A stretch of 64,000 nucleotides of DNA from Methylophilus sp. 13. GTDB lineage: Bacteria > Pseudomonadota > Gammaproteobacteria > Burkholderiales > Methylophilaceae. The stretch is taken from positions 1 through 64,000 of the forward strand of contig NZ_JADKYR010000005.1 in NCBI RefSeq assembly GCF_015354335.1. Reading direction: 5' to 3'. The position numbers were made by a program, and so were the translations under genes. The notes under the pieces were generated by a model. That model was not told the DNA's origin, made no database searches, and saw only the letters and a program-made list of their open reading frames with translations. Positions within the stretch are counted from its first letter, which is position 1. The number at the start of each line of letters is the position of its first letter. This document shows, piece by piece, positions 1 through 64,000 of this stretch.

Positions 1-102
1 AGCAGAGAGCTAGTTTCGGATCGGCTGGAAATTTTGAAGGTTATTGAATGGATACGAAGTTTGACTACTGAGGACTTTTGCTCAAAAAACTTACATTTAT
101 GA
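1..102 (+). CDS. C-terminal end of a gene cut by the window edge (unknown)
   Basis: An open frame runs from base 1 to a TGA at 100-102 and gives about 33 residues with ordinary protein composition, including ELVSDRLEILKVIEWIRSLT. It could be the tail of a larger gene starting left of the window. The mix of charged and hydrophobic residues looks like a helical protein end, but 33 residues are too few to name a family. It lies in the same AT-rich accessory block as the following SRAP gene, about 175 bases upstream of it. It may also be chance. Confidence 0.4.
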   Translation, partial: SRELVSDRLEILKVIEWIRSLTTEDFCSKNLHL

Positions 103-277
103 CCTTAGAATATGGAGTCATATTCGGAAAATTGTATGGCAATCCTTAAAAGATTTAGCCAATAAGTGTTACCCAGAATAATAGTTATCTCAGTAATCAC
201 GCTAATTTAGTGTATTTGAATACATCTTACGATCAATTTATATTTGAAAGAAATAATGGCCAAATATACTTTCTCTT

Positions 278-931
278 ATGTGTAGCAATTTTGAACCGAT
301 TAAACATACTCAAGTAGCATGGGTTAAACATCACTTTGACTGTCAGTTGCCTGCGGCTGATTGGCCAGCAGAGACATATCCAACGTATGCTGCTCCATTC
401 GTATATGTTGATCAAGGAAAACTAAAATGCGAACTGGCACAATTTGGTTTAGTGCCACACTGGGCTCAAGACAAGAAAAAATTTGGTCTCAAAACGTATA
501 ATGCGCGGTCAGAGACTGTGAGTGAAAAGCCATCGTATCGCATGGCCTGGCGTGAGCGGAGATTTGGTCTTATCTTAACTGAACGCTTCTATGAACCCTG
601 CTACGAGTCCGGTAGAGCTGTCAGAACTGGCATCTATCGATCAGATGGGCAGCCCACAGCCATCGCCTCCATTTGGGAGCGGATTATTGACCGTGAGACT
701 GGTGAAGTCCTCATGTCATTCTCGATGCTGACAGTGAATGCAGACGCGCACAGTTTCATGAAGCGTTTTCATAAACCCGAGGATGAAAAACGCTCTGTCG
801 TGGTGGTAGAAAATAATCACTTCATGAACTGGCTACATGCTACAAACGAGCAAGCCAAAGGTTTGCTGATGCTTAGTCGGGATGGGTATCTGGAGGCAGA
901 TTTTTCTAATGCACCGGCAAGCTTGTTTTAG
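278..931 (+). CDS. SRAP family protein (YedK/HMCES-like abasic-site DNA-protein crosslinking protein)
   Basis: 217 residues, the usual length of the SOS response-associated peptidase (SRAP) family. These proteins covalently trap abasic sites in single-stranded DNA through the N-terminal cysteine exposed after Met removal. The expected residues are visible: Cys2, the NARSE motif (Asn75, Arg77), Glu106 in FYEP, and His165 in FHKPEDEKR. The exact match of Cys2 to the mature N-terminus supports the ATG at 278, although no strong Shine-Dalgarno precedes it. The gene is followed by an orphan hicB-like gene and lies on the same AT-rich segment as umuDC, from which it is separated by the inserted three-gene module; SRAP genes are often SOS-associated in bacteria. 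I see no clear LexA box upstream. Function is confident at family level. Confidence 0.9.
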   Translation: MCSNFEPIKHTQVAWVKHHFDCQLPAADWPAETYPTYAAPFVYVDQGKLKCELAQFGLVPHWAQDKKKFGLKTYNARSETVSEKPSYRMAWRERRFGLILTERFYEPCYESGRAVRTGIYRSDGQPTAIASIWERIIDRETGEVLMSFSMLTVNADAHSFMKRFHKPEDEKRSVVVVENNHFMNWLHATNEQAKGLLMLSRDGYLEADFSNAPASLF

Positions 932-963
932 CATAAGCTTTAATTTGATATTGGGGATTCGTA

Positions 964-1170
964 ATGAAAACTGTTGAATTTACGATTGAAAAATGCAGGG
1001 ACACCAACCAGTACGTCGGCATCATTCCAGGTATTTCTGGGGCGCATACTCAAGGCGAGTCGATAAAATCACTATTGGATAATTTGAAAGAGGTTTGCGA
1101 GCTTTTGGAAGTGAAAGGCGTATTGCTGACAGGGCAATACGAAGGCGCTGCTTACAGAGTGGCTCTATGA
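964..1170 (+). CDS. HicB-like antitoxin (orphan)
   Basis: 68 residues resembling short HicB antitoxins: an N-terminal beta-rich segment, then the IPGISGAHTQGES element typical of the HicB partial RNase-H-like fold, then a helix with NLKEVCELL. No C-terminal DNA-binding domain is present. HicB normally neutralises the HicA mRNA-cleaving toxin encoded next to it, but no HicA-like ORF (small, double-stranded-RNA-binding-like, catalytic His) is visible on either side, so this is an orphan. The start has a GGGGATTC-type purine-rich stretch upstream. Its last 40 codons are duplicated at 5653-5772, downstream of the inserted ATPase module. It may be a leftover of a former toxin-antitoxin pair or a stand-alone regulator. 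Confidence 0.75.
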   Translation: MKTVEFTIEKCRDTNQYVGIIPGISGAHTQGESIKSLLDNLKEVCELLEVKGVLLTGQYEGAAYRVAL

Positions 1171-1198
1171 ATCTGAGCTATTCATCATTCATTTGACT
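1052..1198 (+). repeat. 147-bp direct repeat, left copy (covers hicB 3' end)
   Basis: Bases 1052-1198 match 5654-5800 without any insertion or deletion; I count 10 mismatches by eye. The repeat starts inside hicB, covers its last 40 codons and stop, and continues 28 bases past the stop. The two copies flank the three-gene nuclease/ATPase module as direct repeats. The reading frame, including a stop, is kept in both. Confidence 0.95.
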
Positions 1199-1412
1199 AA
1201 TTATCCAAACTACTTTTACAAGACTATCAATCATGTAACATGATCGTGCACAACTTTTTACTTTATAGAAGAGCTATACTTAATTTCGAATTTAGTATAA
1301 ATCTCGGGAGTTATTGCAGCATGATTACAACGAAGTCTTAGTTGCATACAGATAACTAAATAAAAGCTGTCACTGTGAAAAGTGAATAAAAATAACAATT
1401 CAAGGGGGCAAG

Positions 1413-2645
1413 GTGAGTAGTGTAACGGAAGAAAGCTATCCAGATAGTGCAGTATCCTCATGGAGCGGCTTCGTCTATCAAGGAAAAGTTGCGCTATATC
1501 ACTGCTTATGCCTAATCAATAAAGGTGATACGGATTTCGAACTTCAATTAGATAGCAGTGACGACTTCGCAATTTATAAAAATAGTGCATTGGTAAGCGC
1601 TCACCAGGTAAAGGCAAAGATAGGAAGGTACCGAAGCGGTTACGTCGCCGCTTTAGAGAAATCGTCCCTTATAGAGTTTGATAGAATCAAGGGCGTTTCT
1701 CGTTTTTTCCATGTATCCATTCAACTGGACGACACTAGCGACTACTCGGGCGGGAATGGTGAGCTTGTCAAATTTTATGAATACGGCAGCAATAAATTCT
1801 GCGGTCTGGGAGAAATAGAAGTCCTGACAAAAGAAATTATTGAACAGATCTGTAGGAGCAAGTCGATTCTACTAAGTGCAAACCTCCTAGATTACAATTA
1901 TTGCCTTCTGTCTGAGAAAATAAGCACAAAGGCTTTAGAAATACATCGCTTAGTACAAGAAGATCGCGTGCAGGCTAACCAAGCTGCTTACCAGAGCCGA
2001 ATTACAGCACAGAGCATAATTGATGACATTTTGGCTCAGAATCCTCACGAAGATGTGGAGTACTATGCTGCTGATCTAAAATCCAAGTTGTGCAGCCATT
2101 TAGAAGACAGGCTTGATCAGGCTTTACCAAGCTTGAATGATGAATTGTACGCCCGATCCCGACGTCTTTTTGACTATATCCGTGAAAAAAAAGCCAGCGA
2201 ACTGAAAACGTTATGTCAGCTAATTAAACCGTCCGAGCGATTTTCAAGCATTCAGAAGGCAGATATAAGGCGTTATTCAGGCCTGATTGATTCCATGAAT
2301 ATAGAGCCTATATTGATACAATTTCCTCACTATCTAGATTCCGATAATAAATTCTACTTGCCCACTGCTCTTGATCTACCAGAACTAGCAGACGAGGAAG
2401 GGTGCACTGCAGATCTATTGGGTGAAATGCAAAGTAATGGAGATCTTCTCAATCTTCTCTATGAATACAATCATCTTATCGCGAGCAGATCTATACAGAC
2501 TTTCGTTGTCAATACTAAATATACACGTCCTGACGACCTAACCAATCCAGATCTAGTAGATCGCATTGATAGTAAAATTACCAAATCACTCTGCCTTAGC
2601 ATAATGACTAAGGCGGATGCAGAGGCTAAACTTAATGATAAATAA
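1413..2645 (+). CDS. Predicted effector of a Lamassu / ABC-three-component defence module (Cap4-like nuclease N-domain)
   Basis: 410 residues, starting at GTG with AAGGGGG a few bases upstream. The N-terminal ~130 residues resemble the Cap4/DUF4297-type restriction-endonuclease fold: GFVYQG at 19-24, Glu43 in a strand, SSDDF with Asp50-Asp51, and the HQVK strand at 64-67. Asp51, Gln65 and Lys67 fit a D...QxK active site. The rest (about 150-410) is helical and divergent, and probably docks onto the partner proteins. The order effector, middle component, SMC-like ATPase, with overlapping genes, matches Lamassu (lmuA-lmuC-lmuB) and the wider ABC-three-component class. In that class the ATPase is thought to sense foreign DNA and release the nuclease. 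The operon is bounded by a duplicated hicB end. Nuclease assignment is by motif only. Confidence 0.7.
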   Translation: MSSVTEESYPDSAVSSWSGFVYQGKVALYHCLCLINKGDTDFELQLDSSDDFAIYKNSALVSAHQVKAKIGRYRSGYVAALEKSSLIEFDRIKGVSRFFHVSIQLDDTSDYSGGNGELVKFYEYGSNKFCGLGEIEVLTKEIIEQICRSKSILLSANLLDYNYCLLSEKISTKALEIHRLVQEDRVQANQAAYQSRITAQSIIDDILAQNPHEDVEYYAADLKSKLCSHLEDRLDQALPSLNDELYARSRRLFDYIREKKASELKTLCQLIKPSERFSSIQKADIRRYSGLIDSMNIEPILIQFPHYLDSDNKFYLPTALDLPELADEEGCTADLLGEMQSNGDLLNLLYEYNHLIASRSIQTFVVNTKYTRPDDLTNPDLVDRIDSKITKSLCLSIMTKADAEAKLNDK

Positions 2646-3300
2646 GATAATTGATGAGGCTCTGATAGCCCATGGCTTTAAAAAAGAAAATGTGAACGAG
2701 GTCACAAGCTTCTACATACGTGAATCAGGTTCTGAGATTAGATTTGCGATTCTGCATCAACTTTCCACACTTCTCACACCAGCTGAACTTAATACTGCTA
2801 TCAACAAATCGGCGCCCTCTGCATTTCTTGGTCACCCCGCATTCAAGAAAAATTGTGACTTAATTTGTATCCATCGACTGAACAAGCTGGCAGAGTTTAA
2901 AAATTACGAAGAGCAAATTTTTGCGATCGAAGAAGATCCTCACTTCTTTAAAAAGTACATTTTGTATTACAGCGATACCGAAGAAGAGGCTATTAAGACT
3001 TATACCTATGATGATCTAAAAGCAACTATCTCGGATAAAAGCCAATTCAACAGCTACAAGAATGATCCACTTGCTGCAACACAATATAGCGTGGCAGCAA
3101 AGATCTACATTAAGCTTCCCTTCCTTGAGCTTCCCTTTAAGCGAAGTGATCTAGTTTCATTACGTCTTCAAGCAAATGAAGCAGTAGCTGAAGCAGGTCT
3201 CGATACGACATACTCAACTATTCAAAGGCTGACCCCGAAAAATATAGATGAACTTATGAAGGAGCTAATCGGCAATGAGCTGGAAAATAACGCGAATTGA
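2635..3300 (+). CDS. Middle component (LmuC-like) of the three-component module
   Basis: About 221 residues from ATG 2635, which overlaps the effector stop by 11 bases and has AGAGG roughly ten bases upstream; an in-frame ATG at 2617 would add six residues but has no better ribosome binding site. I recognise no enzymatic motif. The protein begins with a short helix (INKIIDEALIAHGF), has a hydrophobic patch ILHQLSTLL near residue 40 and the motif FLELPFKRSDL in the C-terminal third. Size, position between effector and ATPase, and translational overlap on both sides fit the middle component of ABC-three-component systems, an adaptor that holds effector and ATPase together. Role is inferred mainly from operon position. 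Confidence 0.6.
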   Translation: MINKIIDEALIAHGFKKENVNEVTSFYIRESGSEIRFAILHQLSTLLTPAELNTAINKSAPSAFLGHPAFKKNCDLICIHRLNKLAEFKNYEEQIFAIEEDPHFFKKYILYYSDTEEEAIKTYTYDDLKATISDKSQFNSYKNDPLAATQYSVAAKIYIKLPFLELPFKRSDLVSLRLQANEAVAEAGLDTTYSTIQRLTPKNIDELMKELIGNELENNAN

Positions 3301-5602
3301 AGTTTCTAGCTTCAAAGCTTTCAAATATATAAATTTGGATTTAGGCACAGCCTCTCTTTTGACCCTTGATGGTCCAAATGGATATGGAAAGACAAGTATC
3401 TTTGATGCATTAGAGTTGCTGCTGACCGGACAAATCAAAAGAGTTCATAATCTTTTCTCAACGCTGATGACAGCGAACAAAAAAAATTATGATGACAATT
3501 TGCTGTGGAATACACGTTCCGGAAAAAAAGACCTTTCAATCAAAATCGAGTTTGTAAGTGGCGACCGTAGGCTAGTTCTAGCCAGGTATGCGCCAGTCAG
3601 TACACTCGAAACGAAAGCGAATAACCGAGCAGACAAATTCCAGCATTTCTCGCTACACGAGCTGCCCAACTTTGAATCTGAGGACTATACCTCCTCCAAT
3701 AAAAGAGATAATGAGTTTCTGGATAAAACCTTTGGAAAGAATTTTAGAGAGAATTTCTCATTCTTAAATTACCTCGAACAAGGGCAAAACAAATTGCTCC
3801 ACACTAGAGTAGATGAGCGGAAGGATGCCCTCGGAAACCTATTTAACATTAGTGATGTTGCCGCAGAAATTGAAAATTGTCGCTCGTTAGAGGCAAGACT
3901 TACCAAGTACATACGTGATGACACTCGTGTAGCAATAGCGACCTCATTAGAAGACGAGTGCGTTGCTTTGCGTGAAATGGTTCAGGCTGACCTCTCAAAT
4001 GTTGAATATAAAAAAATAACTAATGTTGAACTTGAGCCAAGTTGGGACAAGGAAAATCCATTTCCCACTTACGATGCAGGTTTGTATGCCCAATATATTG
4101 AGTCAATTCGTAAACTGAATGAAATACTTCCACTAAAAGCAGCGATACGCACCAGAGCCGGCAATGAAGCTATCGAAGCTGAAATCAGGATTCATGCAGA
4201 GTCAATTGCCGCTCTGGCTAAGTTGGGGTCGAATATAAGTGACTTAGATGATTTGGATCAAGCCAAAAAAGAAATTGACCAACTGGGCAAAGCCTTGTCC
4301 GTCATTAAAAAGGGTGCTTTGGCCATTACAATTGAGCAACTTCACACGCTACCAGGATTGGGGAGTGAACGGCTGAAGTGGTTTGAAGAGCAGATTACGG
4401 CGCGGAATAAACTTCAGACACAAAACACTGCCAATGAGAGCGCGGCAGCCGAACTTGCTCGATTGAAACAACAGCTTTTGGAAGAGCATTCCAGAATTTA
4501 TCCTGATGATGAGTTTTGCCCCCTTTGCGGTACTGATTGGAATTCTCATGCATCCCTACTCGAAGCTGTTGAAGTCAGAGCGCATAAGATTGGTGAGGCA
4601 TTGAGCAAGGATGGTCGAGACTTAGTAGCTCTGACTACGTCGTTGTCCTCAGAACTCTCCGTGATAGAAGCGTATATCCATGAGCGCGAGGCCGAATTCA
4701 ACGTTGGGTATAACGATGCGCTGCATAAAGCGCTTATAGAAGTTAGAAGCCGTCTATCTACAATTCAGCAAATGGGTGAACGTCTCAAGTCTGAAGGCAT
4801 CGAGACAAACTTCATATTCAGCGACGACCAAACAGTCATTGCGGCTCGCATTGAATTTCTACGTAGTTCGATGCAAGCCAAAAAAACGAGCGAAACCGTA
4901 GATCTCCCAGATGATTGGCACCAAATCATTGGAGCAGCCTTCAGGGATTTGGAGAGCTTTTACATTCTTGATCCTCAAGATCTCAAAGACAAAGAACTTT
5001 ATATAAACATTAAAGCTAATGAAGCCCAAAGCACCAAGCTTCAGAAATGTTTGGTTGAGTTACAGAAAATTCGACGCGAAAATGAGGCGGCCAACAAAGC
5101 AAAAGATAAGTTGACTAAGCTCCGTACAACTTTAGAGAAGGCTGAACAAAAGTATGCCGATCAAACTATCTCAGAAATTGAGCTTATTTTTCATATCTAC
5201 AGTGGTCGGCTCATCCAAAACTACCAACGTGGCCTCGGATTATTTATTGAGAGCCGTGACGGCAAGCAATTACGGTTCCTGACAGCAGAAAAGTCTGACC
5301 ACGATGCAGTGATGTCAATGAGTTCTGGCCAAGTGTCAGCCCTCAGTCTTGCCTTTTTCCTATCATTAAATAAAGTTTATGCGGACGTTCCTCTAATCCT
5401 TATTGATGATCCATCTCAGTCTCTAGACGATGTAAATATTGCCTCTCTTACAGACTTACTCCGCTGTGAACTAAAGCATTGCCAACTAATTGTATCGTCC
5501 CACGAAGAAGATATTTCAGCTTACATGCGATATCGCTTTGATCGGGCTGGATTGACAACGACCTCGCTTAATATGCAGCTCTTAGCAAAAGAAGGAACAT
5601 AA
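3275..5602 (+). CDS. SMC/Rad50-like ABC ATPase (LmuB-like) of the three-component module
   Basis: 775 residues with full SMC/RecN-type architecture. Walker A is GPNGYGKTS at 33-41. Two coiled-coil arms flank a zinc-hook-like CPLCG with Cys415 and Cys418. An ABC signature-like MSSGQVSALSLA lies near 681-692, and Walker B is LILIDDPSQSLDD with Asp711-Asp712. The start overlaps the preceding gene by 26 bases with AAGGAG ahead of ATG 3275. Proteins of this type dimerise on DNA through the zinc hook; in Lamassu systems the SMC protein is considered the sensor of foreign DNA. The C-terminus runs straight to the stop with no extra domain. The gene is followed by a hicB fragment, not by another module member, so the operon has three genes. 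Confidence 0.85.
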   Translation: MSWKITRIEVSSFKAFKYINLDLGTASLLTLDGPNGYGKTSIFDALELLLTGQIKRVHNLFSTLMTANKKNYDDNLLWNTRSGKKDLSIKIEFVSGDRRLVLARYAPVSTLETKANNRADKFQHFSLHELPNFESEDYTSSNKRDNEFLDKTFGKNFRENFSFLNYLEQGQNKLLHTRVDERKDALGNLFNISDVAAEIENCRSLEARLTKYIRDDTRVAIATSLEDECVALREMVQADLSNVEYKKITNVELEPSWDKENPFPTYDAGLYAQYIESIRKLNEILPLKAAIRTRAGNEAIEAEIRIHAESIAALAKLGSNISDLDDLDQAKKEIDQLGKALSVIKKGALAITIEQLHTLPGLGSERLKWFEEQITARNKLQTQNTANESAAAELARLKQQLLEEHSRIYPDDEFCPLCGTDWNSHASLLEAVEVRAHKIGEALSKDGRDLVALTTSLSSELSVIEAYIHEREAEFNVGYNDALHKALIEVRSRLSTIQQMGERLKSEGIETNFIFSDDQTVIAARIEFLRSSMQAKKTSETVDLPDDWHQIIGAAFRDLESFYILDPQDLKDKELYINIKANEAQSTKLQKCLVELQKIRRENEAANKAKDKLTKLRTTLEKAEQKYADQTISEIELIFHIYSGRLIQNYQRGLGLFIESRDGKQLRFLTAEKSDHDAVMSMSSGQVSALSLAFFLSLNKVYADVPLILIDDPSQSLDDVNIASLTDLLRCELKHCQLIVSSHEEDISAYMRYRFDRAGLTTTSLNMQLLAKEGT

Positions 5603-5652
5603 TGCAGCTGCCTTCAGTAATTCAATGAATACCTAAGGTGATATAACTAGCT

Positions 5653-5772
5653 GAAGGCGAGTCGATAAAATCGCTATTGGATAATTTAAAAGAGGTTTGC
5701 GAGCTTTTGGAAGTGAGAGGTGTATTGCTGAGAGGGCAATACGAAGGCCCTGCTTACAAAATGACTCTATAA
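5653..5772 (+). pseudogene. hicB 3' fragment (duplicate)
   Basis: Forty codons matching the last 40 of the intact hicB at 964-1170, starting at EGESIKSLLDNLKE and ending at TAA 5770-5772. An in-frame TAA at 5644-5646 and the lack of a start show that it is not translated as HicB. The differences from the intact copy are point changes only, several silent or conservative, so the copy was once part of a functional gene or was acquired from a related one. Confidence 0.9.
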
Positions 5773-5800
5773 ATCTGAGCTATTCATCATTCATTTGACT
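5654..5800 (+). repeat. 147-bp direct repeat, right copy
   Basis: Second copy of the repeat at 1052-1198. It ends inside the last codons of umuC on the other strand, 10 bases beyond the umuC stop. The umuC coding end therefore abuts the repeat directly. The pair delimits a unit of 4,602 bases (repeat plus module). Confidence 0.95.
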
Positions 5801-7083
5801 CTTAACAGGTCATTCCAATTTCCAGTGTAATTCGGGCTGAGATAGTTACGCTGCATCTTCCATGATTGCACCTCTCCTTCAGCAGCAGTTTTAACGGTCC
5901 CTTTAGAATATTTTTTATTAATTTGGTCCATGACGGTCATCAGTGCTTGAGATTTCGGGTCGTCACTGGAAAAGCCAAACATATCATTCTGCAATCCCTT
6001 ACTTGAGACAGTCTCAAGCATCATCACGCCGCATTTCTGATAATAAATCCCAGGCCGGTATATTTTCTTCAAAATCCACAAGGCGGCTTTAGTGATCTTG
6101 GGCGTAGAGTTGGTCGGTGCAGGAAAGCCAATTGAGAGGCTATTCGCGTAATAAGGTGCTTGGTCGTGCGGGCTATTCATGATGAATACGTATACACCAT
6201 TCGCATGCAACCCTTTACTGCGCATGCGTTCTGCTGCAATGCCCGCATGAAAAGCTACTGCCTGACTGAGATCTTCGAGAGTAGAGGCTCGCACGCCAAA
6301 CGAGCGTGAACTCATCACCTGTTTGGCCTCGGGTAGCTCGTCTTCCATTTCTATCCAAACTTCACCACTCAGTTCTCGCGCAGTACGCTCCAGTAGCACC
6401 CCAAACTTGTCGCGGATTCGCTTGTGGTCGGCTTTCTTTAACCGTAGTGCGGTAAAGACACCTACCTCATTTAATTTTGCCTCAAGCCGTCTACCCACGC
6501 CCCAGACTTTAGACACAGGCAAATCAGCAAGGATGCCATCCACTTCAGATTCTGACAGGGAGGTGAAATCGCATACTCCGTTCCACTGGGGCTGCTTTTT
6601 GGCGCAATGATTGGCGAGTTTTGCCAGGGTTTTACTATGGCCAAAGCCTACGCAAATGGGTAAGCCGGTCGAATCACGGACATCTCGCCTAATTTCCTGA
6701 CCATAGTCAGTGTAGTTGGCTTTGATGCCGGTCATTTCCAAGAATACCTCATCAATGGAATATTTCTCCATGCGAGGTGAATATCTTGATAGCACTGCCG
6801 TAAAGCGATTGCTCATATTGGCATAGAGTTCATAATTGGACGAAAACACGACTGTACCCAGCTTTTCCGCCACTTCCTTAATCTCAAACCAGGGGCGCGC
6901 CATATAAATATCCAGAGTTTCTTTGGCGAGCTTATTTTGTGCGATTACGCATCCATCATTATTGGATAGGACAACTACAGGTTTTCCCTGGATATCAGGA
7001 CGGAACACCTCCTCGCAGGAGGCATACATGGAATTCACGTCAGCGAGCGCAAAAACGCGTTTACGTGAATGAATTGATGACAT
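5791..7083 (-). CDS. umuC: DNA polymerase V catalytic subunit UmuC (Y family)
   Basis: 430 residues, full length for UmuC. The Y-family palm is clear: ALADVNSMYASCE with Asp15 and YSIDEVF with Asp111 and Glu112, the metal-binding catalytic residues. Helix-hairpin-helix and little-finger regions follow (VSKVWGVGRRL, then the C-terminal half). UmuC with processed UmuD' forms the error-prone polymerase V that copies damaged DNA. The start codon overlaps umuD by 23 bases, the usual coupled arrangement. The gene ends within the right copy of the 147-bp repeat. Accessory umuDC copies are common on plasmids and islands; I cannot tell whether the host has another set. Confidence 0.95.
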   Translation of the reverse strand: MSSIHSRKRVFALADVNSMYASCEEVFRPDIQGKPVVVLSNNDGCVIAQNKLAKETLDIYMARPWFEIKEVAEKLGTVVFSSNYELYANMSNRFTAVLSRYSPRMEKYSIDEVFLEMTGIKANYTDYGQEIRRDVRDSTGLPICVGFGHSKTLAKLANHCAKKQPQWNGVCDFTSLSESEVDGILADLPVSKVWGVGRRLEAKLNEVGVFTALRLKKADHKRIRDKFGVLLERTARELSGEVWIEMEDELPEAKQVMSSRSFGVRASTLEDLSQAVAFHAGIAAERMRSKGLHANGVYVFIMNSPHDQAPYYANSLSIGFPAPTNSTPKITKAALWILKKIYRPGIYYQKCGVMMLETVSSKGLQNDMFGFSSDDPKSQALMTVMDQINKKYSKGTVKTAAEGEVQSWKMQRNYLSPNYTGNWNDLLRVK

Positions 7084-7516
7084 GTTGCACTACACCCCAG
7101 ATAACCAGCTCTTGCCCTTCAGTAAACTCAATAGGTGGGTACGCCTTAGCCTTGTTCTCAGACAGGAGGCGGACAATTTTAAAGCGTTTGTATAGCCGCT
7201 TTACGACGAACTCGCCATCAACAATGGCAATAACAATATTCGATGATTTGGCTTTAGGTCCCAGCGCCCGGTTCACCACGAGTTTAGAACCAGGAAGAAT
7301 GCCAGCATCGATCATGGAGTCGCAGTCGTGATCCACTTGTACAATAAACGTGGCGGGTGGGTCCGTGACTAAAAGCTCGTTCAAATCGAGCTCTTTCATT
7401 TCATAATCCTGCGCGGCAGACGCAAAACGTGACTGCCCAGCACGCACTTTACCCTCATAAAAAGGGATTCGGACGATAGACGGGTTTTGGCTAATTGGAA
7501 CAGGCTGGTTAATCAT
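7061..7516 (-). CDS. umuD: UmuD-like S24 self-cleaving polymerase V subunit
   Basis: 151 residues of the LexA/UmuD S24 peptidase family. The cleavage site is probably Ala26-Gly27 (VRAGQS). The Ser-Lys dyad is Ser67 in CDSMIDAGILPG and Lys106 in FVVKRLYKR. It lacks the LexA helix-turn-helix, as expected for UmuD. RecA-stimulated autocleavage gives UmuD', which activates UmuC, encoded downstream and overlapping. The usual VxGDSM is VDHDCDSM here, a small variation upstream of the serine. The ATG at 7516 follows an AT-rich leader with inverted repeats that may hold the SOS operator. Confidence 0.92.
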   Translation of the reverse strand: MINQPVPISQNPSIVRIPFYEGKVRAGQSRFASAAQDYEMKELDLNELLVTDPPATFIVQVDHDCDSMIDAGILPGSKLVVNRALGPKAKSSNIVIAIVDGEFVVKRLYKRFKIVRLLSENKAKAYPPIEFTEGQELVIWGVVQHVINSFT

Positions 7517-7546
7517 GAAAAATCATGCCTCAACTTTAATCGCTAT

Positions 7547-7567
7547 CTGATTATTGTAACAACAATC
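7547..7567 (-). promoter_or_regulatory. Possible operator upstream of umuDC
   Basis: Read on the plus strand, 7547-7562 is CTG-N10-CAA, five of six matches to the CTG-N10-CAG LexA pattern. It overlaps an inverted repeat ATTGT-AACA-ACAAT at 7554-7567. It lies about 31-51 bases upstream of the umuD start, the expected place for an SOS operator. The match is imperfect, so this is a candidate only. Confidence 0.35.
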
Positions 7568-7754
7568 AAATTATTATTGTTACAGAAATAAGGTTGTATT
7601 TTTTGTAAAAGAATTGAATGCGAGCTTGTTTCCACAAGATCTGTGGATAAGGTCGTGGATGAGGTCTTGGTAAAATAAATAACTACTTGAATGTAAAGCA
7701 TTTTGGCAGGCTGCTCAAATAATGAACTTTCAAATTAATCAGCCATGTATTTCA

Positions 7755-7790
7755 AGCCATCAAAAGGTCCGTGAAGGACCTTTAATGGCT
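7755..7790. repeat. 36-bp inverted repeat
   Basis: AGCCAT at 7755-7760 pairs with ATGGCT at 7785-7790, and AAAGGTCC at 7763-7770 pairs with GGACCTTT at 7776-7783 around a 5-base loop. There is no run of T after either arm, so it is not a textbook intrinsic terminator. It could be a recombination or protein-binding site. Confidence 0.8.
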
Positions 7791-7810
7791 AATGGGCTTA
7801 CCCAAAGGGC

Positions 7811-7836
7811 GCTCTCACTAAAAATTACGTGAGAGC
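7811..7836. repeat. Inverted repeat / hairpin
   Basis: GCTCTCAC at 7811-7818 pairs perfectly with GTGAGAGC at 7829-7836 around a 10-base AT-rich loop. It follows the larger palindrome by 20 bases. Function unknown. Confidence 0.75.
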
Positions 7837-8030
7837 ATAAAAAGGGTTTAAAGGTTTAAGGGAAACAAGCCAAAGGATAATCAAAGGTAATGGAGCCTAC
7901 AAAATTTAAACTTTATGCTGGATAACGAAAATGGCATCTAGATCATGATATTGCTTGTTTGAATTGACCAGAAATGACTTTGAAGGATAAATGAAGCTAC
8001 AATGTGGCTACTAAACACTTAGAGATTTTT

Positions 8031-8213
8031 ATGGTAACAAGTGCTGTCTTTAGTGCTCAGATTTACTGGAAAAACAAAGAGGAAACTATCAACGTACTGT
8101 CTGGGATGGATTGGTGCATGTCAGATGTGATCCGGATGTTGCTGACGAGAGTAGCGATCGATAGGGCTCTTACAATTGATGTAAATCATGCACAACATCA
8201 TTTTGATACCTAA
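8031..8213 (+). CDS. Possible RelB/DinJ-like antitoxin (orphan, degenerate)
   Basis: A 60-residue product from ATG 8031 (an upstream in-frame start at 8004 is also possible). The segment from AQIYWKNKEE through VLSGMDWCMSDVIRMLL resembles the ribbon-helix-helix part of RelB/DinJ antitoxins, in which a strand is followed by KEEAxxVLxxLGLTxSDAIRxFL. No RelE/YafQ toxin follows; the next gene is the nuclease of the second ATPase module, 57 bases downstream. The likeness is moderate and the gene may be decayed. It could alternatively be a small repressor of the downstream operon. Confidence 0.4.
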   Translation: MVTSAVFSAQIYWKNKEETINVLSGMDWCMSDVIRMLLTRVAIDRALTIDVNHAQHHFDT

Positions 8214-8269
8214 TAAGCCATAAGGTATAACCTGAAAATAACTAAAAAATAAATATTGGGCCAGAATCC

Positions 8270-9190
8270 ATGGATCGCATACAGCAACTCAACTTCGAAA
8301 AAGACTTTCGGATTGCCTTTTTAGAGTCTAAGGGAGATAGTTTTCAACGTCTGTTCGAGAAACTGATGTCGAAAGCGCATCCCAATGACTTCATGGCGTG
8401 CCGCCCATGGGGAAATGTTGGAGACCGGAAGAATGATGGATACCTGCCCTCGGCGCGCATCCTGTACCAAAGCTATGCCCCCAATGAATTGACTGCCGCC
8501 GAAGCGGTCAAGAAAATCAACGAGGATTTCGACGGCGCTAAAGAGCACTGGGAAAAGTATTTCGACGAGTGGACCTTTGTCCACAATGCGCCCGATGGCC
8601 GCTTGGGTCCTCACATCATCAAAGCATTGGCGAGACTCGGACAAGAAAACCCAAAAATCAAAATCGGCCACTGCGGGTATGAGGAAATGCTGGCGAAGTT
8701 TCGCAAGTTGAGCTTGCTGGATCTCGAATCTTGGTTCGGCCCGTCGCTGACGATGGAAGCGAATGTCAATTTGGGATTTGGCGACTTGGTGGCCGTCCTC
8801 ACCCACATCAGCATCACGCCCGTGCCCACGGCCAGCGAAGTGAAGGATGTGTCGCGCGGCAAGATCGAGGCAAACCTGCTGTCTCTGGCCGTCGCCGAAT
8901 TTCTGAAGATCGGTATGCAGAAGTCAACGCTCGTGGCGCAGTTCTTCAATAACTGGAGGAACCCGACCTATGGCGAGCAGATCGCGCAGGCGTTCAAAAG
9001 TGAATACGTGACGCTGCGAGACCAAGTTCCCGCACTGCACCCCGATGAGATATTCGGCCGGCTCGAAACGTGGGCCGGGGGCACGGCCAACACCACGCCG
9101 ACACATAAGGCGGCAGTGCTGGCCGTCATGGCATATCTTTTCGATAAATGCGAGATTTTTGAAGACGCTCAAGCGGTGGGGGCTGCATGA
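8270..9190 (+). CDS. Predicted effector of a second ABC-three-component module (nuclease-like)
   Basis: 306 residues, first of three tightly overlapping genes. The N-terminal third looks like a divergent restriction-endonuclease fold: FQRLFEKLM with Glu30, then RPWGNVGDRKNDGYL with Asp52 and Asp56, then a strand ending YQSYAP (Gln67, Tyr69). The position where an active (D/E)xK would place lysine holds Tyr69, so the catalytic set is unusual or the domain binds rather than cuts. The C-terminal region (about 165-306) is helical and probably binds the partner ATPase. Its stop overlaps the next start as ATGA. Codon use is GC-rich, like the following hsd genes and unlike the AT-rich genes to its left. 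No strong Shine-Dalgarno is seen before ATG 8270. Confidence 0.65.
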   Translation: MDRIQQLNFEKDFRIAFLESKGDSFQRLFEKLMSKAHPNDFMACRPWGNVGDRKNDGYLPSARILYQSYAPNELTAAEAVKKINEDFDGAKEHWEKYFDEWTFVHNAPDGRLGPHIIKALARLGQENPKIKIGHCGYEEMLAKFRKLSLLDLESWFGPSLTMEANVNLGFGDLVAVLTHISITPVPTASEVKDVSRGKIEANLLSLAVAEFLKIGMQKSTLVAQFFNNWRNPTYGEQIAQAFKSEYVTLRDQVPALHPDEIFGRLETWAGGTANTTPTHKAAVLAVMAYLFDKCEIFEDAQAVGAA

Positions 9191-9435
9191 TCCTGCCCTC
9201 CAAACATCTTCAACAGGATCGCGCGCTGTTGACCGTCGGCGCCCATGTATTGACCTACCTTGTGCGGCCGAAGACCGTCTCTGCATTGTGGGAGGAACTG
9301 AACAAGCATGACGCAAGCGTAGCCACAATGCCTCGGAAAATAACCTACGACTGGTTCTTGCTCGCGCTCGACCTTCTTTATGCCATGGGGACCATTGAAC
9401 TCGAAAGCGGCCTCGTGGCACGGAGGGCGCCTTGA
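9187..9435 (+). CDS. ABC-three-component middle component 6 (MC6)-like small protein
   Basis: 82 residues beginning MILPSKHLQQDRALLTVGA, then a PKTVSALWEEL segment and DWFLLALDLLYAMGTIEL. This pattern is how I remember the MC6 family, which is always found between an effector and a DUF2326-type ATPase. The predicted fold is a small winged helix. It presumably bridges effector and ATPase or recognises nucleic acid. Start and stop overlap both neighbours (ATGA at the start, TTGA at the end), which implies translational coupling and fixed stoichiometry. Confidence 0.8.
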   Translation: MILPSKHLQQDRALLTVGAHVLTYLVRPKTVSALWEELNKHDASVATMPRKITYDWFLLALDLLYAMGTIELESGLVARRAP

Positions 9436-11153
9436 TTCATCACATTTTCAGCACGCTGCCCAGCTTTAAGAGCCTTGAAGACCTGAAACCTGGTCTGAAT
9501 GTCTTGCTTGCTCAGAAAACCGAGGGTGCAAGCAGCAAGCAGACGCGCAATCGGGCAGGAAAAACCAGCTTCGTAGAGTTGGTGCATTTCCTGCTCGGTG
9601 CCGACGCTGGTCCTGAATCAATTTTTCGCACCAAGGAACTGGTTGATCAATCCTTTGGAATGGACTTCGACTTGAAGTCGGAGCGCACCGTCGTTGATCG
9701 CAGCGGCGGCACCAAAGCCAAAATTTTTGTGACTGCCCCGCCTGCGGCGAAGGTCAAGTTTTCGGCTACCGAGTGGTGCGCATTCCTCGGCGAGCAGATG
9801 TTTGGTTTAAGCAGCTTAGAGGCCGCCGGTAGTAAGCCGCCATCGTTCCGGTCGCTGTTCGCCTACTTCGTGCGCCGGCAAGCGAGTGGAGCCTTCATGA
9901 CGCCGGAAAAGCAGGCCACAATGCAGGGCACCGGCGATATGCAAATGGCACTCATGTTCCTGCTCGGATTGGACTGGCAGATCGCCCGTGATTGGCAAGC
10001 TGTTCGTGATCGAGAGAAAACGCTGGAAGAGCTTAAGAAGGCGGCAGGGAATGGCGCGTTCGGCTCGATCATCGGCAAGGCGGCCGACTTGCGCACTGAG
10101 CTGACGCTGCAGGAGGCCCGCCTCAAGAAGCTCTATGCTGAAGTCGAGACTTTCCACGTCCTGCCTGAATACCGTGAGCTGGAAGTTGAAAGTGCCGCGC
10201 TTACGCGCCAGCTCAGTGAATTGGCCAACGCCAACACCATCGACTTTTCAGCGATACGGGATCTGGAAGGCGCGCTCGCGTCCGAGGTTCCCCCTGACCT
10301 TGAAGATCTGCAGGCCGTCTACCAAGAAGCGGGCGTAGTGCTTCCCGGCTTGGTGAAGCGCCGCTATGAGGACGTGAAGAGTTTTCATGAATCGGTGGTG
10401 CGCAACCGCAAGGACTACCTATCCAGCGAACTGGAGGCTGCAAAGCTGCGGGTCGAACTGCGCGACGGCAAAAAGGCGCAGCTCGACCATCGCCGTAGCG
10501 AGGTGCTGGGCATCCTGAAGAGCCATGGCGCGCTAGAACAATTCCTCAAGTTGCAGGGAGAGCTGGGTCGCCTGGAGTCAGAAGTGGAATCGTTGCGGCA
10601 ACGCTTCGAAGCAGCAGAACAGCTTGAAGGCATCAAGAACGAATTGGAGATTGAGCGTAACCGCCTCACCATACGCTTGCGGCGCGACTTTGCAGAGCAG
10701 AAGGATCGACTAGCGGAAGCCATCGTTGCTTTTGAAGAGACTTCGCAGCGGCTTTACGAATCCGCCGGCAGCATGACGGTGGACGAAACATCCAACGGCC
10801 CAATGTTCAAGTTTCCGATGCAGGGGCAACGTAGCAAGGGCATCAAGAATATGCAGATTTTCTGCTTCGACATGATGCTGATGCGCTTGTGCGCCAAGCG
10901 GCAAATGGGGCCCGGATTCTTGATTCATGACAGCCATCTATTTGATGGCGTCGATGGGCGCCAGGTAATTAGCGCGTTGCGCCTAGGCTCGGAGATCGCA
11001 CAGGAGCTTGGTTTTCAGTACATCGTTACGATGAATGAAGATGATGCCTTCAAAGAGACCATTGATGGTTTTGATTTGAACCAATTTGTGTTAACTAAAC
11101 GCCTGACTGATGCCACTGAAGACGGAGGCTTGTTTGGCATCAGGTTTGGTTGA
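9432..11153 (+). CDS. DUF2326-type SMC-like ATPase of the second three-component module
   Basis: 573 residues starting at TTG that overlaps the previous stop. The N-terminal half-ATPase has a Walker A variant TRNRAGKTS at 38-46, with the first glycine replaced by Thr. Long coiled-coil segments occupy about 190-440 (many Leu/Glu/Lys heptads, for example ELEAAKLRVELRDGK). The C-terminal half carries FLIHDSHLFDGVD with Asp500 as Walker B aspartate, followed by Ser rather than Glu, a feature I associate with DUF2326 proteins. There is no zinc-hook CxxC. The protein is likely a DNA-loading sensor or clamp working with the two upstream products. It is unrelated in detail to the 775-residue ATPase of the first module. 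The gene ends about 90 bases before hsdM. Confidence 0.82.
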   Translation: MIHHIFSTLPSFKSLEDLKPGLNVLLAQKTEGASSKQTRNRAGKTSFVELVHFLLGADAGPESIFRTKELVDQSFGMDFDLKSERTVVDRSGGTKAKIFVTAPPAAKVKFSATEWCAFLGEQMFGLSSLEAAGSKPPSFRSLFAYFVRRQASGAFMTPEKQATMQGTGDMQMALMFLLGLDWQIARDWQAVRDREKTLEELKKAAGNGAFGSIIGKAADLRTELTLQEARLKKLYAEVETFHVLPEYRELEVESAALTRQLSELANANTIDFSAIRDLEGALASEVPPDLEDLQAVYQEAGVVLPGLVKRRYEDVKSFHESVVRNRKDYLSSELEAAKLRVELRDGKKAQLDHRRSEVLGILKSHGALEQFLKLQGELGRLESEVESLRQRFEAAEQLEGIKNELEIERNRLTIRLRRDFAEQKDRLAEAIVAFEETSQRLYESAGSMTVDETSNGPMFKFPMQGQRSKGIKNMQIFCFDMMLMRLCAKRQMGPGFLIHDSHLFDGVDGRQVISALRLGSEIAQELGFQYIVTMNEDDAFKETIDGFDLNQFVLTKRLTDATEDGGLFGIRFG

Positions 11154-11246
11154 CGCAATAATAAACACGGATTTATCTATCTAATCATTGGAATCTCGCA
11201 TCTCGCAATATGAAAGTCTGACTGCGAAGAGCTGAGGGAAGTATTG

Positions 11247-13622
11247 ATGCAACAAAAACAACAAGACCAAAGCCAGATCAAGTGGATTTCTGACTTCATC
11301 TGGAACATCGCTGACGACCGCCTGCGCGACGTTTACGTGCGCGGCAAGTACCGTGACGTCATACTGCCCTTTACCGTGTTGAGGCGGCTTGATGCCGTGC
11401 TCGAAGCGACGAAAGACGCAGTGTTGGAGCGCAAGAAGTTCCTAGACACCCACAACGTGGCCGAGCAGGATGGCGCGCTGCGGATGGCGGCTGGCCAAGC
11501 CTTCTACAATGTCTCGGAATTCACCCTAGCCAAGCTGAAGGCCAGCGCGGCAGGCCAGCGCCTTCGCGATGACTTCATTGCGTACCTGGACGGCTTCTCG
11601 CCGAACGTGCAGGAAATCCTCACCAAGTTCAACTTTCGCAACCAGATCCAGAAACTGGTGGATTCCCACGTTCTCGGCTACCTGATCGACGACTTTCTCG
11701 ACCCCGAGGTCAATCTCGCGCCGCTGCCCGTAAAGGATGCCGACGGCCGCATCAAGCTGCCTGCGCTGGATAACCACGGCATGGGTACTGTGTTCGAGGA
11801 GCTGATCCGCCGCTTCAACGAGGAAAACAACGAAGAAGCGGGCGAGCACTTTACCCCGCGCGACGTGGTCAGCCTCATGGCCAAGCTGCTGTTTCTGCCG
11901 GTGGCCGACCGGATCGAGTCCAGCACCTATTCGCTCTACGACGGCTCCTGCGGCACCGGCGGGATGCTCACCGTGGCCGAGGAAGCGCTACACGAACTGG
12001 CTGAGCAGCACGGCAAGGAGGTGTCGATCCACCTGTTCGGGCAGGAGATCAGCGACGAAACCTACGCCATCTGCAAGGCCGACCTGCTCTTGAAGGGTGA
12101 AGGCGCGGAGGCTGAGAACATTGTCGGCGGCGCAGACAAATCCACCCTGTCCGCCGACCAATTCCGCAGCCGCGAATTCGATTTCATGATCTCCAACCCG
12201 CCCTACGGCAAGAGTTGGAAGACCGATCTGGATCGCATGGGCGGCAAGAAGGAATTCAACGATTCGCGCTTCATCGTCAGCCACGCGGGCAATGCCGAGT
12301 TCAAGCTCATCACCCGCTCCAGCGACGGGCAGCTCATGTTCCAGGTGAACAAGCTGCAAAAGATGAAGCACAACACGCCGCTGGGCAGCCGCATTGCGTT
12401 GGTGCATAACGGCTCGGCGCTGTTCACCGGCGACGCAGGCCAGGGCGAGAGCAATATCCGCCGCTGGGTGCTGGAGAACGACTGGCTCGAAGCCATCATC
12501 GCCCTGCCGCTCAACATCTTCTACAACACCGGCATCGCCACCTACATCTGGGTACTGGCCAACAAGAAGGCCGAAGCGCGGCGTGGCAAAGTGCAGTTGA
12601 TCGATGCATCGCAGTGGTTCCAGCCGCTGCGCCGCAACCTCGGCAAGAAGAACTGCGAACTCTCGGATGGAGACATCCAGCGAATCCTCGATCTCTACCT
12701 CGGCGATGCGCAGGAAACCGCGCAGTCCAAATGGTTCGACACCCAGGACTTCGGCTACTGGAAGATCACCGTCGAGCGCCCGTTACGCCTGAAAAGTCAG
12801 CTCTCTGACGAACGCATCGAGCCCCTGCGGTTTGCCACCGGCGACGAAGCGCTGCGCGCCGAGATCTACGCCACCCACGGCGAGGCGCTCTACAGCGAGT
12901 TCGCCAAGCGCAAACCGGCCATCGAGGCGTGGCTGAAAGGCGAGGACGAAAACGAAGACGACGACGGCGAAGACAGCGGCGATGACGGTGAAGCCCCCGC
13001 CGCCCGTAAGGCCGTGCCCGCCAAGCGCCGCAAGAAGTTGCTCGATGCATCGACCTGGCAGCGTGACAAGGGGCTGATGGAGGTGGCGCAACGGGCGCAG
13101 AAGGCACTGGGCAGCGCCGTGTTCGACGACCACAACGAATTCCGCTCCCGCTTCGATGCGGCGCTGAAGGCGCAGGGCGACAAGCTCGGCGCGCCGGAGA
13201 AGAAGGCCATCTATAAGGCGGTGAGCTGGCGCGTCGAAACCGCACCGCCGGTCGTCGCCAAGCGCAGCAAGCTCAAGGCAGGGGAACACTTCGAGCCCGG
13301 CTTCGACGGCGCGTACCTGGAAACCATGGGCAAGGATCGATTCATGGTCGAGTACGAACCCGACAGCGAGCTGCGCGATACCGAGCAGGTGCCGTTGAAG
13401 GAACCGGGCGGCATCGACGCCTTCTTTGCACGCGAAGTGCTGCCGCATGCGCCGGATGCCTGGATTGCCACCGACAAGACTCAGATCGGCTACGAGATTT
13501 CCTTCGCCCGCTATTTCTACAAGCCCGTGCCGCTGCGCACGCTGGCAGAAATCCGCGCCGATATCCTCGCGCTGGAGCGCCAGAGCGAAGGGTTGCTGCA
13601 CAAGATCGTGTGGGGTGCGTAA
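11247..13622 (+). CDS. hsdM: Type I restriction-modification methyltransferase subunit HsdM
   Basis: 791 residues from ATG 11247, which has GAGGG eight bases upstream; a TTG one codon earlier is less likely. The N-terminal helical HsdM domain (FIWNIADDRLRDVYVRGKYRDVILP region) is followed by the N6-adenine methyltransferase core. SAM-binding DGSCGTGG is at 232-239 and catalytic NPPY at 317-320. An acidic stretch (DENEDDDGEDSGDD) near residue 570 links to a longer-than-usual C-terminal extension, making this HsdM larger than the classical ~530-residue EcoKI type. Together with HsdS it methylates the host recognition site. First gene of hsdM-hsdS-hsdR; its TAA overlaps the hsdS ATG as TAATG. 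Confidence 0.96.
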   Translation: MQQKQQDQSQIKWISDFIWNIADDRLRDVYVRGKYRDVILPFTVLRRLDAVLEATKDAVLERKKFLDTHNVAEQDGALRMAAGQAFYNVSEFTLAKLKASAAGQRLRDDFIAYLDGFSPNVQEILTKFNFRNQIQKLVDSHVLGYLIDDFLDPEVNLAPLPVKDADGRIKLPALDNHGMGTVFEELIRRFNEENNEEAGEHFTPRDVVSLMAKLLFLPVADRIESSTYSLYDGSCGTGGMLTVAEEALHELAEQHGKEVSIHLFGQEISDETYAICKADLLLKGEGAEAENIVGGADKSTLSADQFRSREFDFMISNPPYGKSWKTDLDRMGGKKEFNDSRFIVSHAGNAEFKLITRSSDGQLMFQVNKLQKMKHNTPLGSRIALVHNGSALFTGDAGQGESNIRRWVLENDWLEAIIALPLNIFYNTGIATYIWVLANKKAEARRGKVQLIDASQWFQPLRRNLGKKNCELSDGDIQRILDLYLGDAQETAQSKWFDTQDFGYWKITVERPLRLKSQLSDERIEPLRFATGDEALRAEIYATHGEALYSEFAKRKPAIEAWLKGEDENEDDDGEDSGDDGEAPAARKAVPAKRRKKLLDASTWQRDKGLMEVAQRAQKALGSAVFDDHNEFRSRFDAALKAQGDKLGAPEKKAIYKAVSWRVETAPPVVAKRSKLKAGEHFEPGFDGAYLETMGKDRFMVEYEPDSELRDTEQVPLKEPGGIDAFFAREVLPHAPDAWIATDKTQIGYEISFARYFYKPVPLRTLAEIRADILALERQSEGLLHKIVWGA

Positions 13623-15046
13623 TGACGGTGGCGAGCGCGTACCCGAACTACCGGCAACCGAAGATGCGCTGGTTGCCCGCTGTGCCGGAACACTGGAACG
13701 AGCAACGCGCCAAGACCTTTTTCCGCGAGGTGGATGAGCGCTCGAAGACCGGACAGGAAGAACTGCTGTCGGTGTCTCACCTCACTGGCGTTACCCCGCG
13801 CAGTCAAAAGAAGGTCACGATGTTCAAGGCTGCGAGCTACGTTGGCTCCAAACTGTGCCGTCCCGGTGACATCGTGATCAACACGCTGTGGGCGTGGATG
13901 GCGGCGCTTGGTGCGAGCAGGCACGTGGGCATCGTCAGTCCGGCCTATGGCGTCTACCGCCCGCACCACGCCGACAGCTTCAACCCGGCCTATCTCGATT
14001 ACCTGTTGCGCACCCGCGCCTACGTCGCCGAATACATCGGGCGTTCGACTGGCATCCGATCCTCGCGCCTGCGCCTGTACCCCAACCAGTTCCTCGACAT
14101 TGCGCTGATCCAGCCCCCGCGCCCCGAGCAAGACCAGATCGTCGCCTACCTGCGCGCGCAGGACGCGCACATTGCCCGCTTCATCAAGACCAAGCGTGAT
14201 CTGATCAAGCTGCTCACCGAACAGAAGCTGCGCATCATCGACCAAGCAATCACTCGCGGTTTTGATTCATCTGCCCCTCTAAAACCATCTGGAGTCGAAT
14301 GGTTGGAAAAGGTGCCGCTTGATTGGACCGTTTGTCGGTTGAAGACCCAACTCGCGGCTAATGATGGCGGCTGCTGGGGTGATGACCCGGTCGGCAGCGG
14401 CGGCACTCCCGTATTGCGTTCGACGGAACAAGCGGTAGATGGCAGCTGGCGGATTGATTCACCGGCATTGAGGCAATTGTCTGGGGATGAAATACGCTCG
14501 AAAAAACTTCGAGTTGGCGATCTTGTAATTACAAAATCTAGCGGCAGTGAGAAACATATTGGAAAAACCAGCTTGGTCACGAAAGAGGTCGAAGAGCTTG
14601 GCTGCTGTTTCTCTAATTTCATGCAACGCTTACGCCCCAAACCTTCAGTGTCCTCAAAGTGGGTTTGGTATCTATTGAATAGTCGAATTGGACGCGATCA
14701 GATGGCGTTCGGTTCGAATAGCACTACCGGGCTGGGAAATCTTACTCGAGAGGTTATTGGCAACGTCTGGTTCGCTCTTCCACCTCAAGAAGTTCAGGAT
14801 CAATTGATCGACCTGTTAGAGAACGAGTTACACCCGATTGACGCTGCAATAGAACGAGAGCAGAAGCAAATTCAGCTTGCTCGTGAATACCGCGACCGCC
14901 TGATTGCCGATGTGGTCACCGGTCAAGTGGACGTGCGCGGCTGGCAGCCCGGCCCGGACGACGTGGTGGACGACGCGGCACTGGCCGCGCTGGGCGATGA
15001 AAACGAAGATGTGACCGAAGAGGAGGATGGCGATGGCGAAGACTGA
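13622..15046 (+). CDS. hsdS: Type I restriction-modification specificity subunit HsdS
   Basis: 474 residues from ATG 13622 (an in-frame GTG at 13610 is less likely given the TAATG coupling with hsdM). Two target-recognition domains are visible, each ended by a conserved helix: residues about 1-190 closing with QIVAYLRAQDAHIARFIKTKRDLI, and 220-440 closing with QLIDLLENELHPIDAAIEREQKQI. Each domain reads one half of a split DNA target. Base composition shifts within the gene: the second recognition domain (about 14250-14890) is less GC-rich than the first half and than hsdM/hsdR. This suggests the half-gene was exchanged. The end overlaps hsdR. Confidence 0.95.
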   Translation: MTVASAYPNYRQPKMRWLPAVPEHWNEQRAKTFFREVDERSKTGQEELLSVSHLTGVTPRSQKKVTMFKAASYVGSKLCRPGDIVINTLWAWMAALGASRHVGIVSPAYGVYRPHHADSFNPAYLDYLLRTRAYVAEYIGRSTGIRSSRLRLYPNQFLDIALIQPPRPEQDQIVAYLRAQDAHIARFIKTKRDLIKLLTEQKLRIIDQAITRGFDSSAPLKPSGVEWLEKVPLDWTVCRLKTQLAANDGGCWGDDPVGSGGTPVLRSTEQAVDGSWRIDSPALRQLSGDEIRSKKLRVGDLVITKSSGSEKHIGKTSLVTKEVEELGCCFSNFMQRLRPKPSVSSKWVWYLLNSRIGRDQMAFGSNSTTGLGNLTREVIGNVWFALPPQEVQDQLIDLLENELHPIDAAIEREQKQIQLAREYRDRLIADVVTGQVDVRGWQPGPDDVVDDAALAALGDENEDVTEEEDGDGED

Positions 15047-18000
15047 CACCAGCGAGCGCTGGTTCGAGGCGCGCGTGGTGCGCGGCTTGACCGGTGTGCC
15101 GCAGCCCGAGTACAGCCATGCGCTAGCTCCCATGGACTTCGCCGCCACCCATAACGGCTACGTGCAGGGCAAACCCACAGACTACAACCGCGACGTGGCG
15201 CTGGATGTGGCGCAGTTGCTCGCCTTCTTGCAGGCCACCCAGCCTAAGGCGGTGGACACGCTGGAACTTGCGGCGGAGGGCATCAAGCGCACCCAGTTCC
15301 TACATCGGCTGCAGGGCGAGATCACCAAGCGCGGGGTCGTGGACGTGCTGCGCAAGGGCGTCAGCCACGGGCCGGTACACGTCGATCTCTACAAGCTGCT
15401 GCCCACGCCGGGCAATGCCGCCGCAGCGGATGCCTTCGGCAAGAACATCTTCAGCGTCACCCGGCAGGTGCGCTACAGCAACGATTCCGGCAATGAGCTG
15501 GACTTGGCTATCTTCATCAACGGTCTGCCGGTACTGACGTTCGAGTTGAAGAATTCGCTGACCAAACAGACTCTGGCCGACGCCATCGTCCAGTACCAAA
15601 CCACGCGCAGCCAACAGGAGCTGCTGTTCCAGTTGGGGCGTTGCGTGGCGCACATCGCAGTCGATGACGCGGAGGCCGCGTTCTGCACTGAGTTGAAGGG
15701 CAAAGCCTCTTGGTTTCTGCCGTTCAACCAGGGCTGGAACAGCGGCGCAGGCAACCCGCCCAACCCGGATGGTCTGAAGTCCGATTACCTGTGGAAGCAG
15801 GTGCTGACCCGCGAGTCGCTGGCCAACATCATCGAAAGTTACGCGCAGGTGGTGGAGGAAGAAGAAGCAGACGCCAGCGGCAAAAAGAAGAAAAAGCGTA
15901 AGCAGATTTTCCCGCGCTTCCATCAGCTGCGCACGGTGCGCGCCCTGCTTCGACGCTCCCATACCGACGGGGTGGGTAAGCGTTATCTGATCCAGCATTC
16001 GGCAGGCAGCGGCAAGAGCAACACCATTGCCTGGCTGGCGCACCAACTGGTGGAGCTACGCCGCAAAGACGACCCGATGACGGCGCAGTTCGATTCCGTC
16101 ATCGTCATCACCGACCGGCGCGCGCTGGACACACAGATTGCCCGCACCATCAAGGGTTACGACCATGTGGCGGCTATCTTTGGCCACTCCGACAACGCGC
16201 AGGAGCTGCGTGAGTACCTGCGCCGTGGCAAGAAGATCATCGTTACCACGGTGCAGAAGTTCCCGTTTATTCTCGATGAGCTGGGCGACTTGAGCGACCG
16301 GAAGTTCGCGCTGTTGATCGACGAAGCGCATTCCAGCCAAGGCGGCAAGACCACGGCGCGGATGCACGAAGCTCTCGGCGGCAAGGTGGCCGAGGAGGAG
16401 TTCGAAGAGGACAGCACGCAGGATGCGGTGAACGCGGAAATTGAGAAGCGTATCGCCTCGCGCAAGCTGCTGGCCAACGCCAGCTACTTCGCATTCACGG
16501 CCACACCCAAGAACAAGACGCTGGAGTTGTTCGGCGAGAAGACCCTGGTCGGCGACAAGGTGCAGTTCTGCTCGCCCGAAGAACTGACCTACACCACTAA
16601 GCAGGCCATCCAGGAGAAGTTCATCCTCGACGTAGTGGAGAACTACACCACCTACGACAGCTTCTACCAAGTGGCCAAGACGGTGGCGGACGATCCGGAA
16701 TTCGACAAGGTGAAGGCGCTGAAGAAGATTCGCCACTACGTCGAATCGCACGACAAGGCCATCCGCCGCAAGGCCGAGATTATGGTCGATCACTTCATCG
16801 CGCAGGTGGCGGGCAAGCAGAAGATCGGAGGCAAGGCGCGGGCGATGATCGTGTGCAACGGAATCGCGCGGGCCATCGACTACTGGCGCGAGGTGTCGGA
16901 CTACCTCACCCAGATCAAGAGCCCATACAAGGCCATCGTGGCGTACTCGGGCGACTTCGAGATTGGCGGGCAGAAGAAGACCGAGGCCGATCTCAATGGG
17001 TTTCCGAGCAAGGACATCCCGCCCAATCTCAAGCAAGACCCGTATCGATTCCTGATCGTTGCCAACAAGTTCGTCACCGGCTTTGACGAACCTTTGCTGC
17101 ACACGATGTACGTGGACAAGCCGCTAGCGGGCGTGCTGGCGGTGCAGACCCTGTCACGCCTGAACCGGGCTCATCCACAGAAGCACGACACCTTCGTGCT
17201 CGACTTCGCCGACAACGCCGAGGCGGTGAAGGCGGCCTTCCAGGACTACTACCGCGCCACCATACAGACCGGCGAAACCGACGCCAACAAGCTGCACGAC
17301 CTGAAGGCTGAACTAGACGGGCAGCAGGTGTACAGCTGGCAACAGGTTGAAGACTTGGTTACGCTTTACTTGAGCGGCGCAGACCGGGACAAGCTCGACC
17401 CCATCCTCGATGCGTGCGTGGCCGAATACACAGACAAGCTCGGCGAGGACGATCAGGTCAAGTTCAAGGGCAAAGCCAAGGCCTTCGTGCGCAGCTACGG
17501 TTTCCTCGCAGCGATCCTGAGTTACGGTCACCCGACGTGGGAGAAGCTGTCGATCTTCCTGAACTTTCTCATTCCCAAGTTGCCCGCGCCCAAGGAGGAA
17601 GACCTCTCCAAAGGGGTGCTGGAAACCATCGACATGGACAGCTACCGGGTGGAGGCCAAAGCAGCGCTGAAGATGGCTATGGCAGATTCCGATGCCACAG
17701 TTGAGCCAATACCGCCTGCCAGCGCTGGCGGCAAAGGCGAAGCCGAGATCGACAGGCTCTCTGCGATCATCAAGACCTTCAACGACCTCTTCGGCAACAT
17801 CGAGTGGAAGGACGAGGACAAGATCCGCAAAGTCATCGCCGTGGATATACCGTCGCGAGTTGCGCAGGATAAGGCGTACCAAAACGCGCAGGCGAACTCC
17901 GACAAGCAAAACGCAAAACTGGAGCACGATAAGGCCCTAAACCGCGTGGTGTTGGAGTTACTGTCTGACCACACCGAACTCTTCAAGCAGTTCAGTGATA

Positions 18001-18104
18001 ACCCCAATTTTAAGCGCTGGCTGACTGAAACAGTCTTCGACGCGACCTACAAGTCGAGCGCGTTTACTTCAAATGAGCCGTCGTTTAATAGCTCTTCCGC
18101 TTAA
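15033..18104 (+). CDS. hsdR: Type I restriction enzyme motor/nuclease subunit HsdR
   Basis: 1023 residues from ATG 15033, with AGGAGG six bases upstream; ATG 15027 lies directly on the Shine-Dalgarno and is unlikely. The N-terminal nuclease has Asp157 and the ELK motif (Glu171, Lys173). The superfamily-2 translocase follows: Walker A GSGKS at 325-329, DEAH at 430-433, TATP soon after, and QTLSRLNRAH as motif VI. HsdR cuts unmethylated DNA after ATP-driven translocation. All motifs are intact with no frameshift, so the system appears complete. The gene ends the GC-rich block; sequence becomes strongly AT-rich immediately after the stop. Confidence 0.97.
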   Translation: MAKTDTSERWFEARVVRGLTGVPQPEYSHALAPMDFAATHNGYVQGKPTDYNRDVALDVAQLLAFLQATQPKAVDTLELAAEGIKRTQFLHRLQGEITKRGVVDVLRKGVSHGPVHVDLYKLLPTPGNAAAADAFGKNIFSVTRQVRYSNDSGNELDLAIFINGLPVLTFELKNSLTKQTLADAIVQYQTTRSQQELLFQLGRCVAHIAVDDAEAAFCTELKGKASWFLPFNQGWNSGAGNPPNPDGLKSDYLWKQVLTRESLANIIESYAQVVEEEEADASGKKKKKRKQIFPRFHQLRTVRALLRRSHTDGVGKRYLIQHSAGSGKSNTIAWLAHQLVELRRKDDPMTAQFDSVIVITDRRALDTQIARTIKGYDHVAAIFGHSDNAQELREYLRRGKKIIVTTVQKFPFILDELGDLSDRKFALLIDEAHSSQGGKTTARMHEALGGKVAEEEFEEDSTQDAVNAEIEKRIASRKLLANASYFAFTATPKNKTLELFGEKTLVGDKVQFCSPEELTYTTKQAIQEKFILDVVENYTTYDSFYQVAKTVADDPEFDKVKALKKIRHYVESHDKAIRRKAEIMVDHFIAQVAGKQKIGGKARAMIVCNGIARAIDYWREVSDYLTQIKSPYKAIVAYSGDFEIGGQKKTEADLNGFPSKDIPPNLKQDPYRFLIVANKFVTGFDEPLLHTMYVDKPLAGVLAVQTLSRLNRAHPQKHDTFVLDFADNAEAVKAAFQDYYRATIQTGETDANKLHDLKAELDGQQVYSWQQVEDLVTLYLSGADRDKLDPILDACVAEYTDKLGEDDQVKFKGKAKAFVRSYGFLAAILSYGHPTWEKLSIFLNFLIPKLPAPKEEDLSKGVLETIDMDSYRVEAKAALKMAMADSDATVEPIPPASAGGKGEAEIDRLSAIIKTFNDLFGNIEWKDEDKIRKVIAVDIPSRVAQDKAYQNAQANSDKQNAKLEHDKALNRVVLELLSDHTELFKQFSDNPNFKRWLTETVFDATYKSSAFTSNEPSFNSSSA

Positions 18105-18270
18105 ATTTTGTCCTCCGGCTCTAGGAGCTACTTTTGTTGGAGTAATGTTATCCAGAATTACTTTGGTTAAAATATGGGTTAAAACTAGTTAGGGCATCAT
18201 TTCTTTAATTTAACCCATTGATATTTATGCTTTATTTTACTTGTCATGTTATGTCATAGCACTATGATTT

Positions 18271-18344
18271 GTATTTCAAAACACAATAGTCAATATTTCA
18301 AAACTCGTTAACTGCCAATTAGATTTATATTTCAAAACACAATA
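18271..18344. repeat. Iteron-like 17-bp repeats (cluster)
   Basis: The motif TATTTCAAAACACAATA occurs at 18272-18288 and 18328-18344, with a shorter related copy TATTTCAAAACTC at 18294-18306. The first copy extends to a 19-bp identity with 19586-19604 (flanking G on both sides). Same-strand 17-bp repeats near a TrfA-type gene are what one expects of initiator binding sites. Confidence 0.75.
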
Positions 18345-18398
18345 CCCATTTTTCTTAAGGGCGTATGAAATTTACTACAAACATCTGCGGATTTAAGT

Positions 18399-18563
18399 GT
18401 TGTCGTTGGTAATTCAACTAGAGATTTTTTGCAATTCAAGTTGAGAGTGTCGTTTCAATAAAATCATATATTTAATAATGCAGTTGTCGTTTGTAATTCA
18501 ACTTGAGATTTTTGTAATTCAAGTCGAGAGTGTTATTTAAATTAAATCATATAGTTAATGAAG
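18399..18563. repeat. 84-bp imperfect tandem duplication with internal repeats
   Basis: The unit starting at 18399 (GTTGTCGTTGGTAATTCAAC) recurs from 18483 (GTTGTCGTTTGTAATTCAAC) and continues with clear similarity to about 18563. Each unit contains two copies of a 14-base box of the form AATTCAASTTGAGA, at 18411, 18433, 18495 and 18516. Spacing within each unit is 21-22 bases, two helical turns. The boxes are partly self-complementary (TTCAAGTTGA-like), so a dimeric DNA-binding protein could sit there. Confidence 0.75.
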
Positions 18564-18772
18564 CTCTTATCCTAACCAATTCATAAAAGGGGCTTTTTAC
18601 TAAATTTGAGATCTAAGTTAATAAATAGGTTAATTGCAATCCGACATCAATCAGATCGCATTGGGCAATCCATGATACGGTATCGATTAACTTACGCTAA
18701 TTTAGGTACCACTACACAAAGGACAAGTCGAAATAGGCTCTCATATAGCGCATGATCTTTGCCATCTGCATC

Positions 18773-19543
18773 CTAGAAGACTGGGGCCACTTTCATTTGC
18801 GACCATGCTAGACGGGAGACTAGATTGGGGGCCATTGATGAGAGAACAGCTTTCACTGCTTCGAAGTAGTAGCCGGGAGCGTATGGATCAACGAATATCT
18901 GCTCGGCGAAAGCTTCGATGTCCCATGGTATCGATAGGCTGGATGGAGGGCTATCGGGCTCTGGCGGCGACCCCCAGTACCAAACCAGTCTCACTTCTCG
19001 CTCGTGAGCGAACGAAGCTCTTTTGTGCATGACCGGATAGAAGGCATTCGCGTCAGGAAACCAGGCAGTGGAGTAGTCAATGTAGCGAACAAGACCGATA
19101 TAGACTTCGCCCACTTGTTCAATTGACTGGACCAACTTTGCGTAGGTCGTTTGTATTGCCACCCCGCCGCTTAGCCCACCATAGAGTCGCCACATTGCCT
19201 CGGACTCGTGCTCGTTCGCATGCCAACACGATACGAAGGTTGACTGCCGCGACTTTCGATAGAAGCCTTTGAGGTCCTTGTAGCCATTCTCTGAGCCGAC
19301 ATTCTTGAGAAATCTGTCGATTCCAGTTGCTGTGAGTTGAGTAGTAGATCCTTCGTACGGATCTGCTAACTGATCAAGTCGCGCTAAGTATAGCTTTCGC
19401 GATTGAATGAGAGAGATGAGCTTGGCAAGATCCATATAGCGCCAGACCTTGACGTTCGCATCTCGCGGCTGAGGAAAGCACGGATGGGAGAGCCGTTTCG
19501 GCAGAGCATGCGACTCTGGAATGGGTGGTGCAGATTGACTCAT
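18773..19543 (-). CDS. DUF2971 domain protein (function unknown)
   Basis: 256 residues. Recognisable DUF2971 features are an N-terminal WRYMDLAKLISLIQSRKLYLARLDQLADPYEG segment read in pieces (WRYMDLAKLI, then LYLARLDQLADP), the central FVSCWHANEHESEAMWRLYG, and GVAIQTTYAKL. The family is widespread on mobile elements and in defence neighbourhoods but its biochemical role is not established; conserved Cys/His and Trp-rich motifs suggest an enzyme-like fold. It is transcribed toward hsdR and shares the repeat-containing DNA with the TrfA-like gene. No signal peptide or membrane segment. Confidence 0.75.
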   Translation of the reverse strand: MSQSAPPIPESHALPKRLSHPCFPQPRDANVKVWRYMDLAKLISLIQSRKLYLARLDQLADPYEGSTTQLTATGIDRFLKNVGSENGYKDLKGFYRKSRQSTFVSCWHANEHESEAMWRLYGGLSGGVAIQTTYAKLVQSIEQVGEVYIGLVRYIDYSTAWFPDANAFYPVMHKRASFAHEREVRLVWYWGSPPEPDSPPSSLSIPWDIEAFAEQIFVDPYAPGYYFEAVKAVLSSMAPNLVSRLAWSQMKVAPVF

Positions 19544-19585
19544 AGATGGCTGAAAATAATTATAGAGACAAAAATTAACCTAACT

Positions 19586-19604
19586 GTATTTCAAAACACA
19601 ATAG
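19586..19604. repeat. Iteron-like repeat, third full copy
   Basis: GTATTTCAAAACACAATAG, identical over 19 bases to 18271-18289. It lies between the DUF2971 start and the 3' end of the trfA-like gene. Confidence 0.8.
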
Positions 19605-19610
19605 ACCACT

Positions 19611-20456
19611 TTATTTTCGTTTCACATGAACAAGCTCACCATTAATTTTCCATGACTCTAAGAAATCGACTTTTACAAGTAGATTTAGTGCAATTTCAAG
19701 ATTTTGTCTCAAAGATGATTTGCTCTGAGTTGTCAGGCCTGCGCCTCTTTTTAATGTACAGATTTTTACTGGAAATGGTTTATTATGGCTTGCATAATAA
19801 CAATGTAGCCATGTTGATAAACCTTCTGGCAATGCCAACCGTTGAGCCCACTCAATCCGTGTGTAATAAACTTCTCCAAATAGATTAACTAATTCTGGCG
19901 CAATTCTAACTTCATACTGACAAAGCGTATTACCAGCTTCATCACTCCATCTAAAAAACGGAAGCATTGATAGGCTTACACCTTTTTTGAGCCGTGTTGA
20001 CGTAATTGATAACGAGGTTGCTTGCATACGGTTGAGACATAATCTAAGTCTGATGTAGCTCTTTCCATTGACAGACCATCCAAGATTTTTGCAGAACCAA
20101 TAGGGTGTGAATTTGACAATGCTCCCTATCGGATACTCGCGGGCTAAGTGTAGTAGTTGCAACCAAACTGTTTGATCATCTTGCCTTAACTCTTCGCCAG
20201 TAAATGAAATACTTCCCGCACCAATTAACCCAATTTCAGCTTGTCTTAAATAAGCACGGGGTTGATTTCGATTCTTTGCTGAGAAAAGTGAAGATTGGGC
20301 GATTTCATTTGGAATGCAGCGAAAGTTATCCCTCCAAAAAGGAATTAACTTATTTTTATGGGGAATTGGCTCTAAAGTCTGATTTTTTGTGGAGTGAGTT
20401 GAGCGCCCACTAAATATATCTATGTAATATCTAGTTGAAGGGAGTCGATTATTCAT
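19611..20456 (-). CDS. trfA: TrfA-like plasmid replication initiator
   Basis: 281 residues. The central part is typical of TrfA: NEIAQSSLFSAKNRNQPRAY, then ISFTGEELRQDDQTVWLQLL, then the FTPYWFCKNLGWSVNG region, and a C-terminal winged-helix part with the LPEGLSTWLHCYYASH segment. TrfA of broad-host-range IncP plasmids binds iterons and recruits host DnaB to start replication. The gene overlaps the upstream AlpA-like gene by ATGA, and iteron-like repeats lie just past its 3' end. In a chromosome it implies that the island derives from, or can exist as, a replicating plasmid-like element. Codon use is AT-rich, unlike the host genes beyond the tRNA. Confidence 0.85.
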   Translation of the reverse strand: MNNRLPSTRYYIDIFSGRSTHSTKNQTLEPIPHKNKLIPFWRDNFRCIPNEIAQSSLFSAKNRNQPRAYLRQAEIGLIGAGSISFTGEELRQDDQTVWLQLLHLAREYPIGSIVKFTPYWFCKNLGWSVNGKSYIRLRLCLNRMQATSLSITSTRLKKGVSLSMLPFFRWSDEAGNTLCQYEVRIAPELVNLFGEVYYTRIEWAQRLALPEGLSTWLHCYYASHNKPFPVKICTLKRGAGLTTQSKSSLRQNLEIALNLLVKVDFLESWKINGELVHVKRK

Positions 20457-20758
20457 TTGGCATCCTTCAAATTCGGGATGCGATTTCTTCGAGCTATTTG
20501 ATCTGCTTTAGTTGGTCGCCCTGGCCTAGACTTAATATCACTGGGTGTTTGGTTGTTAGTCGATAAATCTGGCTCCAAATTTATGTATTTTCGAATCCAC
20601 GATTCAACATCCTCTTCACGCCAAAGCAACCTCTTAGTGCCAGGTAATTTGCAGATTGGAGGTAGAGCCTTGGGGTTACGCGTTCTGTCGCTGCGAATGC
20701 TTGTTACAGATTTATTAATGAGTAGAGATAATTCCTCAATTGTGATCAGGCTTTTCAT
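20453..20758 (-). CDS. AlpA/excisionase-like helix-turn-helix protein
   Basis: 101 residues. The N-terminal ~65 residues fit the AlpA/MerR-like winged-helix family: ITIEELSLLINKSVTSIRSD, then LPPICKLPGTKRLLWREEDVESWI. A basic tail (PGRPTKADQIARRNR) follows and could act as an AT-hook-like arm (GRP core). Such proteins act as excisionases or activators of integrase genes on tRNA-integrated islands. It is the first gene of a two-gene unit with the TrfA-like initiator and is the island gene nearest to the tRNA. No integrase gene is in view, so its target is unclear. Confidence 0.8.
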   Translation of the reverse strand: MKSLITIEELSLLINKSVTSIRSDRTRNPKALPPICKLPGTKRLLWREEDVESWIRKYINLEPDLSTNNQTPSDIKSRPGRPTKADQIARRNRIPNLKDAK

Positions 20759-21273
20759 GGGCGAAGTCTTTCGTTCCGCATCAGGTTTGATACGGTTCGA
20801 ATGAGTCCGCGGCAGCCATGCAATGTTATTGTTTAAACTTCCACCAGCTCCGCCAAGTGGTGAGAACTATCGCATGACGGGGTTGTGCCCCTATTCGCCC
20901 TGCTCTCCTAATATTTTGTACACTTTATACTCCAGCCTCATTCTGACTGGTTGTAAAAACATTAGGCGATTGCTTTGCAGCATCCTTTCTTTTCACCTAA
21001 CTATGCTCGCTTATAGAATAAGTGAATACTGGACAGCGCGCGCCTTCGTTATGTTGAATAAAATTTGTTTGCGATCAAATTTTAAACTTTGTTTTTTTAC
21101 GAAGATCTTCTTACGTTTCCCCAGTGCATTAGGGTTAATGTACTTGAAAAACATACCAATGTCTAGCATTGTTATGGCACAAATCTGGCACAATAAGTGT
21201 GCTTAACTGTGCAATAGTGTGCAATGAAGTGCAATTAATTTATATTTTAACTCATTGATTTTAAATGATTATG
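20759..21273. other. Non-coding island end next to tRNA-Arg
   Basis: About 515 bases between the AlpA-like gene and the tRNA with no gene I can support; the open frame at 20823-21206 has no family likeness and no ribosome binding site. It contains the phased TGTGC/GGCAC repeats at 21176-21236. It should carry the promoter of the alpA-trfA unit and, if the island integrated here, one attachment end. Confidence 0.6.
21176..21236. repeat. Helically phased short repeats next to tRNA-Arg
   Basis: Two GGCAC boxes (21176-21180, 21187-21191) are followed by four boxes of the form TGTGC or AGTGC in 10-base units: GTGTGCTTAA, CTGTGCAATA, GTGTGCAATG and AAGTGCAATT (21197-21236). The 10-11 base period places all boxes on one face of DNA. 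This resembles arm-type sites for an integrase or excisionase, 37 bases from the tRNA 3' end. Confidence 0.7.
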
Positions 21274-21350
21274 TGGTGCGCCCGGCGGGAGTCGAACCCA
21301 CGACCCTTGGCTTCGGAAACCAATACTCTATCCAGCTGAGCTACGGGCGC
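21274..21350 (-). tRNA. tRNA-Arg (anticodon CCG)
   Basis: 77 bases on the minus strand with the CCA end encoded. The acceptor stem GCGCCCG pairs with CGGGCGC, the anticodon stem TTGGT/GCCAA encloses the loop TTCCGAA (anticodon CCG, reads CGG), and the T arm GTGGGTTCGACTCCCGC is standard. Its 3' end faces the accessory island, the usual orientation for tRNA-integrated elements. A second copy of the tRNA 3' end was not found in the window. Confidence 0.97.
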
Positions 21351-21440
21351 AATCCTGCCATTATATCAAATTAAGTGCGGCTGGCTTCGCTTGTCGCCGC
21401 TCAATTTTTAGGTGTGTTTGATTCAAAGCGTTTCTCGCTG

Positions 21441-22475
21441 TTACTTAAACTTGATCTTTTTGATCAAGTTAGTTTCGCCTCTGTAGTAATAGGCTTCGTA
21501 TGAGATTTTCTTCAGAGAGTAGACTTTTTCAATGACAATCTTGTCAGCGCCTATATTCTGCGCGTTTACATGGGCTTGTCTTGGCGCGTCCAGCGCTGTG
21601 AATGGAATAATCCTTTCAAATTCAAAGCCTTCGCCGTATTTGAACTCGATGGTGTAGATTAAATCATCCCAGTTTAGCGTGGCGTCATAGCCCTTGGAGA
21701 CGCGGACGATATGTACGTTGGGGTCATGTGCTTCTTGAATGCGGATGATGGCACTGTTGAGCAAGACGACGCCTGACAAGACCATGGCACCGTAGCCAAC
21801 TTTGCTGAAGAGGCTGATGGAGATTTTAGGCAGCACGTATTTCATCAGGTAGGTGGCTGCGACGGCGGCAATGGCAACAAGCAAGCCGATGGTTAGTGCT
21901 TTTAGCGTAAATAATCCGAAATAGGCATATAGGCCCAGTTTGACGATGTGCAGAAAAATCTCATTGGCTGCGCGGGTGGCGATGATTTCTTCTTTGCTGA
22001 GCCCGTATCTGAGGTAAACACCATTGAACAAGACGCCGACTGCGCCGGTGAGGGCGGAGATAAAGCCTGCGAGAAAACCGATGAATTTAAGAAAGTGGTT
22101 GGATAGCGCGGGTTTGTCTGCACTGGGGGCGGCGGTTTTTTTGAAGAGGTAGGGCAGGTTGCAGACCAGAAAAATGGCCATGCACAGCTCGATGTACATC
22201 GGCGCCAGGTAGCTGAGTAGCCAGGCGCCGACGATCACCCCCAGTAAGGCGAGGGGCAGAAAGTGCCTGACGATGCGCCAGTTAATGTGCTGGAAGAACA
22301 AATAGAGCTTGGTCAGTGAACTCACTGAGGTGCCTACCGATAGCGCCGCTGGCACCTGAGACGCCGGGAGCACGTGGCCCAGAATGGGGATCAGTAGCAG
22401 GCCTGCTCCGCCGCCGCAAACCATACTGATTGCAAATGCGATGAAGGCAATGAGGAAAACATTTAAATAAATCAT
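21441..22475 (-). CDS. TauE/SafE-family permease with C-terminal soluble domain
   Basis: About 344 residues from ATG 22475; the frame stays open to a TTG at 22535, so the start is uncertain. The first ~250 residues form the TauE/SafE (TSUP) fold: two halves of hydrophobic helices with the glycine-rich motifs MVCGGGAGLLLIP and GFISALTGAVGVLFNGV. Such permeases export or import sulfite, sulfoacetate or other organic anions. The last ~100 residues are polar and form a soluble domain unlike the basic family, perhaps regulatory or substrate binding. It is the first host gene after the tRNA. Substrate cannot be predicted. Confidence 0.85.
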   Translation of the reverse strand: MIYLNVFLIAFIAFAISMVCGGGAGLLLIPILGHVLPASQVPAALSVGTSVSSLTKLYLFFQHINWRIVRHFLPLALLGVIVGAWLLSYLAPMYIELCMAIFLVCNLPYLFKKTAAPSADKPALSNHFLKFIGFLAGFISALTGAVGVLFNGVYLRYGLSKEEIIATRAANEIFLHIVKLGLYAYFGLFTLKALTIGLLVAIAAVAATYLMKYVLPKISISLFSKVGYGAMVLSGVVLLNSAIIRIQEAHDPNVHIVRVSKGYDATLNWDDLIYTIEFKYGEGFEFERIIPFTALDAPRQAHVNAQNIGADKIVIEKVYSLKKISYEAYYYRGETNLIKKIKFK

Positions 22476-22705
22476 GTGGGGCAGGGCAGGCGTTATGTTT
22501 GTGGTTGCATTTGAAACGCTTAAATCATAGCCCAAATGCCTGGGCTTTTAGTAAGCATCACTAAAAAAGCGGCAGTCGTTTGGCGGGCAGGGGGGTAGCG
22601 CTCACCTTGCCTTGACCCGGGGAGCGTACTAAAGGTTGCAATAATCGTGTCATAGAGCGTGACTATGCTTGGCTGATAAATCTAAACATATGAGGATATA
22701 GCACG

Positions 22706-23845
22706 ATGAAAGCCATGATTTTAGCAGCGGGGAAGGGCACTCGCGTTCGGCCACTGACTTATGATTTACCCAAGCCGATGATTCCGGTGCTGGGCAAGCC
22801 GGTGATGGCTTATCTGGTGGAGCACCTGGCATTGCATGGGGTGGCGGATATTATGGTCAATGTCAGTTATCTGCACAAAAAGATTCAGGATTACTTTGAG
22901 GATGGTCATCGTTTTGGCGTGAATATCGGCTACTCGTTTGAGGGGGATATTGTGGATGGCCAGGTGGTGCCGCATGCAGTGGGCTCAGCCGGTGGCATGC
23001 GCAAGATTCAGGACTTTAGCGGTTTTTTTGATGAAACGACGATCGTGTTGTGCGGGGATGCGATTATTGACCTGGACATTACGCGTGCGGTGAAAGAGCA
23101 CAAGGAAAAAGGCGCACTGGCGAGCCTGGTGACCATGCAGGTGTCTATGGACAAGGTGTCTGGCTATGGCGTGGTGGTGACCAACAATGAAGGGCGCATT
23201 ATTTCGTTTCAGGAGAAGCCTAGCCAGCTGGAGGCGCGCTCTAACTGGGCGAGCACTGGCATTTATATTTTTGAGCCGGAGGTGCTGGACTTGATCCCTT
23301 CTGGCAGCGAGTTTGATATTGGCTCGGATTTGTTTCCATTATTGGTGCAAAAAGGCTTGCCGTTTTATGCGATCCAGCATCCGTTTAACTGGATTGATAT
23401 TGGCGTGGTGACCGATTACTGGCTGGTGATGCAGCAAATGATGCAAGGCTTCTTCCCGTCGATGCCGATTCCGGGCACGCAGGTGAAACCGGGTGTGTGG
23501 GTGGGCCTCAATGTGCATATTGACTGGGAGCACACGCAGATTGAGGGGCCGGTATACATTGGTTCTGGTAGCCGGATTGATAAAAATACCCGCATTGTTG
23601 GCCCAACCTGGATTAACTCGGGTTGCCATATCCAGCGCGACAGTACCGTGATCCGCTCCATTTTGTTTGATTACACCCGTATTGCGCAGGGCTATGAAAT
23701 TGTTGAGCGCATCGTCTGTGGCGAGTATTGCGTAGACCGTAATGGCCGCATGGTGCATATGGATGATGATAGCTGCGACATTATCTGGACTGATGCACGG
23801 GAAAAAGTGGTGTATCCGCAAAACTACGCTTATGCGAGGTTGTAA
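22706..23845 (+). CDS. Sugar-phosphate nucleotidyltransferase with left-handed beta-helix domain
   Basis: 379 residues. The N-terminal nucleotidyltransferase domain starts MILAAGKGTRVRPLTYDLPKP, the signature loop for NTP binding with the conserved Lys of KPM; catalytic GDAIIDLD follows near residue 115. The C-terminal part (about 255-379) has hexapeptide-repeat-like segments (IEGPVYIGSGSRIDKNTRIVG split over two turns), typical of mannose-1-phosphate guanylyltransferase or glucose-1-phosphate transferases. The product is an NDP-sugar for polysaccharide or glycan synthesis. It stands alone between a permease and a PEP-CTERM protein; precise sugar is not decidable from sequence by eye. Confidence 0.88.
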   Translation: MKAMILAAGKGTRVRPLTYDLPKPMIPVLGKPVMAYLVEHLALHGVADIMVNVSYLHKKIQDYFEDGHRFGVNIGYSFEGDIVDGQVVPHAVGSAGGMRKIQDFSGFFDETTIVLCGDAIIDLDITRAVKEHKEKGALASLVTMQVSMDKVSGYGVVVTNNEGRIISFQEKPSQLEARSNWASTGIYIFEPEVLDLIPSGSEFDIGSDLFPLLVQKGLPFYAIQHPFNWIDIGVVTDYWLVMQQMMQGFFPSMPIPGTQVKPGVWVGLNVHIDWEHTQIEGPVYIGSGSRIDKNTRIVGPTWINSGCHIQRDSTVIRSILFDYTRIAQGYEIVERIVCGEYCVDRNGRMVHMDDDSCDIIWTDAREKVVYPQNYAYARL

Positions 23846-23890
23846 TTTCAGCGCGGTTTGATTTTAAATGACTAGTCCGTTTTCATTTGA

Positions 23891-23908
23891 TTGACATTTA
23901 ACTGTCAA
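23891..23908. promoter_or_regulatory. Palindrome upstream of the PEP-CTERM gene
   Basis: TTGACA, six bases, then TGTCAA at 23891-23908. TTGACA could also be a -35 box, but no good -10 hexamer follows at 16-18 bases. Possible operator 56 bases ahead of the start at 23964. Confidence 0.35.
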
Positions 23909-23963
23909 GGATTTGTCATGCATGATGCCTATGCTTTTCTCACTTTATGAGGAGAGTATACAC

Positions 23964-25448
23964 ATGAAAAAAATGACTTTAATGATTGGCTTGCTAGTGG
24001 GCAGCATGGGCGTGGCTGAGGCTGCAACCAGTTACCAGATTAGCAAAGAATGGACCTTTAGCCATAGTGGGAGTGGTTATTTGTCTGAAATTCCGGCATT
24101 TGATGCCATGACCAATACTTTATGGGTCGCAGGCGTCAAAGGCGTAGATGTTTTGAATGCGGCTACTGGCAGCCTGGTGCAGCATATTGACACCAGTAGC
24201 TTCGGTAACATCAATAGCGTCAGCATCAGCAATGGCATGGCGGCATTTGCCATCGAAAACAGTGCACGTACTCAACCGGGGATCGTGCAGTTATATAACA
24301 CCACAACCAGAAGCCTTGCGTCTGGGACTAACACATTTACGGTCGGTGCATTGCCAGATATGCTGACTTTTACGCCGGATGGCAGCAAGATTTTGGTTGC
24401 CAATGAAGGAACCCCAGATGTGTATGGCACACGTAAAGGCAGCACGGTGCCACGCGTATTCAATCCGGCAGCCAATGATCCAGTCGGTAGCGTGACTATT
24501 ATTGATGTAGCCAAGCGTAGCGTGGCGGCCACTGCCACGTTGTCTGGAGTGCCTACTTCTGGTAGCCATATTCGCAATAATACTGGCATGGATTATGAGC
24601 CTGAGTATATTGCCGTCAGTGCAGATGGCAGCAAGGCTTACGTGACCCTTCAAGAGGCGAATGCCATCGGCATTTTGGATATGCACACCAATTCGTTTAC
24701 CCAGGTGGTTGGCTTGGGTGCCAAAGACTTCAGCCTGCCAGGCAACAGCATAGACCCGCTTAACAATGGTAGCGTTAATTTTATTAGTGCCAACGTAAAA
24801 GGGTTGTACATGCCTGACGGGATCGCGACTTACAACGTCGCTGGCAAGGACTACTTGGTGACTGCGAACGAAGGTGATTTCCGTGAGGATGATGGCGATC
24901 GTTCTAATGCCAGTTCATTAGGCGCGACTGGGGATTTGGCCAATATCCGCGTATCAAACACCGATTCATCTGCAGGCGATCTGTACGCCGCGGGCGCGCG
25001 TTCTTTCAGCATCCGTAATGCCGATGGTAGTCTGGTTTACGACAGTGGCGATATCCTTGATAAAGAAGCTTTTGCACGTGGGATTTATGATGACGCCCGT
25101 AGCCGCGACAAAGGGGTTGAGCCAGAAGGTGTGGACTTGTTTACCCTGGGTGGCCGTACCATCGCTGCTATCGGTTTGGAGCGAACTCTAAAAGGGGCCG
25201 TAGCGCTGTTTGATATCACTGATCCTACCAAAGTCAGCTTTATTGATATGATTGTCTCAGACGGCGACAAAGCGCCAGAAGGCTTGGTTGCGTTTGAAAA
25301 AGCCGGACAGATTTTCCTGGCGTTCTCGAATGAAAGCTCCAACACCACTTCCTTGTTCAAGGTCAGTGCTGTCCCTGAACCCGGCTCCGCAGCGATGCTG
25401 GGGATGGGCTTGCTCTCATTGGCGATGTTGCGTCGTCGACAAAAGTAG
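23964..25448 (+). CDS. Choice-of-anchor I family protein with PEP-CTERM sorting signal
   Basis: 494 residues from ATG 23964, preceded by GAGGAG at good spacing; a start at 23913 would spoil the signal peptide. Signal peptide MKKMTLMIGLLVGSMGVAEAA, then a beta-propeller-like body with repeated WVAG/TFTPDGSKILVANEG/AVSADGSKAYVTLQEANA motifs, as in choice-of-anchor I domain proteins. The C-terminus is a textbook PEP-CTERM tripartite signal: VPEPG, a hydrophobic helix, then RRR. The protein would be exported, processed by an exosortase and released or anchored at the cell surface, usually together with exopolysaccharide. No exosortase gene is in the window. A terminator follows. Confidence 0.88.
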   Translation: MKKMTLMIGLLVGSMGVAEAATSYQISKEWTFSHSGSGYLSEIPAFDAMTNTLWVAGVKGVDVLNAATGSLVQHIDTSSFGNINSVSISNGMAAFAIENSARTQPGIVQLYNTTTRSLASGTNTFTVGALPDMLTFTPDGSKILVANEGTPDVYGTRKGSTVPRVFNPAANDPVGSVTIIDVAKRSVAATATLSGVPTSGSHIRNNTGMDYEPEYIAVSADGSKAYVTLQEANAIGILDMHTNSFTQVVGLGAKDFSLPGNSIDPLNNGSVNFISANVKGLYMPDGIATYNVAGKDYLVTANEGDFREDDGDRSNASSLGATGDLANIRVSNTDSSAGDLYAAGARSFSIRNADGSLVYDSGDILDKEAFARGIYDDARSRDKGVEPEGVDLFTLGGRTIAAIGLERTLKGAVALFDITDPTKVSFIDMIVSDGDKAPEGLVAFEKAGQIFLAFSNESSNTTSLFKVSAVPEPGSAAMLGMGLLSLAMLRRRQK

Positions 25449-25471
25449 TACGGTTTTATCTGTGCGAATGT

Positions 25472-25508
25472 CAGCCGGGTCTGGGAATCAGCCCGGCTGT
25501 TTGTTTTG
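25472..25508 (+). terminator. Intrinsic terminator after the PEP-CTERM gene
   Basis: CAGCCGGG at 25472-25479 pairs with CCCGGCTG at 25492-25499, followed by a T-rich stretch. Lies 23 bases past the stop. Confidence 0.8.
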
Positions 25509-25598
25509 CATGGCAGTAAATACCGGTGCGCGTTTCCTGTCTGGCGGTTCTGCGCTATAATCACGTGGAAAATTTTTCTAACGCAACGGGATGCAGAT

Positions 25599-26102
25599 AT
25601 GTCGGGTTACAATCAGAGTTCAAGCATTAAAGAGTTAATTATTGCCATTCCAGGCGCCATTATTGCTTTCACATTGCTGGTTTCGCTGCTGGCATATCTT
25701 TTTGGCGTGTTTGGTGCCGAAAAAGCGGCCCCAAGCAAAGAAGCGGCTGAAGCAGCAGAGCAAAAAGTGCTGGCCAATATTGCCCCGGTTGCGACAGTGG
25801 CCGTGGCTGAAGCAGGTGGCGCGCACGTTGAAAAGAGCGGTGAAGAGATTGTTAAAGGCGTGTGTATCGCTTGCCACGGTGTGGGTGCCTTGGGTGCGCC
25901 AAAAATCGGTAATGCCGGTGACTGGGGTCCACGTATTGCACAAGGCTATGAAACCTTGGTAAAACATGCCATCGAAGGGATTCGTAGCATGCCAGCGCGC
26001 GGCGGTAACGCAGAGTTGACTGACCACGAAGTCGCGGATGCGGTGGCCTATATGGCGAATCAGGCAGGGGCCAAATTTGATCCTGCCAGCTTGAAAAAAT
26101 AA
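25599..26102 (+). CDS. Membrane-anchored cytochrome c5-type c-type cytochrome
   Basis: 167 residues from ATG 25599. A single N-terminal membrane helix (about residues 13-38, IIAIPGAIIAFTLLVSLLAY region) anchors a periplasmic domain; an Ala-rich linker leads to one haem-binding CIACH at 89-93. Met131 in RSMPARGG is the likely sixth ligand, the RGG context being typical of cytochrome c5. It probably carries electrons between membrane dehydrogenases or bc1 and terminal oxidases, as in many betaproteobacterial methylotrophs. Single-gene unit followed by a strong terminator. Confidence 0.9.
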   Translation: MSGYNQSSSIKELIIAIPGAIIAFTLLVSLLAYLFGVFGAEKAAPSKEAAEAAEQKVLANIAPVATVAVAEAGGAHVEKSGEEIVKGVCIACHGVGALGAPKIGNAGDWGPRIAQGYETLVKHAIEGIRSMPARGGNAELTDHEVADAVAYMANQAGAKFDPASLKK

Positions 26103-26118
26103 ACAGCAATATTGCGAT

Positions 26119-26148
26119 AAGCCGCTTGAATCTCAAGCGGCTTTTTTA
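26119..26148 (+). terminator. Intrinsic terminator after cytochrome c5 gene
   Basis: AAGCCGCTTGA at 26119-26129 pairs with TCAAGCGGCTT at 26133-26143, followed by T residues. Confidence 0.93.
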
Positions 26149-26326
26149 TTGGTCAGGGCGCTTCTACACCTTCAAATCGCTAAGCCAGACAAGGCGCGCA
26201 TGAAAAAATTTGATGCTGCATATAGTTGATATGGCAGGAGAAATTTCTTGATGAGCAACGCCGTATTGCGACGGAAGTTGTGTGTGTAGCAGTGCCCGTA
26301 AATCGATTTCAGATAGGTGCATAGCC

Positions 26327-27166
26327 ATGGCGAGATACGCAATTGGCGACCTGCAAGGTTGCTATCATTCTTTTATGCAGTTGCTGGCAAAGCTAAACTT
26401 TGCGCCTGGGCGCGACCAGTTGTGGCTGGTTGGCGATTTGATCAACCGCGGCACGGGATCACTACCGGTATTGCGCTGGTTATATGCGCATCGCGAGCAT
26501 ATCAAGGTGGTGCTGGGTAACCATGATTTGCATGCCATTGCCGTCGCACACGCCGTGCGGCCACCGCATCGCTTTGACACTTTAGCGCCTTTATTGGCAG
26601 CCGAGGATGGCGAAGCGTTATTGCACTGGTTGCGGCATCAACCATTGATGGTGCTGGAAGATGACTATGCCATGATACATGCCGGCTTGTATCCGCAGTG
26701 GTCGTTGCTGCAAGCCAAGGCGCTGGCTGCCGAGGTTGAGGCGGTGTTGCAATCGCCCGACTATCTGGGCTTTTTGCAACAGATGTACGGTAATCAGCCT
26801 GCCGCCTGGCACGCGGACTTGACCGGCATGGACCGCTTGCGGGCGATTACCAATGCGCTGACCCGCATGCGTGTGGTGGATGCGGCTGGCGCGATGGAGT
26901 TTGCGTTTAAAGGCGAACTGTCTGAGCTACCGGCCGGGTATCTGCCCTGGTTTCAGGCGGCCGGTCGCCAGTCCGCCCAGGCCAAGCAGCCCATCCTGTG
27001 TGGGCACTGGTCGGCGTTGGGCCTGTATCAAGCGCATGGCGTGATCGCGCTGGACACCGGTTGTTTATGGGGGCGAGAACTGACGGCATACGCCCTGGAC
27101 ACTGGCGAGGCGACGCAGGTGGCGCTGGATCCGCGTGATCAGCCGCCCGGCCTGGGTGGCGATTAG
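26327..27166 (+). CDS. apaH: Diadenosine tetraphosphatase ApaH
   Basis: 279 residues from ATG 26327. Metallophosphoesterase motifs are intact: GDLQGC (Asp8), GDLINRG (36-42) and GNHD (64-67), and a downstream CGHWSALGL motif holds a metal-binding His. ApaH hydrolyses Ap4A symmetrically to two ADP and also removes Np4 caps from RNA. It is followed after 13 bases by a permease gene, probably co-transcribed. The upstream 180 bases up to the cytochrome terminator hold no gene. Length is normal. Confidence 0.95.
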   Translation: MARYAIGDLQGCYHSFMQLLAKLNFAPGRDQLWLVGDLINRGTGSLPVLRWLYAHREHIKVVLGNHDLHAIAVAHAVRPPHRFDTLAPLLAAEDGEALLHWLRHQPLMVLEDDYAMIHAGLYPQWSLLQAKALAAEVEAVLQSPDYLGFLQQMYGNQPAAWHADLTGMDRLRAITNALTRMRVVDAAGAMEFAFKGELSELPAGYLPWFQAAGRQSAQAKQPILCGHWSALGLYQAHGVIALDTGCLWGRELTAYALDTGEATQVALDPRDQPPGLGGD

Positions 27167-27179
27167 TCCGGAGACGGGG

Positions 27180-27938
27180 GTGGAGCTCTGGTGGGTGATC
27201 CTGGCCGCTTTTGGGGCGGGCGTGGTGGATGCCATGGTGGGCGGCGGTGGACTGGTGACCGTCCCCGCTTTGCTAACCAGCTTTCCGAATACCGCGCCCG
27301 TGCTGTTGCTTGGCACCAATAAATGTTCCAGCGTGTTTGGCACCAGTGTTGCCGCCTGGCGCTATAGTCGGCATGTGCGTCTGGATTGGGCCTGGTTAGT
27401 CCCTGCAACGCTGGCTGCATTTTTAGGCGCTTGCCTGGGGGCATGGACCTTGACCTGGGTCGCGCCAGATTTTTTGCGCAAGCTATTGCCAGCGGTGTTG
27501 TTGCTGGTGTTGGTGTATACGCTCAAGTCTCCGCAGTTTGGGGTCGAACAGGGTGCCCGGGGCCACAGTGTGCGGCAGCGATGGATGATTGCGTTGGCCA
27601 TTGGGGTCAGCATCGGCTGGTATGACGGTTTCTTTGGACCAGGCACCGGCAGCTTTTTTATTTTTATGCTGGTGCGTTTTCTCGGCCAGGATTTTTTGCA
27701 TGCTTCTGCCTCTGCTAAAGTGTTAAACGCCAGTACGAATCTGGCAACGTTAGCGGTGCTGGGCTGGAGCGGTGCAGTCTGGTGGCAACTGGGCTTGGCC
27801 ATGGCGGCCGCCAATATCGCGGGCAGCCTGTTAGGCAGTGCACTGGCGCTAAAGCATGGAACCACGCTGGTGCGCCGGGTGTTTGTGGCAGTTGTGACGC
27901 TTTTGCTGCTTAAAACGGCCTGGCAGGCATATGTCTAA
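27180..27938 (+). CDS. TauE/SafE (YfcA-like) permease
   Basis: 252 residues if translation begins at GTG 27180, which has GGAG six bases upstream and leaves a 13-base gap to apaH; the frame is open from a GTG at 27135 inside apaH. Hydrophobic throughout with about eight membrane helices. Family motifs: AAFGAGVVDAMVGGGGLVTVPAL at the start, read here in two halves, and GWYDGFFGPGTGSF in the second repeat, as in E. coli YfcA. An anion exporter/importer of unknown substrate. It is unrelated in close detail to the other TauE-like gene at 21441-22475. Confidence 0.88.
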   Translation: MELWWVILAAFGAGVVDAMVGGGGLVTVPALLTSFPNTAPVLLLGTNKCSSVFGTSVAAWRYSRHVRLDWAWLVPATLAAFLGACLGAWTLTWVAPDFLRKLLPAVLLLVLVYTLKSPQFGVEQGARGHSVRQRWMIALAIGVSIGWYDGFFGPGTGSFFIFMLVRFLGQDFLHASASAKVLNASTNLATLAVLGWSGAVWWQLGLAMAAANIAGSLLGSALALKHGTTLVRRVFVAVVTLLLLKTAWQAYV

Positions 27939-27959
27939 CGATGGGCTGAGCCATCACAG

Positions 27960-28757
27960 TCAGGCTTGCTTTTGCACCGCTGGTTCGCTGACGGTTTCAG
28001 GCACGGTCGCCCAGGGTAAGCGCGCCATGATTTCATTTCTTGCCTGGCTGGCCAGCGTTTGCCGGTCCAGCAGGCGCGCCTCTATCGGCGTACAAAAATG
28101 CAAATGCACTTTGGGTGACTGCATGTTCAGAAAAGACAGCATGGATTCGATCATGCTGGTTTCGCCGGCATACGCTGCCGCCAGGTTAGGGCTGCCGTCA
28201 GGCATGGGATAGTGGATCGCAATCGGGATCACCGTCGCCTCTGCATCAATCGCGGCCTGAATCAGGCTACTTTTAAACGGTAATACTTGCTGTCCATCGG
28301 TGGTGGTGCCTTCGGGAAACACGCACAGATTGTCCCCCAGTTTCATCGCCTGCGTGACTACTTTCAGCACGCGTGCCGCATCACGTTGGCGTGTCCGGTT
28401 AATAAAAATGGTGCCAGACTTTTTGACCAGATAGCCAAACACTGGCCAATCCTTAATTTCAACTTTTGCGACAAAACGCACTGGAATCAGGCTGTTCAAG
28501 GCATGGATATCTGACCAGGAAATATGGTTGGCAACAAACAGCACATGCTTGGACTGCGGCGCCGGGCGTACGCCGCTCACCGATAACTGCAGGTTAAAAC
28601 AGCGCAATAGTTTGGCACACCACCAGCGAATCAGCTGCTCGCGGCCACGACGGCCACACACAGGCAACACGAGCGTTGCCAATGTGAGTCCGGTGAGTGT
28701 GTGGAGAAAAATGCGGGCGGTGCGCCAGCAGAAGGTAAGAAAATTTGTTTTTGGCAA
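27960..28757 (-). CDS. olsA: 1-acyl-glycerol-3-phosphate / lyso-ornithine lipid O-acyltransferase (PlsC/OlsA type)
   Basis: 265 residues with an N-terminal membrane anchor helix (ARIFLHTLTGLTLATLVLP). The acyltransferase HX4D motif is NHISWSD with His78 and Asp83, and the substrate-binding FPEGTTT begins at 147. The start lies one base after the stop of the upstream OlsB-like gene, so the two form an operon. In that pairing OlsB makes lyso-ornithine lipid and OlsA acylates it to ornithine lipid in the inner membrane. By motif alone it could equally be a second PlsC; the neighbour decides the call. Confidence 0.8.
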   Translation of the reverse strand: MPKTNFLTFCWRTARIFLHTLTGLTLATLVLPVCGRRGREQLIRWWCAKLLRCFNLQLSVSGVRPAPQSKHVLFVANHISWSDIHALNSLIPVRFVAKVEIKDWPVFGYLVKKSGTIFINRTRQRDAARVLKVVTQAMKLGDNLCVFPEGTTTDGQQVLPFKSSLIQAAIDAEATVIPIAIHYPMPDGSPNLAAAYAGETSMIESMLSFLNMQSPKVHLHFCTPIEARLLDRQTLASQARNEIMARLPWATVPETVSEPAVQKQA

Positions 28758-28758
28758 G

Positions 28759-29547
28759 TTATTTCAAGAAATGCGCAGCATATCTGGGATTGATTCTGGA
28801 TAAAGGTAACAATACCAGCATATCGGCCGTATTAAAAGCCGGATCCCAGGCAGGTTCGCCACAAATATAAGCCCCCAGGCGCAAATAGCCTTTCACCAAT
28901 GGTGGGCAGGTCACTTCGAGTGACTGATCCAGGGCCTCGATCGGCAATGGATGGTGCGGAAACACACGATATTCCGCGGGAGACAGATAGTCTTCGCGCA
29001 GGCTGTTGAACAGCGAGGCAGCGGTGTGGCCACCATCGTGCATGGAAATACTGGCGCAACCAATCATGTATTCATACTGACGGGCCATCATGTATTTGGC
29101 CAGGCCTGCCCACAACATGGTGATGGTGCCACCGGTGCGGTAATCGGCATGCACACAGGCGCGGCCCACTTCTACCATCCGGTCAGACAAGGGGGCCAGA
29201 CGACTCAAATCAAACTCTCCGGCAGAGTAGTAACCGCCTGCCAGCATGGCCTGCATCGGGTTCAGGATGCGGTAAGTGCCCACCACTTGCTGCGTGGCAT
29301 CATCGCGGACCAGCAAGTGATCGCAAAAGGCATCGAAGCCGTCTACATCAAGACCATTCTGGCTCTTGATCTGCGCGCCCATTTCTTCAGCAAACACCTG
29401 ATAGCGCAGGCGTTGCGCTTCCATGATTTCTTCTGCGGTTGTTGCCAGAGCAACACTCAGCGTTGAGTTGACTTTACGGTTGTTCTCGGTCGTTGGCTGA
29501 ATTTCGGCTTGATATAGGCCATGTTCCTGCAAATTGCGTTCTAACAT
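28759..29547 (-). CDS. olsB: L-ornithine N-alpha-acyltransferase OlsB (GNAT-type)
   Basis: 262 residues from ATG 29547 with AAGGAG upstream (a GTG one codon earlier is possible). The family pattern is visible: AQRLRYQVFAEEMGA near the start, VDGFDAFCDHLLV, VEVGRACVHADYR and IGCASISMHDGGH. OlsB transfers a 3-hydroxyacyl chain from acyl carrier protein to ornithine, the first step of ornithine lipid synthesis; related proteins were once annotated as hemolysin-like. It precedes an OlsA-type acyltransferase in an operon. Ornithine lipids replace phospholipids under phosphate limitation in many proteobacteria. No Pho box was identified upstream. Confidence 0.85.
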   Translation of the reverse strand: MLERNLQEHGLYQAEIQPTTENNRKVNSTLSVALATTAEEIMEAQRLRYQVFAEEMGAQIKSQNGLDVDGFDAFCDHLLVRDDATQQVVGTYRILNPMQAMLAGGYYSAGEFDLSRLAPLSDRMVEVGRACVHADYRTGGTITMLWAGLAKYMMARQYEYMIGCASISMHDGGHTAASLFNSLREDYLSPAEYRVFPHHPLPIEALDQSLEVTCPPLVKGYLRLGAYICGEPAWDPAFNTADMLVLLPLSRINPRYAAHFLK

Positions 29548-29667
29548 CACGCGACTCCTTGGTTGAGGTTTAGGGTGATATTAGAAGTGTCACATGAATG
29601 ATTGGTGACGTTCACATGACAATTCTGTGACGTTGACTATGGTGGCGGACATGCCCCATGCACTAAT

Positions 29668-29695
29668 AAAAAGAGCAGCCTAGGCTGCTCTTTTT
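29668..29695. terminator. Bidirectional intrinsic terminator
   Basis: AAAAAGAGCAGCC at 29668-29680 pairs with GGCTGCTCTTTTT at 29683-29695, flanked by A/T runs on both strands. Ends the lipoprotein gene on the minus strand and insulates olsB. Confidence 0.93.
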
Positions 29696-29751
29696 AAGGA
29701 CCACACCCCAGAAGGGGATGGTTGCCATGCGGCGCTTAACGCCAGCTTCTG

Positions 29752-30210
29752 TTAGTGGGAAACGCGTGAGGTGCCGCCGTTTTCAACGATGCGTACACGG
29801 TCGCCCGCATTAAACTGTTCGTCCGCTTCCTGCACGATGGCCACCAGGCCGCCGCCATCCAGTTTGACGGTGATTTCCAGTGCGTTTTTGCGGGTAACGG
29901 CTTCTTCGGCGGCTGAACCAGCCAGGCCACCGGCGACGGCACCAATGACAGCTGCAATCGCGCTGCCGCGACCACCGCCCACTGAGCTGCCAGCAATCCC
30001 ACCAATTGCCCCCCCTGCAATCGTGCCGACAGGGGACTTGGTGCCTTCAAGTTTGACGGCACGCACGCTTTCCACTACCCCGGTTTTCACCGTTTGTGCT
30101 CTGCGTGCTTCATCACGCGAATACACACTACCAGAGTTAGAGCTCGCGCACGCGGCCAGAATGCCGGTGACCAATACGACAGCAAGCCATTGCAATACAC
30201 GTGTTTTCAT
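29752..30210 (-). CDS. Glycine-zipper outer-membrane lipoprotein (SlyB/PcpY-like)
   Basis: 152 residues from ATG 30210, preceded by GGAGAAAAAA. Lipoprotein signal with lipobox ILAAC (Cys near 20). A central glycine-zipper block (AGGAIGGIAGSSVGGGRGSA and following VIGAVAGGLAGS) corresponds to the two-helix Gly-zipper domain of SlyB-type lipoproteins. A C-terminal beta-rich segment (ITVKLDGGGLVAIVQ) completes the family pattern. It is expected in the outer membrane or as a periplasmic-leaflet protein that stabilises the envelope; often under PhoP or stress control. Followed by the bidirectional terminator. Confidence 0.87.
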   Translation of the reverse strand: MKTRVLQWLAVVLVTGILAACASSNSGSVYSRDEARRAQTVKTGVVESVRAVKLEGTKSPVGTIAGGAIGGIAGSSVGGGRGSAIAAVIGAVAGGLAGSAAEEAVTRKNALEITVKLDGGGLVAIVQEADEQFNAGDRVRIVENGGTSRVSH

Positions 30211-30239
30211 TTTTTTCTCCAATATTGAACAAGCTTCTT

Positions 30240-31208
30240 TTAATGGGTAGCCTGGCCCAGACTAGGATCCTCTTTCAAGGCATCCTGTACCAGGGCGTGA
30301 CTGTAAATGTTTTCAATCTCGGCCCGGCTCGGCTGATGATTTTGCCCGCCACGGCTCGCAATCTTGATCGCGCCCATGGTAGACGCCAGCCGGCCACAGG
30401 CTTTCCAGTCCCAGCCACGCACAATGCCATACAGCAGGCCAGCACGGTAAGCATCGCCACATCCTGTTGGGTCTACAACCTTATCTGCTCTAACGCACGG
30501 AATGTCATGGCGTTGACCATCAGCATAAATATGCGAGCCCTCGCTACCCAGGGTCACAATCAAGGCTTTGACCTTGGCCGCCAGTTGTTCCAGACTGAGC
30601 CCTGTTTTGTCTTGGATGACTTGAGACTCGTAATCGTTCACTGCCAGATAGTCAGCCATTTCAATAAAGTGCATGAGCTCTTCGCCATTAAACATCGGCA
30701 AGCCCTGGCCCGGATCAAACATGAAGGGAATCCCGGCCTCATGGCACTCTTTTGCGTGCTGGAACATGGCATCGCGACCATCCGGGGCAATGATAGCCAA
30801 GGCAATATCTTTGGCGTCGTTCACGCTGTTGGTATGCGCATATTGCATGGCCCCGGGGTGAAACGCGGTAATCTGGTTATCATCCATGTCGGTGGTGATA
30901 AATGCTTGAGCAGTGTAGGTGCCGGCAATCGCCTTGATGTGCTGCGTATCAATATGATGTTGGTTCAGCCATGCCTCATAGGGGGCAAAGTCATCCCCGG
31001 TTGTCGCCATGATCTGCGGCTGGCCTTCGAGCAATTGCAGGTTGTAGGCAATATTGCCCGCGGTGCCGCCAAATTCGCGGCGCATTTCAGGGACCAGAAA
31101 TGCCACGCTCAGTTTATGGATTTTGTCTGCCAGAATATGATTTTTAAACTGGTCAGGGAACACCATGATGGTGTCGTAGGCGAGTGAGCCGCAAATAAGA
31201 ATTTTCAT
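30240..31208 (-). CDS. PfkB-family carbohydrate/nucleoside kinase
   Basis: 322 residues from ATG 31208, where MKILICGSLAYDTI gives the standard N-terminus. The glycine-rich substrate motif is REFGGTAGNIAYNL and the C-terminal PfkB signature is VVDPTGCGDAYRAG, with the catalytic Asp. Family members phosphorylate ribose, adenosine or other sugars. Adenosine-kinase-like features (GGTAGNIAYNL) make nucleoside or adenosine kinase plausible, but the substrate is not decidable. The adjacent lipoprotein gene lies 29 bases downstream on the same strand and may be co-transcribed. Residues after about 305 are a polar tail. Confidence 0.88.
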   Translation of the reverse strand: MKILICGSLAYDTIMVFPDQFKNHILADKIHKLSVAFLVPEMRREFGGTAGNIAYNLQLLEGQPQIMATTGDDFAPYEAWLNQHHIDTQHIKAIAGTYTAQAFITTDMDDNQITAFHPGAMQYAHTNSVNDAKDIALAIIAPDGRDAMFQHAKECHEAGIPFMFDPGQGLPMFNGEELMHFIEMADYLAVNDYESQVIQDKTGLSLEQLAAKVKALIVTLGSEGSHIYADGQRHDIPCVRADKVVDPTGCGDAYRAGLLYGIVRGWDWKACGRLASTMGAIKIASRGGQNHQPSRAEIENIYSHALVQDALKEDPSLGQATH

Positions 31209-31293
31209 TAAGTGAACACGGGGTTGGATAAAAGTAGGGCTATTATTGCTGTGCGCCAGCAGTGTGGCAAGTGTTACGAGCGGCGAAGAGTGG

Positions 31294-31860
31294 TCACGAC
31301 TGCTTGATGGCCAGATCAATCAGCGTTTTGGCGGCCTTTTTGGCAGACTTGATGGCGCCTGAGCCGCGTTTGATTTGCTCGGCCTGTACGGCACCTTCAA
31401 ACAGAATGGAGAGTTGCAGCGCCAGGCCTTCGGCATCTTTGATATTGGCTTCTTGTGCCAGCTTGGTAATAAATTGCCTGAATTCACGGGACTGTTGCGA
31501 AGACAGCTGATGAATCCGGTTTTCTTCATTGGGGAACTCGGCGGAAGCCTTGATAAAAGCGATCCCGGTGAACGAGGGGGAAGTCACCCACTCTTCAATA
31601 AACTCAAACAGTTTCTGGATTTTTTCATTTGGGCTGCCACCAAGGCCGCCCAGTTTTTCATTCATCCAGTCCTGAAAGTCCTGATGGCTCTGTTGCAACA
31701 CGGCCAGGATCAGTTCTTCCTTGTTTTCAAAATACTTATAAAGCGTCATTTTGGTGGTGCCTGCGACAGCCACAATCGTGTCTACCCCCGTGGAATTAAT
31801 GCCACGCGTCTGGAACAGATCCGTCGATACCTGCAAAATTTTTTGCTTAAGCGCATTCAT
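31294..31860 (-). CDS. TetR/AcrR family transcriptional regulator
   Basis: 188 residues. N-terminal helix-turn-helix ILQVSTDLFQTRGINSTGVD, then VAGTTKMTLYKYFENKEELI, typical of TetR repressors. The C-terminal ligand domain is helical and not assignable. It is divergent from a secreted SRPBCC gene; two palindromes lie in the shared intergenic region, one next to its own start, one on the -10 box of the neighbour, so it probably represses both genes until a ligand is bound. A basic tail (KSAKKAAKTLIDLAIKQS) ends the protein. Confidence 0.92.
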   Translation of the reverse strand: MNALKQKILQVSTDLFQTRGINSTGVDTIVAVAGTTKMTLYKYFENKEELILAVLQQSHQDFQDWMNEKLGGLGGSPNEKIQKLFEFIEEWVTSPSFTGIAFIKASAEFPNEENRIHQLSSQQSREFRQFITKLAQEANIKDAEGLALQLSILFEGAVQAEQIKRGSGAIKSAKKAAKTLIDLAIKQS

Positions 31861-31879
31861 GCCTAAAATTATAACACCC

Positions 31880-31895
31880 TATACAAGTTTGTATA
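31880..31895. promoter_or_regulatory. Palindromic operator next to tetR gene
   Basis: Perfect palindrome TATACAA-GT-TTGTATA, 20 bases ahead of the tetR start. Likely autoregulatory operator. Confidence 0.75.
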
Positions 31896-31932
31896 CCCCC
31901 AGAACTTTCAGCCAGGGAACAAATCCTATTGT

Positions 31933-31961
31933 TTGACTTTGCTTGTCGTGTTAAATATACT
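31933..31961 (+). promoter_or_regulatory. Sigma-70 promoter of SRPBCC gene
   Basis: TTGACT at 31933-31938, 17-base spacer, TATACT at 31956-31961. Near consensus in both boxes and spacing; about 70 bases before the start at 32030. The -10 box begins the large palindrome. Confidence 0.85.
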
Positions 31962-31976
31962 ATACCGTATAGTATA
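31956..31976. promoter_or_regulatory. 21-bp perfect palindrome overlapping the -10 box
   Basis: TATACTATAC, central C, GTATAGTATA. It covers the -10 box and start-site region of the SRPBCC promoter, a position where binding would block transcription. It shares the TATAC core with the palindrome next to tetR. Confidence 0.88.
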
Positions 31977-32029
31977 CATTTATGGTCAATTTATTTACAA
32001 TGTACTTCATCTACAACAAGGAGAAAATC

Positions 32030-32518
32030 ATGCGTCAATTATTATTAGCTAGCCTGTTCGCCCTCTCAAGCACGGCATTTGCGGCCGAGCCACTGTATGT
32101 CGTTAAATCTGTGGAGCTGAATCAGCCGGTAGACGTGGTCTGGAAAAAAGTCTCTGACTTTGGCGATTTGGGTGCCTGGCATCCCGCTGTAGCGAAAACC
32201 GAGATCGTTTCGGGTAAAAATAACAGCGTGGGCGCCAAGCGCGTGTTGACGCTCAAGGATGGCGGCAAAGTGAATGAAACACTGACTGCTTACAATCCAA
32301 AACAGAAAAGCTATGGCTACAAAATCACTGATGGCGTGTTGCCTGTGAATGACTACGCATCCACCGTGAGTGTGCATAGCAATGGGGATGGCAAGTCTGT
32401 GGTGGTGTGGGAAAGCCATTTCTTGCCAAAAGCGCCTGCAGATGAAAAAGCAGCCTCTGACGCGATTAAAGGCGTTTACGATGGTGGTTTGAATCAGCTT
32501 AAAACCCTGTTCCAATAA
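32030..32518 (+). CDS. Secreted SRPBCC-fold protein (MxaD-like)
   Basis: 162 residues from ATG 32030, with AAGGAG upstream; starts further upstream lack a signal peptide. Signal peptide MRQLLLASLFALSSTAFAA, then a START/Bet v1-like ligand-binding fold: VDVVWKKVSDFGDLGAWHP is the classic entry helix-loop, and VVVWESHFLPKAPADEKAA the final strand and helix. In methylotrophs such periplasmic proteins are annotated MxaD-like, after the methanol dehydrogenase accessory protein; function here is unproven. It is controlled by the divergent TetR regulator through a palindrome on its promoter, so a small-molecule inducer is likely. Terminator follows. Confidence 0.82.
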   Translation: MRQLLLASLFALSSTAFAAEPLYVVKSVELNQPVDVVWKKVSDFGDLGAWHPAVAKTEIVSGKNNSVGAKRVLTLKDGGKVNETLTAYNPKQKSYGYKITDGVLPVNDYASTVSVHSNGDGKSVVVWESHFLPKAPADEKAASDAIKGVYDGGLNQLKTLFQ

Positions 32519-32533
32519 ATCAGCGTTTGCTGT

Positions 32534-32566
32534 AAAAAAGCCGTCACGAGCAGTGGCGGCTTTTTT
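32534..32566 (+). terminator. Intrinsic terminator after SRPBCC gene
   Basis: AAAAAAGCCGTCAC pairs with GTGGCGGCTTTTTT (one T-G wobble) around GAGCA; T run at the end. Confidence 0.92.
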
Positions 32567-32602
32567 GTTATGCAACGACGGCCTGTTTTATTGTCAGGCA
32601 GT

Positions 32603-33349
32603 CTACTGTCTGGAGTTGGCCATCAGTTTGGGCGTGTAATTGCACTGCACCTGATCAAGCAGCTGGTTGACCAGTACTTGCTCGTCACGGTTGGTTGTGA
32701 CGTGACCATTGATGATGTTTTCGATGTAAACGCTTTTCAAGCGTTCTGGCAGTTGAATCGCTTCGATCAGTCGGCAATCGCCATGTTTCATGGTTTCGAG
32801 GCGGCTGTAAATGGCTGCGGTTTCGGTGGGACTGGCCTCGAATGATAAGGGGTGGGGCGGAGGCTGATGCACCGCTGCGGTCTGGAGGCTGGACGCTGAT
32901 TCGAGCTGCATATGCCAGTAATAACCACCCAAGACGCCACAGACCAAGGTCACCGCCACCACGCCATAGTTGCGGATGGCCAGCCAGTTGATTTGCAGTT
33001 TGGTTTGCTCGTCGATAAGTGCTTTTGCTGCCTGTTTTGCATGTTGCAGGGCGCTGGATTGTCTGTGTGCCAGCTTTTCCTGACAGGCGCTGAGTGCCAT
33101 GAAATATAACTGGTTAGCGAGCATGTCAGGCAGGCGCGCGCCTGCCAGTTGTGCCTGTGTGCTCAGGTATGCCTGCAGTCGTCCAGGCTGGGTCGATGTT
33201 GTCGCGGGCGTGGTTTGCGCCTCTGCGAGCGGGCTGGAGAGCAAGTCATCCAGAATATTGAATAAGCCTAGCAGCTTGTGCGCGGCCTGCTTGCCGGACT
33301 TGTCCAGCATGGTTATCAGCCAATCTGATTGTAATAATGCGTGCAACAT
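32603..33349 (-). CDS. Uncharacterised protein with one central membrane helix
   Basis: 248 residues that I do not recognise. The N-terminal ~120 residues are polar and helical, with an Ala/Thr-rich spacer near 45-55. A single membrane segment (YGVVAVTLVCGVLGGYYWHM) is at about 128-147, and a proline-rich linker (HQPPPHP) and ~85-residue C-terminal domain follow. It is cytoplasm-facing at one side and periplasmic at the other; a scaffold or signalling role is possible but not supported. Its gene is 6 bases downstream of hemJ on the same strand, so it probably belongs to the tlpA-hemJ transcript. Confidence 0.7.
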   Translation of the reverse strand: MLHALLQSDWLITMLDKSGKQAAHKLLGLFNILDDLLSSPLAEAQTTPATTSTQPGRLQAYLSTQAQLAGARLPDMLANQLYFMALSACQEKLAHRQSSALQHAKQAAKALIDEQTKLQINWLAIRNYGVVAVTLVCGVLGGYYWHMQLESASSLQTAAVHQPPPHPLSFEASPTETAAIYSRLETMKHGDCRLIEAIQLPERLKSVYIENIINGHVTTNRDEQVLVNQLLDQVQCNYTPKLMANSRQ

Positions 33350-33355
33350 ACCTGC

Positions 33356-33766
33356 TTAAAATGGCTTGACGACCACCAGAATCACCACGGCGAACAGGAT
33401 CAGCACCGGGACTTCATTAAACCAGCGAAACCAGACATGACTACGCTTGTTTTGCTGCGCAAGAAATTGTTTAAGCAGTTTGCCGCAATAGTGATGGTAG
33501 CCAATCAGCAGGATGACCAGGGTCAGTTTGGCATGCATCCAGCCGCCGGTGATGCCGTAACCCAGCCATAACCATAAGCCAAATGCGAGCGCCAGCAGCA
33601 TGAGGGGCTGCATGAAACGGTAAAGTTTTTGCGCCATGAGCAGCAAGCGCGCATAGGCGTGAGTTTCTGTTTCCATCGCCAGGTTGACGTAGATACGGGG
33701 CAGGTAAAACAGGCCGGCGAACCAACTGGTGACAAAAATAATATGTAGCGCTTTGACCCACAACAT
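33356..33766 (-). CDS. hemJ: HemJ-type protoporphyrinogen IX oxidase (CopD-like)
   Basis: 136 residues, four membrane helices. The pattern MLWVKALHIIFVTSWFAGLF, then LPRIYVNLAM, then KLTLVILLIGYHHYCG fits HemJ, with conserved His8 (LHII) and the essential-looking Arg in LPRIYV. HemJ oxidises protoporphyrinogen IX to protoporphyrin IX, the penultimate haem step, in bacteria lacking HemG/HemY. Haem demand fits the cytochrome and sirohaem genes in the window. Starts immediately after the tlpA stop, so the two are one operon. Confidence 0.85.
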   Translation of the reverse strand: MLWVKALHIIFVTSWFAGLFYLPRIYVNLAMETETHAYARLLLMAQKLYRFMQPLMLLALAFGLWLWLGYGITGGWMHAKLTLVILLIGYHHYCGKLLKQFLAQQNKRSHVWFRWFNEVPVLILFAVVILVVVKPF

Positions 33767-34264
33767 TTAGCTGGCTTTCTGATTCAGGAGTTTGCGTAAT
33801 TCGGCAAAGTTAAGTTCGCCTATGGTTTTCTGGATGCGGTTGCCGTTGCCGTCAAAGATAAAGGTGGTCGGGGTCAGGTTGACATTACCAAACGCCTTGA
33901 CCATTTCGCCGTAACCATCATGCATGACGGCAAACGGCAGCGCTTTTTCCTTGGTGTAATTGAGCACTTGCGCAGGCGGGTCATACGGCATCGCCACGGC
34001 AATCACCACCAGGTTTTTGTCTTTGTACTGCTGGTAAGTGTGGATGAGGTCAGGCATCTCCTTGATGCAGCCAGAGCAGTCTGTTGCCCAGAAGTTGACC
34101 AGCACCGTTTTACCGCGCAGGCTTTGCATGCTGATTTTCTGGCCATCCAGCGTGGTGAAGGTGACTTCTGGAGCCTGCGGTTTTTGCATGACAGCAAATA
34201 CCAGGCCTGCGATGAGCGCCAATGCAACTATTGCTACGCCCCATGTTCTGAATATTGATTTCAA
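33767..34264 (-). CDS. TlpA-like thioredoxin-fold disulfide reductase
   Basis: 165 residues. An N-terminal membrane anchor (GVAIVALALIAGLVFAV) leads to a periplasmic thioredoxin fold with NFWATDCSGC: active-site Cys63 and Cys66 in a CSGC motif instead of the common CxPC. A cis-proline loop LTPTTF is present. TlpA/ResA-like proteins keep apo-cytochrome or copper-protein cysteines reduced. Operon with hemJ and a hypothetical gene downstream. Length normal. Confidence 0.88.
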   Translation of the reverse strand: MKSIFRTWGVAIVALALIAGLVFAVMQKPQAPEVTFTTLDGQKISMQSLRGKTVLVNFWATDCSGCIKEMPDLIHTYQQYKDKNLVVIAVAMPYDPPAQVLNYTKEKALPFAVMHDGYGEMVKAFGNVNLTPTTFIFDGNGNRIQKTIGELNFAELRKLLNQKAS

Positions 34265-34381
34265 CTTAGCCTCTTAAAAAACGGATGACTCAAAAATGCA
34301 CGCTAAAAACCATAGGCCGTGTAACGTGTTTGTGCTGTATACGACATGGTATAATTGACTTTTGTTTTTGATAAATTATCA

Positions 34382-37300
34382 ATGAACGCACCTGTCAACG
34401 CAGATTTGTTAAAGCGCAATTCTACCCCTCTCGCACGATTACGCGAAATTCCGTACAACTATACCTCCTTCTCTGACCGCGAAATCGTCATCCGGTTTCT
34501 CGGCGAAGAAATCTGGGAGATCCTCAATGTGCTGCGCGCCGAGCGTAAAACAGGCCGCAGTGCGCGCATGCTGTTTGAGGTGTTGGGCGATTTGTGGGTG
34601 GTGTCACGCAACCCTTATCTGCAAGATGACCTGCTGGAAAACCCCAAGCGTCGCAAGGCCTTGATCGAGGCGCTATATCATCGTATTTCTGCCATTCAAG
34701 AACGTAGCGGTGGCAATGAAAAAGTACAAAAACTGGTCTCTGCTGCGACCAAAGCGGTAGAGAAGTTTGCCGATGATTTCAAGCAAACGGCCGACTTACG
34801 CAAAAAAGCCCTGGCCAAACTGACCAAGTACACTCGCAAAGACAATGTGCAGTTTGATGGCTTGGCACGTGTCTCACATGTGACAGACGCCACCGACTGG
34901 CGCGTCGAATATCCATTTGTGGTGATCAACCCGGATACTGAAGCCGAGATCTCTTATCTGGTGCGCGCCTGTATCGAATTGGGTCTAACCATTATTCCAC
35001 GTGGGGGCGGAACGGGTTACACGGGCGGCGCGGTACCTTTGACGCCATTGTCTGCAGTCATCAACACCGAAAAACTGGACCAACACACAGGTGTGCAAAT
35101 GCGCACCTTGCCCGGCGTCTCCCGTCAGGTGGCTACGATTGAGTGCGGCGCGGGTGTGGTGACCCGTCGCGCCATGGATGCGGCCACGGCTGCCGGCCTG
35201 GAATTCGCCTGCGACCCGACCTCTGCCGATGCCTGTTGCATTGGCGGTAACGTCGCCATGAACGCCGGTGGTAAAAAAGCCGTGCTGTGGGGGACTGCGC
35301 TGGATAACCTCGCCTCATGGCGCATGGTGACGCCAGATGCGACCTGGCTGGAAGTGGAGCGTCTGGATCACAACCTGGGCAAAATTCACGATATTGACAT
35401 GGCGCGCTTTAAAATCAGCCGCTACGACATCGACCATAAAAACCTGCTGTCAGAGCCTGAGATTCTTGAAATTCCGGGGCCGAGCTTCCGTAAGGTTGGC
35501 CTGGGTAAAGACGTGACCGACAAGTTCCTGTCTGGCTTGCCTGGTGTGCAAAAAGAGGGCTGTGACGGCCTGATTACCTCTGCGACCTTTATTTTGCACC
35601 GCATGCCCAAACATGTACGCACCATTGCGCTGGAGTTTTTTGGCAATGTGTCGCATGCCGTGCCCGCGATTGTCGAGATCAAGGATTATCTGGACGCTAC
35701 TGCCAAGCAAGACCCGTCGGTGATCATGGCCGGTCTGGAGCACATGGATGAGCGCTATGTGAAAGCCGTCGGCTATGCGACCAAGGCCGCACGTCAGCAA
35801 CGGCCAAAAATGGTGTTGTTGTGCGATATCGCGTCTGATGATGAAAACGCCGTCGGTGAAGTGGCTTCTGCCGTGGTGCGCATGTGTAATGCACGTAACG
35901 GCGAAGGCTTTATTGCCGTCTCGGCCGAGGCCCGTAAAAAATTCTGGCTGGACCGTTCACGCACGGCGGCAATTGCCCGCCATACCAACGCCTTCAAGAT
36001 TAACGAAGACGTGGTGATTCCATTGCCGCGCCTGGGCGAATACTCCGACGGCATTGAGCGGATTAATATCGAGCTGTCTATCAATAACAAGCTGCGTCTG
36101 GTGGATGCGCTGGAAGCCTTTGTCGCTGGCGACCTGCCTTTGCAGCCGGATGAAGACGGCAACTCCGACCCCGAAGGTGTCAAATCCAAACAAAACATTG
36201 CCTTGCAGTTGTTGCGTGATGTGCGTGCCAAATGGCGTCTGATTTTGAATACCCTGGACGAGCCTGTCACCGTGCTGGGCGAGATGGGCAAGGCCTATGC
36301 CCAATATGAAAATGTGTTCCGCGCCGTGCAGTCTTACGATTTGCGCGTTTCCTGGAAGCGCGAGCTCAAGCGGCCAATGGCGGATATTTTTGCTGGCCGT
36401 GAATACCAGAAGATTCTGGACAAGCTGGATGAGATTCAGAAAACCGTGTTGAAGAGCCGCGTGTTTATCGCGCTGCACATGCACGCCGGTGACGGTAACG
36501 TGCATACCAATATCCCGGTTAACTCTGACGACTACGGCATGATGCAAGACGCCCACGCCGCTGTGGCTCGTGTGATGGCCCTGGCACGTAGCCTCAATGG
36601 CGTGATTTCTGGCGAGCATGGGATCGGTATCACCAAGATGGAGTTCCTGGATCAGGCCACCATTGATACCTTTGCCGCTTACAAAGCCAAGGTAGACCCC
36701 GAAGGCCGTTTCAACAAAGGCAAACTGATGATGGGTTCCGGGCTGGAAAACGCCTATACCCCCAGCTTTGGTCTGCTCGAGCAAGAGTCCATCATCATGG
36801 AGCAGTCTGCCATAGGCGAGATTGCCGATGATATTTCTGACTGCTTGCGTTGCGGCAAGTGTAAGCCCGTGTGTTCTACCCACGTGCCACGCGCCAATTT
36901 GCTGTATTCCCCACGTAACAAGATTCTCGGCACCTCCTTGCTGATCGAGGCCTTCTTGTACGAAGAGCAAACCCGTCGTGGCATTTCGCTCAAGCACTTT
37001 GACGAGTTCAACGATGTGGCTGACCACTGCACGGTCTGCCACCGTTGTGAAAAACCTTGCCCGGTCAATATTGACTTTGGTGATGTGTCCGTCAAGATGC
37101 GTAACTTCCTGCGCGAGCAAGGCAAGAAGAAATTCAACCCTGGCACGGCTGCGGGTATGCTGTATCTGAATGCCAAAGATCCGGCCACCATCAAGTTCTT
37201 GCGTGCAACCATGATAGGCATGGGCTATAAGGCGATTAATCTTGCTAACAGCCTGGCCAAGAAATTTGGCCTGCTCAAGGACAAAAAAGCACCACCGGCG

Positions 37301-38251
37301 ACGGTGGGCAAGCCAGAGATCAAGGCGCAGGTGATTCACTTCATCAACCGGCCGATGCCGAAGAAAATGCAGTCCAAGACCTCACGCGCCATGCTGGGCG
37401 TGGAAGATGACACCATGATTCCGGTCATCCGCAACCCGCAAAAGGTGAACGAGGATTCCGAAGCCGTGTTCTACTTCCCGGGCTGCGGCTCCGAGCGCCT
37501 GTTCTCCAACGTTGGCCTGGCGACTCAAGCCATGTTGTACGAGGTGGGCGCGATTACGGTCTTGCCGCCAGGCTACCTGTGCTGCGGTTACCCGCAAACA
37601 GCCTCAGGCAACCACGACAAGGGCCAGGAAATCACGGCGGACAACCGCGTGCTGTTCCACCGTGTCGCCAATACCTTGAACTACCTGGATATCAAGACCG
37701 TGATCGTGTCTTGCGGCACCTGTATGGATCAGTTGCAGAAATACGAGTTCGAGAAAATTTTCCCGGGCTGCCGTCTGCTCGACATCCACGAGTACCTGAT
37801 GGAAAAAGACATGCGCCTGCAAAGCGTGACCGGTACGCGTTATATGTATCATGACCCATGCCACTCGCCGATGAAGACGTACAAGCCATTGGAAGTCACC
37901 AACAAGCTGATGGGCACCGAGGTGGCGTTGAATGACCGTTGCTGCGGTGAGTCAGGCACTTTTGCTGCGGCGCGTCCTGACATTGCCACCCAGGTCAAAT
38001 TCCGCAAACAGGAAGAGCTGGAAAAAGGCATGGAGAAAATGGGCTTGACCGTGGGCGCCCCCGAGCAGCCAGTCAAAATCCTGACGTCTTGCCCAAGCTG
38101 CCTGCAAGGTCTGTCACGCTATGGTGATGACACTGGCATTGAAGCTGACTATATTGTGGTGGAAATGGCCAAGCACGTGCTGGGTGAGAACTGGATGGAA
38201 AATTACATCCAGAAGGCCAATAACGGTGGCATTGAGAAAGTATTGCTGTAA
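34382..38251 (+). CDS. Large FAD-linked oxidase / Fe-S oxidoreductase (GlcD-GlcF-type fusion with DUF3683 N-domain)
   Basis: 1289 residues from ATG 34382 (a further upstream in-frame start is less likely). Order of domains: a DUF3683-like helical N-terminus (1-150), an FAD-binding PCMH fold with [14 protein letters not shown] near 205 and a C-terminal FAD-oxidase part with [15 protein letters not shown] near 700, then two 4Fe-4S clusters [11 protein letters not shown] (about 820) and [13 protein letters not shown] (about 882), then two CCG domains (YFPGCGS near 1035 and YHDPCHSP near 1157, with CCGESGTF). This is the architecture of a D-lactate/glycolate dehydrogenase fused with its Fe-S subunit. 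It would oxidise a 2-hydroxyacid and feed electrons to quinones. Such giant fusions are typical of betaproteobacteria; exact substrate unknown. Confidence 0.87.
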
Positions 38252-38256
38252 ACCCG

Positions 38257-38280
38257 CAAACCCCGCGCAAGCGGGGTTTG
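38257..38280 (+). terminator. Intrinsic terminator after the FAD/Fe-S oxidoreductase
   Basis: CAAACCCCGC, loop GCAA, GCGGGGTTTG. Stable GNRA-type loop; short T tract. Confidence 0.88.
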
Positions 38281-38315
38281 TTCAAGTGGCGGCGTATCGT
38301 GTCAGTGCAGAGAAT

Positions 38316-38441
38316 TTATGATTGTCGCGCTTTGACATAGACATAAATCCCCGCCCAAATCATGACCACTAAAATCACAGCAATCACGATAAAACTCATT
38401 AAACCGTAGTCAGTCGATAACAAATCAATCAAAATTTTCAT
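38316..38441 (-). CDS. Small membrane protein, DUF3149-like
   Basis: A 41-residue ORF missed by length cut-offs. It starts MKILIDLLSTDYGLMS, followed by a single hydrophobic helix (VIAVILVVMIWAGIYVYV) and a basic end VKARQS. The start is fixed by a strong GGAGGAAACCC Shine-Dalgarno. The LLSTDYGLMS element is as I recall it from the DUF3149 family of tiny betaproteobacterial membrane proteins of unknown role. It stands alone between two plus-strand genes. No partner identified. Confidence 0.75.
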   Translation of the reverse strand: MKILIDLLSTDYGLMSFIVIAVILVVMIWAGIYVYVKARQS

Positions 38442-38633
38442 GGGTTTCCTCCAGTAAGCGAATCATGTTGCACGCAATGAATCTGTAGAGGATTTTGAAC
38501 CCTTATGACATCATGGTTTTTGATGTAACGCAAAAGTCATGTCAGCGACACCTGGTGACTGTATTGTCCAGTAGTCACTGCTGGCAAAATGCAACGATAG
38601 AGTTGGAAAATTAAAAGTTCAGGAATCAAACGG

Positions 38634-39650
38634 ATGAATGTTTACTCGATGCTTAAACCTCTGCTGTTTCAACTGGATGCAGAGCAAGCACACGATATTA
38701 CTTTGCAATCGCTCAAACGTGCAGAAAAGCTCGGCCTGCTCACGCTCGCCGCCTGCCGTTTACCTGCACAACCGACGCAGGTCATGGGCCTCACGTTTCC
38801 CAACCCGGTCGGCCTGGCGGCCGGGCTGGATAAAAATGCCGCTGTGATTGACGGCATGGCCGCGCTAGGCTTTGGCTTTATTGAGGTGGGCACCGTCACG
38901 CCACGCCCGCAGCCTGGCAACCCCAAACCACGCTTGTTCCGTTTGCCACAAGCCGAGGCCATTATTAACCGCTTTGGCTTTAACAACCTCGGTGTCGATC
39001 AACTGATCCAGAATGTGAAGGCGTCCAAATTCAAAGGCATCCTGGGCATCAATATCGGCAAAAATTTCGATACGCCGAACGACCGTGCCGCTGAAGACTA
39101 CCTGAGCTGCATGCGGAAGGTGTATAACTATGCCAGCTATATCACGGTAAATATTTCCTCACCCAACACCAAAAACCTGCGCGCCCTGCAAGAAAAAGAG
39201 GCGCTGGGCCAACTGCTCGCGACGCTCAAAGCTGAGCAAAAAATCCTCTCGCAACTGCATGGCAAATATGTCCCCGTTGTGCTCAAAATCGCCCCCGACT
39301 TAACCACCGAACAAGCACAAGAAATCGCTGAACTGCTTATGCAGCACCAAATGGACGGCGTGATTGCCACCAACACTACCTTGTCGCGCGATGCTGTGGC
39401 CGGCTTGCCAAACTCGGAAGAGGCGGGTGGGCTGTCAGGCGCACCGGTAAAAGCGGGTTCTACACGCGTGATTCAAACACTGGCGGCCAGCTTGCAAGGC
39501 AGCCTGCCGATTATCGGCGTCGGTGGTATTCTGAATGGCGACGATGCCAAAGAGAAAATGGCGGCCGGTGCCAGCCTGGTTCAACTCTACAGCGGACTCA
39601 TCTATAAAGGCCCGCAACTGATTAAAGACTGCCGCAAAGCCTTGCTCTAA
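38634..39650 (+). CDS. pyrD: Dihydroorotate dehydrogenase (quinone), class 2
   Basis: 338 residues with the membrane-associating N-terminal helices ([18 protein letters not shown]) of class-2 enzymes. FMN-binding and catalytic motifs: [10 protein letters not shown] at 60-69, NRFGFNN at 112-118, and VNISSPNT with Ser175, the catalytic base of quinone-dependent enzymes. It oxidises dihydroorotate to orotate in pyrimidine synthesis at the inner membrane. Stop and next start overlap as TAATG, coupling it to a GST-like gene. Start has AAGTTCAGGAA-type purines upstream. Confidence 0.97.
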
Positions 39651-40261
39651 TGGCATTGCCCATCCTCTACTCCTACCGCCGCTGCCCGTACGCCATGCGC
39701 GCCCGTATGGCGATCTGGGCGGCAAATATTCAGGTAGAAGTGCGAGAGATTTCCCTGCGAGAGAAACCTGCGCATTTGCTACAGATTTCCCCCAAAGGCA
39801 CCGTGCCGGTATTACAACTGCCAGATGGCACCGTGCTAGAGCAAAGCCTGGATATTATGCAGTGGGCACTTGTCCAGAGCGATCCGCAAGGTTGGCTGAA
39901 TGCAGACCCTGAAGCAGTCAACGCGCTGATTACGATCAACGACGGTGACTTTAAAAAAGCGCTGGACCGCTATAAATATCCCGACCGTTACCCCGAGCAA
40001 GCACAACTGGTTTATCGCGAACAAGGTGAGCAGTTTTTGCAGAGGTTAGAAGCTGCATTAGAGCAGCATGACTATTTGCTTGGCGATTCTGCCAGCATGG
40101 CCGATGTAGCGATTTTTCCGTTTATCCGGCAGTTTGCAGCGGTCGATGCGGAGTGGTTTGCCAGCAGTCCTTATCCGAAACTGCGCATATGGTTAGAGGG
40201 GTGGTTGGAAAGCGCGCTATTTGCAGAAGTGATGCAAAAGTTTCCAACTTATATTGGATAG
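39650..40261 (+). CDS. Glutathione S-transferase-like protein
   Basis: 203 residues. N-terminal thioredoxin-like half with YSYRRCPYAMRARMA (Cys12 in CPYA), SPKGTVPVLQLPDG and EQSLDIMQW, the glutathione-binding cis-Pro and Glu-Ser motif; helical C-terminal half with FPFIRQFA. CPYA-type GSTs (glutaredoxin 2-like) act in thiol redox protection. It overlaps pyrD by one base (TAATG), an arrangement that implies shared transcription. No metabolic link to pyrD is evident. Confidence 0.88.
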   Translation: MALPILYSYRRCPYAMRARMAIWAANIQVEVREISLREKPAHLLQISPKGTVPVLQLPDGTVLEQSLDIMQWALVQSDPQGWLNADPEAVNALITINDGDFKKALDRYKYPDRYPEQAQLVYREQGEQFLQRLEAALEQHDYLLGDSASMADVAIFPFIRQFAAVDAEWFASSPYPKLRIWLEGWLESALFAEVMQKFPTYIG

Positions 40262-41092
40262 CATTTGTCAGGGAGGCTACATTTTAATGCAGCTTTCAAG
40301 GTCATTCTTTATCTCTGAGCCATTCCGGCGGTGGCGGGTATCTAGACGAGGTTAATACTTGGCTTGGTTACAATCGAGCGCCACAGCCACATTTGCTGCA
40401 AGTACTTGGAAATGTTTTTTGAACTCGAACATTCTTTTTCGCCCTAGGCGAGGTACTTTTCTTTGCTTGCACAAAGATAAAGTAACCAAAAGAAAGTGCA
40501 CCCCAGCTTCCGCTTGTTTCCTGTGCTACTCGGCTTGCCGGGCGGCCATCGAAACTCGCCCTGGCGGCTTGCATAAGACGCAAGCCACTGCGGAACTCGA
40601 ACAGCCGATGGCCGAGTGCTCCCGTCAACCCTGCGTTGCTCGGCGCGGCAGATGGGGACCCCGAACACCATGCGAGCGCAACCGTAATTTGTTTCAACAA
40701 AAGAATTGGATTTTCAAACCGTCCAAATTTTAACGATGCAACTTTGGCGAGATAAATCCCATTCCATCACGCTGAGTAGCGGAGACAAAATAAGAGTAGA
40801 GGGAGCGACTGTCCGAATCCCGCAGCAGCTCACGTAGTGTGTGAGCTGCTAGGATGAGTTTCGTGACCGGCTTATTTTGTCGAGCAACGCAAGGGAGCCG
40901 AAGGCCTTGATGGCTGGGTGTCGTCCTCTTTGGTTACTTTCTGGGGGACAAGCACCAGAAAGTAACTCGCCTAGAGGCGAAAGATGCCGTCAAATTAACG
41001 CAAAAAAGTAGTCAATAAATCATTAAAGAATAACTTTTTCTACTTTTTTGGACTGTCTCAACTTGGCAAATAAACTGCTAAATTCAGAATGA
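40262..41092. other. Non-coding stretch holding an inverted-repeat element
   Basis: About 830 bases between the GST gene and phoH without a supportable gene. Most is taken by the element at 40437-40982. Open frames inside it have no family likeness and follow the repeats. The last ~110 bases are AT-rich and lie downstream of phoH. Confidence 0.7.
40437..40982. mobile_element. MITE-like or structured repeat element with inverted ends
   Basis: About 546 bases. Ends are inverted: TTTCGCC plus CTAGGCGAG on the left (40437-40452) match CTCGCCTAG plus AGGCGAAA on the right (40966-40982), one base offset. Inside each end is a hairpin: TACTTT..AAAGTA at 40454-40484 and GTTACTTTCTG..CAGAAAGTAAC at 40933-40966. 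Further inside, GACAAAATAAG (40784-40794) is inverted at 40871-40881, and AGCAGCTCAC (40824-40833) pairs with GTGAGCTGCT (40841-40850). No transposase. Similar AAAGTAACCAAA-type elements recur in beta- and gammaproteobacterial genomes as far as I recall; other copies outside this window are likely. Confidence 0.65.
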
Positions 41093-42046
41093 TTAGTCAC
41101 TTTTTTGCGTATTCTGCTCAAACCTTTCATACGCATTAATAATCTTCTGCACCAACGGATGTCTTACCACGTCTTGGGACATAAACTGAGTAAAAGCGAT
41201 GCCTTTGACGTCTTTGAGAATTTTCTGCGCTTCTACCAAGCCACTTTTCTGGTGACGTTGCAGGTCAATCTGTGTCACGTCGCCGGTAATCACGGCTTTA
41301 GTGCCAAAACCAATGCGGGTTAAGAACATTTTCATTTGCTCGGGCGTGGTGTTTTGCGCTTCGTCCAGAATAATAAAACTCTGGTTGAGCGTGCGGCCGC
41401 GCATATAGGCGAGCGGGGCGACTTCAATTGCGCCGCGTTCGAACATTTTGTTCACGGTGTCGTAACCGGCCAAGTCATAAAGTGCGTCATAAAGCGGGCG
41501 CAGGTAGGGGTCGACTTTCTGGTTGAGGTCGCCGGGCAAAAAGCCCAAGCGTTCGCCTGCTTCTACGGCCGGGCGAACTAACACGATTCTTTTCACGCGG
41601 TCACGTGTCATGGCATCCACTGCACTGGCGACAGCCAGATAGGTTTTACCTGTACCCGCTGGGCCGATGCCAAAGGTGATGTCATGGTCTTGTATCTGTT
41701 GCAAGTAGCTGACCTGACGCGGGGTGCGACCATGCAGGTCGCCGCGGCGCGTCATCAGTACAGGCATGGCACTGCTGCTGACTTCTTCGGGTTTGAGTTT
41801 GTCGATTTCTACCAGGCCGAGTTGAATATCTTCGAGCTCAATTGGCTTTTTTGAGCGGGCGTAGAAGTTTTCCAGCATTTGCGCGCCCAGCCGCATATTG
41901 GTTTGGTTGCCGCTCAAGTAAAACGTGCTGCCGCGGCGGTTGATGTCGATATCGAGACCATTCGCCAGTTGGCGGATATTTTCATCAAGCGGGCCGCACA
42001 GGTTGGCCAGCATCAGGTTGTCTTCGGGGCTGAGGGTAATTTCCAT
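41093..42046 (-). CDS. ybeZ: PhoH-like ATPase (YbeZ)
   Basis: 317 residues. An N-terminal KH-like part is followed by the P-loop GPAGTGKTYLA at 128-138 and Walker B FIILDEAQNTTPEQMKMF, typical of PhoH/YbeZ. Proteins of this family are ATP-dependent partners of YbeY in RNA and ribosome quality control. The start lies three bases after the miaB stop: an operon. In many proteobacteria ybeY follows directly; here ybeY is 14 kb away at 55931, so the usual miaB-ybeZ-ybeY cluster has been split. Confidence 0.93.
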   Translation of the reverse strand: MEITLSPEDNLMLANLCGPLDENIRQLANGLDIDINRRGSTFYLSGNQTNMRLGAQMLENFYARSKKPIELEDIQLGLVEIDKLKPEEVSSSAMPVLMTRRGDLHGRTPRQVSYLQQIQDHDITFGIGPAGTGKTYLAVASAVDAMTRDRVKRIVLVRPAVEAGERLGFLPGDLNQKVDPYLRPLYDALYDLAGYDTVNKMFERGAIEVAPLAYMRGRTLNQSFIILDEAQNTTPEQMKMFLTRIGFGTKAVITGDVTQIDLQRHQKSGLVEAQKILKDVKGIAFTQFMSQDVVRHPLVQKIINAYERFEQNTQKSD

Positions 42047-42048
42047 GC

Positions 42049-43386
42049 TTAATTCACAATTTCGCCAACCAGGCGTTTTGGGTTGTAGACGTCGGTGATT
42101 TTGACTTGTACCATCTGGTGGATATAGCGGGCATCGGCAGCGATATCCACCACGCGGCCGTTATCGGTTTTGCCTGCCAACAAATTGGGGTCTTTCCACG
42201 ACGGGCCATCGATCAGCACGCGTTGCACGGTCCCCAGCATGGCGCGGCTGATGGCGTCACCATTGGTTTCGTTCTCGGTTTGCAGTTGCTTGAGCCAGGC
42301 CGCTTTGTCGGCTTGCGGGGTTTCGTCGGGCAGGTAGCTGGCCGGTGTGCCGGGGCGCGGGCTGTATAAAAAGCTGAAACTGTAATCAAAACCGACATCG
42401 CGCATGAGTTTGAGCGTGGCCTGAAAGTCTTTTTCGGTTTCACCGGGGAAGCCGACAATGATGTCGCTGGTGATGGTCAGGGCCGGATTGGCAGCTTTCA
42501 GTTTGCGGATCAGGCCTTTGTATTGCAGCGCGGTGTAGTTGCGCTTCATTGCCATCAAGATACGGTCACTGCCTGCCTGCACTGGCAGGTGCAATTGGTT
42601 GGCCAGCTTGGGCACCGTTGCATGGCACGCAATCAGGCGCTCACTCATTTCGTTGGGGTGGCTGGTGGTGTAGCGGATACGCTCGATTTGCGGGATTTCT
42701 GCGATGGTTTCAATCAACAGTGGCAAATCGGCTTCGATGCCTTGATAAGGCACGCGGTAGGCGTTCACGTTCTGGCCGAGCAGCGTGATCTCTTTGACGC
42801 CTTGCTCAGCCAACTGGACCGCCTCGGTGATGATGTCTTCAAACGGGCGCGAGAACTCTTCACCGCGGGTGTAAGGCACTACGCAAAAGCTACAATATTT
42901 GCTGCAGCCTTCCATAATGCTCAAAAATGCAGTCGCCCCTTCGACGCGGGGCGGCGGCAAATGGTCAAACTTTTCAATCTCGGGGAAGGCAATGTCTACC
43001 TGTGGCTTGTCGGCAGCCTGTTTTGCTTTGATCAGCTCGGGCAGGCGGTGCAGGGTTTGCGGACCAAACACGACATCGACATAGGGCGCGCGCTGAATGA
43101 TGGCTTCGCCTTCCTGGCTGGCCACGCAACCGCCAACCCCAATCACCAGGTTGGGATTTTTTTCTTTGAGCGGAATCATGCGGCCCAGGTGGCTAAAGAC
43201 TTTTTCTTCGGCTTTTTCACGGACTGAACAGGTGTTGAGCAAGATCACATCTGCTTCTTCCATGTTCTCGGTTTGCGTCATGCCTTCATGCTCGCGCATC
43301 AGGTCTATCATGCGTGATGCATCGTATTCGTTCATTTGGCAACCAAACGATTTAATGAATATCTTTTTTCCGCTTTCGTGCTTCAT
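42049..43386 (-). CDS. miaB: tRNA-2-methylthio-N6-dimethylallyladenosine synthase MiaB
   Basis: 445 residues. N-terminal UPF0004 domain with Cys16, Cys53 and Cys87 for the auxiliary Fe-S cluster; radical SAM motif CSKYCSFC with Cys161, Cys165 and Cys168; C-terminal TRAM domain ([18 protein letters not shown] region). MiaB adds the methylthio group at A37 of tRNAs that read U-starting codons. First gene of the miaB-ybeZ unit, divergent from cysG with 111 bases between. Length and motifs complete. Confidence 0.97.
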
Positions 43387-43497
43387 CGAACGCTAAATTT
43401 CTCACAAAAACAGTATTTTAGCGTATTTGCAAGGGAAACCCCAGCTAACACTGGGGACTGCGGTAAAATACACTTTTCTTGTCGAAGCCTTCTTTGC

Positions 43498-44889
43498 ATG
43501 CAAGCTTTACCGATTTTTTTCAATATTGCACAACGCCCTTGTATCGTCATCGGCGGTGGCGATGTCGCGACGCGCAAGGTGATCATGCTACGCAAGGCGC
43601 AAGGGCAGGTCACCGTGATCTCGCCCGAGTTGTGCGATGAGTTACGCGAGATGCATGCGCAGGGCGAGATTGACTATGTGGCTGCCGAGTTTCAGGCCGA
43701 ACAATTGACCAGTGCTTGCCTGGTGATTGCAGCCACGGATGATGAAGCGGTGAATGAAGCGGTGTCGGTGGCGGCAAAGCGGCTGAATATTCCGGTCAAC
43801 GTCGTCGATGCGCCTGCGCTGTGCACGTTTACCATGGGCTCGGTGATCGACCGTAGTCCGGTGGTGATTGCGATTTCGAGTGAAGGCAATGCGCCGGTGC
43901 TGGCAAGGCATATCCGTAGCAAAATCGAAACCATGCTGCCCGCGGCTTATGGCCGAATTGCCGCCATTGCGGGTGAGTTTCGTGACCAGGTGAAAGCCAA
44001 ATTTTCCAATCTGCCCGCGCGGCGCCGATTCTGGGAGGATGTGTTGAATGGTCCGCTGGTGGAGCGCGTGTTGTCCGGGCAGGAACAGGCAGCGCGGACC
44101 TTGCTGGCCGAGTTGCTCAATCAGCGTGAAGATGCGCCTACGCGTGGCGAGGTTTATCTGGTGGGCGGTGGGCCGGGTGACCCGGATCTACTGACATTCA
44201 GGGCATTGCGACTGATGCAGCAATGCGATGTCTGTGTCTATGACAAGCTGGTGAGCAAAGAGGTGATGGAGTTGGTGCGTCGCGATGCCGAGCTGATTTA
44301 CGTGGGTAAATCACGTGACCAGCACACCTTGCCGCAAGAAGAAATCAATGCCTTGCTGGCCAGGCTGGCGCTGGAAGGCAAGCGCGTATTACGGCTTAAA
44401 GGCGGCGACCCGTTTATCTTTGGGCGTGGCGGCGAAGAGATCGAAACCCTGATGCAGCATGGGGTGCCATTTCAAGTGGTGCCCGGCATTACCGCGGCCA
44501 ACGGTGTCTCTAGCTATGCCGGGATTCCGCTCACGCACAGGGATTACGCCCAGGCCTGTTTATTTATTACCGGCCACCTTAAAGATGGCACCATTGATCT
44601 GGACTGGCAGGCCATGGCCAGACCCAAGCAGACGGTGGTGATTTATATGGGCCTGGTAGGGCTGGAGCAGATTTGCAGCAAGCTGATGGCACAAGGCGTG
44701 TCGCCGGACATGCCGGCGGCAGTGATCCAGCAGGGGACAACGCAGAAGCAACGCGTGGTGGAATCAACCTTGCAGCATCTGGCAGCAGAGGTGGCGGCCG
44801 CGGGCTTGAAGCCGCCCAGTTTGACGATTATTGGCGAAGTGGTGAAATTGCGCGAGCGACTGAACTGGTTTACGCCGTCGGCGGATTAA
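43498..44889 (+). CDS. cysG: Sirohaem synthase CysG (trifunctional)
   Basis: 463 residues from ATG 43498. The N-terminal NAD-binding dehydrogenase/ferrochelatase part begins FFNIAQRPCIVIGGGDVATRK; the middle dimerisation domain follows; the C-terminal uroporphyrinogen-III C-methyltransferase begins VYLVGGGPGDPDLLTFRA and contains GGDPFIFGRGGEE and VVPGITA. The three activities convert uroporphyrinogen III to sirohaem, cofactor of sulfite and nitrite reductases. Single gene, converging with envZ. No sulfite reductase gene is in the window. Confidence 0.96.
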   Translation: MQALPIFFNIAQRPCIVIGGGDVATRKVIMLRKAQGQVTVISPELCDELREMHAQGEIDYVAAEFQAEQLTSACLVIAATDDEAVNEAVSVAAKRLNIPVNVVDAPALCTFTMGSVIDRSPVVIAISSEGNAPVLARHIRSKIETMLPAAYGRIAAIAGEFRDQVKAKFSNLPARRRFWEDVLNGPLVERVLSGQEQAARTLLAELLNQREDAPTRGEVYLVGGGPGDPDLLTFRALRLMQQCDVCVYDKLVSKEVMELVRRDAELIYVGKSRDQHTLPQEEINALLARLALEGKRVLRLKGGDPFIFGRGGEEIETLMQHGVPFQVVPGITAANGVSSYAGIPLTHRDYAQACLFITGHLKDGTIDLDWQAMARPKQTVVIYMGLVGLEQICSKLMAQGVSPDMPAAVIQQGTTQKQRVVESTLQHLAAEVAAAGLKPPSLTIIGEVVKLRERLNWFTPSAD

Positions 44890-44924
44890 TCGCTGCGCTC
44901 AACCAGCTTAAGTGTTGGGCCAGA

Positions 44925-46238
44925 TTAAGTGTTAGGTAGGATAGGCAGTGAAAGCCTGGCTTCCAGCCCGCCTTCCGGGCGGTTGAGCAAGGCCAGTTGG
45001 CCGCTATGTAAAGCGGCAATGCGGTTGCAAATCGCCAGCCCCAGGCCGCTGCCGCCTTCGTATTTGTTGCGTGCGCTGTCCATGCGCTCAAAAGGTCGCA
45101 GCAAGCGGTCTGCATGTTCAGGCGGGATGCCTGGGCCGTTATCCAGCACACTGATGACGATCTTGTCGGCCATGACCTGACTGCGCACCTCGACCTTGCC
45201 TTTGCCATAGTTGTAAGCATTGCCAACCAGGTTGTCGAGCAGGCGTTGCATGGCTAGCGGACGGATGGGAATAAAGTATTTGGGCCCCAGCGAAATTTTG
45301 AGCTCGCGGCCCGCGCGACGCTGACGTTCTGCCAGTGCATTGAGCAAATCGTTAATATCCATCATGCGCGTGGGCTCGCCCTCTACGCCGCGCACAAAGT
45401 CCAGAAACTGGTGAATGATATTGTCCATATCGGAGATGTCTTCAATCATGCCCTGTTTCATATAATCGGCTTCTTGCGGCAGCATTTCTACCGCTAGCCG
45501 CAACCGCGCCAGCGGCGTGCGGATGTCATGTGAGACCCCTGCCAGCAGCAGCGTGCGTTCCGCATCGAGGCGGGCCAGGGATTCCGCCATCTCGTTAAAG
45601 GTCTGCGTCACTTCGCGTAACTCTTCGACGCTGTCCACCGGCAGTTTAGGCGCGGGCTCGCCATTACGCAGCCGTTCTGCGGCATGCACCAGCATGGTCA
45701 GCGGCCGGTTGATGCGGGCCGTCAGTAAATAGCCACCCACGAGTGAGAGCAAGCCGACTACGGCCGCCCAGCCCAGCCAGTGCCAGGGGAAAGGGCGGTC
45801 TACCTGAATTTTGGGGATCACAACCCAGAAGTCATCCTGGCCGACATTAAAGCTGATCCACAAGCCAGGGATATCATAATGATTGACCGTGATAATGGTT
45901 TCTTCGCCCAGCCGTTCGCGGATTTTGAGTGCGACCAGATTAATAAAAGGGTCTGCGGGTAAGGGCTCGATGTCTTCAAGAAAGTCGGCGGCATAGACTC
46001 GCACGCCTTCACGGCCCGATAACTCGGACAACAAGGCCAGGCGGCGGTTTTCGTGCGAGGCGATCAGTGAGGCGCGGGTGTAATTGACGATGGTGACGGC
46101 TTGCAGGGCAGCGGCGGTTGCGCGTGGTTCGCGGTCAAAATAATCAAAGATTTTGAGCGATGCATAGATACTGACCGCCAGTAAGATGGCGATCAGCAAC
46201 ATGATGCGGGACAGCAGTCGGCGGGGCAGTAAGCGCAC
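44925..46238 (-). CDS. envZ: Sensor histidine kinase EnvZ-like
   Basis: 437 residues, GTG start. Two membrane helices (IMLLIAILLAVSIYASL and WLGWAAVVGLLSLVGGYLL) border a ~130-residue periplasmic sensor; HAMP then the dimerisation helix with GVSHDIRTPLARL, phospho-accepting His237; C-terminal ATPase with the N, G1 and G2 boxes (NAYNYGKG, DNGPGIP, GSGLGL). Paired with the OmpR-like regulator gene 21 bases upstream. EnvZ/OmpR adjusts porins to osmolarity in enterics; target genes in this organism are unknown. Converges on cysG. Confidence 0.9.
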   Translation of the reverse strand: MRLLPRRLLSRIMLLIAILLAVSIYASLKIFDYFDREPRATAAALQAVTIVNYTRASLIASHENRRLALLSELSGREGVRVYAADFLEDIEPLPADPFINLVALKIRERLGEETIITVNHYDIPGLWISFNVGQDDFWVVIPKIQVDRPFPWHWLGWAAVVGLLSLVGGYLLTARINRPLTMLVHAAERLRNGEPAPKLPVDSVEELREVTQTFNEMAESLARLDAERTLLLAGVSHDIRTPLARLRLAVEMLPQEADYMKQGMIEDISDMDNIIHQFLDFVRGVEGEPTRMMDINDLLNALAERQRRAGRELKISLGPKYFIPIRPLAMQRLLDNLVGNAYNYGKGKVEVRSQVMADKIVISVLDNGPGIPPEHADRLLRPFERMDSARNKYEGGSGLGLAICNRIAALHSGQLALLNRPEGGLEARLSLPILPNT

Positions 46239-46259
46239 GGGGATTAAAGCTTGGCCGGA

Positions 46260-46985
46260 TTATTGTGGTGCTTCACCATCTGGAATAAAGACATAACCAA
46301 AGCCCCACATGGTTTGCAGGTAGCGAGGATGTGCCGGATCAGGCTCGATAATGCGGCGCAGGCGAGAGACCTGCACGTCTATGCTGCGATCAAATACATC
46401 CAGCTCACGGCCACGCGCCAGTTGCATGAGTCGGTCACGTGACAGCGGTTGGCGTGGGTGTTCGGTGAAGACTTTCAGCAAGGTGAATTCACCACTGGTA
46501 ATCGTAATGGGTACGCCGTTTTTACTTAGGCTGCGGGTACTGGTGTCGAACACAAACTCGCCAAATTGGAACGCAGCGGATTTTTCTTCAACTGCCTGTT
46601 TGGGCGAAATCTCGTGACGGCGAAGGACCGCATTGATTCTGGCCAGCAGTTCACGTGGGTTGAAAGGTTTAGGCAAGTAGTCATCTGCTCCCATTTCCAG
46701 GCCGACAATGCGGTCCACTTCATCGCCGCGCGCTGTCAGCATAATGATGGGGGTTATGTGGTTGGCTCCACGCAGTCGGCGGCAAATGGCGAGGCCATCT
46801 TCGCCCGGCAGCATCAGGTCCAGAATCAGCAGGTCGAAATGTTCATTGGCCAGCGTTTTGTCCATCTCCTTGCCATCTGATACGGACTTGATATTAAAAC
46901 CTTGTTCAGTCAGGTAGCGCTGTAACAGCTCGCGCATACGTAAATCATCATCGACCATCAAGATTTTTTTTAACTGTTCTGACAT
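46260..46985 (-). CDS. ompR: OmpR-like response regulator
   Basis: 241 residues from ATG 46985. Receiver domain with the acidic cluster Asp12-Asp13-Asp14 and phospho-acceptor Asp56 in LLILDLMLPGEDG, Lys in LPKPFNP; C-terminal OmpR-type winged helix with LTSGEFTLLKVF-like ITSGEFTLLKVF and RRIIEPDP. Operon with envZ. Upstream ~410 bases are non-coding. Name is by likeness to E. coli OmpR and by the partner kinase. Confidence 0.92.
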   Translation of the reverse strand: MSEQLKKILMVDDDLRMRELLQRYLTEQGFNIKSVSDGKEMDKTLANEHFDLLILDLMLPGEDGLAICRRLRGANHITPIIMLTARGDEVDRIVGLEMGADDYLPKPFNPRELLARINAVLRRHEISPKQAVEEKSAAFQFGEFVFDTSTRSLSKNGVPITITSGEFTLLKVFTEHPRQPLSRDRLMQLARGRELDVFDRSIDVQVSRLRRIIEPDPAHPRYLQTMWGFGYVFIPDGEAPQ

Positions 46986-47393
46986 ACGGACCTTTGTTAT
47001 TTGAAGCAAGTGTTTGCTTAACGCATTTTATTGCGATCAGGATGACCGCAGGAAGATAAATACGGCAAGGCCAAAAACTTATCCTTGATAATTATACTCC
47101 AAGCATTGGAGCGCATGAAGTGTGCCAGTTACAACTTCGTTACAAATAGCGTTGGGGATGAAATATTGCAGTTACAATCCTGATGCATGATTGCCTTCTG
47201 CTATCGGCAGGGGCATCCGAAAACGCTATTTTTTGTTAAATTTGTTGCCGCTAAAGTTGCAATTGCGTTAATGTGATCGACCTGATTTTAAAATCGGTCC
47301 CTCGTTTGCCATGAGATTCATGCTTGAGAGCACCCAATAATAGCTTAAACACAAGTGCTTTCGATGGAACAGGAATAAAGGTATTGCGTTTGG
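46986..47393. other. Divergent intergenic region ompR / EF-hand gene
   Basis: About 408 bases with no gene visible on either strand. It should hold the promoters of both divergent genes. I see no strong palindrome or riboswitch-like structure in it. Confidence 0.55.
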
Positions 47394-48023
47394 ATGTGTA
47401 GAGCGATTAAACATTTGAAACGAATTGTATTGCTGACAACCTCCATGTTGCTGGCATTCCCTGCTTTGGCTGATCTTAAATTGCCAGTCCGATTGACAGA
47501 GATCCGTCTGGCTGACAATGATGATGCCGGCCTTTCCAAAACGCTAGAGCACAATTTTAGCCCTGAAGACCGTGCACGTTTGCGCAAGGCCCTTTCTGAT
47601 TACGCCCGTAACACCGATCCCGACCACCAGTTGATGTTGCAAAAGCGCAAGGCCATGCATGACAGCATCGCGCAGCGGTTCAATGAGTGTAACCGCGACA
47701 ATGACGACTCGCTAGACCGCGAAGAGGCGACGCTGTGTTTGCCACAGGTAGCCCGCCATTTTTCCTACGTTGATCTTGATGGCAATGGCGTGATTACGCT
47801 AGACGAACTTGAAACCGCCTATGCCAAAATGGTCGAGCGTCAACGTGAAGCCGAAGCCAGAACCGAAGCAAAAATCGAAAACCAGCAAAATATCGTCAGC
47901 GACTCAGAGCCTGATGCCAAGTCCAGAAACAAATCCAAAGCAAGCTCGGCAGTGATTCCTGCCAATAGCCCTGTCAATTCAAGCGGTAAAGACGTTTCGG
48001 TCATACGCAAACGTCCCAGTTAA
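47394..48023 (+). CDS. Secreted EF-hand-like calcium-binding protein
   Basis: 209 residues. Signal peptide (LKRIVLLTTSMLLAFPALA), then a helical region and two EF-hand-like loops: NRDNDDSLDREE near 99-110 and DLDGNGVITLDE near 128-139; the second matches the DxDxDG pattern well (D-L-D-G-N-G), the first is a weaker variant. A charged, low-complexity C-terminal tail (RQREAEARTEAKIENQ, then Ser/Lys-rich) ends the protein. Periplasmic or secreted calcium binding is likely; function unknown. No neighbour suggests a pathway. Confidence 0.75.
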   Translation: MCRAIKHLKRIVLLTTSMLLAFPALADLKLPVRLTEIRLADNDDAGLSKTLEHNFSPEDRARLRKALSDYARNTDPDHQLMLQKRKAMHDSIAQRFNECNRDNDDSLDREEATLCLPQVARHFSYVDLDGNGVITLDELETAYAKMVERQREAEARTEAKIENQQNIVSDSEPDAKSRNKSKASSAVIPANSPVNSSGKDVSVIRKRPS

Positions 48024-48137
48024 TTTCCTTTGTCTCAACATGCACATGCCATTCAGCGTTTCGGCGTGTCAAACCAGCAGATTGCCTTCATTATTTTTGC
48101 TGTTTAGTGGCTTTGTCGCTGACTCTGGACCCGCTTG

Positions 48138-49331
48138 ATGCTGCTCTCGCAATTATCCTTTGTCTGGTCCCGTGGCTTGCAGGAGATAGACCCTGCCGAC
48201 TGGCAGCGCCTGGCGGGCATGCATCCCATGCTCGACTACCAGTTTTTGCTGGCGTTTGAGGCCACCGCTTGTGTCGGTGCGCAGACGGGCTGGATGCCCT
48301 ATCATTTAACTGCGTTTGACCAGGGGCTGTTGGTGGCAGCCATGCCTTGTTATCTCAAAACGCACTCTTACGGCGAATATGTCTTTGACTGGTCATGGGC
48401 CGAGGCCTATGAGCAAGCGGGTGGGCAGTATTACCCCAAGCTGATCTCCGCCATTCCTTTCTCACCCGTCACTGGCCCACGCCTGCTGATAGACCCGGCC
48501 TGTGACGTACCTGAAGCAATCGCCGAGGCCATGCTCAAGCAGCTGCAGGCTTTTTGTCAGGAACATGCCCTGTCCGGCGCGCATCTGTTGTTTCCCGATG
48601 CGATGTCGGCTGACTTTTGTGAACAGCAGGGGTGGTTGAGGCGTGAGGGCGTGCAGTTCCGCTGGGAAAATGCGGGATATGCCGACTGGGACGCTTTTAT
48701 GGCCGTATTGAGCCGGGACAAGCGCAAAAAAATCCGGCAAGAACGCCAAAAAGTTGCGCAACAGGGCGTGACCTGCCGCGTGGTGAGTGGTCATGACATG
48801 ACTGCGCAAGATTTGGCCTTGTTTTATCAATGCTATTGCCAGACGTATCTCCGCCACCATAGTTCACCTTATCTGACCCTGGCATTTTTCGAGCATTTGC
48901 AGCGCTACCTGCCCGGGCATTTGCAGTTATTTATTGCTTCGCAGCATGGCGAGGATGTGGCGGCCAGTCTGTGTGTGCTGGGTGAAGCGACGCTATATGG
49001 CCGTTACTGGGGGAGTTTGCGCGATATTTCTTGTCTGCATTTCGAGTTGTGCTATTACCAGCCGCAGCAATTCTGTATCCGCGAGCAGATCCGCTATTTT
49101 GAAGGCGGTGCACAAGGCGAGCATAAGCTTGCCCGAGGCTTTGTCGCTTACCCCACCTGTTCTTACCACTGGCTCAGCCATCCCGATTTTCACCAGAGTG
49201 TGGCGCGCTTTCTGCGCCGCGAGGCAGAGGGCATGCAGCAATATGTCAATGAGCTAGAGGAGCGCAGTCCATACAAAAACATGCCGGATATCAATGACAC
49301 TGGCCTGCCGCATATCCCTTTATCGACGTGA
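48138..49331 (+). CDS. COG3146-like GNAT-fold protein (peptidogalycan-associated type)
   Basis: 397 residues from ATG 48138. The sequence follows the COG3146 family pattern: HPMLDYQFLLAFE, then MPCYLKTHSYGEYVFDWSWAEAY, FSPVTGPRLL, and the C-terminal FEGGAQGEHKLARGF and TCSYHWLSHPDF. Two GNAT-like acyltransferase domains are expected, related to FemAB/Fem-type aminoacyl or acyl transferases. Annotation in databases is often peptidogalycan biosynthesis, with no firm experiment that I know of. Upstream 114 bases hold no gene. Adjacent to a convergent short-chain dehydrogenase gene. Confidence 0.82.
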   Translation: MLLSQLSFVWSRGLQEIDPADWQRLAGMHPMLDYQFLLAFEATACVGAQTGWMPYHLTAFDQGLLVAAMPCYLKTHSYGEYVFDWSWAEAYEQAGGQYYPKLISAIPFSPVTGPRLLIDPACDVPEAIAEAMLKQLQAFCQEHALSGAHLLFPDAMSADFCEQQGWLRREGVQFRWENAGYADWDAFMAVLSRDKRKKIRQERQKVAQQGVTCRVVSGHDMTAQDLALFYQCYCQTYLRHHSSPYLTLAFFEHLQRYLPGHLQLFIASQHGEDVAASLCVLGEATLYGRYWGSLRDISCLHFELCYYQPQQFCIREQIRYFEGGAQGEHKLARGFVAYPTCSYHWLSHPDFHQSVARFLRREAEGMQQYVNELEERSPYKNMPDINDTGLPHIPLST

Positions 49332-49336
49332 TTGCG

Positions 49337-50029
49337 TTACCAGGGAATCGGTTTGCCATCATAGGCGATAAACTGGCCCGATTGTGCAGGGGTTAAACTG
49401 GCAATCACCTGGCGCAGGCCTTGCACGCTGGTTTCGGTATCAATCAGGCCGTTTGGACCGCCCATGTCTGTGCGCACCCAGCCCGGATGCAGTGCAGCAA
49501 CTACAATGTTAAAGCCGCGCAAATCGATAGACAGGCTTTTGACAACCATATTCAGCGCAGTTTTGCTGCTGCGATAGATATATTCACCGCCACTGCCATT
49601 GTCTTCTATGCTGCCCATTTTGCTGGTCATGGCGATCAGCTTTGCCTGCGGGGCACGTCGCAGCTGCGGCAAGAAAGCCTCTGCAAGATAGTAAGTGCTC
49701 AGCGTGTTGACCTGAAAAGCCTGTAACCAGGCTTGCACGTCGGTCTGGCCAAAGCTGCTCTCAGGATAGGTGCCCGCATTGCTGATCAGAATGTCCAGCG
49801 GCAGTGCTGACAGCTGGCTTGCCAGCGCCCGGATTGAATCGACATCGGCCACATCCAGCGCAAGCAGCTGCAGGTTGCTATGTTGACTGGCCAGTTGTTG
49901 TAACGCGGGAGCCTGGGCGGGATCGCGTACCGTGACGTAGACCTGCTGGCCGCTTTCGGCATATTGCCTGGCATATTCGAGGCCGAGGCCGCGATTGCCG
50001 CCAGTGATTAAGATGGTTTGTGTATTCAT
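49337..50029 (-). CDS. Short-chain dehydrogenase/reductase (C-factor-like)
   Basis: 230 residues with a Rossmann fold: TGGNRGLG at about 9-16 for NAD(P), NAG at 84-86 (LISNAGT), catalytic Ser near 132 (MTSKMGS), and YRSSK with Tyr152 and Lys156. Related to the C-factor/carbonyl-reductase branch. A substrate cannot be inferred. Convergent with the COG3146 gene, 5 bases apart, and divergent from the TIGR03790-type gene. Confidence 0.9.
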   Translation of the reverse strand: MNTQTILITGGNRGLGLEYARQYAESGQQVYVTVRDPAQAPALQQLASQHSNLQLLALDVADVDSIRALASQLSALPLDILISNAGTYPESSFGQTDVQAWLQAFQVNTLSTYYLAEAFLPQLRRAPQAKLIAMTSKMGSIEDNGSGGEYIYRSSKTALNMVVKSLSIDLRGFNIVVAALHPGWVRTDMGGPNGLIDTETSVQGLRQVIASLTPAQSGQFIAYDGKPIPW

Positions 50030-50094
50030 GCTGTGAACCTCGCCTTCTTGCAGTGGTTTAATTTAAGTTATGATGTCATTCTACGCGGGTTGAA

Positions 50095-51228
50095 ATGACA
50101 GGCGTAGTATCTTTGCAATCGCAATGGAGTGTTGAGTTGAAGGCAGTAAAGCAGTGGCTGATCAGTCAGTGGGGGGCAGTGGGTATCTGCCTGCTTTTTA
50201 TGGTGAGCAGTGTTGCTGGCGCGGTAGACCTCAGCAAGCAAATCCCGTTGCGGCCCTCATTATTAAAGCCGGAAGATGTGGCAGTGGTGTATAACCTCAA
50301 TGACGCGCAAAGCGAAGAGGTCGCCCGTTACTACCTGCAAGCTAGGCAAGTCCCTGCGGAAAATCTGATCGGGGTGGAATTGCCCCGCCATTTTAAAGAT
50401 GCGCTGACGGTTCCCGAGTTTGAGTCACTCAAAGCCCAGTTGGACGCCAAGTTGACCACGCAGCAAGTGGTCTTGCTGGTCTGGCGCACCCCGTTTGCCG
50501 TGCAATGTAACAGCCTTACCAGTGCGCTGACGCTCGGGCTGGATCTCAATCAATGCCGCAAGACCTGTGACCCTGGCCGCGACAGCCCTTACTTTAACAG
50601 CCCCTCATTGCGGCCATGGACGGATCACCATTTGCGTTTGTCCATGTTGTTGCCCATCACCAGTGTCGCTGCGGCCAAGGCACTCATAGACCGTGGCGTC
50701 ATGAGTGAATTCAGTTTAAATGACGCGAATGGGTTTTTTCTAAAAACCCAGGATGCGGCACGCTCCAAGCCACGTGAACCTTTTTTCCCGCAAGAGGGCA
50801 TGACGGTCAAATCCAAAAAACTGACCTTGCATACCTTGAGTCAGGAGACGATAGAAAAACAGCCCTCAGTCATGTTTTATTTCACCGGGCAAAAATCGGT
50901 CGATTATCTGCTTACCAACAATTATTTGCCCGGCGCCATTGCCGATCATTTGACCTCGACCGGAGGCATTTTGTCTAATTACAATCCGCAAATGCCCGCC
51001 TCGCGTTGGCTGGATGCGGGGGTTACCGGCAGTTATGGCACTGTGTCTGAGCCTTGTAATTATTGGCAAAAATTCCCCAACCCGCAGGTGTTAATTGGCC
51101 ATTATCTGGCCGGTGAAACCCTGATTGAGGCCTACTGGAAAAGCGTGAAATGGCCGATGCAGGGCGTGTTTATTGGCGAGCCGCTGGCCAAACCCTACGC
51201 CAAAAGCGTCCAGGTGGTGGATGAGTGA
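50095..51228 (+). CDS. TIGR03790-type uncharacterised exported protein
   Basis: About 377 residues; the start is uncertain because a TTG near 50137 with GGAG upstream is also possible. A signal sequence (AVGICLLFMVSSVAGAVD) precedes the motif PEDVAVVYNLNDAQSEEVARYY, then LQARQVPAENLIGVELP, the hallmark of the TIGR03790 family. The C-terminal part contains FTGQKSVDYLLTNNYLPGAIADHLTSTGG, divided here by family-typical glycine motifs, and GASYGTVSEPC-like GSYGTVSEPC. Periplasmic location is expected; the function of this family is unknown. It lies 98 bases upstream of phoR on the same strand. Confidence 0.75.
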   Translation: MTGVVSLQSQWSVELKAVKQWLISQWGAVGICLLFMVSSVAGAVDLSKQIPLRPSLLKPEDVAVVYNLNDAQSEEVARYYLQARQVPAENLIGVELPRHFKDALTVPEFESLKAQLDAKLTTQQVVLLVWRTPFAVQCNSLTSALTLGLDLNQCRKTCDPGRDSPYFNSPSLRPWTDHHLRLSMLLPITSVAAAKALIDRGVMSEFSLNDANGFFLKTQDAARSKPREPFFPQEGMTVKSKKLTLHTLSQETIEKQPSVMFYFTGQKSVDYLLTNNYLPGAIADHLTSTGGILSNYNPQMPASRWLDAGVTGSYGTVSEPCNYWQKFPNPQVLIGHYLAGETLIEAYWKSVKWPMQGVFIGEPLAKPYAKSVQVVDE

Positions 51229-51326
51229 GCGATGGTCATTGCACCTGCGCTTACGTCATTTTCCTGTCATTGTGCCTGCATCGTTGTGTCGTATAATCGC
51301 TGCCATCTATCCGGTGAGATTGGCTT

Positions 51327-52625
51327 GTGCAAGATATTCGTTTAAAAGCGTTTTGGACTTTGTTTCTGTGGGCATTTGGTTGCCTGCTCCTTGGCTGGTT
51401 CACAAATGCGCATCTGGCGTGGTTGACTTATTTATGTGGTGTGCTGGCCTATCTGGCCGGACATTTATACTGGATACACCGTCTGTACCAGTGGGCCCTT
51501 AAGCCCAGCCTGAATTTCATCCCCAACGGCAAAGGTATCTGGGAAGACATTTTTGCCAATCTCTATCATGAAATGCGCCGCCATTCGCGTAGCCAGAGCC
51601 AGTTAAGCAGTACCTTGGAGCGCTTGCGTCATGCTACCAGTGCTTTGCCGGATGGCGTGGTCGTGCTCAATAATCGTAATGAAATCGAATGGTTTAATGA
51701 GCCTGCCGTACAACGCCTGGGTCTCAAGCGCCACCATGACGAAAGTCAGCCGATTTATTATTTATTACGCCAGGCCGAGTTCGTGGAATACCTGCAAGCC
51801 GAAGAGTACAGCGAACCACTCAAGCTTAAATCCTGGCGCAGTCCCGATATCACGCTGGAGTTGCAGATTATTCCGTTTGCCAGCAAGCAGCGACTGCTGA
51901 TTTGCCGAGATGTATCCGCCATTGAGAAAACCGAAGTCATGCGCCGCGATTTCATCGCCAACGTGTCACATGAGTTGCGTACACCGCTCACCGTGATTGG
52001 TGGCTTTCTGGAAACCATCAGTGACATGCAGGGGGAGATTTCTCCCGATATCCAGCCTTATTTTGACATGATGCAGGCGCAAACGACGCGCATGCGCCGC
52101 ATTATCGAGGACTTGCTGACCTTGTCACGCCTGGAGAATAATGTCACGCTCAAGGATGAAACCGAGATTGACATGAAGGCCATGCTGCAGCAGTTGCATC
52201 GCGATGCCCAGGCATTGAGCCAGGGGCAGCATCAGGTCACCTTGCATATGGAGGCGAACGTTAACCTGACGGGCAGTTATAATGAACTCATGAGTGCCAT
52301 GAGCAACCTGACCACCAATGCTGTACGCTATACCCCGCCACAAGGCAAGATTGATATTTATTGGCAAATGCGGGGGGAGGACGTGGTGTTCAGCGTCCAA
52401 GATAATGGCATCGGTATTGAAGCTCACCATTTACCCAGACTGACCGAGCGTTTTTACCGTGTGGACAGTGGCCGGAGCCGCGACACAGGCGGCACAGGTT
52501 TGGGCTTGTCTATCGTCAAACATATTCTGCATCATCATCAGGCCAGCTTGCAGGTGGAGAGTGAGCCTGGGCTGGGGAGCTGTTTCCGTATTGTGTTTCC
52601 TGCGCAAAGGATCTTGCCTGCATGA
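51327..52625 (+). CDS. phoR: PhoR-like phosphate regulon sensor kinase
   Basis: 432 residues, GTG start. Two N-terminal membrane helices (TLFLWAFGCLLLGWF and AWLTYLCGVLAYLAGHL), a PAS domain (residues about 95-200, with GVVVLNNRNEIEWFNEP), dimerisation helix with NVSHELRTPLTVI (His215), and the ATPase with TNAVRYTP, DNGIGI, TGGTGLGL motifs. This is the PhoR layout without a periplasmic domain. The usual partner phoB is not upstream; TIGR03790 occupies that place. A lipoprotein gene overlaps the 3' end by ATGA. Confidence 0.9.
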   Translation: MQDIRLKAFWTLFLWAFGCLLLGWFTNAHLAWLTYLCGVLAYLAGHLYWIHRLYQWALKPSLNFIPNGKGIWEDIFANLYHEMRRHSRSQSQLSSTLERLRHATSALPDGVVVLNNRNEIEWFNEPAVQRLGLKRHHDESQPIYYLLRQAEFVEYLQAEEYSEPLKLKSWRSPDITLELQIIPFASKQRLLICRDVSAIEKTEVMRRDFIANVSHELRTPLTVIGGFLETISDMQGEISPDIQPYFDMMQAQTTRMRRIIEDLLTLSRLENNVTLKDETEIDMKAMLQQLHRDAQALSQGQHQVTLHMEANVNLTGSYNELMSAMSNLTTNAVRYTPPQGKIDIYWQMRGEDVVFSVQDNGIGIEAHHLPRLTERFYRVDSGRSRDTGGTGLGLSIVKHILHHHQASLQVESEPGLGSCFRIVFPAQRILPA

Positions 52626-53365
52626 GTTGCATCGGCTGCAGTGGCCTGATGTTGCTATTGCTGCTGGTCGCCTGTACGACCTCCCCTCATTCAGGTTATG
52701 TCGATTCGCCGAATGGACGTCCGGTGCCAGTGCGGCAAGACCGGAATGCCTTGCATCAACTGGTGAAAACCGATCTGGATCGCCTGGCGGATATTGAATA
52801 TGCCGAAAACGTCAGCACCTTGCGCTTGCTGATGCTCAAACTGTATAAACGCAACCCGGCTGAAGCGCAGAAATCTGGCTTGGGCGGGCCCGAACAGATC
52901 GCCACCTATGTGTTTGAGCAGGCTCACGTGCATGGCTGGCAACTGGAGGCGCTTGGGCATGCGCAAGACACCGCTGCGATCAAGCTGGCATTAAACCCGC
53001 AATTTGGTGGCGATCGCGTACTGGCACTGGTGGTGGGTATCCAGTCCATGCTTTACCGCGCGCATGGCAGCAAGGCGTCTTTTTTCTTGCTGGATAGCAT
53101 AGATCCGCAAAACCTATACAATGCCGCCAGAAATATTGAAATCGCCATGTGGAAACTGGCGAATGCCAAAAATGCCCAGGGCGAACTGTTGTTGCTGACC
53201 AATAGCCTGACAGGTGAAGTACAGAATCTGAGCTTTGAGCGCGAGTTTAGCAAGCTGGTTGCCCGCACAGATTTGCTGGCCTTGACCTTGGCCGAGAAGT
53301 CGCAGCGCTTGATCTCGCGGCTGACACAAAGCATCACGACCGCCCCTTTTCTTCCTTTTAGATAA
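52622..53365 (+). CDS. Uncharacterised lipoprotein
   Basis: 247 residues. Type II signal peptide with lipobox LLVACT (Cys near 19); the mature part is helical, with repeated hydrophobic/charged segments (TLRLLMLKLYKRNPAEAQ, LALVVGIQSMLYRAHGSK). I do not know the family. The start overlaps phoR by ATGA, which suggests translational coupling and perhaps a role linked to phosphate sensing or envelope state. Located probably in the outer membrane. Followed 11 bases later by the ribosomal-oxygenase gene. Confidence 0.75.
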   Translation: MSCIGCSGLMLLLLLVACTTSPHSGYVDSPNGRPVPVRQDRNALHQLVKTDLDRLADIEYAENVSTLRLLMLKLYKRNPAEAQKSGLGGPEQIATYVFEQAHVHGWQLEALGHAQDTAAIKLALNPQFGGDRVLALVVGIQSMLYRAHGSKASFFLLDSIDPQNLYNAARNIEIAMWKLANAKNAQGELLLLTNSLTGEVQNLSFEREFSKLVARTDLLALTLAEKSQRLISRLTQSITTAPFLPFR

Positions 53366-53376
53366 TCTTCATCATC

Positions 53377-54531
53377 ATGCATCAAGCCCTGACCCTACTG
53401 AACGGATTAAGCCCTGCGCAATTCATGGCAGACTACTGGCAAAAGAAACCATTATTAATCCGGGGTGCTATCCCTGGTTTTGAGGGATTGCTGACGCCAA
53501 GCGAGCTGGCGGGGCTGGCCTGTGAGGCTGAGGTGCCGGCCAGATTGATACAGTTTGATTCTGAGCGCATGAACCAGGGAGATGGCTGGCAGGTCAGGCA
53601 AGGCCCTTTTGATGATGAAGACTTTACCAGTTTGCCTGCACGCGACTGGACCCTGCTGGTGCAGGGGGTGAACCATGTGCTGCCAGAGGCGCAAGCCTTG
53701 CTGTCGCAGTTTAGCTTTGTCCCCAACGCCAGACTCGATGATGTCATGGTCAGTTATGCGCCGACTGGTGGTGGCGTCGGGCCACATATCGACAGCTATG
53801 ATGTCTTCTTGCTGCAGGGCGCGGGGCACCGCCGCTGGCGTATCAGCCAGCAAACGGATTTAAGATTGATTGCCGATGCACCCTTGCGCATTTTGTCGCA
53901 CTTTGAATGCGAGCAGGAGTGGGTGCTGGCGCCGGGCGACATGCTCTATCTGCCGCCCAATGTCGCGCATTGGGGCATTGCAGAAGATGATGATTGCATG
54001 ACCTACTCCATCGGCTTCCGGGCGCCCGCCGCGCGTGAACTGGCCATTGAGTTTCTTGAGGCCTGCCGCCAGGAGATGCTGCCTGACGAACTGTATCGCG
54101 ACCCCGAGTTGCAACCCGTTCAAGATGCCGCAGCGATTAACCCGCAGATGGTCAGTCAAGTGGCTGGCATGTTGCGCCGCTTGCCCTGGGAGGCTGAGCA
54201 ACTGGGACCGTTTCTGGCAAAATATTTTTCAGAGCCCAAAGCTTATGTTGTGTTTTCGCCCAACCGCAAACTGAGTGCAGAGAAGTTTTTGCAACGCGCC
54301 CAGCAATCTGGACTGGTGATGGACTTGCAGACACAGATGTTGCATTGGCAAGGCCAGTACTTTATCAATGGCGAGCGCGTGAGTGTGTCAGCGGAGGCGG
54401 GGCCTTTGCTCAATACATTGGCTAACCAGCGGCTGTTGACGGCCGCAGACTGCCAAACAGCAGCCATTCATCCCTTGTTGCCCTGGTTACAGGGGATTTA
54501 CCTGTCTGGATACGTGCATTTTTCTGATTGA
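53377..54531 (+). CDS. Ribosomal oxygenase RoxA/YcfD-like (JmjC cupin)
   Basis: 384 residues. JmjC-type 2-oxoglutarate/Fe(II) oxygenase with the metal triad His137, Asp139 (GPHIDSYD) and His198 (PPNVAHWG); N-terminal ALTLLNGLSPAQFMADYWQKKP and a C-terminal dimer/winged-helix part match YcfD. In E. coli this enzyme hydroxylates an arginine of ribosomal protein L16 (uL16). It follows the phoR-lipoprotein pair by 11 bases on the same strand. The 215 bases after it hold no gene but include an inverted AAAGGATTT/AAATCCTTT pair. Confidence 0.9.
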   Translation: MHQALTLLNGLSPAQFMADYWQKKPLLIRGAIPGFEGLLTPSELAGLACEAEVPARLIQFDSERMNQGDGWQVRQGPFDDEDFTSLPARDWTLLVQGVNHVLPEAQALLSQFSFVPNARLDDVMVSYAPTGGGVGPHIDSYDVFLLQGAGHRRWRISQQTDLRLIADAPLRILSHFECEQEWVLAPGDMLYLPPNVAHWGIAEDDDCMTYSIGFRAPAARELAIEFLEACRQEMLPDELYRDPELQPVQDAAAINPQMVSQVAGMLRRLPWEAEQLGPFLAKYFSEPKAYVVFSPNRKLSAEKFLQRAQQSGLVMDLQTQMLHWQGQYFINGERVSVSAEAGPLLNTLANQRLLTAADCQTAAIHPLLPWLQGIYLSGYVHFSD

Positions 54532-54746
54532 GCCGGTTAATTTTGCATTGATTGCAAAGGATTTGGCGGATTTTTTGTGAAAAAAACACAGAGTTGTTGT
54601 TCTGACACAAAAAAATCCTTTCTTTTTCACTGGTTTTTCGTTCTTTTTTTAATCAATTGCTGATACAATTTTTTCACTCGGTTGATTCTGCACCCGCAGC
54701 GTTACCCGTACATAATTTTTTGCTCATACATACTAAGGAAATAAAG

Positions 54747-54968
54747 ATGACACGTTCTGCATTGTTGGCTGCATTGTTGGCTTTGGCTTTGACTGCTTGT
54801 GGTGAAAAACCAGCTGAAGAAGCACCTGCTGCTGAAGCGCCTGCTGCTGAAGCCCCAGCTGCTGAAGCTCCTGCTGCTGAAGCTCCTGCTGCTGAAGCTG
54901 CTCCTGCTGAAGCTGCACCTGCTGAAGCTGCACCTGCTGAAGCTGCTCCTGCTGAAGAAGCTAAGTAA
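54747..54968 (+). CDS. Small Ala/Pro/Glu-repeat lipoprotein
   Basis: 73 residues from ATG 54747 with AAGGAAATAAAG upstream. Lipoprotein signal MTRSALLAALLALALTAC (lipobox LTAC), then about ten tandem copies of the five-residue unit A-(A/E)-EAP built from almost identical DNA repeats, ending AEEAK. It is probably an abundant outer-membrane or inner-membrane lipoprotein of unknown role with an extended, disordered tail. The DNA repeats make the copy number prone to slippage. Terminator follows. Confidence 0.82.
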   Translation: MTRSALLAALLALALTACGEKPAEEAPAAEAPAAEAPAAEAPAAEAPAAEAAPAEAAPAEAAPAEAAPAEEAK

Positions 54969-55006
54969 TCCAGACATCCGTAATCTGGTTTTACTTGGAT
55001 GTAGAA

Positions 55007-55030
55007 AAGCCGACGAAAGTCGGCTTTTTT
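55007..55030 (+). terminator. Intrinsic terminator after the repeat lipoprotein gene
   Basis: AAGCCGAC, loop GAAA, GTCGGCTT, then T residues. GNRA loop; strong. Confidence 0.94.
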
Positions 55031-55083
55031 ATTGGCTGCGCGCTGAGCACCTCAACCACTCAGGGGCGGGACGGTACGTGTTT

Positions 55084-55866
55084 TCAGGCAGCTGACTTGA
55101 GGGAGGATAACTCGTTGGCAATCTGGCAGATTTGAATAAAGTCTTCGACGATCAGCGATGCACCGCCGATCAGCCCGCCATCGACATCTGGCATGCTCAT
55201 TAATTGCGCAGCATTACCGGGATTGACGCTGCCACCATAGAGCAAGGTTATCTGTTCTGCAACCTGTTCATCCAGTAGCCCAATGTGGCCGCGGATGAAA
55301 GACAAAATTGCTTGGGCATGTTGCGGACTGGCGGCTTTACCCGTGCCGATGGCCCATATCGGCTCATAGGCAATGACGCCTTTGGCGAGCGCTTGGATGC
55401 CTACATGTGAAATGACGGGGTTCAACTGCCTCACTACCACGAGATCGGTTTCGCCCAGTTCGTATTCTTCCAAGGTTTCGCCTATACAAAGGATGGGCGT
55501 CAGCCCAGCCTTGAGGGCTGCTTCAAAACGCTCTCCGCAGCTTTCATCGCTTTCGTGCCCACGTAAGCGGCGTTCAGAGTGGCCGATAATGACGTAGGTG
55601 CAGCCAAACTCTTTGAGCATGAGCGGCGACACGGAACCTGTGTAGGCACCACGCTCAAAGCGGCTCATGTTTTGTCCGCCCCAGGCCACATGGCTGTGTT
55701 GCAGTAATTGTTGCGCCTGCTGCAAATAGGGATGTGGCGGGCACACCGCATAGCGCGCCCGGTGATGGCGCGTCTCTTGCAACACACTTTGCATAAAGCG
55801 GGCATTGTCTGGCAGGTTGCCGTTCATTTTGCGGTTGGCAACCACCAGCTTGGGGCGATTTGTCAT
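55084..55866 (-). CDS. tpiA: Triosephosphate isomerase
   Basis: 260 residues from ATG 55866. Catalytic residues are present: Asn11 and Lys13 in NRKMNG, His96 in GHSERR, Glu168 in AYEPIWAIGTGKAAS. The near-universal Trp of the NWKMNG motif is Arg12 here. It interconverts dihydroxyacetone phosphate and glyceraldehyde 3-phosphate. Many betaproteobacteria have tpiA next to secG and nuoA; this copy is isolated and divergent from ybeY, so it could be a second isoform. Enzymatic function looks intact. Confidence 0.92.
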   Translation of the reverse strand: MTNRPKLVVANRKMNGNLPDNARFMQSVLQETRHHRARYAVCPPHPYLQQAQQLLQHSHVAWGGQNMSRFERGAYTGSVSPLMLKEFGCTYVIIGHSERRLRGHESDESCGERFEAALKAGLTPILCIGETLEEYELGETDLVVVRQLNPVISHVGIQALAKGVIAYEPIWAIGTGKAASPQHAQAILSFIRGHIGLLDEQVAEQITLLYGGSVNPGNAAQLMSMPDVDGGLIGGASLIVEDFIQICQIANELSSLKSAA

Positions 55867-55930
55867 CACACCATTTCCTTTGAGGGTTTTCTTTCTATAA
55901 TGTCGGATATTGTACATAAAACTTGATGCT

Positions 55931-56365
55931 ATGCCTCAACTCGATTTTTCATTACAAGTGGCGACACCTGCGGAAGATGTGCCCAGCGCGTCGCAATTCA
56001 AGCGCTGGATCCGCGCCAGCTTGCGCGTAGATACCAGCCTGACGATCCGTATTGTCGATGCTGAAGAAGGCCAGCAACTGAATGCGAGTTACCGCGGCAA
56101 GGATTATGCGACCAATGTGCTCACCTTCCCGTTGGCGGAGGAGCCCTGCCTGATGGGCGACATTGTGATCTGCGCGCCGGTGATTAGCAGAGAGGCTGCT
56201 GAGCAGGGCAAGTCCGTGCTGGCGCATTATGCGCACATGACGGTGCATGGCGTCCTGCACATGCATGGCTACGACCATGAGGTTGAGGCGCAGGCGGCGC
56301 TGATGGAGGCGCTGGAGATCGGCATCCTGCAAAAGCTGGGCTTCCCCAACCCTTATGCAGAATAA
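55931..56365 (+). CDS. ybeY: Endoribonuclease YbeY
   Basis: 144 residues from ATG 55931 (TTG 55910 is an alternative). Zinc site [11 protein letters not shown] with His106, His110 and His116, and the N-terminal FPLAEEP segment match YbeY, which matures rRNA 3' ends and checks ribosomes. It is separated by 14 kb from its usual partner ybeZ (41093-42046). Divergent from tpiA with about 64 bases between. Slightly short but complete. Confidence 0.93.
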
Positions 56366-56402
56366 GCTTTAAGCGCCGGCGACAAGTCGCTACAATCCGT
56401 GC

Positions 56403-57200
56403 ATGGAGCTTTCCGTCAACAGCACCCAGATCAGAATCAATGGCGAGCCGCTCTCGGCTTTGCCGCAAGATTTGTATATTCCGCCGGATGCGCTGGAAGT
56501 GTATCTGGAGACCTTTGAAGGGCCACTGGATTTGCTGCTGTACCTGATCCGCAAGCACAATCTGGATATTCTCGACATCCCCATGGCTGAGCTGACCACG
56601 CAGTACATGGGCTATGTGGAAAAAATGAAAGCGGTGAATCTGGAGTTGGCTGCCGACTATTTGCTCATGTCAGCCATGCTGATTGAGATTAAGTCACGCA
56701 TGCTGTTGCCCAAGCCGCAAGAGCTGGAGGAGGAAGACGACCCGCGCGCTGAGTTGGTCAAACGGCTGATGGAGTATGAGGCGATCAAGCAAGCTGCACA
56801 GCGGCTGGATGCCTTGCCCAAAGTCGGCGTAGACATTGAGGTGGCTGCGGCGTATTACGAGCGGCTGTCACTGGTCAAGCCGCCTGAAGTCAGTCTGGAC
56901 GATCTGGTAGAGGCGTGGCGCAATGTGCTCAAGCGTGCCAGGCTCAATCAGCACCATAAACTGGGGCGGGCGGAACTCTCTGTACGCGAGCATATGAGTC
57001 TGTTGTTGCGGCGCTTGTCGGCAACGCCGGTATTGCGGTTTGACGAGCTGTTCGATGTGGGGACTGAGGGCGTGCCCAAGCTGGTGGTGAATTTCCTGGC
57101 CATGCTGGAGCTGGCCAAAGAAGGCTTGATTCTGATCACGCAGCAGGAGGCTTTTGGTACCATTTACCTGCAAGCCAATACCACTGGCCGGGAGACTTGA
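56403..57200 (+). CDS. scpA: Segregation and condensation protein A
   Basis: 265 residues. N-terminal kleisin part with YLETFEGPLDLLLYLIRKHNLDILDIPMAELT, here read as three family blocks (FEGPLDLLLYLI, NLDILDIP, AELTTQY); C-terminal winged helix with FLAMLELAKEGLI. ScpA is the kleisin of the SMC-ScpAB condensin complex. Operon with scpB one base later. The SMC gene is elsewhere. Confidence 0.95.
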   Translation: MELSVNSTQIRINGEPLSALPQDLYIPPDALEVYLETFEGPLDLLLYLIRKHNLDILDIPMAELTTQYMGYVEKMKAVNLELAADYLLMSAMLIEIKSRMLLPKPQELEEEDDPRAELVKRLMEYEAIKQAAQRLDALPKVGVDIEVAAAYYERLSLVKPPEVSLDDLVEAWRNVLKRARLNQHHKLGRAELSVREHMSLLLRRLSATPVLRFDELFDVGTEGVPKLVVNFLAMLELAKEGLILITQQEAFGTIYLQANTTGRET

Positions 57201-57201
57201 C

Positions 57202-57750
57202 GTGCATACTCCGGAAAACATTACCGAGATGAAACAAGTGCTGGAGGCTGCCTTGCTCACCTCGCCGCAGCCGCTGTCTCTGGACGATTTGCTCAAATTG
57301 TTTGCCGGACGCATGGAGCGTGCGACATTGCGCATGTTGCTCGATGAACTCAAGGCCGACTGGTCGGATAAAACGCTGGATCTGGTACAAGTGGCCAGCG
57401 GCTACCGCTTTCAGGCCAAAGCTCAATACAGCGAATACCTGGCGCGTCTGAATCCTGAGCGGCAGCCAAAATACTCACGCGCAGTGATGGAAACACTGGC
57501 GATTATTGCCTATCGTCAACCGGTGACGCGGGGCGATATCGAGCAGATCCGCGGCGTGGCGGTGAATCCGAATGTGATTCGGCAATTGCAGGAGCGTGAC
57601 TGGATAGATGTGGTCGGCCAGCGTGAAGTCCCCGGACGCCCGTCACTGTATGCCACGACCAAACATTTTCTCGATGATTTGAACTTGCGTTCGCTGGCCG
57701 AGTTGCCGCCTTTTGAAACCTTTGTGCAAACAGATATTCAGTCAGAGTAG
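57202..57750 (+). CDS. scpB: Segregation and condensation protein B
   Basis: 182 residues from GTG 57202 with GGGAG at good spacing; an ATG at 57154 inside scpA is less likely. Two winged-helix domains; ALLTSPQPLSLDDLLKL opens the first, and ETLAIIAYRQPVTRGDIEQIRGV, read as AIIAYRQPVTRGDI, the second. ScpB dimers bind ScpA in condensin. Followed 7 bases later by a ModE-like gene on the same strand. Confidence 0.95.
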   Translation: MHTPENITEMKQVLEAALLTSPQPLSLDDLLKLFAGRMERATLRMLLDELKADWSDKTLDLVQVASGYRFQAKAQYSEYLARLNPERQPKYSRAVMETLAIIAYRQPVTRGDIEQIRGVAVNPNVIRQLQERDWIDVVGQREVPGRPSLYATTKHFLDDLNLRSLAELPPFETFVQTDIQSE

Positions 57751-57757
57751 TTTACCT

Positions 57758-58105
57758 ATGTCCGCCTCACTGCTTAAAATCAGGATCAGCCATCAAGGCC
57801 ACATCGCGCTCGGTCCAGGCAAAATCGAGTTGTTGCGGCACATTGTGCAATACGGTTCCATTTCGGCCGCTGCCAAGCAAATGCGCATGTCTTATCGCCG
57901 GGCATGGGAGCTTGTTGATTTGATGAATCATTGTTTTGACGAGGCGGTCGTCATCAGTGCCGCTGGAGGCGCGCACGGCGGCGGCGCACAGGTCACGGCC
58001 TTCGGCTTGGCGCTGATCCAGGCCTATGAGCACATCCTGCAAAAGTCTGCGCAAGCGGCGGCGGATGAGCTTGGCTTTATCACCCAGCACCTGCAAAAAA
58101 ACTGA
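57758..58105 (+). CDS. ModE N-terminal-like winged-helix regulator
   Basis: 115 residues. The N-terminal LysR/ModE-type helix-turn-helix is clear: IELLRHIVQYGSISAAAKQM, then MSYRRAWELVDLMN. There is no molybdate-binding TOBE/MOP domain, so it is a stand-alone DNA-binding domain. Such short ModE-like proteins occur near molybdate uptake genes; a probable remnant of a molybdate-binding protein gene lies just downstream. It is probably in the scpAB transcript. Confidence 0.85.
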   Translation: MSASLLKIRISHQGHIALGPGKIELLRHIVQYGSISAAAKQMRMSYRRAWELVDLMNHCFDEAVVISAAGGAHGGGAQVTAFGLALIQAYEHILQKSAQAAADELGFITQHLQKN

Positions 58106-58627
58106 TTTTTTCAAAAAAACCGTATTTTTCAAGTTTCGTAACATTCATTTGAATATAACGATGACAGCATCACAGCCTTGCTTTATCGCCTGCCATCAAT
58201 CAGGCGCGCATGATTAATATCTGGGATGCGGCACACTCTACAGGAATAAAGTGCTATGGCTGGTCGCCGGCCTCATCCGCTTGATGACACATGTATTGCT
58301 CAGCAGGGCTGAAGAAAAAACGCATGATATTCATGGCAGCCAGCCTGACGGATGCATGAACCAGTTTTTAGACAATATAGCCAGTAAATAGGTATGCGAG
58401 TTATGACGATATAGAGGGGTCGGGACTTTGGTCAAACAGCTGGCACTCGCGCGGTATCCTGCCCGTTCCGGTTGGAATTTATGTCAAACAGTCGCTGACC
58501 AGCCTGGGCTGGTGGGATAAGCTTAAAAATCGCCTGGGCTGAATTAGCAGAGATTGCCGATGATGTGCTGGCGCAGGGGCAGTTGCGCCAGCCAGAAGCG
58601 ATAGGCCAGCTTGCGCTGGCGGGTTGA
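58106..58627. other. Non-coding stretch with decayed gene fragments
   Basis: About 520 bases without an intact gene. The right part holds frameshifted coding-like fragments (58462-58542 and 58538-58627). The rest shows no recognisable structure. Confidence 0.6.
58462..58542 (+). pseudogene. Remnant of a molybdate-binding protein (ModA-like) gene
   Basis: The frame reads VPVGIYVKQSLTSLGWWDKL before a TGA at 58540-58542. This resembles the segment of ModA proteins that precedes the C-terminal domain. A second open stretch in another frame (58538-58627, AELAEIADDVLAQGQ...) overlaps it, as after a frameshift. No start is present. Next to a ModE-like regulator, so a lost molybdate uptake locus is plausible. 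Based on a short match from memory. Confidence 0.4.
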
Positions 58628-59107
58628 TTAGTGGTGATGACCACCGGCACCATGCACATGCTGGTGCTCGATTTCTTCTTGATTGGCTGAGCGTACGCTG
58701 GCAATCGTTGCCGTGAACAGCAGGCGCTGGCCGGCCCAGGGATGGTTGCCATCGACCACGACTTTACCATCTGCAATATCGGTGATGGTGTAAAGGATCA
58801 CGTCGCCGGTTTCGTCTTCGCCTTCAAACTGCATACCGACTTTAAGGTCTTTGCTCGGAAAGGCGCTGGCCGGTTCAATTTGCACCAGATTGTCGTCGTA
58901 CTCACCAAAGGCGTCTTCAGGGTCCAGGCTCACTTCTACCTTGTCACCGACATTTTTGCCATGCATGGCTTCTTCTACTTTGGGGAAAATGTTGTCATAA
59001 CCGCCGTGCAGGTAGGCCACCGGCTCCTGGCTTTCTTCCAGAATGTCGCCATCGCTATTTTGCAGTTTATAGGTCATGGAGACCACGGTGTTCATTGCTA
59101 CTTGCAT
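58628..59107 (-). CDS. slyD: FKBP-type peptidyl-prolyl isomerase SlyD
   Basis: 159 residues. FKBP core with the insert-in-flap domain: VSMTYKLQNSDGDILEES, YLHGGYDNIFPKVEEAM, VSLDPEDAFGEYDD, and a His-rich C-terminus HQHVHGAGGHHH that binds nickel or other metals. SlyD folds proteins and inserts nickel into hydrogenases in other bacteria. Stands alone, about 60 bases from the thermonuclease gene on the same strand. Start could be the second Met (59095). Confidence 0.94.
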   Translation of the reverse strand: MQVAMNTVVSMTYKLQNSDGDILEESQEPVAYLHGGYDNIFPKVEEAMHGKNVGDKVEVSLDPEDAFGEYDDNLVQIEPASAFPSKDLKVGMQFEGEDETGDVILYTITDIADGKVVVDGNHPWAGQRLLFTATIASVRSANQEEIEHQHVHGAGGHHH

Positions 59108-59167
59108 GTGTTGAATCCTAAAGTTCGCTGTTAAAACAATATTCTAAAGGATATTGTGGCGACAGTG

Positions 59168-59665
59168 TCAGTCTTGGTGACGATAATGTTGACCGTATAA
59201 TTTTCGCCATTGCCAGGGTGGCATCGCCTCGCTTGATTGCCACAACCCCAAGCCTTGTTGTTGTGCCTGCTGTTGCAGGGCCTGCAAGTCGGTGCGTTTG
59301 GAGTAGCGCGCATTAAACCAGGCCATCCCTTGCGCCACCTGAAACTGGCTGGCTTCCGTGCCATCGCAGTAGAGGTGGCCCAGTTGCCTGCCGTATTGAT
59401 CTTGGTCTTGGGTGTTGACCGTAATCTTTGCGCCGGTACACAGTTGACTCAGGCTGCGGCGGGATTGCTTGCCAAATGCTTGGTGCAGCTCAGGCGCATC
59501 AATGTCCAGCAAACGCAAGCGATAATGGCTGCCTTGCGCCTGTATCAATACCGTGTCGCCATCAATGATTTTTTCAAGTTCTGGGGCGGCAATACTGCTA
59601 TTGCAGAGCATGAGCCACAGGCAGGGGGCCAGCCATCTGCACAACACACGAACGCGAGTGGCCAT
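59168..59665 (-). CDS. Secreted thermonuclease-like protein (SNase fold)
   Basis: 165 residues. Signal peptide (LAPCLWLMLCNSSIAA) and a staphylococcal-nuclease domain: KIIDGDTVLI with Asp35/Asp37, RLRLLDIDAPEL with Arg51 and Glu59, and DQYGRQLGHLY with the later Arg. Would cleave DNA or RNA in the periplasm. Three bases downstream of nadB on the same strand, so it is probably co-transcribed with it. The catalytic pattern of the family appears intact. Confidence 0.88.
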   Translation of the reverse strand: MATRVRVLCRWLAPCLWLMLCNSSIAAPELEKIIDGDTVLIQAQGSHYRLRLLDIDAPELHQAFGKQSRRSLSQLCTGAKITVNTQDQDQYGRQLGHLYCDGTEASQFQVAQGMAWFNARYSKRTDLQALQQQAQQQGLGLWQSSEAMPPWQWRKLYGQHYRHQD

Positions 59666-59668
59666 ACG

Positions 59669-61279
59669 CTAATCAAGCAAGCTGGTATAGTTGTCCGGGG
59701 TGAGGACGGTAGGAATGGCTTCGGGCAACAGGTCTGGGTAGTCTTTGCTGTAATGCAAGCCACGGCTTTCATGGCGTTCGATGGCGCTGCGGACAATCAA
59801 TTCCGCCACCTGTAACAGGTTACGTAGTTCGATGAGGTCGTGACTGACTTTAAAGTTACTGTAAAACTCATGTACTTCATCGCGCAGCATATGGATGCGA
59901 TGCAGTGCGCGGCTCAGGCGTTTGGTGGTCCGCACAATCCCTACGTAGTTCCACATGAACCGGCGCAACTCGTCCCAGGTGTGGGTGATCAGTACTTCTT
60001 CATCGGCGTCGGTAACGCGGCTTTCGTCCCAGTCCGGCAAGGAAATGGTCGGTTGCTGACCCTGTGACCGGATATCTTCGGCGCAGCTGCGACTGAAGGC
60101 CAGACACTCCAGCAAGGAGTTGCTGGCCAGGCGGTTGGCGCCGTGCAGGCCGGTGCAGGCGGTCTCGCCAATGGCATACAGGCAGTCAATATCGGTGCGG
60201 CCATGGATGTCGGTCATGACGCCGCCACAGGTGTAATGCGCTGCAGGCACCACGGGAATCGGTTGCTTGCTGATATCAATGCCCAATTGCAGGCAGCGCT
60301 GGTAAATATTCGGGAAGTGGGACTGGATGAAATCCAGTGGTTTATGGCTGATGTCCAGGTAAACGCAATCCAGTCCGCGCTTTTTCATCTCGAAGTCGAT
60401 GGCGCGCGCAACTACATCGCGCGGGGCCAGTTCCGCACGCTCGTCATGCCAAGGCATAAAGCGGGTGCCATCAGGCAATAATAGCAAGCCGCCTTCGCCA
60501 CGCAGCACTTCTGAAATCAAAAATGATTTGGCGTGCGGGTGATAGAGGCAAGTAGGGTGAAACTGCACAAACTCCAGGTTAGCCACGCGGCAACCCGCAC
60601 GCCAGGCCATGGCAATACCGTCGCCGGTGCTGATGTCAGGGTTGGTGGTATACAAATAGACTTTACCCGCGCCCCCTGTGGCCGTCACTGTGTATTGGGC
60701 AGACAGTGTGATTACTTTGCCGGTCTGGTTGTTCAGCACATAGGCCCCCAGGCAACGGTTGGGGCCATCATTCTCGGTTTGCTTGAACAGTTTGTGTGTG
60801 GTGATCAGGTCCACCGCAATATGGTGTTCCAGAATGGTAATGTTGGGGTGGGCACGTACGCGATCGGTCAGCGTAGTTTGCACCGCCTGGCCCGTGGCAT
60901 CGGCCACGTGGACGACGCGCCGGTGGCTGTGCCCCCCCTCGCGGGTGAGATGCAGGCGGTCATCTTGAGCTTCACGCGTAAAATTCACGCCTTGCTGCAA
61001 TAACCAGTCTATGCTGTCGCGGCCACTGGTCACCACCATGCGGGTGACTTCGCTGTCGCACAGGCCCGCGCCAGCGTCCAGCGTGTCTTTGATATGCGCC
61101 TCTACCGAATCTTCGCTATTGAGTACCGCCGCTATGCCGCCCTGTGCCCAGTTGCTGGCACTCATGGTCAGTTCGCGTTTGCTCAAGATACATACCCGGT
61201 ATTGATCGGCCAGTCGTAAGGCCAGCGATTGGCCAGCCAGGCCACTACCAATAATCAAGACATCAAACACTTTATTCAT
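59669..61279 (-). CDS. nadB: L-aspartate oxidase NadB
   Basis: 536 residues. FAD-binding [20 protein letters not shown] at the start, [13 protein letters not shown], the HTREGGHS-like [12 protein letters not shown] and [13 protein letters not shown] motifs, and the C-terminal helical domain ([13 protein letters not shown]). NadB oxidises aspartate to iminoaspartate, the first step of NAD synthesis, with fumarate or oxygen as acceptor. Divergent from rpoE with ~210 bases between. In many betaproteobacteria nadB lies next to rpoE, as here. Confidence 0.97.
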
Positions 61280-61296
61280 AAACGGGCGTGGTCAAC

Positions 61297-61325
61297 GGAA
61301 CTTTTGAAGAGGGCGGTCAGTCGTA
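61297..61325 (+). promoter_or_regulatory. Possible sigma-E promoter of the rpoE operon
   Basis: GGAACTT at 61297-61303 fits the sigma-E -35 box; 17 bases later is TCGTA, a weak -10 (consensus TCTGA). It lies ~165 bases before the rpoE start. Autoregulation by sigma-E is the rule in this operon type, so the location supports it; the -10 box is poor. Confidence 0.45.
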
Positions 61326-61488
61326 CTAGTGTTCGCATTGCGTGTTGCAACTGCAAACAATACTAAGGGATGAGACGATGTTACACACAGCAAATTTAGA
61401 GGCGTTAACGCGCACTGGGTTCGTCGAAAATAACACAAAAGCGTATACTACTCCCAATCATAAAATTACCCAAGGGAGTCATCGCGAT

Positions 61489-62118
61489 ATGACTGTTCAG
61501 GCGGCGAGCGCCAAACAGCAAGAGAATAAAGAGTTTGACCAGATGCTGGTTGAACGCGCTCAACAAGGCGATAAACGCGCCTTTGGATTGCTGGTGGAAA
61601 AATACCATCGCAAGTTGGGCCGCTTGCTGTCGCGTATGATCCGCGATCAGGCAGAAGTGGAAGATGTGGTGCAGGAGTCTTTTATCAAGGCTTATCGTGC
61701 GCTGCACAGCTTCCGTGGGGACAGTGCGTTTTATACCTGGCTGTACCGGATTGGCATTAACACGGCCAAGAATTATCTGGTGTCCATGGGGCGCAAGCCG
61801 CAGGTGATGCAGGATGTCGAAATTGAGGATGTCGAGAATTTTGATGAAGGTGAAGACATGCGTACGATGGAGACGCCTGAAACATCCCTGATGACCAAGG
61901 AGATTGCGCAAACCGTGAATGATGCGATTGCTGCGTTGCCAGATGAGTTGCGCACTGCGATCACCTTGCGTGAGCTAGAGGGTTTGAGTTATGAGGACAT
62001 TGCCAGTGTCATGCAGTGCCCGATTGGCACGGTGCGATCCCGTATTTTCCGTGCCCGTGAGACCATTGCCGCGAAATTGAGGCCGTTGTTGGATACGCCA
62101 CACAATAAACGCTGGTAG
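61489..62118 (+). CDS. rpoE: RNA polymerase sigma-E factor RpoE
   Basis: 209 residues from ATG 61489, GGGAG upstream; open frame continues to an ATG at 61378 or 61342 but the family start is here. Region 2 (LVERAQQGDKRAFGLLVEKY, DVVQESFIKAYRAL, YTWLYRIGINTAKNYL) and region 4 (ALPDELRTAITLRELEGLSYEDIA, CPIGTVRSRIFRARETI) match RpoE/AlgU. It directs the envelope-stress regulon. Followed by the anti-sigma factor rseA after 99 bases and then rseB, the standard order. Confidence 0.96.
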   Translation: MTVQAASAKQQENKEFDQMLVERAQQGDKRAFGLLVEKYHRKLGRLLSRMIRDQAEVEDVVQESFIKAYRALHSFRGDSAFYTWLYRIGINTAKNYLVSMGRKPQVMQDVEIEDVENFDEGEDMRTMETPETSLMTKEIAQTVNDAIAALPDELRTAITLRELEGLSYEDIASVMQCPIGTVRSRIFRARETIAAKLRPLLDTPHNKRW

Positions 62119-62217
62119 TGGCATGATTTGTTATAAAAATTTGATTGGGTGTGTAGGTGTTATGACAAATTTTTTGTTAAATGCTAACATAAAAACATTG
62201 ATTGATTTGGGGTTATT

Positions 62218-62682
62218 ATGAAGCAGCAATTATCTGCCTTGGTCGACGGTGAGGTCGATGTTGAACGCTGTGAACATATATTCTTGGCGGCCAAATCTAC
62301 TGGCGAGGTTGCACAAGCCTGGCGCGAGTATCACGTGATCCGTGACGTCATGCGCGATGAGCTGTGGATGCAGTCAGACATGACCAGCCGCATTATGACC
62401 GCACTTGAAGATGAACCGACACTATTGGCGCCGCAAGCCATCGCCAATGCCGACAAAGTGACGCGTATCCGCCCGCGTTTTGACAAGTACACCTGGTCTA
62501 TTGCCGCGTCTGTGGCTGCTGCCTTTTTTGTTGGCATGTTTGTGCTTAATCAACCTGAGGCGCCTGCCCCTGCGCAGATTGCCGACAATGATACCGAGCA
62601 ATATGTATTGGCTCATCATAATTATGCGCCGAGTAGTGTGACTTATTACACGCATAATGTTGCCTATACGGCTGGCGAATAA
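62218..62682 (+). CDS. rseA: Anti-sigma-E factor RseA
   Basis: 154 residues. N-terminal cytoplasmic anti-sigma domain MKQQLSALVDGEVDVERCEH, ending in a helix with WREYHVIRDVMR; one membrane helix (SIAASVAAAFFVGMFVL, about 100-116); a periplasmic tail. RseA holds sigma-E at the membrane until DegS-type proteolysis. Overlaps or closely precedes rseB. Confidence 0.93.
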   Translation: MKQQLSALVDGEVDVERCEHIFLAAKSTGEVAQAWREYHVIRDVMRDELWMQSDMTSRIMTALEDEPTLLAPQAIANADKVTRIRPRFDKYTWSIAASVAAAFFVGMFVLNQPEAPAPAQIADNDTEQYVLAHHNYAPSSVTYYTHNVAYTAGE

Positions 62683-62719
62683 AATTTCTTTCACTCATCA
62701 TTTGGTTGTTGCTACTGCT

Positions 62720-63673
62720 ATGTTTTGGCGGATTGTTGCTTCGATTTCATGCCTGTTCATGGTGCAGCAGGCAGCCTTTGCTGAAGAAGATTTATGGTCA
62801 ACCATGCAGAAAACCGCCTCTGCTGCCAGAGAGCTCAATTATCAGGGGCTGTTTGTCTATCACAATGGCTCCATGATCCGTTCGGTTCAAATCACCCACA
62901 TTTATGAAGGTGGCCGCGAATTCACACGTAATGTGGTGCTGGATGGCCGCCCGCGTGAAGTATTCAGTGAAGGCGATGATATCGTCATTTTTAATGCCAA
63001 AAATGACAAGGTCGTGATCGAGAAACGCCGTGGCCAAAACCTGTTCCCGGCCATGCTGCCCACACAGCTGTATCCCCTCAAGCAAAATTACAAGCTCAAG
63101 TTTGTCGGACAGGAACGCATTGCCGGGCGTCTGGCACAGGTCATCGACATGGTGCCGAATGACAATTTGCGTTACCAGTACCGCATTTGGTCGGATACTG
63201 AATATGGCTTGTTGCTCAAAATGAGCATGATGGATATGCAAGGGCATACCTTGGAGCAAATTGGGTTTAACCAGGTGTCTATGCTGCATACCAAAGATCT
63301 GGATTGGTTTCAGCCCAAGATTGATGCGACCAAGCCTTATGTGATGGATGACACCACCGAGCTTACGCACGTAGAAGATAACGTGGTGGTGCCGAATTTA
63401 CCGACGGGCTATAAAAAAATTGACCAGATCAGTTTAAAAGTGCCCGGCAGGACTGCCCCCGTGCAGCAATGGATTTTTTCTGATGGATTGGCTTCGGTGT
63501 CACTGTTTGTCGAGCCGATGGTAAAAGGCATGCAGCCCCGCGTCGGTAAGAAAAATATGGGCTCTACCAATGTGTACGCCCATGTCCTCAATGGCTACCA
63601 GCTGGTGGTGGTGGGGGAAGTTCCGGCGCAAACCGTGGAACAGATTGCGCAGCAAGTGACCTTCAAAAAGTAA
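62720..63673 (+). CDS. rseB: Periplasmic sigma-E regulator RseB/MucB
   Basis: 317 residues from ATG 62720, which gives a good signal peptide (IVASISCLFMVQQAAFA); the frame is open from an ATG at 62657 inside rseA and neither has a strong Shine-Dalgarno. MucB/RseB N-terminal domain (LNYQGLFVYHNGSMIRSVQI) and C-terminal domain (FSDGLASVSLFVEPM, THVLNGYQ-like AHVLNGYQLVVVGEVP) are complete. RseB shields RseA from proteolysis and senses mislocalised lipoproteins or LPS. No rseC follows; next is the degP start. Confidence 0.94.
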   Translation: MFWRIVASISCLFMVQQAAFAEEDLWSTMQKTASAARELNYQGLFVYHNGSMIRSVQITHIYEGGREFTRNVVLDGRPREVFSEGDDIVIFNAKNDKVVIEKRRGQNLFPAMLPTQLYPLKQNYKLKFVGQERIAGRLAQVIDMVPNDNLRYQYRIWSDTEYGLLLKMSMMDMQGHTLEQIGFNQVSMLHTKDLDWFQPKIDATKPYVMDDTTELTHVEDNVVVPNLPTGYKKIDQISLKVPGRTAPVQQWIFSDGLASVSLFVEPMVKGMQPRVGKKNMGSTNVYAHVLNGYQLVVVGEVPAQTVEQIAQQVTFKK

Positions 63674-63912
63674 TGGCTGCCTGTCTGTTTGTGCCTGCCT
63701 TGGTCCCGCCTCCTTGAAATCATGCCGCAATATTTCGTTGCTATCCTCTTTCATTCGCTGTTATGGTGTGCTTTGGCGCGTGTGAGTTGGCGCTTGTATT
63801 TATCAGCAATGGCACCATTTACATGCAATAGCAAACGCATGCTGGTCAGGGATGTTCGGCGTGTACAATCAACAACTTAATTTTTAATAATCATTAAATG
63901 ATAGGAATAATC

Positions 63913-64000
63913 ATGATGAGACGATGGATGTCTGGCCTCATGTTCGCGTGTGCCATCACATTGACCCAACCAATCTTGCATGCCCATGCTAAGGACTTGC
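63913..64000 (+). CDS. Start of DegP/MucD-type periplasmic serine protease (cut by window end)
   Basis: Partial. ATGATG at 63913 with AGGAATAATC upstream; the first ~29 codons encode a signal peptide (MMRRWMSGLMFACAITLTQP, then ILHAHA). By order rpoE-rseA-rseB-degP it should be the sigma-E-controlled Do-family protease or chaperone. The catalytic part is outside the window, so the name rests on context. The 239 bases before it, after rseB, contain no convincing gene. Confidence 0.6.
   Translation, partial: MMRRWMSGLMFACAITLTQPILHAHAKDL

Follow-up and report, generated by a model that had tools for sequence, protein, structure and literature searches.

A nearly self-complementary half-kilobase repeat at gene ends in Methylophilus, oriented from origin to terminus in two genomes, with exchanged contents at sites shared between species

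The element at positions 40437-40982 (+ strand) of the window, by which we mean the whole 64,000-nucleotide stretch of Methylophilus sp. 13 DNA analysed here, is a member of a non-coding, multi-copy repeat family; it is nearly self-complementary and consists of two halves in inverted arrangement, each bearing hairpins. Copies of the family sit at the 3' ends of genes, in two Methylophilus genomes they are polarised from replication origin to terminus, and copies within a genome have been overwritten, exchanged or inverted in place. With a probability of roughly one half, we regard it as a giant intergenic palindromic repeat that acts like an outsized REPIN or BIME and that would have spread via the lagging strand and then been rewritten by recombination.

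The original prediction had placed this 546-bp element at exactly these coordinates, and its limits coincide with the ends shared by the 85 copies that we collected; the features that it described are all present in the window, namely the inverted ends, terminal hairpins containing ACTTTCT/AGAAAGT and, in the interior, an 11-bp inverted repeat (40784-40794 / 40871-40881). A genome-wide count gives about 11 copies in the element's own genome rather than a single one, i.e. some ten further copies with 71-86% identity besides that of the window, plus fragments; the family profile spans seven copies, counting the window's, over their full length. Among 41 genomes searched (own included), 22 had matches, comprising 19 of the 21 genomes of the same genus (none in G006 and G018) and, outside Methylophilus, two genomes of the family (G021, G022) and one of the order (G038). 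The family set contains 85 copies from 11 genomes, each matched end to end by the profile, 18 duplicate loci having been dropped. Most come from G008 (29), G014 (27), G010 (11) and G000 (7), the remainder from G002, G004, G005 and G011 (two each) and G009, G017 and G020 (one each), and the sample leans to copies resembling the window's, most strongly for G010, which is represented by best-hit copies only. All 85 begin with TTTCG and finish with GAAA, an agreement that is partly by construction, since an end-to-end match was the selection criterion.

Each half of the element consists of an outer hairpin (hp1), then a second one (hp2; GTTACTTT..AAAGTAAC, then CAAA) and then an internal one (hp3); elsewhere the two halves pair with one another, except for some 100 nt of variable sequence at the centre, which are unpaired. 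In the window copy, all on the + strand, the left half opens with hp1 (TTTCGCC..GGCGAG, 40437-40452) and a type I hp2 (ACTTTTCTTTGCTTG.., 40453-40486), in which columns 17-28 covary with 39-51, and continues to the left arm of a long internal inverted repeat (40550-40607) containing hp3 (40564-40588), where the strongest covariation is found, between 40564-40571 and 40581-40588. The variable centre, which the consensus fold leaves mostly unpaired, extends approximately from 40656 to 40760. The right half holds the other arm of the long inverted repeat (40806-40863) with its own hp3 (40824-40850), recognised by inverted repeat and covariation, as is the type II hp2 (GTTACTTTCTGG..CCAGAAAGTAAC, 40933-40966, covariation at 40944-40955), and it closes with hp1 (TCGCC..GGCGAAA, 40967-40982). 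The 58-nt internal arms are 71% complementary and a 26-nt end repeat (40444-40469 / 40949-40974) is 81% complementary. The strand of the window copy folds better than chance both as DNA (z = -9.32) and as RNA (z = -7.95), and none of 100 shuffles reached as good a fold in either case. The left end is of type I or I' in 84 of the 85 copies, while the right end is of type II in 68 and I-like in 17; as the ends differ in this manner, most copies are directional, the window copy running from a type I to a type II end, as placed by the shared ends of the 85 copies and by the copies of its own genome. A few copies with two type I-like ends have no direction.

Several variants and neighbouring sequences were seen along the way. 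Half-length copies of about 280 bp (L046 in G021, L112 in G008) are matched by the profile on either strand, as though half-elements could stand alone, and three copies of about 610 bp (L109 in G014, L110 and L111 in G008) have two inverted left halves and no clear direction. A module of about 34 bases (TAAGTCC.GCAAAG..AAAGTCCT) is inserted at the same place near the right arm in L011, L034, L182 and L105, which belong to several species. About 22 bp to the left of many type I' copies, at near-constant spacing, stands a partial extra end corresponding to profile positions 1-44 (L060, L076, L090, L092, L097, L104 and others in G014). A GTAG-type hairpin repeat (GTGGGCAT..ATGCCCAC) lies directly left of the element in 16 of the 29 G008 copies (e.g. 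L070, L101) and also beside copies of G000, G002 (e.g. L182), G004, G005 and G020; it precedes none of the copies in G010 and G014, where mostly other leaders stand. In the window itself, 40316-40352 (CATTCCGGCGGTGGCGGG..CGAGG) resembles CATTCCGGCGTAGACCGGAATCCAGGCGAGG, found beside G017 copies, and is perhaps another dispersed hairpin repeat, and between the element and the 3' end of the phoH-like gene (41001-41050) there is an inverted repeat (CAAAAAAGTAG/CTACTTTTTTG), similar in G007, that is perhaps a terminator. Complementarity between the hp2 loop and the bases behind it is enriched, being present at 27 of 84 and at 37 of 76 ends where shuffling gives means of 9 and 17; most ends lack it, and we did not use it in the interpretation.

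That the element is unlikely to code for protein, as had been proposed, is supported: its three ORFs have no Pfam match, the longest stop-free frame lies on the + strand in 25 of 85 copies and on the - strand in 60, and the copy lengths are distributed 34/24/27 modulo 3. With neither a Pfam match nor a conserved frame among the 85 copies, a protein-coding reading was rejected. The stems co-vary strongly across copies, and a stable fold with covariation is what a structured non-coding RNA gene, one of the two identities suggested originally, should have; an RNA-weighted consensus fold even contains 1310 G.U against 402 A.C cells. That surplus has to be discounted, since such folding favours G.U on whichever strand it is given. 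We therefore picked pairs by their Watson-Crick fraction alone, treating both strands alike, with a 60% floor that limits the test in that it leaves out mostly-wobble pairs. Across 130 pairs and 85 copies, 10454 of 10856 cells were Watson-Crick, 139 were G.T, 128 A.C and 135 other, and 34 pairs leaned to G.T versus 27 to A.C (p = 0.44). One would expect an RNA gene to show an excess of G.U under neutral pair choice as well, so this equality speaks against it, and Watson-Crick co-changes combined with the lack of wobble asymmetry argue for pairing at the level of DNA. Rfam also returned no family at gathering score: with E up to 10, the stretch 40300-41100 gave three matches, all far below it, of which mir-5615 (40927-40966) alone falls inside the element, and the sole promoter-like site of the region, at 41063, is outside. 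The RNA gene thus appears extremely unlikely, and what the stems show is pairing kept at the DNA level without strand preference. Compensatory changes could also arise if template switching during replication copied one hairpin arm onto the other, with no selection on the fold. Intermediates are indeed few, almost every co-change being a complete Watson-Crick replacement, but this process leaves sites, ends and polarity unexplained; we give it hardly any credence as the whole explanation, and it could operate alongside the reading that we prefer.

In the window, the neighbours are a glutathione S-transferase-like gene (gst; 39650-40261, + strand) and a phoH-like gene (41093-42046, - strand), whose 3' ends face each other with the element between them. 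Using a simple ORF caller to assign gene context, we found 50 of the 85 copies between convergent genes, 22 in (+,+) and 11 in (-,-) arrangement, one between divergent genes and one unassigned, against a background of 63 convergent, 68 divergent and 224 tandem among the 355 gene pairs called in 400 kb of G014. Such a location would suit a bidirectional transcription terminator for converging genes, in which each hp1 is read inward and followed by a T-rich stretch, and there are terminator-like sites at both element ends (+ strand, 40437-40453; - strand, 40981-40966) and one more at 40909. However, the six such sites in 39600-41900 compare with 3.1 (sd 2.3) in shuffles, a weak excess, the T runs are interrupted and G.U is not preferred, and termination has no need of 546 bp of conserved structure or of replication polarity, which makes this explanation highly improbable.

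Orientation was judged by taking dnaA as the origin and the opposite point as the terminus. In the complete genomes G008 and G014, 49 of 53 clearly oriented copies run from origin to terminus (p = 7e-11), or 49 of 56 if all three ambiguous copies are counted against polarity. Convergent sites are especially informative, since transcription gives no direction there, and 26 of 29 clear copies at such sites (26 of 32 with the ambiguous ones) have the same orientation. Polarity is seen when end types alone are used (35 of 38, with 18 not called) and when the core alone is used (47 of 53, with three ambiguous). In a further complete genome, G005, 12 of 15 copies run from origin to terminus, counted by eye among the matches listed and including partial copies. 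In genus g295, where the count was also made by eye relative to dnaA, with ambiguous copies omitted and the sign not fixed beforehand, the figures are 5 of 8 (G589) and 5 of 6 (G682), the total of 10 of 14 not being significant.

Most sites are common to species. Sites of 26 of the 29 G008 copies are occupied in G014 (23 by both flanks, three by one) and those of 26 of the 27 G014 copies in G008; all 11 best-hit copies of G010 are at sites occupied in G014 or G008, and six of the seven copies of G000 at sites occupied in G014, G008 or G010. Nevertheless, orthologous copies are no more alike than other copies. When compared in the same orientation at sites where both flanks match, identity at orthologous sites versus elsewhere is 0.785 vs 0.773 for G008-G014, 0.829 vs 0.819 for G010-G014, 0.791 vs 0.793 for G008-G010, 0.765 vs 0.763 for G000-G008 and 0.740 vs 0.749 for G000-G014, and the ortholog is the best match in one of 41 cases. 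Saturation of free positions could account for part of the lost orthology signal, though not for L115 and L118, two G010 copies that are 97% identical, with the right 350 bases almost unchanged, while G014 holds other versions at both sites. Orientation changes too: of 63 cross-species site pairs with clear orientation, 54 are parallel and nine inverted (58 and 16 when ambiguous ones are included), and for each of the four clear exceptions to the polarity another genome carries a copy in the opposite orientation at that site (L086, L096 and L106 by both flanks, L089 by one).

Individual loci show how occupancy varies. We compared the gst-phoH locus in 21 genomes, 14 of which had no gst match in the stretch taken and were uninformative, save for G007 and G020, whose contigs begin inside a copy. 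Full copies are present in G000, G002, G008, G010 and G014, and the G017 copy carries a deletion. Where the element is missing, the intergenic distance is 102 bp (G018) or 163 bp (G009), and in G003 it is 282 bp and includes a perfect hp1 standing alone. At a second locus, G002, G005, G008 and G014 carry the element in parallel orientation and G010 and G020 in inverted orientation, the G013 copy has two type I-like ends, and the element is missing from G000, G003 and G009, where the gaps measure 108, 166 and 140 bp. A lone hp1 fits a deletion between the two ends, the alternative being that it is the ancestral target. Perfect lone copies of hp1 were found at two sites, both of them in G003, among eight genomes, so hp1 as a common ancestral target is unsupported; an empty site in G000 has a decayed one.

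Shared sites and polarity might also be expected of an element of chromosome architecture, in which a host protein binds the array of dyads and hairpins at gene ends in one direction relative to the fork. Gyrase, a nucleoid protein or a fork-associated factor would be candidate binders, given that the positive supercoils of converging transcription meet there, and selection would keep sites and polarity while sequence exchange would be neutral. The sites common across species, the strong enrichment between convergent genes, the polarity at convergent sites and the conserved, invariant blocks in otherwise diverged copies are all in line with this. On the other hand, species of the same genus lack the element at given sites, G006 and G018 have no match and several other genomes of the genus have 2-10 (some of these assemblies being incomplete), some copies are inverted at their site (the nine clear pairs above), and the element has no known protein partner. 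We consider this reading rather unlikely.

The second identity proposed originally, a non-autonomous transposon, holds insofar as presence varies between species. It does not hold with respect to target duplication, linked Y1 transposase and the sites, most of which are common to species. Identical flanks of 3-9 bp were found at 0 of 85 copies, and of 2 bp at two. The outer hairpins were also tried as target duplications and rejected, with 0 of 84 loop pairs identical and a direct similarity of 0.103 versus 0.126 in shuffles; their inverse similarity is 0.497 versus 0.465, a value reached by 50 of 1000 shuffles. Y1 transposases (PF01797, E 1e-3) matched in seven of 16 genus genomes searched and in none of the copy-rich G003, G004, G008 and G010, and 0 of 22 Y1 loci had the element, leaving a linked Y1 transposase unsupported. 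We found no autonomous element with the same ends among the G008 and G014 matches listed and no match in phages; two plasmid records have an end match of 57-61 bp. One record of the plasmid collection, NZ_AP026896.1 (Aeromonas caviae), measures 4.9 Mb, i.e. the size of a chromosome. MITEs such as Correia/NEMIS are short, non-coding and structured with inverted ends, and the present element is likewise non-coding and structured with terminal inverted repeats. It could then be an ordinary, now inactive MITE of a DDE-type insertion sequence, for which its several copies, internal deletion derivatives and patchy presence would also speak. Against this, membership fails for want of a target duplication, the outer hairpins are not direct repeats, no cognate insertion sequence was found and no copy flanks a transposase among the G008 and G014 matches listed, and replication polarity and exchange at shared sites would be atypical; a MITE therefore seems decidedly unlikely.

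IS200/IS605-type elements are not known to be end-to-end palindromes. In the passages of PMC6006769 that describe these single-strand transposons, they have hairpins near their ends, make no target duplication and prefer the lagging strand; the present element has the first two properties, and a lagging-strand preference would give a polarity such as the 49 of 53 clear copies show in G008 and G014. It is set apart from them in that no transposase with these ends, and in the 22 Y1 loci of the genus genomes no Y1 transposase tied to them, was found.

We return to the outsized REPIN or BIME. Founding copies would have spread as hairpin-forming single strands that the lagging-strand template exposes, a route that would produce the polarity, presumably with the help of a putative trans-acting agent, and insertions may have survived mainly at gene ends. 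Recombination between copies, i.e. gene conversion, would later have rewritten them, and deletion between the hp1 ends may at times have removed the element, leaving a lone hp1. In this reading the element is kept as DNA and homogenised by recombination, and it has probably spread via lagging-strand single-stranded DNA. It is from the polarity that we infer the lagging-strand spread, no movement step having been observed; nor was insertion in progress seen, as all 11 best-hit G010 copies occupy sites common to G014 or G008 and none is new relative to both. Folding on the lagging template only might slightly prefer G.T over A.C, and the lack of such a preference counts against this explanation, as does the failure of the Y1 transposase searches to yield the agent.

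REPINs, in the portions of PMC3116915 and PMC2817692 that deal with them, are REP doublets of about 70-110 bp with a GT[AG]G foot and RAYT (TnpA-REP) transposases. The present element resembles them as an intergenic, multi-copy pair of inverted hairpin units that forms one long hairpin, with compensatory changes, excised forms and no target duplication seen. It differs in having about 550 bp with nested hairpins, in being replication-polarised and in having most sites common to species. By eye, hp1 is preceded mostly by ..TTGCT or ..ATCTA and followed directly by hp2, and no GT[AG]G stands at the hairpin foot; a cognate RAYT flanked by the repeat was not found with PF01797 at E 1e-3 (0 of 22 Y1 loci), a cut-off that distant RAYTs may escape, and membership in REP/REPIN fails on these two counts. 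BIMEs bind gyrase and IHF. The sections of PMC2817692 and PMC2884548 on BIMEs and palindromic units of enterobacteria describe mosaic intergenic palindromes at gene ends; the location is the same here, whereas the single fixed two-ended architecture, the size and the lack of a known binding protein are different. The Bordetella BRE, another betaproteobacterial repeat dispersed through intergenic DNA and showing features of a mobile element, is, in the part of PMC3110155 describing it, about 90 bp long, tandem, 69% G+C and not co-oriented with the replication fork; size, tandem array, G+C and fork orientation thus set it apart, by description rather than by sequence. Short palindromic repeats are well studied, and in open-licence PMC papers we found no description of a half-kilobase, two-ended kind.

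Relatives with the AAAGTAACC motif elsewhere in proteobacteria had been mentioned in the original prediction, and searches with an end pattern and an end model did find them. Of 300 genomes of the order, 15 (eight of 135 genera) contain the strict end pattern, which also occurs in at least 116 stretches of a species collection, where about 0.1 would be expected by chance. The 80 matches listed include Xanthomonas, Dyella, Rudaea, Pseudoxanthomonas, Thioalkalivibrio, Methylomonas and Sulfuricella, as well as MAGs labelled Saprospiraceae, Chitinophagales, Spirochaetes, Nitrospirae and Desulfobulbus. The end model matched at least 78 of 369 genomes of the class and at least 63 of 272 genera (own included), a lower bound given the strict filters. 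Of ten loci chosen for reading, seven are two-ended palindromes (Rudaea, Pseudoxanthomonas, Thioalkalivibrio, Stenotrophobium, two Sulfuricella records and one unclassified proteobacterial MAG), and such palindromes also occur in genus g295, G404 and G446. In the Saprospiraceae, Spirochaetes and Desulfobulbus loci we saw single ends only, which makes them no more than candidate members of the family.

In practical terms, contigs break inside copies, and copies carry spurious open frames. Taken further, and tentatively, these may be inherited docking sites at gene ends, polarised by replication, whose contents of about 550 bp are swapped, overwritten and flipped, class-wide and perhaps in several phyla, with a dedicated recombination system or host chromosome organisation beneath. 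With sites shared and contents exchanged, gene conversion among dispersed repeats becomes measurable. Should the polarity extend to more genomes, the family would mark strand-specific processing of DNA at the replication fork and would permit a direct test of whether gene-end repeats are passengers or parts of the chromosome.
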